From Klenkia sp. (lineage in GTDB: Bacteria > Actinomycetota > Actinomycetes > Mycobacteriales > Geodermatophilaceae): DNA of 12,575 nt. Below, piece after piece: positions 1-12,575 of this stretch (position 1 is its first letter; each line of letters begins with the position of its first letter). The stretch covers positions 1 to 12,575 of the forward strand of contig JAOPVM010000425.1 of NCBI GenBank assembly GCA_025966215.1, in the 5' to 3' direction. Made by a program: the position numbers and the translations under genes. A model generated the notes under the pieces. That model saw only the letters and a program-made list of their open reading frames with translations. It did no database searches and was not told where the DNA came from.

Positions 1-1391
1 GAGAACGGCAGGTAGCCCGAACCGGAGAAGATCTTCCCGGGGACGGCCTCCTGGGCGAATCCCCGCTTGGTGATGTCGTAGTAGTAGTTGGAGACCCGCT
101 GGTCGATCTCCCACAGGTCGTAGTCCCGGACGGCCTTCTCGTACGTGCCGGCCTTCCGCATGTGCGGGAGGATCATGTCGACGTAGTAGACGTACTGGCC
201 GTTCCAGATCAGGTCGCGGCGGTTCATCTTCGACGTCTTCGTGTACAGCTTCAGGGTCGCCGTCTGGATCTTCGTCAGCTGCTCACCCAGGTCGTCGATC
301 TTGATCGGGTAGACCTCGCCCATGGGCGTGTCCCACTTCTCCCGGGCGAAGACGGCGCCGCCGACGACCGCCTCCAGGTAGTTCTTGGGCCGGGTGAACG
401 TGGTGGAGATGTCGTTCACCCGGATCTCGTCCAGCCCCATCAGCTCCGGGTCGAGGATCATGGCCAGCGTGTAGCAGTGCGGCAGACCGGCGTCGGTGCA
501 GACGTCGGACCAGTGGTAGACGTCCTCGTTGACGAACAGGTCACGCAGGATGAGCAGCTTGCCGTCGGGGAGCTCGTAGGGGCCGGTGTCGCCGAGCCCG
601 AGTCGGTTGTCGTAGTGGTCCAGGAACGCCAGCAGTTCGGCGGCAGCGTTGAACTGGGTGAACGCCGAGTGCTTCTCGCTGCCCGGCTCCAGCGGCTCGA
701 TCTGCGGGGTGAGGGTCGCGATGAAGTCCTCCTCGTGGATCCGGCAGCGGTACCGGTCCTGGGAGTTGAGGATGTAGCCGTCCTGGCGCTTGCCCCAGAG
801 CACGCGCTGCATGAACTTCAGGATCTCGTTGGACTCGGCCGCGTAGTCGTCGGGTCCGATGGCCTCCAGGGCCAGCAGGCCGCAGCGGCCCATGCCGAAG
901 CCGACGGCCCCGATCGCCCAGTCGTGCACCGAGTTGATCTTCGTGCCGATCTCGCGGCGGGCCGATGCCCCGATGTCCATCACGCCCTGGGCCCCGCCGA
1001 CCTCCTGGGTCGTCATGCGCAGGAGCTCCGGCCAGCGGTAGAACTCGTGCATGAAGGCCAGGATCTCGTACTCCTGGCGGGGGATCATGCCCGAGACGCC
1101 CTCGGTGGCCCGCATGACGAGCACGTCCCAGATGTTCCAGGCCAGGTAGTTGTTCAGGTCGTTGAGCTCGTCGAGGGTGAAGTGGTCGCGCACGACGTCC
1201 TCGCGGGGGACCCGCTCGAGCACGCCGCTCTTGGCGCGGGCGCGCATCATCTTGTCGCCCTTGATGCCGTCGGTGACCGGCTCCATGCCGACGAAGTTGC
1301 CGGTGTAGGTGAGGTCCTGAAAGCGGAGGCCGTCGTCCCCGTCCTCGTACCTGAGCTTGTAGTTCGCCTTCTTGCCTTCGGTGGTGGTCAC
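1..1391 (-). CDS. Unrecognised large protein, partner of the phosphohistidine-domain protein (3' end outside window)
   Basis: An open frame of 463 codons runs from a GTG at 1391 to the left edge, so the C-terminus is missing. The chosen start (MTTTEGKKANYKL) follows an AGGAG about ten bases upstream. The frame shows strong actinobacterial GC3 bias and no stop. I do not recognise the family. The protein is soluble-looking, with no signal peptide or membrane segment, and rich in aromatic and charged residues. Visible marks are a glycine-rich stretch GAVGFGMGRCG at about residues 161-171, a cluster of tryptophans and tyrosines between 80 and 120, and a tyrosine-rich segment (SNYYYDITKRG) near the end of the visible part. 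It lies 67 bases downstream of, and in the same direction as, the PEP-mobile-domain gene, so the two are probably co-transcribed and may act in one complex. A link to phosphoryl transfer comes only from this position. I see no ATP-grasp or biotin motif. Confidence 0.75.
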   Translation of the reverse strand, partial: MTTTEGKKANYKLRYEDGDDGLRFQDLTYTGNFVGMEPVTDGIKGDKMMRARAKSGVLERVPREDVVRDHFTLDELNDLNNYLAWNIWDVLVMRATEGVSGMIPRQEYEILAFMHEFYRWPELLRMTTQEVGGAQGVMDIGASARREIGTKINSVHDWAIGAVGFGMGRCGLLALEAIGPDDYAAESNEILKFMQRVLWGKRQDGYILNSQDRYRCRIHEEDFIATLTPQIEPLEPGSEKHSAFTQFNAAAELLAFLDHYDNRLGLGDTGPYELPDGKLLILRDLFVNEDVYHWSDVCTDAGLPHCYTLAMILDPELMGLDEIRVNDISTTFTRPKNYLEAVVGGAVFAREKWDTPMGEVYPIKIDDLGEQLTKIQTATLKLYTKTSKMNRRDLIWNGQYVYYVDMILPHMRKAGTYEKAVRDYDLWEIDQRVSNYYYDITKRGFAQEAVPGKIFSGSGYLPF

Positions 1392-1458
1392 GTCGTCGTG
1401 CTCCTGTCCTGGTGCTGGCGTCTGCGTGGCTGGTCGGGGGAGGGCGGGTCGCCGGGTG

Positions 1459-1878
1459 TCAGTCCTCGGCCACCACGCGACCGATCTCGTTGTCGGTGCA
1501 GTCCAGGCGGACCCGTCGTCCGTCGAGGGCCTGGGCGATCTCGGTGAAGTGCGACGGGTCAGTGGCGCCCACGACGTAGCGCGAGTCGCTGCCGGTCAGG
1601 TGAGCGGTCATCACGCAGGGGGTCTGGAACTCCCGGGAGAGGATCCCCAGGTGGGACTCCGGGGCGCCGGACATCGTGATGACGCCGATGGCGCCCATGC
1701 TCAGGGCCGGCGCGAGGAACGTCGTCGTCCCGCCCTGCACGAGCAGGATCGAGTTCTTGAGCTCCCCGGACTGGATGAGGTTGATGACGTCAGCAGGGGC
1801 GTTCAGGTACTTCACCGTGCCGCTGGGGGACTTCTTGGTGTCGAAGACGTTGTAGCCCTCGGCCAGTACGTCGGCCAT
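1459..1878 (-). CDS. Stand-alone PEP-utilising enzyme mobile (phosphohistidine swivelling) domain protein
   Basis: This encodes 139 aa. The ATG at 1878 follows a perfect AGGAGG (complement of 1884-1889), which decides the start. The protein is essentially one swivelling domain of the PEP synthase/pyruvate phosphate dikinase type. It has a beta/alpha segment GGTTTFLAPALSMGAIGVI at about 49-67, then APESHLGILSREFQTPCV at 72-89, in which His76 matches the phosphorylated His of the family motif (T-S-H-x-x-x-x-x-R-E). In known enzymes this domain carries phosphate between an ATP-binding domain and a PEP/pyruvate-type domain, but here neither is attached. Split versions exist, for example phenylphosphate synthase. 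The gene leads the minus-strand operon with the unrecognised gene downstream; a separate ATP-grasp subunit might lie beyond the left edge. The domain call is firm. The substrate that accepts the phosphate is unknown. Confidence 0.87.
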   Translation of the reverse strand: MADVLAEGYNVFDTKKSPSGTVKYLNAPADVINLIQSGELKNSILLVQGGTTTFLAPALSMGAIGVITMSGAPESHLGILSREFQTPCVMTAHLTGSDSRYVVGATDPSHFTEIAQALDGRRVRLDCTDNEIGRVVAED

Positions 1879-2174
1879 CTGTTCCTCCTGGGTGTGGACG
1901 GGTCGCCGTCGGCGGGACGCCCTCGTGGAACGACCTCCCACGTGCAGGACCGACAGTGCCGTGGATCACACCAGGCGCCGAGGGCTCACGCGGACAAAAG
2001 CGGTGGGGGCGGTTGTCCGGGCGGGACATGACGACATGTCGACCTCGTCTGAGGTGCTCCAGATCACCCCGGTCCTGTTTGACTGCGGCAGCAGACAGCC
2101 GCGCAGACAGCAGGTGGGAGGACGGCCATGAGCCGCACAGGTGGGGGATTCCCGGCGACCCAGCAGGGGCGGTC
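1879..2174. promoter_or_regulatory. Divergent control region between the phosphohistidine operon and the acyl-CoA ligase
   Basis: This 296-base gap separates divergently transcribed genes and must hold both promoters. It contains repeated TGTCC/GGACA half-sites. CGGACAA at 1991-1997 is mirrored by TTGTCCG at 2013-2019 (perfect 7-bp arms, 15-base spacer). TGTCC at 2015-2019 is mirrored by GGACA at 2024-2028. The palindrome CGACATGTCG follows at 2032-2041. A TTGACT at 2079-2084 could be a -35 box for the ligase, but I see no good -10 at the right spacing. The spacing of the half-sites looks like a binding site for a dimeric repressor or activator. The motif differs from the TetR operator found further right, so this half of the window may be under different control. 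Confidence 0.45.
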
Positions 2175-2178
2175 GTGA
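2128..2178 (+). CDS. Possible 16-codon leader ORF overlapping the ligase start
   Basis: An ATG at 2128 sits seven to eight bases behind GGGAGGA, the best ribosome binding site in this region. It opens a frame for MSRTGGGFPATQQGRS ending in TGA at 2176-2178. That stop overlaps the in-frame GTG of the ligase (2175-2177) as GTGA, the arrangement used for translational coupling. Two readings are possible: a genuine leader peptide that loads ribosomes onto the ligase, or a former ligase N-terminus cut off by a small indel. Base composition cannot settle this at so short a length. Confidence 0.35.
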   Translation: MSRTGGGFPATQQGRS

Positions 2179-3719
2179 AGGGGCCGGGGGAGATCCTCCC
2201 CGAGCTCGCCCGGCGGTCGGGGACCCGGACGGCGCTGGTCACCCTCGAGCGTTCGCTGACCTACGCCGAGCTCGACGAGCTCAGCGACCGGGTCGCGGCC
2301 GGGCTGGTGGAGCGCGGCGTCCGGCCCGGTCAGCCCGTCTCGCTGTTCGCGCAGAACTCGTGGGAGTGGGTGGTGAGCTACCACGGCGCCCTCAAGGCCG
2401 GCGCGGTCGCCAACCCGGTGAACGTCATGCTCACCCCCGAGGAGCTGACGTTCGTGCTAGCGGACTGCCGTTCGGCGGCGCTGTTCACCAGCGCCGAGCA
2501 GGCCGCCCGCCTGGTCGAGCTGACCGGGGAGCTGCCCGAGCTGCAGATGGTGGTCGCGTTCGGGGAGGCCGGACGAGGCGTGGTGTCCTTCGACGACCTG
2601 CTCGCCTCGACCGGGCCCGTACCCCGGGTCGACGTCGACCCGACGGCCGCCTGCACCATCGGCTACACCTCCGGCACCACCGGGCACCCCAAGGGCGCGG
2701 TACAGAGCCACCGGGCGGTGCTGTGGAACTGCGAGATGACCGCGACCATGCACGCCCGCACCGCCGAGGACGTCGTGGTCACCGCGCTGCCGGCGCCGCA
2801 CGTCTACGGCAACGTCGTCATCAACGGCACCTTCCTGGCCGGCGGCACCGTGGTGCTGGTCCCGCGCTTCGACGGCGCCCAGGTGCTCTCGTTGATCGCC
2901 GAGCACCGAGCGACCCTGTTCGAGGGGGTGCCCGCGATGTACGCGATGCTGCTGGCACACCCCGATCTGGCGAGTGCCGATCTCACCTCGCTGAACCGGT
3001 GCACCGTCGGCGGGCAGACCATCCCGGCGTCCACGGTGCAGCGTTGGGAAGACCGCAGCGGGGCACCGCTGATCGAGCTGTGGGGGATGACCGAGATCTC
3101 CGGTCTCGGGACGACGCACTCCGTGCACTCCGCCCGACCGACCGGGTCGATCGGGGTGTCCCTGCCGGGCGTCCAGGTGCGCATCGCCGACCTCACCGAC
3201 GCCTCGCGCACGGCGCCACCCGGCACCCCGGGCGAGCTGATGATCCGGGGTCCGATCGTGATGATCGAGTACTTCGGGCGGCCCGAGGCCACCGCGGAGG
3301 CGATCGAGGCCGACGGTTGGTTGCACACCGGCGACATCGCCACGATGGACGAGGCGGGCTACGTCTACGTCGTCGACCGGCGCAAGGACATGATCGTCAC
3401 TGGCGGCTACAACGTCTACCCGGCCGAGATCGAGCGCGTCCTCGCCGGGCACCCGGGTGTCGCCATGGTGGCCGCCGGACCGGTCGCGGACGACGTGCGC
3501 GGCGAGCTGGCCTGCGCCTACGTGGTGCGCGTGGCTGGCAGCCAGACCACCGGTCCCGAGCTCATCGCGTACGCCCGGGAGCACCTCGCCGCCTACAAGA
3601 CGCCGCGGCTGGTGCAGTTCGTCGAGTCCCTGCCGGCCACCTCGACGGGGAAGATCATGCGCCGGGAGCTCATCAAGTCGTTCCGGCCCGTCGAGGCGGC
3701 TGACGGGGACGGGAGGTAG
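2175..3719 (+). CDS. Acyl-CoA ligase (AMP-forming, class I adenylating enzyme)
   Basis: This 514-aa protein activates a carboxylic acid to its acyl-CoA through an acyl-adenylate, and is cytosolic. All core motifs are present: the P-loop YTSGTTGHPKGA at residues 164-175, WGMTE at 303-307, the HTGD motif at 384-387 (Asp binds the ribose), the hinge DRRKD at 401-405, and the C-terminal STGKIMRREL with catalytic Lys493. Length is normal for the FadD/MenE-like group. I chose the GTG at 2175 because the protein from there begins with the usual EILPELARRSG...TYAEL opening. Reading further upstream only adds a low-complexity arginine-rich stretch. The GTG overlaps the stop of a 16-codon ORF that has a strong ribosome binding site. 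The gene stands alone on its strand, divergent from the phosphohistidine operon. Substrate is not evident; a medium-chain, branched or cyclic acid would fit the beta-oxidation genes nearby. Confidence 0.9.
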   Translation: MKGPGEILPELARRSGTRTALVTLERSLTYAELDELSDRVAAGLVERGVRPGQPVSLFAQNSWEWVVSYHGALKAGAVANPVNVMLTPEELTFVLADCRSAALFTSAEQAARLVELTGELPELQMVVAFGEAGRGVVSFDDLLASTGPVPRVDVDPTAACTIGYTSGTTGHPKGAVQSHRAVLWNCEMTATMHARTAEDVVVTALPAPHVYGNVVINGTFLAGGTVVLVPRFDGAQVLSLIAEHRATLFEGVPAMYAMLLAHPDLASADLTSLNRCTVGGQTIPASTVQRWEDRSGAPLIELWGMTEISGLGTTHSVHSARPTGSIGVSLPGVQVRIADLTDASRTAPPGTPGELMIRGPIVMIEYFGRPEATAEAIEADGWLHTGDIATMDEAGYVYVVDRRKDMIVTGGYNVYPAEIERVLAGHPGVAMVAAGPVADDVRGELACAYVVRVAGSQTTGPELIAYAREHLAAYKTPRLVQFVESLPATSTGKIMRRELIKSFRPVEAADGDGR

Positions 3720-3948
3720 ACCGCTCCTGACGGCGACGGGGCGCCCGCCGCCGCGAGCTCGACCGGATGCGCCGATCAGATGCCACCCGGGGTCGGCCCG
3801 GCTCGTGGGGGGAGCCGCCGAGTACAGCAACCTGTACAGCAACGCGGTCTGGACGGGCCCGCACAGCGACGGACGGCCTCCGACACTGAACCCGTCTGAA
3901 CTGCGGAAATGAGACAAGCGCGGACCACCACGGACCCCCCGCTGCTGG
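3720..3948. other. Gap between ligase and tRNA fragment, carrying the left direct repeat
   Basis: There is no convincing gene here. The first roughly 100 bases after the ligase stop show no recognisable terminator or reading frame. The rest is mostly the left copy of a 76-bp imperfect direct repeat (3817-3892), followed by about 50 bases that lead into the tRNA fragment. The region reads as the flank of an integration site. Confidence 0.5.
3817..3892 (+). repeat. Left copy of imperfect 76-bp direct repeat
   Basis: This copy matches 4855-4930 at about 64 of 76 positions without gaps. Inside it, a 12-base unit is repeated in tandem: TACAGCAACCTG then TACAGCAACGCG, starting at 3823. The repeat begins about 100 bases after the ligase stop and ends about 55 bases before the tRNA-Pro fragment. 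Tandem short repeats beside an attachment core resemble integrase arm-type binding sites. That role is inference. Confidence 0.7.
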
Positions 3949-3990
3949 CTGGGGGTCAAGGGGTCGCAGGTTCAAGTCCTGTCAGCCCGA
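3949..3990 (+). other. 3' fragment of tRNA-Pro(GGG), probable attachment-site scar
   Basis: The 3' half of a tRNA is intact. It has the anticodon loop CTGGGGG (anticodon GGG, 3949-3955), the 3' anticodon stem TCAAG, a five-base variable loop, a T arm of GCAGG, TTCAAGT and CCTGT (3966-3982), the acceptor strand CAGCCCG and discriminator A at 3990. The sequence before 3949 (GCTGCTGG) cannot pair with TCAAG, and no D arm or 5' acceptor strand precedes it, so the gene is not functional. Breakage at the anticodon loop is the classic result of tyrosine-integrase recombination into a tRNA gene. The intact tRNA should lie at the other end of the element, outside the window. Confidence 0.8.
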
Positions 3991-4362
3991 CAGAGAACGT
4001 GCAGGTCAGAGGCGGGTCGCCCCACGGGGGCCGGCCCGCCTCCTGCCGTTGTGTACCAACGCGGGTAGCGACGGGGCCGAAGCGAGCCTGTTCGTATCGG
4101 CTCACGACAGGTGCAGCCTGGTCTGCGCGGGCGTCCTCCGGGCCCGAACGGCAGTTGGACCCGTACCTTCGGGCAGCTCCTGGGCCGCATGGAGGGTGAT
4201 GCCCGACCAACCCCAGCTGAGTACACCCATCGGCCAGGGCAGCGGCCCTGGTCCGGCTCACGCCTGGTGCGGACCGTCATCGGCGGCGGGGCTGGACCAG
4301 TCGACGGCACGGTCCAGGTGATCGGCCGCTTCGCGACTCTGCTCAGGGGTCAGTGGCAGTAG
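3991..4362. other. Non-coding stretch between tRNA fragment and antitoxin
   Basis: No frame here resembles a protein. An open frame running antisense across the tRNA fragment is an artefact. Apart from the hairpin at 4009-4042, I see only an AGGGG at about 4345, which may serve the antitoxin start at 4363 although it lies far upstream. The stretch probably holds the decayed end of an integrated element. Confidence 0.45.
4009..4042 (+). terminator. Hairpin downstream of the tRNA-Pro fragment
   Basis: GAGGCGGG (4009-4016) pairs with CCCGCCTC (4035-4042), and the loop contains a second possible CCCC/GGGG pairing. It starts 19 bases after the tRNA 3' end, where a tRNA terminator is expected, and was probably carried along with the duplicated tRNA end. 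It has no T tract, as is common in actinobacteria. Confidence 0.5.
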
Positions 4363-4578
4363 ATGTCCGCTGTGCTGGGTCGCGCGATGTACGGCGGAGA
4401 GCGCATCGGGGTGACCCGCAACGGCACGTTGGCCGCTGTGGTGGTCGGGGTCGCCGACCTGGAAGACCTGGACGCGCTGGAGATGGCCCAGGACGTGGCG
4501 GCGTACCGGGCGGCGAAGTCCGAGGACGACGGGGAGCGGGTGTCGCTGGCGGAGGTGCGTGACGAGCTCGCCGGGTGA
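4363..4578 (+). CDS. Phd/YefM-type antitoxin, N-terminally shortened
   Basis: This 71-aa protein resembles the DNA-binding antitoxins that neutralise RelE-type toxins. The signature is GGERIGVTRNGTLAAVVVGVADLEDLDALE at about residues 11-40 (the beta-hairpin and helix of the Phd fold), followed by an acidic toxin-binding tail (VAAYRAAKSEDD...EVRDELAG). Family members usually have about 12-18 more residues before the GGERI motif. Here a TAG lies directly before the ATG, so the first strand and helix appear to be lost, which may weaken DNA binding. The ribosome binding site is poor. Its stop overlaps the toxin GTG as GTGA, the normal layout of such operons. The partner toxin is frameshifted, so the pair is probably decaying. 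Confidence 0.7.
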   Translation: MSAVLGRAMYGGERIGVTRNGTLAAVVVGVADLEDLDALEMAQDVAAYRAAKSEDDGERVSLAEVRDELAG

Positions 4579-4834
4579 GCTACTCGGTTGAGTTCACCGC
4601 GGCGGCCGCCCGCCAGCTACGCAAGCTCGATCGACCAGTGCGCGTGCGGCTCATTGCTGCCATCGGCGACGTGGCTGATGAGCCGCGGCCGTCGGGTGCG
4701 ACGAAGCTGGTGGGGGAGCAGACCGCCGGGCGAATCCGGGTGGGGACTACCGCGTCCTCTACGACGTCCTCGACGAGTTGCTGGTCGTGACCGTCGTCCG
4801 CGCCGGACACCGCCGGGAGGTCTACGACCGCTAG
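4575..4834 (+). pseudogene. RelE-type mRNA interferase toxin, broken by a one-base frameshift
   Basis: The frame from GTG 4575 begins as a clear RelE/ParE-superfamily toxin (MSYSVEFTAAAARQLRKLDR) and stays typical to GRIRV at about residue 56. It then derails into a Thr/Ser-rich tail. The +1 frame continues the family exactly (DYRVLYDVLDELLVVTVVRA, then GHRREVYDR) and stops at TAG 4832-4834. Adding one G in the GGGG run at 4742-4745 gives RVGDYRVLYD and a complete 86-aa protein, the normal length. Loss of one G is therefore the simplest explanation. The lost part contains the C-terminal Arg, His and Tyr residues used by RelE enzymes to cleave ribosome-bound mRNA, so the product should be inactive. 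A sequencing error in the G run is the alternative. Confidence 0.85.
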
Positions 4835-5377
4835 GCGCTCACCCCCCGCAGTGGGCCGAGGACAGCAACCGGTACAGCAACGCGGTGCGGACGAGCCCGC
4901 ATGACGACGGACGGCCTCGGACGCCGAACCTGCTCGCCGGCCGCAGGGTGCTGGGACCCCCACTCCGGGGCCTCGCCCGCCGCACCGGCGTGAGCCACGG
5001 CGCACCACGGAGCCCTCGGTTCAGATGGCCCCTCGTGAGGGCGTGCGCACCGGCCTGCTCCGTCCACCAGCATCGGCACGTTCCTCGACTGCGCGGAACA
5101 CGACCTGCGGACGCTCGTGGACGACTCGGCCGTGTACACCTGGGACGGAAGCACCTGTCGCCGGTGATGCTGGCGGGACCTCTCCTCCGCCCGAGCCCGT
5201 CCTTCTCCACCGAAGTGCGAAGGTGCGGTCCCTGAGCAGGCTGCGCGCGCTACGCCGCGACCGAAGCCGTCACCGTCATCGACTCACCGACCTGATCGGC
5301 GCACCCCGGTCGGTGGGGAAGCAGGTGGTCGGGGCGGTCTGTCGACCGGTCACCCGCTGGTCCGCTCCGCGAGCGGG
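4835..5377. other. Gene-poor stretch after the toxin, carrying the right direct repeat
   Basis: I find no gene with supported family features. The right direct repeat occupies 4855-4930. A possible coding fossil lies at about 5070-5168, where one plus frame reads IGTFLDCAEHDLRTLVDDSA and then VYTWDGSTCRR before a TGA. It looks more protein-like than its shadows, but I cannot name it and it has no start or ribosome binding site. The remainder leads into the thiolase promoter. Together with the gap left of the tRNA fragment, this supports a scar of integration and loss. Confidence 0.45.
4855..4930 (+). repeat. Right copy of imperfect 76-bp direct repeat
   Basis: Same orientation as 3817-3892, 1,038 bases away. 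The internal 12-base tandem is kept with one change (GACAGCAACCGG, then TACAGCAACGCG). It starts 20 bases after the toxin stop. The two copies bracket the tRNA fragment and the toxin-antitoxin remnant. Confidence 0.7.
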
Positions 5378-5425
5378 CGTCGCGAACTGCGACACCGGGT
5401 GAGGCCACGGCCCGGGAGCATCGAC
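5378..5425 (+). promoter_or_regulatory. TetR-type operator and promoter of the thiolase operon
   Basis: Read on the minus strand, 5394-5378 is TGTCGCAGTTCGCGACG, matching 15 of 17 bases of the operator beside tetR. On the plus strand, GCGACAC ends at 5395. After exactly 19 bases comes GGAGCATCGAC (5415-5425), a degenerate form of the CCTAGCGTCGG element at the two sister promoters. The thiolase start is 30 bases further on. The coincidence of motif, orientation and spacing is strong evidence for shared control; whether the protein represses or activates is not visible. Confidence 0.65.
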
Positions 5426-5454
5426 GTGCTGTCCACCCACCGCTGGGAGATCCC

Positions 5455-6633
5455 GTGAACTCCGCCGTCATCGTCGATGCCGTCCGCACCCCCTCCGGCC
5501 GGGGCAAGCCCGGTGGCGCCTTGTCGGAGGTCCACCCGGCCGACCTGCTCGCCCAGACCCTGCACGCCCTCCTCGAGCGGACCGGGATCGACCCGGCCAC
5601 CGTCGACGACGTGATCGCCGGCTGTGTGTCGCAGGTCGGGGACCAGACCCTCAACATCGCCCGGACCGCGCTCCTCGTCGCGGGGATGCCCGAGTCCGTG
5701 CCCGGCACCACGGTCGACCGGCAGTGCGGGTCGAGTCAGCAGGCCGCCCACTTCGCCGCCCAGGGAGTGATGGCCGGCGCCTACGACGTCGTCATCGCCT
5801 GCGGCGTCGAGTCGATGAGCCGCGTCCCCATGGGCGCCAGCTCCCACGGGGGCCACCCGACCCGACCGCTGGAGCGGCGCTACCCCGACGGCCTCGTGAA
5901 CCAGGGCGTGTCCGCCGAGCTGATCGCCGACAAGTGGGGCCTGTCCCGCCAGGTCCTCGACGAGTACGCCGCCCGGTCCCACCGACTGGCCGCCGAGGCA
6001 GCCGCCTCCGGCGCGCTGGAGAGCCAGGTCGTGCCGGTGACGCTGGCCGACGGCAGCCGGCACACGACGGACCAGACCGTCCGGCCCGCCACCACGGCCG
6101 AGACACTCGCCGGGCTGCGGGCCTCGTTCCGCACCGACGAGCTCGCCGAGCGCTTCCCCCAGCTGGAGTGGCGGATCACGCCCGGCAACTCCTCGCCGCT
6201 CACCGACGGGGCGTCGGCGGCGCTGATCATGAGCGAGGAGCGGGCTTCAGCGCTGGGCCTGCGACCACGCGCCCGGTTCACCAGCTTCGCCGTCGCCGGC
6301 AGCGACCCGCTGTTCATGCTCACCGGCGTCATCCCGGCCACGCAGAAGCTGCTCGAACGGTCGGGGATCACCATCGGCGACATCGACGCCTACGAGGTGA
6401 ACGAGGCCTTCGCCCCCGTCCCGCTCGCCTGGGCGGCAGAGTTCGGTGCCGACCCCGAGCGGCTGAACCCGGCCGGCGGCGCCATCGCCCTGGGCCACGC
6501 CCTCGGGGCCTCGGGCACCCGCCTGCTCACCAGCCTGCTCCACCACCTGGAGGCCACCGGCGGGCGCTACGGGTTGCAGACCATGTGCGAGGGCGGCGGC
6601 CTGGCCAATGCGACCCTGATCGAGCGGCTGTGA
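5455..6633 (+). CDS. Thiolase (acetyl-CoA acyltransferase)
   Basis: This 392-aa enzyme catalyses the last step of beta-oxidation, CoA-dependent cleavage of a 3-oxoacyl-CoA. The GTG start follows GGGAGA at 5445-5450. The full catalytic set is present: the nucleophile Cys91 in DRQCGSSQQA, His348 in GGAIALGHALGASG and Cys378 in CEGGG, with EVNEAFA near 319-325. Length is standard. The DRQCGSSQQA form, rather than the common N-C-x-S-G version, resembles the FadA5/FadA6 thiolases of actinobacterial steroid and branched-chain catabolism, so a bulky or ring-derived substrate is plausible, but that is inference. The stop overlaps the next start as GTGA, so the two genes are translated together. The promoter carries the TetR-type operator found also at the SDR and hydratase genes, which ties this operon to theirs. 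Confidence 0.93.
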   Translation: MNSAVIVDAVRTPSGRGKPGGALSEVHPADLLAQTLHALLERTGIDPATVDDVIAGCVSQVGDQTLNIARTALLVAGMPESVPGTTVDRQCGSSQQAAHFAAQGVMAGAYDVVIACGVESMSRVPMGASSHGGHPTRPLERRYPDGLVNQGVSAELIADKWGLSRQVLDEYAARSHRLAAEAAASGALESQVVPVTLADGSRHTTDQTVRPATTAETLAGLRASFRTDELAERFPQLEWRITPGNSSPLTDGASAALIMSEERASALGLRPRARFTSFAVAGSDPLFMLTGVIPATQKLLERSGITIGDIDAYEVNEAFAPVPLAWAAEFGADPERLNPAGGAIALGHALGASGTRLLTSLLHHLEATGGRYGLQTMCEGGGLANATLIERL

Positions 6634-7391
6634 CCGCGCCGAGGGCCGAGGCGAACCTGCGCTTCGACTTCACCGGTCAGACGGTCCTGGTGACCGGGGG
6701 CGCGCAGGGCATCGGCCGCGGCATCGCGGCGCTCTTCCACGACGCCGGCGCGCACGTGGCGGTCCTGGACCGCGACGCCGACCTCCTCGCCCGGTCCTGG
6801 GGCGAGGCCGGCGACCGGGTCACCACCCACGCCGTGGACGTCGCCGACGCCGACGCGGTCGCCGCCGCCGTCGAGGCCGTGGTGGCCTGGTCGGGGTCGG
6901 TCGACGTCGCGGTCAACAACGCCGGGATCACCCGGGACACGGTCGTGTGGAAGATGTCCCCGGCCGACTGGCAGGCCGTCCTCGACGTCCACCTCGGCGG
7001 GACCTTCGCCGTCACCCGGGCCGTCGTCCCGCACATGCGTGCGGCCGGCCGCGGGCGGGTCGTCAACGTGACCAGCTACACCGGGATGCACGGCAACATC
7101 GGGCAGGCCAACTACGCCGCGGCCAAGGGCGGGATCATCGCGTTCACCAAGACGGTGGCCAAGGAGGTCGCCCGGTTCGGCATCACGGTCAACGCGATCT
7201 CCCCCAACGCCGCCACCGCCATGGTCGCGGCGGTACCGGCCGACAAGCTCGCGGAGATGACGGCGTCGGTGCCCCTGGGCCGGTTCGCCGAGCCCGAGGA
7301 GATGGCCGCCGCGGTGGCGTTCCTGGCCAGTGCCGAGGCCGGCTACGTCACCGGTGTCGTGCTGCCCGTGGACGGCGGCATCTCGATGTGA
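6630..7391 (+). CDS. SDR-family 3-hydroxyacyl-CoA dehydrogenase/FabG-like reductase
   Basis: This 253-aa Rossmann oxidoreductase has the NAD(P) motif TGGAQGIG at 22-29, NNAG at 96-99, and catalytic Ser149, Tyr162 (NYAAAKGG) and Lys166. Asp47 at the end of the second strand suggests NAD(H) rather than NADP(H). The active-site Asn normally found in the LDVNL motif is replaced by His121 (LDVHLGG). The same change, with GNxGQANYxAAK and ISPNA, occurs in the 3-hydroxyacyl-CoA dehydrogenase domain of peroxisomal multifunctional enzyme type 2. I therefore favour oxidation of 3-hydroxyacyl-CoA over fatty-acid synthesis. The GTG start overlaps the thiolase stop by four bases, which would make the product feed straight into the thiolase. 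It is the last gene of its operon, followed by a strong hairpin. Confidence 0.88.
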   Translation: MTAPRAEANLRFDFTGQTVLVTGGAQGIGRGIAALFHDAGAHVAVLDRDADLLARSWGEAGDRVTTHAVDVADADAVAAAVEAVVAWSGSVDVAVNNAGITRDTVVWKMSPADWQAVLDVHLGGTFAVTRAVVPHMRAAGRGRVVNVTSYTGMHGNIGQANYAAAKGGIIAFTKTVAKEVARFGITVNAISPNAATAMVAAVPADKLAEMTASVPLGRFAEPEEMAAAVAFLASAEAGYVTGVVLPVDGGISM

Positions 7392-7401
7392 CCACGGCGT
7401 C

Positions 7402-7436
7402 ACGAGAGCCCCGGGGGCGGTCCCCGGGGCTCTCGT
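7402..7436. terminator. Perfect 15-bp hairpin between convergent genes
   Basis: ACGAGAGCCCCGGGG (7402-7416) pairs perfectly with CCCCGGGGCTCTCGT (7422-7436) around a five-base loop GCGGT. It starts 11 bases after the SDR stop at 7391 and ends 15 bases before the stop of the convergent gene at 7452, so it can terminate both. It has no T tract on either strand. Confidence 0.85.
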
Positions 7437-7451
7437 CGTGCTGGGGTGGGA

Positions 7452-8291
7452 CTACTTGACCAGGTTGCCGGCGTCGACCGGGAGGGCGATCCCGGTGATC
7501 AACCGGGCGTCGTCCGAGGCCAGGAAGACGGCGGCAGCAGCGATGTCCTGCGGCTCGGCGTAGGGCTCGGGGAGCACGTGCATGCCTGCGGAGACCGCGG
7601 CGAAGTCGTCCTCGGTCGGGTTCTCGAGGTCGGGGCGGAAGAGCTTGTACGTGGCGTCGTTCATCAGCATCGCGGTGCGCACCTGCGTCGGGTGCAGGCT
7701 GTTCACCCGGATCCGGTGCTGACCCAGTTCGTTGGCCAGCACCCGGGCCAGGCCCACCACCCCGTGCTTGGCCGCGGTGTACGCACCCAGTCCGGGGTAG
7801 GTCTTCATCGACGACAGCGAGCTGGTCAGGATGATCGAGCCGCCGCGACCGCCCTCGATGAGGTGTGGGACCACCGCCTTGCAGGTGCGCCACACCCCGC
7901 TGAGGTTGATGGCGATCATGTTGTCCCAGTCGTCGTCGCTGATCAGGTGCAGCGGGACGCTGTTGGCGGCGATCCCGGCGTTGGCCACGACGATGTCCAG
8001 CCGACCCAGCTGGGCGACGCCGTCGGCCACCGCGGCGGCCAGGGCCGCGCCGTCCCGCACGTCGACCTGGGCGGTGACGACGCGGCGGTCCAGCGACTCG
8101 ACCTCGGCGGCGGTCTCGGCCAGTTCCTCGGCGCTGCCCAGCCGGTAGCCCAGGCCCAGCTCGGGTGCGTCCTGGGCGATGTCGACGGCGATGATCTCGG
8201 CGCCCTCCCGCGCCATGGCGACGGCGTGTGCCCGGCCCTGCCCGCGTGCTGCACCGGTGATGAAGGCGACCTTGCCCTCGAGACGGCCCAT
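7452..8291 (-). CDS. Mycofactocin-type SDR family alcohol dehydrogenase
   Basis: This 279-aa protein starts at an ATG (8291) behind AGGAG/AGGA sequences. Motifs are TGAARGQGR at 12-20 (cofactor), Asp37, NAG at 104-106, Asn129, Ser158, Tyr171 (AYTAAKHG) and Lys175. It carries the hallmark insertion after the second strand, LGLGYRLGSAEELAETAAEV at about 45-64, which distinguishes mycofactocin-associated SDRs from ordinary ones. Those enzymes keep their NAD bound and pass electrons to the peptide-derived redox cofactor mycofactocin. They usually oxidise secondary or primary alcohols during growth on terpenols, steroids or simple alcohols. The mycofactocin biosynthesis genes are not in the window. 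The gene is divergent from tetR across a 141-base gap and its promoter carries the best copy of the operator. Substrate is unknown. Confidence 0.9.
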   Translation of the reverse strand: MGRLEGKVAFITGAARGQGRAHAVAMAREGAEIIAVDIAQDAPELGLGYRLGSAEELAETAAEVESLDRRVVTAQVDVRDGAALAAAVADGVAQLGRLDIVVANAGIAANSVPLHLISDDDWDNMIAINLSGVWRTCKAVVPHLIEGGRGGSIILTSSLSSMKTYPGLGAYTAAKHGVVGLARVLANELGQHRIRVNSLHPTQVRTAMLMNDATYKLFRPDLENPTEDDFAAVSAGMHVLPEPYAEPQDIAAAAVFLASDDARLITGIALPVDAGNLVK

Positions 8292-8349
8292 GTCCTGCTC
8301 CTGTCCACGGGGGCGGGCCGACGACGTGTTCACCGACCTCACCCGGCTG

Positions 8350-8397
8350 CCGACGCTAGGGAGTCCGCACCGCGCCCCCGTGTCGCAGATCGCGACA
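8350..8397 (-). promoter_or_regulatory. Best TetR-type operator, with promoter of the mycofactocin SDR
   Basis: TGTCGCAGATCGCGACA (8381-8397) is a perfect inverted repeat of 6-bp arms with a five-base centre. Reading away from it on the minus strand, GCGACAC ends at 8380, and 19 bases later comes CCTAGCGTCGG (8360-8350), whose TAGCGT fits a -10 box. That would leave about 60 bases of leader before the SDR start at 8291. There is no good -35 box 17 bases upstream of TAGCGT; that position abuts the palindrome, so either steric repression or activation is possible. The palindrome also lies just upstream of the presumed tetR promoter, allowing autoregulation. Confidence 0.7.
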
Positions 8398-8420
8398 GCG
8401 CGTGGTCCTGACGGCCCGGC

Positions 8421-8432
8421 TACGGTCGCCCC
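8421..8432 (+). promoter_or_regulatory. Probable -10 box of a leaderless tetR transcript
   Basis: TACGGT at 8421-8426 fits the TAnnnT consensus and ends six bases before the GTG at 8433. No ribosome binding site is visible. This arrangement is typical of leaderless actinobacterial genes, where transcription begins at or next to the start codon. The -35 position would fall at the right edge of the operator at 8381-8397. Confidence 0.45.
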
Positions 8433-9068
8433 GTGGTGCAGCCCGAGGACGCCTCCGGGCGCCGGGTGCGCCTGGACGCCGGGGACCGGCGCGAGTCCAT
8501 CCTGGTGGGGGCGCGACGGCTGTTCGCGGAGCGGCCGTACTCCGAGGTCTCCACCACCGACCTGGCCGAGGCCGCGGGCACCACGCGGACCAACCTGCAC
8601 TACTACTTCGGCACCAAGCGGGCCTTGTACCTCGAGGTCGTCCGGGAGTTCGGCCGGCTCCCCGAGCTGCCGGCCGACCAGGCCGGGCGGACCACCGGTG
8701 AGCGCGAGCTCCACCGGTTGATCGGGCGGTGGCTGGGCGTCCTCGCCGAGCACCCGCAGACCATCCTGACGCTGGTCGAGACGTGGTCGCCCGGTGCCGA
8801 CCCCGAGGTCGCCGAGGTCTTCCGCGAGGGGGCGCAGGCCTGGCAGGCCAGGCTCCTGGCGGTGCTGGAGATCCCCGACACCGGGCACACCCGGGCAGCC
8901 CTGCGGGCCTTCCAGGGCATGGCCGGCGTCGCCCTGGAGGAGTGGCTGCGGTTCGGCCGGCTCACCGGGCCCGAGGTGCAGCAGCTGCTGACCAGCACCC
9001 TGATGGCGATGGCGCCCGTGCTCCGTGGGGGTCCGGGCGGGACCGGAGCAGCCGGTCGCCGCGGGTGA
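8433..9068 (+). CDS. TetR/AcrR-family transcriptional regulator
   Basis: This 211-aa regulator has the N-terminal helix-turn-helix domain at about residues 20-66: RESILVGARRLFAERPYSEV, then TTDLAEAAGTTRTNLHYYFG with the usual Y-Y-F-x-x-K ending (Lys62). The alpha-helical C-terminal part, about 70-200, is the ligand and dimerisation domain and is too variable to name its effector; an acyl-CoA is the natural candidate in this setting. The last ten residues are Gly/Arg-rich and probably disordered. GTG 8433 was chosen over GTG 8436 because it sits six bases after a TACGGT -10 box. The gene is divergent from the mycofactocin SDR, with the best operator copy in between. Related sites precede the hydratase and thiolase operons, so it is probably the local regulator of all three. 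Confidence 0.9.
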   Translation: MVQPEDASGRRVRLDAGDRRESILVGARRLFAERPYSEVSTTDLAEAAGTTRTNLHYYFGTKRALYLEVVREFGRLPELPADQAGRTTGERELHRLIGRWLGVLAEHPQTILTLVETWSPGADPEVAEVFREGAQAWQARLLAVLEIPDTGHTRAALRAFQGMAGVALEEWLRFGRLTGPEVQQLLTSTLMAMAPVLRGGPGGTGAAGRRG

Positions 9069-9113
9069 CCCGGATTGCGACACCCGGACCGCCGGCACGG
9101 CTCCTAGCGTCGG
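9066..9113 (+). promoter_or_regulatory. TetR-type operator half-site and promoter of the hydratase operon
   Basis: TTGCGACAC at 9075-9083 is the conserved half of the operator. The other half is degenerate: read on the minus strand, the 17-base window 9082-9066 matches 12 of 17 bases of the site beside tetR. After exactly 19 bases follows CCTAGCGTCGG (9103-9113), identical over 11 bases to the promoter element of the mycofactocin SDR. The site begins inside the tetR stop codon, so it must work within a 92-base gap. Confidence 0.6.
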
Positions 9114-9160
9114 GGGAGGTCGGGCGGCTGTGCCCGCCCGGTCACCAGGAGGTCGTGGAC

Positions 9161-9937
9161 GTGAGCTCAACCGGTGACGTCACCTACGCCGTGGACGGCG
9201 CGGTCGCGCTGATCACCCTGGACCGCCCCGAGGCCCACAACGCCCTCACCGTGCCGATGATCGGTCGGCTGGCCGAGGCCACCGACGCGGCCCGACGGGA
9301 CCGCGACGTCCTGGCCGTCGTCGTCACCGGGGCGGGGGACCGGGCGTTCTGTGCCGGTGGGGACCTGGGGGAGCTCATCCCCCGGCTGACAGCAGGGGAG
9401 CTCGAGGTCCTCATCCCCGACCCCACCAAGCGCTTCTTCTCCGACCTGTTCACCCCCGTGGTGGCCGCCGTGAACGGCATCTGCGTCGCCGGGGGGTTGG
9501 AGCTGCTGCTCGGGACCGACCTGCGGATCGCCGCGGAGCACGCCGTCTTCGGGTTGCCCGAGGTCCGCTGGGGGCTCGTGCCCGGCGGCGGGACGCACGT
9601 GCGCCTGCCGCAGCAGGTCCCCTGGGCCTTCGCGATGCAGCTCCTGCTGACCGGGGACCACGTCACGGCCGCCCGGGCCCACGAGGTCGGGCTGGTCAAC
9701 GAGGTGCTCCCGGGGGACGCGGTGCTGCAGCGGGCTCTCGACGTGGCGCACGGCCTGGCCCGCAACGGCCCGTTGGCCGTGCGGACGGCCAAGGAGATCG
9801 CGGTCCGGGCGCTGGGCAACGAGCCGCGGTTCGCCCTGGAGACCGCCCTGAACAGACAGGTCCTCGCCTCCCAGGACGCCGTCGAAGGACCCCGGGCCTT
9901 CGTGGAGAAGCGCGACCCCCGATTCACCGGACGCTAG
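9161..9937 (+). CDS. Enoyl-CoA hydratase/isomerase family protein (crotonase fold)
   Basis: This 258-aa protein has the crotonase fold. AGGAGG at 9147-9152 is only two bases from the in-frame GTG at 9155 but eight from the GTG at 9161, so I take 9161. Visible features are LDRPEAHNAL at 20-29, the oxyanion-hole segment FCAGGDLGEL at 63-72, NGICVAGGLELLLGTDLRIA at 105-124, and FGLPEVRWGLVPGGGT from 130. Glu114 and Glu134 match the two catalytic glutamates of mitochondrial enoyl-CoA hydratase, so hydration of a 2-enoyl-CoA is the likeliest reaction. Some crotonases with both residues act on other thioesters. The gene is first in an operon with an acyl-CoA dehydrogenase (8-base gap), the enzyme that would supply its substrate, and its promoter carries the shared operator. 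Confidence 0.88.
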   Translation: MSSTGDVTYAVDGAVALITLDRPEAHNALTVPMIGRLAEATDAARRDRDVLAVVVTGAGDRAFCAGGDLGELIPRLTAGELEVLIPDPTKRFFSDLFTPVVAAVNGICVAGGLELLLGTDLRIAAEHAVFGLPEVRWGLVPGGGTHVRLPQQVPWAFAMQLLLTGDHVTAARAHEVGLVNEVLPGDAVLQRALDVAHGLARNGPLAVRTAKEIAVRALGNEPRFALETALNRQVLASQDAVEGPRAFVEKRDPRFTGR

Positions 9938-9945
9938 GAGCACCC

Positions 9946-11127
9946 ATGGCACTCGACATCTCCCCGACGGTGCACCCCGAGTCCGCGGACCTGGTGGCCT
10001 CGGTGTTCGACGCGGTCGACGGCGTCCTCGCGGCGTGCCCGCGGTCGCTGTACCTGCAGCGCTCACGGCAGAAGGAGCACGCGCCGGAGCTGTGGGACGC
10101 CATCGTGGCCGCCGACCTGCTCGCCATCGGCATCCCCGAGGAGCGGGGCGGCGCCGGGGGTGGGCTCACCGGGTGCGTCGCGGTGATGGAGTCGCTGTCC
10201 CGGGTGGGCATCCCCCCGCTGCAGTACTCGCTCACCACGTTCTCGCGGGAGGCCATCCTCCGGTACGGCACCGAACAGCAGATCACCGATCACGTGCTCA
10301 CCACGATGACCGGTGAGCGGCGGTTCTGCCTGGGCGTCACCGAGCCCGACGCCGGCACCAACTCCTTCGCCGCCCGGACGACGGCGACCCGGAGCTCGAG
10401 CGGCGGGTACCGGATCAGCGGCCAGAAGGTCTACATCTCCGCCGCAGACGAGTCCGACCACATCCTGCTGCTGGCCCGGACCGCCGGGCCCGGCGAGCCG
10501 GTGGGGCGCCGGCAGGGCTTCGGCGTCTTCGTCGTCGACCTGTCGCTGCCCGGGATCGAGCTGCGCCGCCTGGACGTGGAGTGGCACGCCCCCGAGTACC
10601 AGTTCGAGGTCTTCTTCGACGATGTCGAGGTGCCCGCCGAGGCGCTCATCGGTGAGGAGGGCCTGGGCTTCGACCACATGCTCAGCGTGCTGAACCAGGA
10701 ACGCGTCGTCGTCGCGGCGTGGGCGCTCGGGCTGGGGGAGTACGCCCTGCAGAAGGCCGTGGACTACGCCAAGACGCGCGCCCCCTTCGGCCGTCCCATC
10801 GGGTCCTTCCAGGGCGTGCAGCACCCGCTGGCGCTGGCCAAGGCCGAGATGGAGGCGGCTCGGCAGGTCATGTACTCGGCCGCGGCCGAGTACGACTCCG
10901 GCCGTGATGCCGGGGCCAAGGCCAACATGGCCAAGCTGCTGGGTGCCCGGGCCGCGCTGGCCGCCGTCGACGCGGCCATCCAGACCCACGGCGGTTCCGC
11001 CTTCGTCTACGAGACCGACGTGGTCACGCTCTGGCCGATGATCCGGGTGCTGCAGATCGCCCCGATCAACAACGAGAGCGTCCTGAACTACCTGGGTGAG
11101 CGGCTGCTGGGGCTGCCCCGCAGCTGA
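9946..11127 (+). CDS. Acyl-CoA dehydrogenase (FAD-dependent)
   Basis: This 393-aa flavoprotein introduces the 2,3 double bond into an acyl-CoA and passes electrons to ETF. The ATG follows GGAG, which overlaps the hydratase stop. The N-terminal helical domain is followed by the FAD/substrate segment CLGVTEPDAGTNSFAARTTA at about 127-146, the beta-barrel (YRISGQKVYISAADESDHIL) and the C-terminal helical domain with RAPFGRPIGSFQGVQH. The catalytic base is unusual. The position of MCAD Glu376 (QIYEGT) is Pro373 here (QIAPINNE), while Glu252 (LNQERVVVAA) falls at the position of MCAD Thr255, where isovaleryl-CoA and long-chain dehydrogenases keep their base. This suggests the alternative catalytic site and perhaps a branched substrate. 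It ends the operon; a monooxygenase remnant abuts its stop. Confidence 0.9.
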   Translation: MALDISPTVHPESADLVASVFDAVDGVLAACPRSLYLQRSRQKEHAPELWDAIVAADLLAIGIPEERGGAGGGLTGCVAVMESLSRVGIPPLQYSLTTFSREAILRYGTEQQITDHVLTTMTGERRFCLGVTEPDAGTNSFAARTTATRSSSGGYRISGQKVYISAADESDHILLLARTAGPGEPVGRRQGFGVFVVDLSLPGIELRRLDVEWHAPEYQFEVFFDDVEVPAEALIGEEGLGFDHMLSVLNQERVVVAAWALGLGEYALQKAVDYAKTRAPFGRPIGSFQGVQHPLALAKAEMEAARQVMYSAAAEYDSGRDAGAKANMAKLLGARAALAAVDAAIQTHGGSAFVYETDVVTLWPMIRVLQIAPINNESVLNYLGERLLGLPRS

Positions 11128-11336
11128 CCTCCGAGCGGGAGCGGGCCGAGCACGTCACCGCGGTGGCCGACACGATCCCCGCGGCCCGCGGCGCGGCGGT
11201 GAACACCTGGGTCGCCGGGGCGAACATCGAGGGCGAGGCGCAGGCCATCGACGTGTACCTCGGCGGCGCCAACGCCTACGTCGACATGTGCCGTGCCTGG
11301 GCGGAGAAGGACGACGAGGGCTTCGTCCTCCGCTGA
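11124..11336 (+). pseudogene. C-terminal remnant of a Baeyer-Villiger-type flavin monooxygenase
   Basis: Directly after the dehydrogenase stop, an open frame of about 70 codons with no usable start reads (L)TSEREERAEH-like text: SERERAEHVTAVADTI, then NTWVAGANIEGEAQAIDVYL, GGANAYVDMCRAWAEKDDEG and FVLR before TGA 11334-11336. This matches the end of the cyclohexanone/phenylacetone monooxygenase family, where W-x-x-GAN-I-P-GK precedes Y-x-GG-x-x-x-Y and a final YEGF. The roughly 450 or more residues with both FAD/NADPH motifs are absent. The usual GK after GANI is GE here and the usual aromatic before EGF is Asp, both consistent with drift. The simplest view is a deletion that fused the dehydrogenase end to the tail of a lost monooxygenase gene. 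Assignment is by recalled family pattern. Confidence 0.68.
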
Positions 11337-11345
11337 CCGACCTGC

Positions 11346-11380
11346 GGCGGGCCTGACGACCTCCCGGTCTCAGGCCCGCC
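11346..11380. terminator. Hairpin terminator containing the stop codon of the minus-strand SDR
   Basis: GGCGGGCCTGA (11346-11356) pairs with TCAGGCCCGCC (11370-11380). The loop can extend the stem by GACC/GGTC around TCCC, with one bulged C. It lies ten bases after the plus-strand remnant stop and serves convergent transcription. The minus-strand SDR ends with TGA inside the right arm (11372-11370). Confidence 0.7.
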
Positions 11381-12113
11381 AGAGGTGGGCGCCGGGGCGG
11401 GTCATCGGCACGCTGGGGACGACGACCGCGCCGCTGAGGCGGGTCAGGGCCACGACCACCTCGGCGACGTCGGCGGCGGGGATCATCGACTCCGGCGCGA
11501 CCTGGTCGGCCAGCCCGGCGGTCATGTCGGTGGCCACGTAGCCCGGGCACACCGCGGTGGCCACGACGCCGCCCGCCGACTCCTCGGTGTTGAGCGTCTC
11601 GCACAGCGACGTGAGGGCCGCCTTGCTGGCCCCGTACGCGGAGTTCAGCGGCTCGGCGGCCACCCCGGTGAGCGAGGAGACCGCGATGACCTTGGCCGTG
11701 CCGTGCCGGGTTGCCGTCGTCCGCAGCAGGGGCAGCAGCCGCTGGGTGAGCAGGAAGGCCGAGCGCACGTTGACCGCGTACAGCTTGTCGAACCGGCGCA
11801 CCGGGAAGTCCGCGACGGGGCCGATGGAGCCCATGCCGGCGTTCAGCACCAGGGCGTCCAGCCGGCCGCCGTCGGCGAGCCGCTCCTCGGCCAACCGGAC
11901 GACGTCGTCCTCGACGGCCATGTCGGCCGCCGACCAACGGACGCTGCCCGCCGCCGTGGCCGCGAGCCCGGTCGCGAACTGCTCCAGCGGCCCCGCGGAC
12001 CGGGCGCTGAGCACGAGGTCCCACCCCGCCGCGGCCAGCCGGACGGCGATCTGCGCGCCGATGCCACGGGACGCACCGGTCACCAGGGCGGTCCTGCCCA
12101 GCGGGCCGGTCAC
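11370..12113 (-). CDS. SDR-family oxidoreductase
   Basis: This 247-aa classical SDR has TGASRGIG at 12-19, Arg38 after the second strand (SARS), which favours NADP(H), NAG at 91-93, Asn115, Ser147, Tyr160 ([10 protein letters not shown]) and Lys164, the complete catalytic tetrad. The C-terminus ends [15 protein letters not shown] without the usual GG-x-DGG tail of FabG enzymes. The GTG start overlaps the stop of the upstream HSD10-like gene as GTGA, so the two are one operon and are translated together. Substrate is not evident; ketone/alcohol interconversion on an intermediate of the same pathway is the reasonable guess. Its stop codon is buried in a terminator hairpin. Confidence 0.88.
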
Positions 12114-12575
12114 CGCGGGGCCATCCGGATGGCGCCGTCCAGGCGGATGGTCTCGCCGTTGAGCATCGGGTTCCCGACGACGTGCGCGACGAGGGCCGCG
12201 TACTCCCGGGGGTCGCCCAGGCGCGCGGGGTGCGGGACCTGGGCGGCGAGGGACTCCCGCGCGGCAGGGGTGAGCCCGTCGAGGATCGGGGTGGCGAACA
12301 TGCCCGGGGCGATGGTCATCACGCGGATGAGCGAGGACGCGAGGTCGCGGGCGATCGGCAGCGTCATCCCGGCGATCGCGGCCTTGGAGGCCGCGTAGGA
12401 CGCCTGCCCGATCTGGCCGTCGAAGGCGGCGACCGAGGCGGTGTTGACGACCACGCCGCGCTCGCCGTCCACGGGGTCGGTCGCGGCCATCGCGGCCGCT
12501 CCCAGCCGGACGACGTTGAACGTGCCGATCAGGTGGATCTCCACGACGCGGCTGAACCGGTCCAGGTCGAGCGTC
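12110..12575 (-). CDS. HSD10-like SDR, 3-hydroxyacyl-CoA dehydrogenase type 2 (5' end outside window)
   Basis: The frame is open to the right edge, giving the last 155 codons. It closely follows the HSD10/17-beta-HSD type 10 pattern: [15 protein letters not shown], then [84 protein letters not shown]. Catalytic Ser and Tyr-x-x-x-Lys are present; the Asn of the L-D-V-N-L motif is His here (VEIHLIG), as in the SDR of the thiolase operon. In bacteria such proteins oxidise 3-hydroxyacyl-CoA, often 2-methyl-branched, or hydroxysteroids, with NAD. An ATG at 12544 lies within the fold, between the cofactor domain and the catalytic residues, and cannot be the true start. The gene is upstream of, and overlaps, the SDR ending at 11370. 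Confidence 0.9.

Follow-up and report, generated by a model that had tools for sequence, protein, structure and literature searches.

Several proteins built like sigma-54 activators work without sigma-54. In the sections of PMC3162934 used here, TyrR, DhaR and HupR are described as shown to be sigma-70 dependent and VpsR as probably not sigma-54 dependent; Actinobacteria are said to lack the sigma-54 system, and look-alikes of sigma-54 activators are annotated in species without sigma-54. What such look-alikes do in sigma-54-less species is largely unclear, and an operator, a promoter geometry and a target set would make their function testable. The locus described here, a 12,575-nt stretch of Klenkia sp. 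DNA (the window), carries a palindrome next to a tetR gene. Judging from sequence comparisons, this palindrome is quite probably the operator of a sigma-54-independent, TyrR/DhaR-like activator that would sit near -43 at sigma-70-type promoters and switch on catabolic genes.

Operators and promoters of the Klenkia window

A preliminary description of the window had proposed a local TetR regulon of three promoters with a common operator and downstream element. The module TGCGACACN19CCTAGCGTCGG has two matches in the window, both with 0 mismatches (8350-8387 on the minus strand and 9076-9113 on the plus strand; 0.01 expected in the shuffled window), and no third place with up to 3 mismatches in the whole window. 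The common module therefore stands for two of the promoters: an exact TGCGACAC-N19-CCTAGCGTCGG lies upstream of both the mycofactocin SDR and the hydratase, which bears out a downstream element identical over 11 bases at two promoters, whereas the thiolase has the palindrome only. There, CCTAGCGTCGG is matched at 0 of 11 positions with a 19-base spacer and at 6 of 11 with an 18-base spacer. The palindrome itself, TGTCGCAGATCGCGACA, is present at 8381-8397, and 5378-5394 matches it with 2 mismatches (0.08 expected), in line with the 15/17 similarity given for the thiolase operator. Beside tetR it had been called perfect, which is true of its 6-base arms but not of the central five bases, which are unpaired. 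The 12/17 similarity given for the hydratase operator holds on the minus strand and is 13/17 on the plus strand. The ligase and phosphohistidine (PEP-mobile-domain) promoters lack the motif, as described: the four TGCGACA copies of the window are the three operators and one at 5633 (minus strand), inside the thiolase coding region. Operator 1 is the sole 0-mismatch TGTCGCN5GCGACA in the Klenkia genome (73% complete). A test of the palindromes of this genome used stop-to-stop frames, which overcall coding. A chance origin of the module is ruled out by these shuffle expectations and by the +31 spacing count given below.

Transcription of the mycofactocin-SDR gene would be directed by the TAGCGT box at 8353-8358. 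Given the TACGGT six bases before its GTG, the tetR transcript would be leaderless, and eight further homologs share this arrangement when read by eye. The TetR protein has a TetR_N domain (PF00440, 53.1 bits, cut-off 24).

Table 1. Features of the window, with candidate promoter elements and predicted regulon members
Feature	Position	Strand	Remark
Operator 1, TGTCGC-AGATC-GCGACA	8381..8397	.	between tetR and the mycofactocin-SDR gene
-10 box TAGCGT, mycofactocin-SDR promoter	8353..8358	-	first base 31 bp from operator centre 8389
Operator 2, TGACCCGGATTGCGACA	9066..9082	+	proximal half TGCGACA intact, distal half degenerate
-10 box TAGCGT, hydratase promoter	9105..9110	+	31 bp from operator centre 9074
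Operator 3, CGTCGCGAACTGCGACA	5378..5394	+	upstream of the thiolase-FabG genes
Weak candidate -10 GAGCAT, thiolase promoter	5416..5421	+	putative; +30 from palindrome centre
Candidate -10 TACGGT of tetR	8421..8426	+	six bases before the GTG start
Mycofactocin-dependent SDR, regulon member	7452..8291	-	TIGR03971, 372.1 bits (cut-off 300)
TetR-family regulator, 211 aa	8433..9068	+	probably not the module's binder
Enoyl-CoA hydratase, regulon member	9161..9937	+	
Acyl-CoA dehydrogenase	9946..11127	+	predicted member of the hydratase operon
Thiolase, probable regulon member	5455..6633	+	
FabG-like SDR	6630..7391	+	predicted operon with thiolase

Spread and geometry of the module

The regulon is not local. 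The module recurs on contig C26 of the same genome and in several actinobacterial genera, and a local TetR regulon is ruled out by the C26 sites together with palindromes near the activator gene where TetR is missing. C26 encodes a mycofactocin-coupled SDR at 4315-5154 (TIGR03971, 392.7 bits, cut-off 300). Across genera, the genes behind the module encode hydratase, thiolase, mycofactocin-SDR, ligase and dehydrogenase. For example, hydratase orthologs of Pseudonocardia, Amycolatopsis, Nocardia, Lentzea and Klenkia have an identical upstream layout, and the full module precedes thiolase orthologs of Pseudonocardia and Nocardia. Scanning the Klenkia genome for TGCGACA-N22-TAGCGT with up to 2 mismatches gave 24 matches, and the backward control gave 22; only the top matches are therefore meaningful. 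The fourth lies at C395:1939 (1 mismatch). The half-site pattern gave 7 matches versus 7 backward in 60 relatives, and the distal arm does not match in the four relative-genome hits outside G000 and G001 (G005, G038 and G055, the last with two). In the 18 genomes with TetR homologs there were 19 matches versus 10 backward, and all but one (L084) precede genes similar to the acyl-CoA or SDR proteins of the window.

The geometry of the promoters was assessed at 19 loci picked by TetR homology alone. These remain from 22 collected after short partial matches from other phyla (L056-L058) were dropped; two of them, L042 and L047, share one contig. Among their 95 distinct, oriented palindromic sites (up to 2 mismatches), TANNNT begins exactly +31 from the palindrome centre at 20, while the 44 other offsets (15 to 59) together account for 10. 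The spacing supports the earlier view of a real regulon with its operator at a fixed distance from a -10 box. An activating role had been considered conceivable because the palindrome lies upstream of a weak -35 position and not over the -10. The site is upstream of the -10; if transcription starts about seven bases after TAGCGT, the operator centre falls at about -43, which fits activation. In a comparison of 33 promoters, part of them retrieved with the module pattern itself, the -10 is conserved and the proximal half-site is more conserved than the distal one; the spacer from about +12 to +26 is not conserved, and no -35 element is visible. A missing -35 is common in high-GC actinobacterial promoters and is therefore weak evidence.

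A probable reader of the palindrome

Near tetR, 13 of the 19 loci encode a GAF/degenerate-AAA/HTH_8 protein, a paralog of sigma-54 activators that lacks GAFTGA; its gene directly follows tetR in 10. The Klenkia copy lies on C26 (13685-15466, minus strand). All 13 sequences have HTH_8, AAA_lid_14 and an identical HTH segment, LGIARSTLYRK, and the AAA+ core contains no GAFTGA-like string in any of them. Pfam finds Sigma54_activat in one, Sigma54_activ_2 in five and GAF in just four, and arginine replaces the Walker A lysine in three. The sigma-54 DNA-binding domain PF04552 was found in none of 20 genomes (that of Klenkia 73% complete), with 4 of 14 control genomes positive. A structure model of modest quality (pLDDT 69.8, 13 sequences) resembles NtrX, ZraR, FleQ, DhaR and VpsR. 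By its domains, the protein fits a sigma-54-independent EBP paralog of the TyrR/DhaR type, with HTH_8 and the AAA lid kept and the sigma-54 contact lost.

How might this protein act? Its roughly 600 aa comprise a GAF-type sensor region, the degenerate AAA+ core, the lid and the HTH_8 DNA-binding domain. The two HTH_8 domains of a predicted dimer would read TGT-N11-ACA (here TGTCGC-N5-GCGACA). The proximal half-site would abut the -35 region. With the -10 (TAGCGT or TACCGT) placed 31 bp from the centre, the bound activator could touch housekeeping sigma or the alpha subunit of RNA polymerase and thereby make up for the absent -35 contact (class II activation). A catabolic signal at the sensor domain would then turn on the mycofactocin-SDR, hydratase-dehydrogenase, thiolase and ligase genes.

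The preliminary description had instead suggested the adjacent TetR as the binder of the palindrome, conceivably as an activator, which would then act from -43. There is evidence in support of this idea. Upstream of tetR, the window and 7 of the 19 loci have a palindrome with 0 or 1 mismatch, and all four genomes with a TetR ortholog, among 348, have module sites (three strict, and G001 with a looser distal arm). At L040, a 59% identical TetR without a close activator has a related palindrome before its gene. FasR, an acyl-CoA-responsive TetR activator, ranks with the nearest solved chains in both sequence and fold; the part of PMC7382501 consulted reports that it activates fas-acpS via three inverted repeats. 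On the other side, the 300 bp upstream of 10 of the 19 TetR homologs hold no such palindrome. Nine homologs do have one, but in seven of these it belongs to the divergently transcribed gene as that gene's module, with a variable tetR-side -10 (+33 to +37). G063 has the TetR (59% identity) without a module by the half-site pattern, and a cousin TetR subfamily (best 198 bits; L113-L138) has no palindrome with up to 1 mismatch. The palindrome follows the HTH_8 regulator into genomes without a TetR ortholog: G361, G177, G222 and, with a more distant copy (497 bits), G331, all of whose loci hold it. Across 67 kb, loci L190, L191, L192 and L198 contain seven palindromes with no more than 1 mismatch, where Markov shuffles predict about 0.6; 29 other loci (122 kb) contain none. 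Three of the seven lie within 0.3 kb upstream of the activator gene (L190 11558, L191 8924, L198 6036), the L198 site upstream of the homologous part yet within the longest possible reading frame. Distances to the activator gene are 2.2 kb for the L191 site at 13155 and 6 kb for the intergenic L192 site at 3402; L192 8483 is inside an ORF. The strict module occurs in four of the 348 genomes, three with the TetR (of four TetR genomes) and four with the activator (of seven). Since the G222 match, inside an ORF, is probably chance, this co-occurrence alone does not separate the two proteins. G177 and G361 have the activator without the strict module, with boxes at +30 or +33. On balance, comparative evidence suggests that the adjacent TetR is probably not the binder, and activation by it is unlikely; any TetR role in the regulon is putative. 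A neighboring tetR gene can thus draw a wrong regulon assignment.

The objections to TetR as the binder apply equally to a TetR repressor over the -35 region that is released by acyl-CoAs. Repression is the usual TetR behavior, EthR and other repressors are among the closest solved relatives, and MftR, according to the part of PMC8728441 used, is a TetR repressor whose effectors are long-chain acyl-CoAs; steric repression, however, needs no exact spacing, yet +31 dominates the target side, and we consider this reading highly improbable. Very unlikely, too, is that both regulators use one site, with the HTH_8 activator serving the target side and TetR competing at the divergent region to control the tetR-activator genes. 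The two genes are adjacent in 10 of the 19 loci and the divergent site faces both, but a second protein on the site is neither directly evidenced nor needed for the target promoters. A pair of conserved blocks held at a fixed distance could also recall -35 and -10 elements recognised by an alternative (ECF) sigma factor. A spacing of 22 between TGCGACA and TAGCGT exceeds what a sigma factor spans; the upstream block forms a palindrome whose distal arm is conserved, and the lower one is a TANNNT box of the ordinary kind. Spacing and palindromicity leave this explanation a negligible probability and rule it out.

The HTH_8 activator may have company. In some distant paralogs, TGT...ACA palindromes with different arms stand at a similar distance, 30-33 bp, from a -10: TGTTCACTTCCTGAACA occurs twice at +31 (L217), TGTCCGAACTTGGGACA at +31 (L210), and TGTCCCAACTTGGGACA, TGTTCCGAAACGGAACA and TGTTCAGAAATTGGACA at +32 (L211, L233 and L241). 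A follow-up set of 19 distant loci, whose 24 sites include one at +31 and two at +32, gives mixed support for the activator reading; L221-L225 were covered through larger regions for four of their five activator genes and through the fifth contig. Tentatively, with the case for and against nearly balanced, Actinobacteria may keep a family of orphan sigma-54 activators rewired to act on the housekeeping polymerase by class II activation, with a separate TGT-N11-ACA palindrome for every paralog (TGTCGC, TGTTCA, TGTCCC or TGTTCC arms) and a centre-to-minus-10 distance kept at about 31 bp (30-33). If so, this promoter architecture would be a hallmark, and the regulons of these uncharacterised proteins could be read straight from sequence.

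Comparison with known systems

Among the literature matches listed, no title concerns this operator or this actinobacterial activator family; most subscription journals are outside the coverage. The proposed regulon would link sigma-54-activator look-alikes to mycofactocin-dependent alcohol oxidation and beta-oxidation. Two TetR proteins offer a comparison for the adjacent regulator. Like FasR of M. tuberculosis, it has a TetR fold and an acyl-CoA metabolism context, and FasR, in the portion of PMC7382501 used, is proof that a TetR protein can activate; unlike FasR, it has different targets, scores 26.9 bits against an NCBIfam equivalog cut-off of 330 and is probably not the binder. It shares with the repressor MftR the family and the mycofactocin context, yet scores 26.7 bits against a cut-off of 224.9, and the MftR operator given in the consulted part of PMC8728441, T-N2-GGCA-N5-TGCC-N2-A, differs from TGTCGC-N5-GCGACA. 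With AcoR and other NtrC-type sigma-54 activators, the HTH_8 protein shares the sensor-AAA-HTH_8 order and TGT...ACA palindromic sites; the NifA site, for example, is TGT-N10-ACA. In contrast to them, 13 of 13 activators lack a GAFTGA-like string, 20 of 20 genomes showed no sigma-54 domain, and the operator adjoins the promoter rather than lying at a distance. A close parallel is with TyrR and DhaR of E. coli, HupR of Rhodobacter capsulatus and probably VpsR, which combine the HTH/AAA+ architecture with the lack of a functional GAFTGA; the N-terminal part of DhaR and VpsR are also fold matches of the activator model. Unlike these proteins, the activator here is actinobacterial, has a nearly fixed -10 distance and would govern a mycofactocin-SDR and beta-oxidation regulon.

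Spacing, sites and target genes of the module

The distance between the operator palindrome and the -10 box of the module is fixed at 31 bp. In 19 of 22 loci gathered by TetR homology alone, without selection for the motif, there are 95 distinct oriented 17-mers with ≤2 mismatches to TGTCGCN5GCGACA, and 20 of them have a TANNNT box whose first base is exactly 31 bp away from the palindrome centre (+31). The remaining 44 offsets between 15 and 59 hold 10 such boxes in total, 8 of them at +33 to +37; these are the same 8 offsets as on the tetR side of a shared upstream region. Within the window, which is contig C156 (12,575 bp), exact TGCGACAC-N19-CCTAGCGTCGG occurs twice, ahead of the mycofactocin SDR (-) and the hydratase (+), against a shuffle expectation of 0.01 with 3 mismatches permitted. 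The preliminary description had given the same 19-base spacing to three promoters. This holds for those two but not for the thiolase, where the palindrome is kept with one arm mismatch and the downstream block was not found (0/11 matches with spacer 19, 6/11 with spacer 18). The palindrome beside tetR, described as perfect, is perfect in its arms (TGTCGC/GCGACA) but not in its centre. By eye, tetR appears to be leaderless in the window and in 8 more homologs, with TANNNT, 6–8 bases and then the start codon.

A profile of 33 promoters, which combines those of the test loci, the window and C26 (another contig of the same genome) with pattern-fetched loci and so is not independent of the pattern, reads TGTnGC, then TTGCGACAaCC, then a weakly conserved stretch from +12 to +26, then CCTASSGT. 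The proximal operator arm is better conserved than the distal one. If transcription starts about 7 bases past the box, the operator centre lies near -43.

The regulon had been proposed to be local, but it is not, because the module also occurs twice on C26. One copy, also found in Klenkia brasiliensis, precedes an ORF that is only weakly thiolase-like (96.9 bits to the thiolase-domain model, cut-off 420; no Pfam match) and is followed by a thiolase-domain gene; the other precedes a second mycofactocin SDR (TIGR03971, 392.7 bits, cut-off 300). The genome contains 12 palindromes with ≤1 mismatch, 4 of which are the sites in the window and on C26; 7 of the other 8 are inside coding-like frames. 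Across Pseudonocardia, Amycolatopsis, Nocardia, Lentzea, Klenkia, Nocardioides and Rhodococcoides, the module is found ahead of homologs of the hydratase, the thiolase and the mycofactocin SDR, and ahead of acyl-CoA ligases, acyl-CoA dehydrogenases and SDRs. The half-site pattern has 19 matches in 18 genomes, 18 of them ahead of a gene of this acyl-CoA/SDR type. The target set is coherent.

Sites and other features, by contig (C) or locus (L)
Location	Position	Strand	Feature	-10 box or remark
Window	3-1391	-	463-aa protein, open at contig end	no Pfam or NCBIfam match
Window	1459-1878	-	small protein beside the 463-aa protein	PEP-utilising mobile (phosphohistidine) domain
Window	~4360-4840	+	presumably an antitoxin gene, then a RelE-like toxin gene	toxin frame broken
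Window	8381-8397		palindrome beside tetR
Window	8421-8435	+	TANNNT to tetR start codon
Window	11126-11335	+	short open stretch behind acyl-CoA dehydrogenase, reading ...NTWVAGANIEGEAQAIDVYLGGANAYVDMCRAWAEKDDEGFVLR	resembles the C-terminal remnant of a flavin monooxygenase
C26	10566	+	module	TAGCGT
C26	5263	-	module	TAGCTT
C247, same genome	8077-8093		motif-like site	not in a coding-like frame
C395, same genome	1939-1973		motif-like site
L195, K. brasiliensis	4472		module, as at C26 10566
L190 (G361)	11300-11600		three successive palindromes upstream of activator gene, the last TGTCTCGTTATGGGACA	TAACAT at +30
L191 (G177)	8900-9200		three successive palindromes upstream of activator gene, the last TGTCTCGTTATGGGACA	TAACAT at +30
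L192	8483		palindrome with ≤1 mismatch, in an ORF
L217	6634 and 7946		TGTTCACTTCCTGAACA, two identical copies	TAGCGT at +31 (each)
L210			TGTCCGAACTTGGGACA	at 31 or 32 bp
L211			TGTCCCAACTTGGGACA	at 31 or 32 bp
L233			TGTTCCGAAACGGAACA	at 31 or 32 bp
L241			TGTTCAGAAATTGGACA	at 31 or 32 bp

Candidate binders of the palindrome

Which protein binds the palindrome? The preliminary description chose the adjacent TetR, and distribution offers this reading some support: of 348 genomes of the order, only 4 have a TetR ortholog (>250 bits), and the strict module, itself confined to 4 genomes, is found in 3 of these (hypergeometric 2e-6). However, 13 of the 19 TetR loci also encode a second regulator, here called the activator, which has ~600 aa and carries HTH_8 plus an AAA lid; in 10 of them its gene comes immediately behind tetR. 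The close form of the activator (≥690 bits; 847 bits for the copy on C26) is found in 7 of the 348 genomes, among them all 4 that have the module, and one further genome has a more distant copy (497 bits). Across the phylum the family is uncommon, reaching E 1e-60 or better in 4 of 236 sampled genomes. Because the module match of one genome, G222, is inside an ORF and is probably due to chance, strict co-occurrence by itself cannot settle which of the two proteins is the binder. The best remaining point for TetR is Pseudonocardia spinosispora, which has a 59% identical TetR with a related palindrome ahead of its gene and no close activator (411 bits), yet this genome has no half-site module. 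TetR also fares less well near its own gene: 10 of the 19 TetR homologs lack a palindrome in the 300 bp upstream, and 7 of the other 9 share theirs with a divergent gene whose -10 box is at +31, the tetR-side box being at +33 to +37 in those regions and at +32 in the window.

Palindromes are also found near the activator gene in genomes that have no TetR ortholog. G361 and G177 have only cousin TetRs (182–184 bits), encoded elsewhere in the genome. In each, a 1-mismatch palindrome precedes the activator gene by <0.3 kb, and a 0-mismatch palindrome lies 0.8 kb (G361) or 2.2 kb (G177) past the end of the gene. In G331, the genome with the 497-bit copy, a palindrome stands 0.1 kb ahead of the homologous part. 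The activator locus of G222 contains a single intergenic site with 1 mismatch, 6 kb from the activator gene; closer to the gene are two modules with GCTACA arms at +31, one of them directly upstream of it. Together, these four loci contain 7 sites with ≤1 mismatch in 67 kb, one of them in an ORF, against a Markov-shuffle expectation of ~0.6; 122 kb from 29 loci without the activator contain none. These palindromes argue for the activator, rather than TetR, as the likely binder. Autoregulation of the activator is possible in G361 and G177. TetR may control the tetR-activator genes; a search covering palindromes found no separate TetR operator.

Proposed mechanism and its generality

The evidence for module, binder and mechanism is entirely comparative, and the host genome is incomplete (2.92 Mb, 73% complete). 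An activator dimer would read the two half-sites of the palindrome, with the better conserved proximal half-site abutting the -35 position, and the bound protein would contact polymerase directly. Two features suggest such contact, and thus activation: the spacing is exact, and no -35 element is visible. Judging by the gene neighbours, namely mycofactocin SDRs, a P450 on C26, flavin reductases and beta-oxidation enzymes, the substrate may be an alcohol, a ketone or a terpenoid-like compound, and its acyl-CoA would then be degraded.

Some distant paralogs of the activator are associated with other palindromes that have a -10 box at 31 or 32 bp. The L217 pair, in which the operator at 6634 directly follows a distant paralog gene in a Nocardioides genome, is a clean second test case. 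Among 102 sites in L190-L220 and L226-L244 (without L193), a box falls between +30 and +33 in 16 cases and at any of the remaining offsets of the 15–59 range in 5. The geometry may be general across paralogs, which is supported but not uniform, because the unchanged test on 24 sites in 19 further loci placed a box at +31 in only 1, at +32 in 2 and elsewhere in 2.

Relationship of the activator to sigma-54 activators

HTH_8 and AAA_lid_14 are present in all 13 activator members, and Pfam GAF in 4. The sigma-54 interaction models match few of the 13 (PF00158 in 1, PF14532 in 5), none has a GAFTGA-like string, and the Walker A lysine is replaced by arginine in 3, including the C26 protein. An AlphaFold model of modest confidence (pLDDT 69.8) matches NtrX, ZraR, FleQ, DhaR and VpsR. 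A search of 20 genomes for the sigma-54 DNA-binding domain found it in none, and PMC3162934 states that the sigma-54 system is absent from Actinobacteria. The same paper describes TyrR, DhaR and HupR as sigma-70-dependent paralogs of sigma-54 activators. Given these precedents, the missing GAFTGA-like string and the lack of a detected sigma-54 domain, the C26 protein is filed as a putative sigma-54-independent paralog of the TyrR, DhaR and HupR kind rather than a sigma-54 activator.
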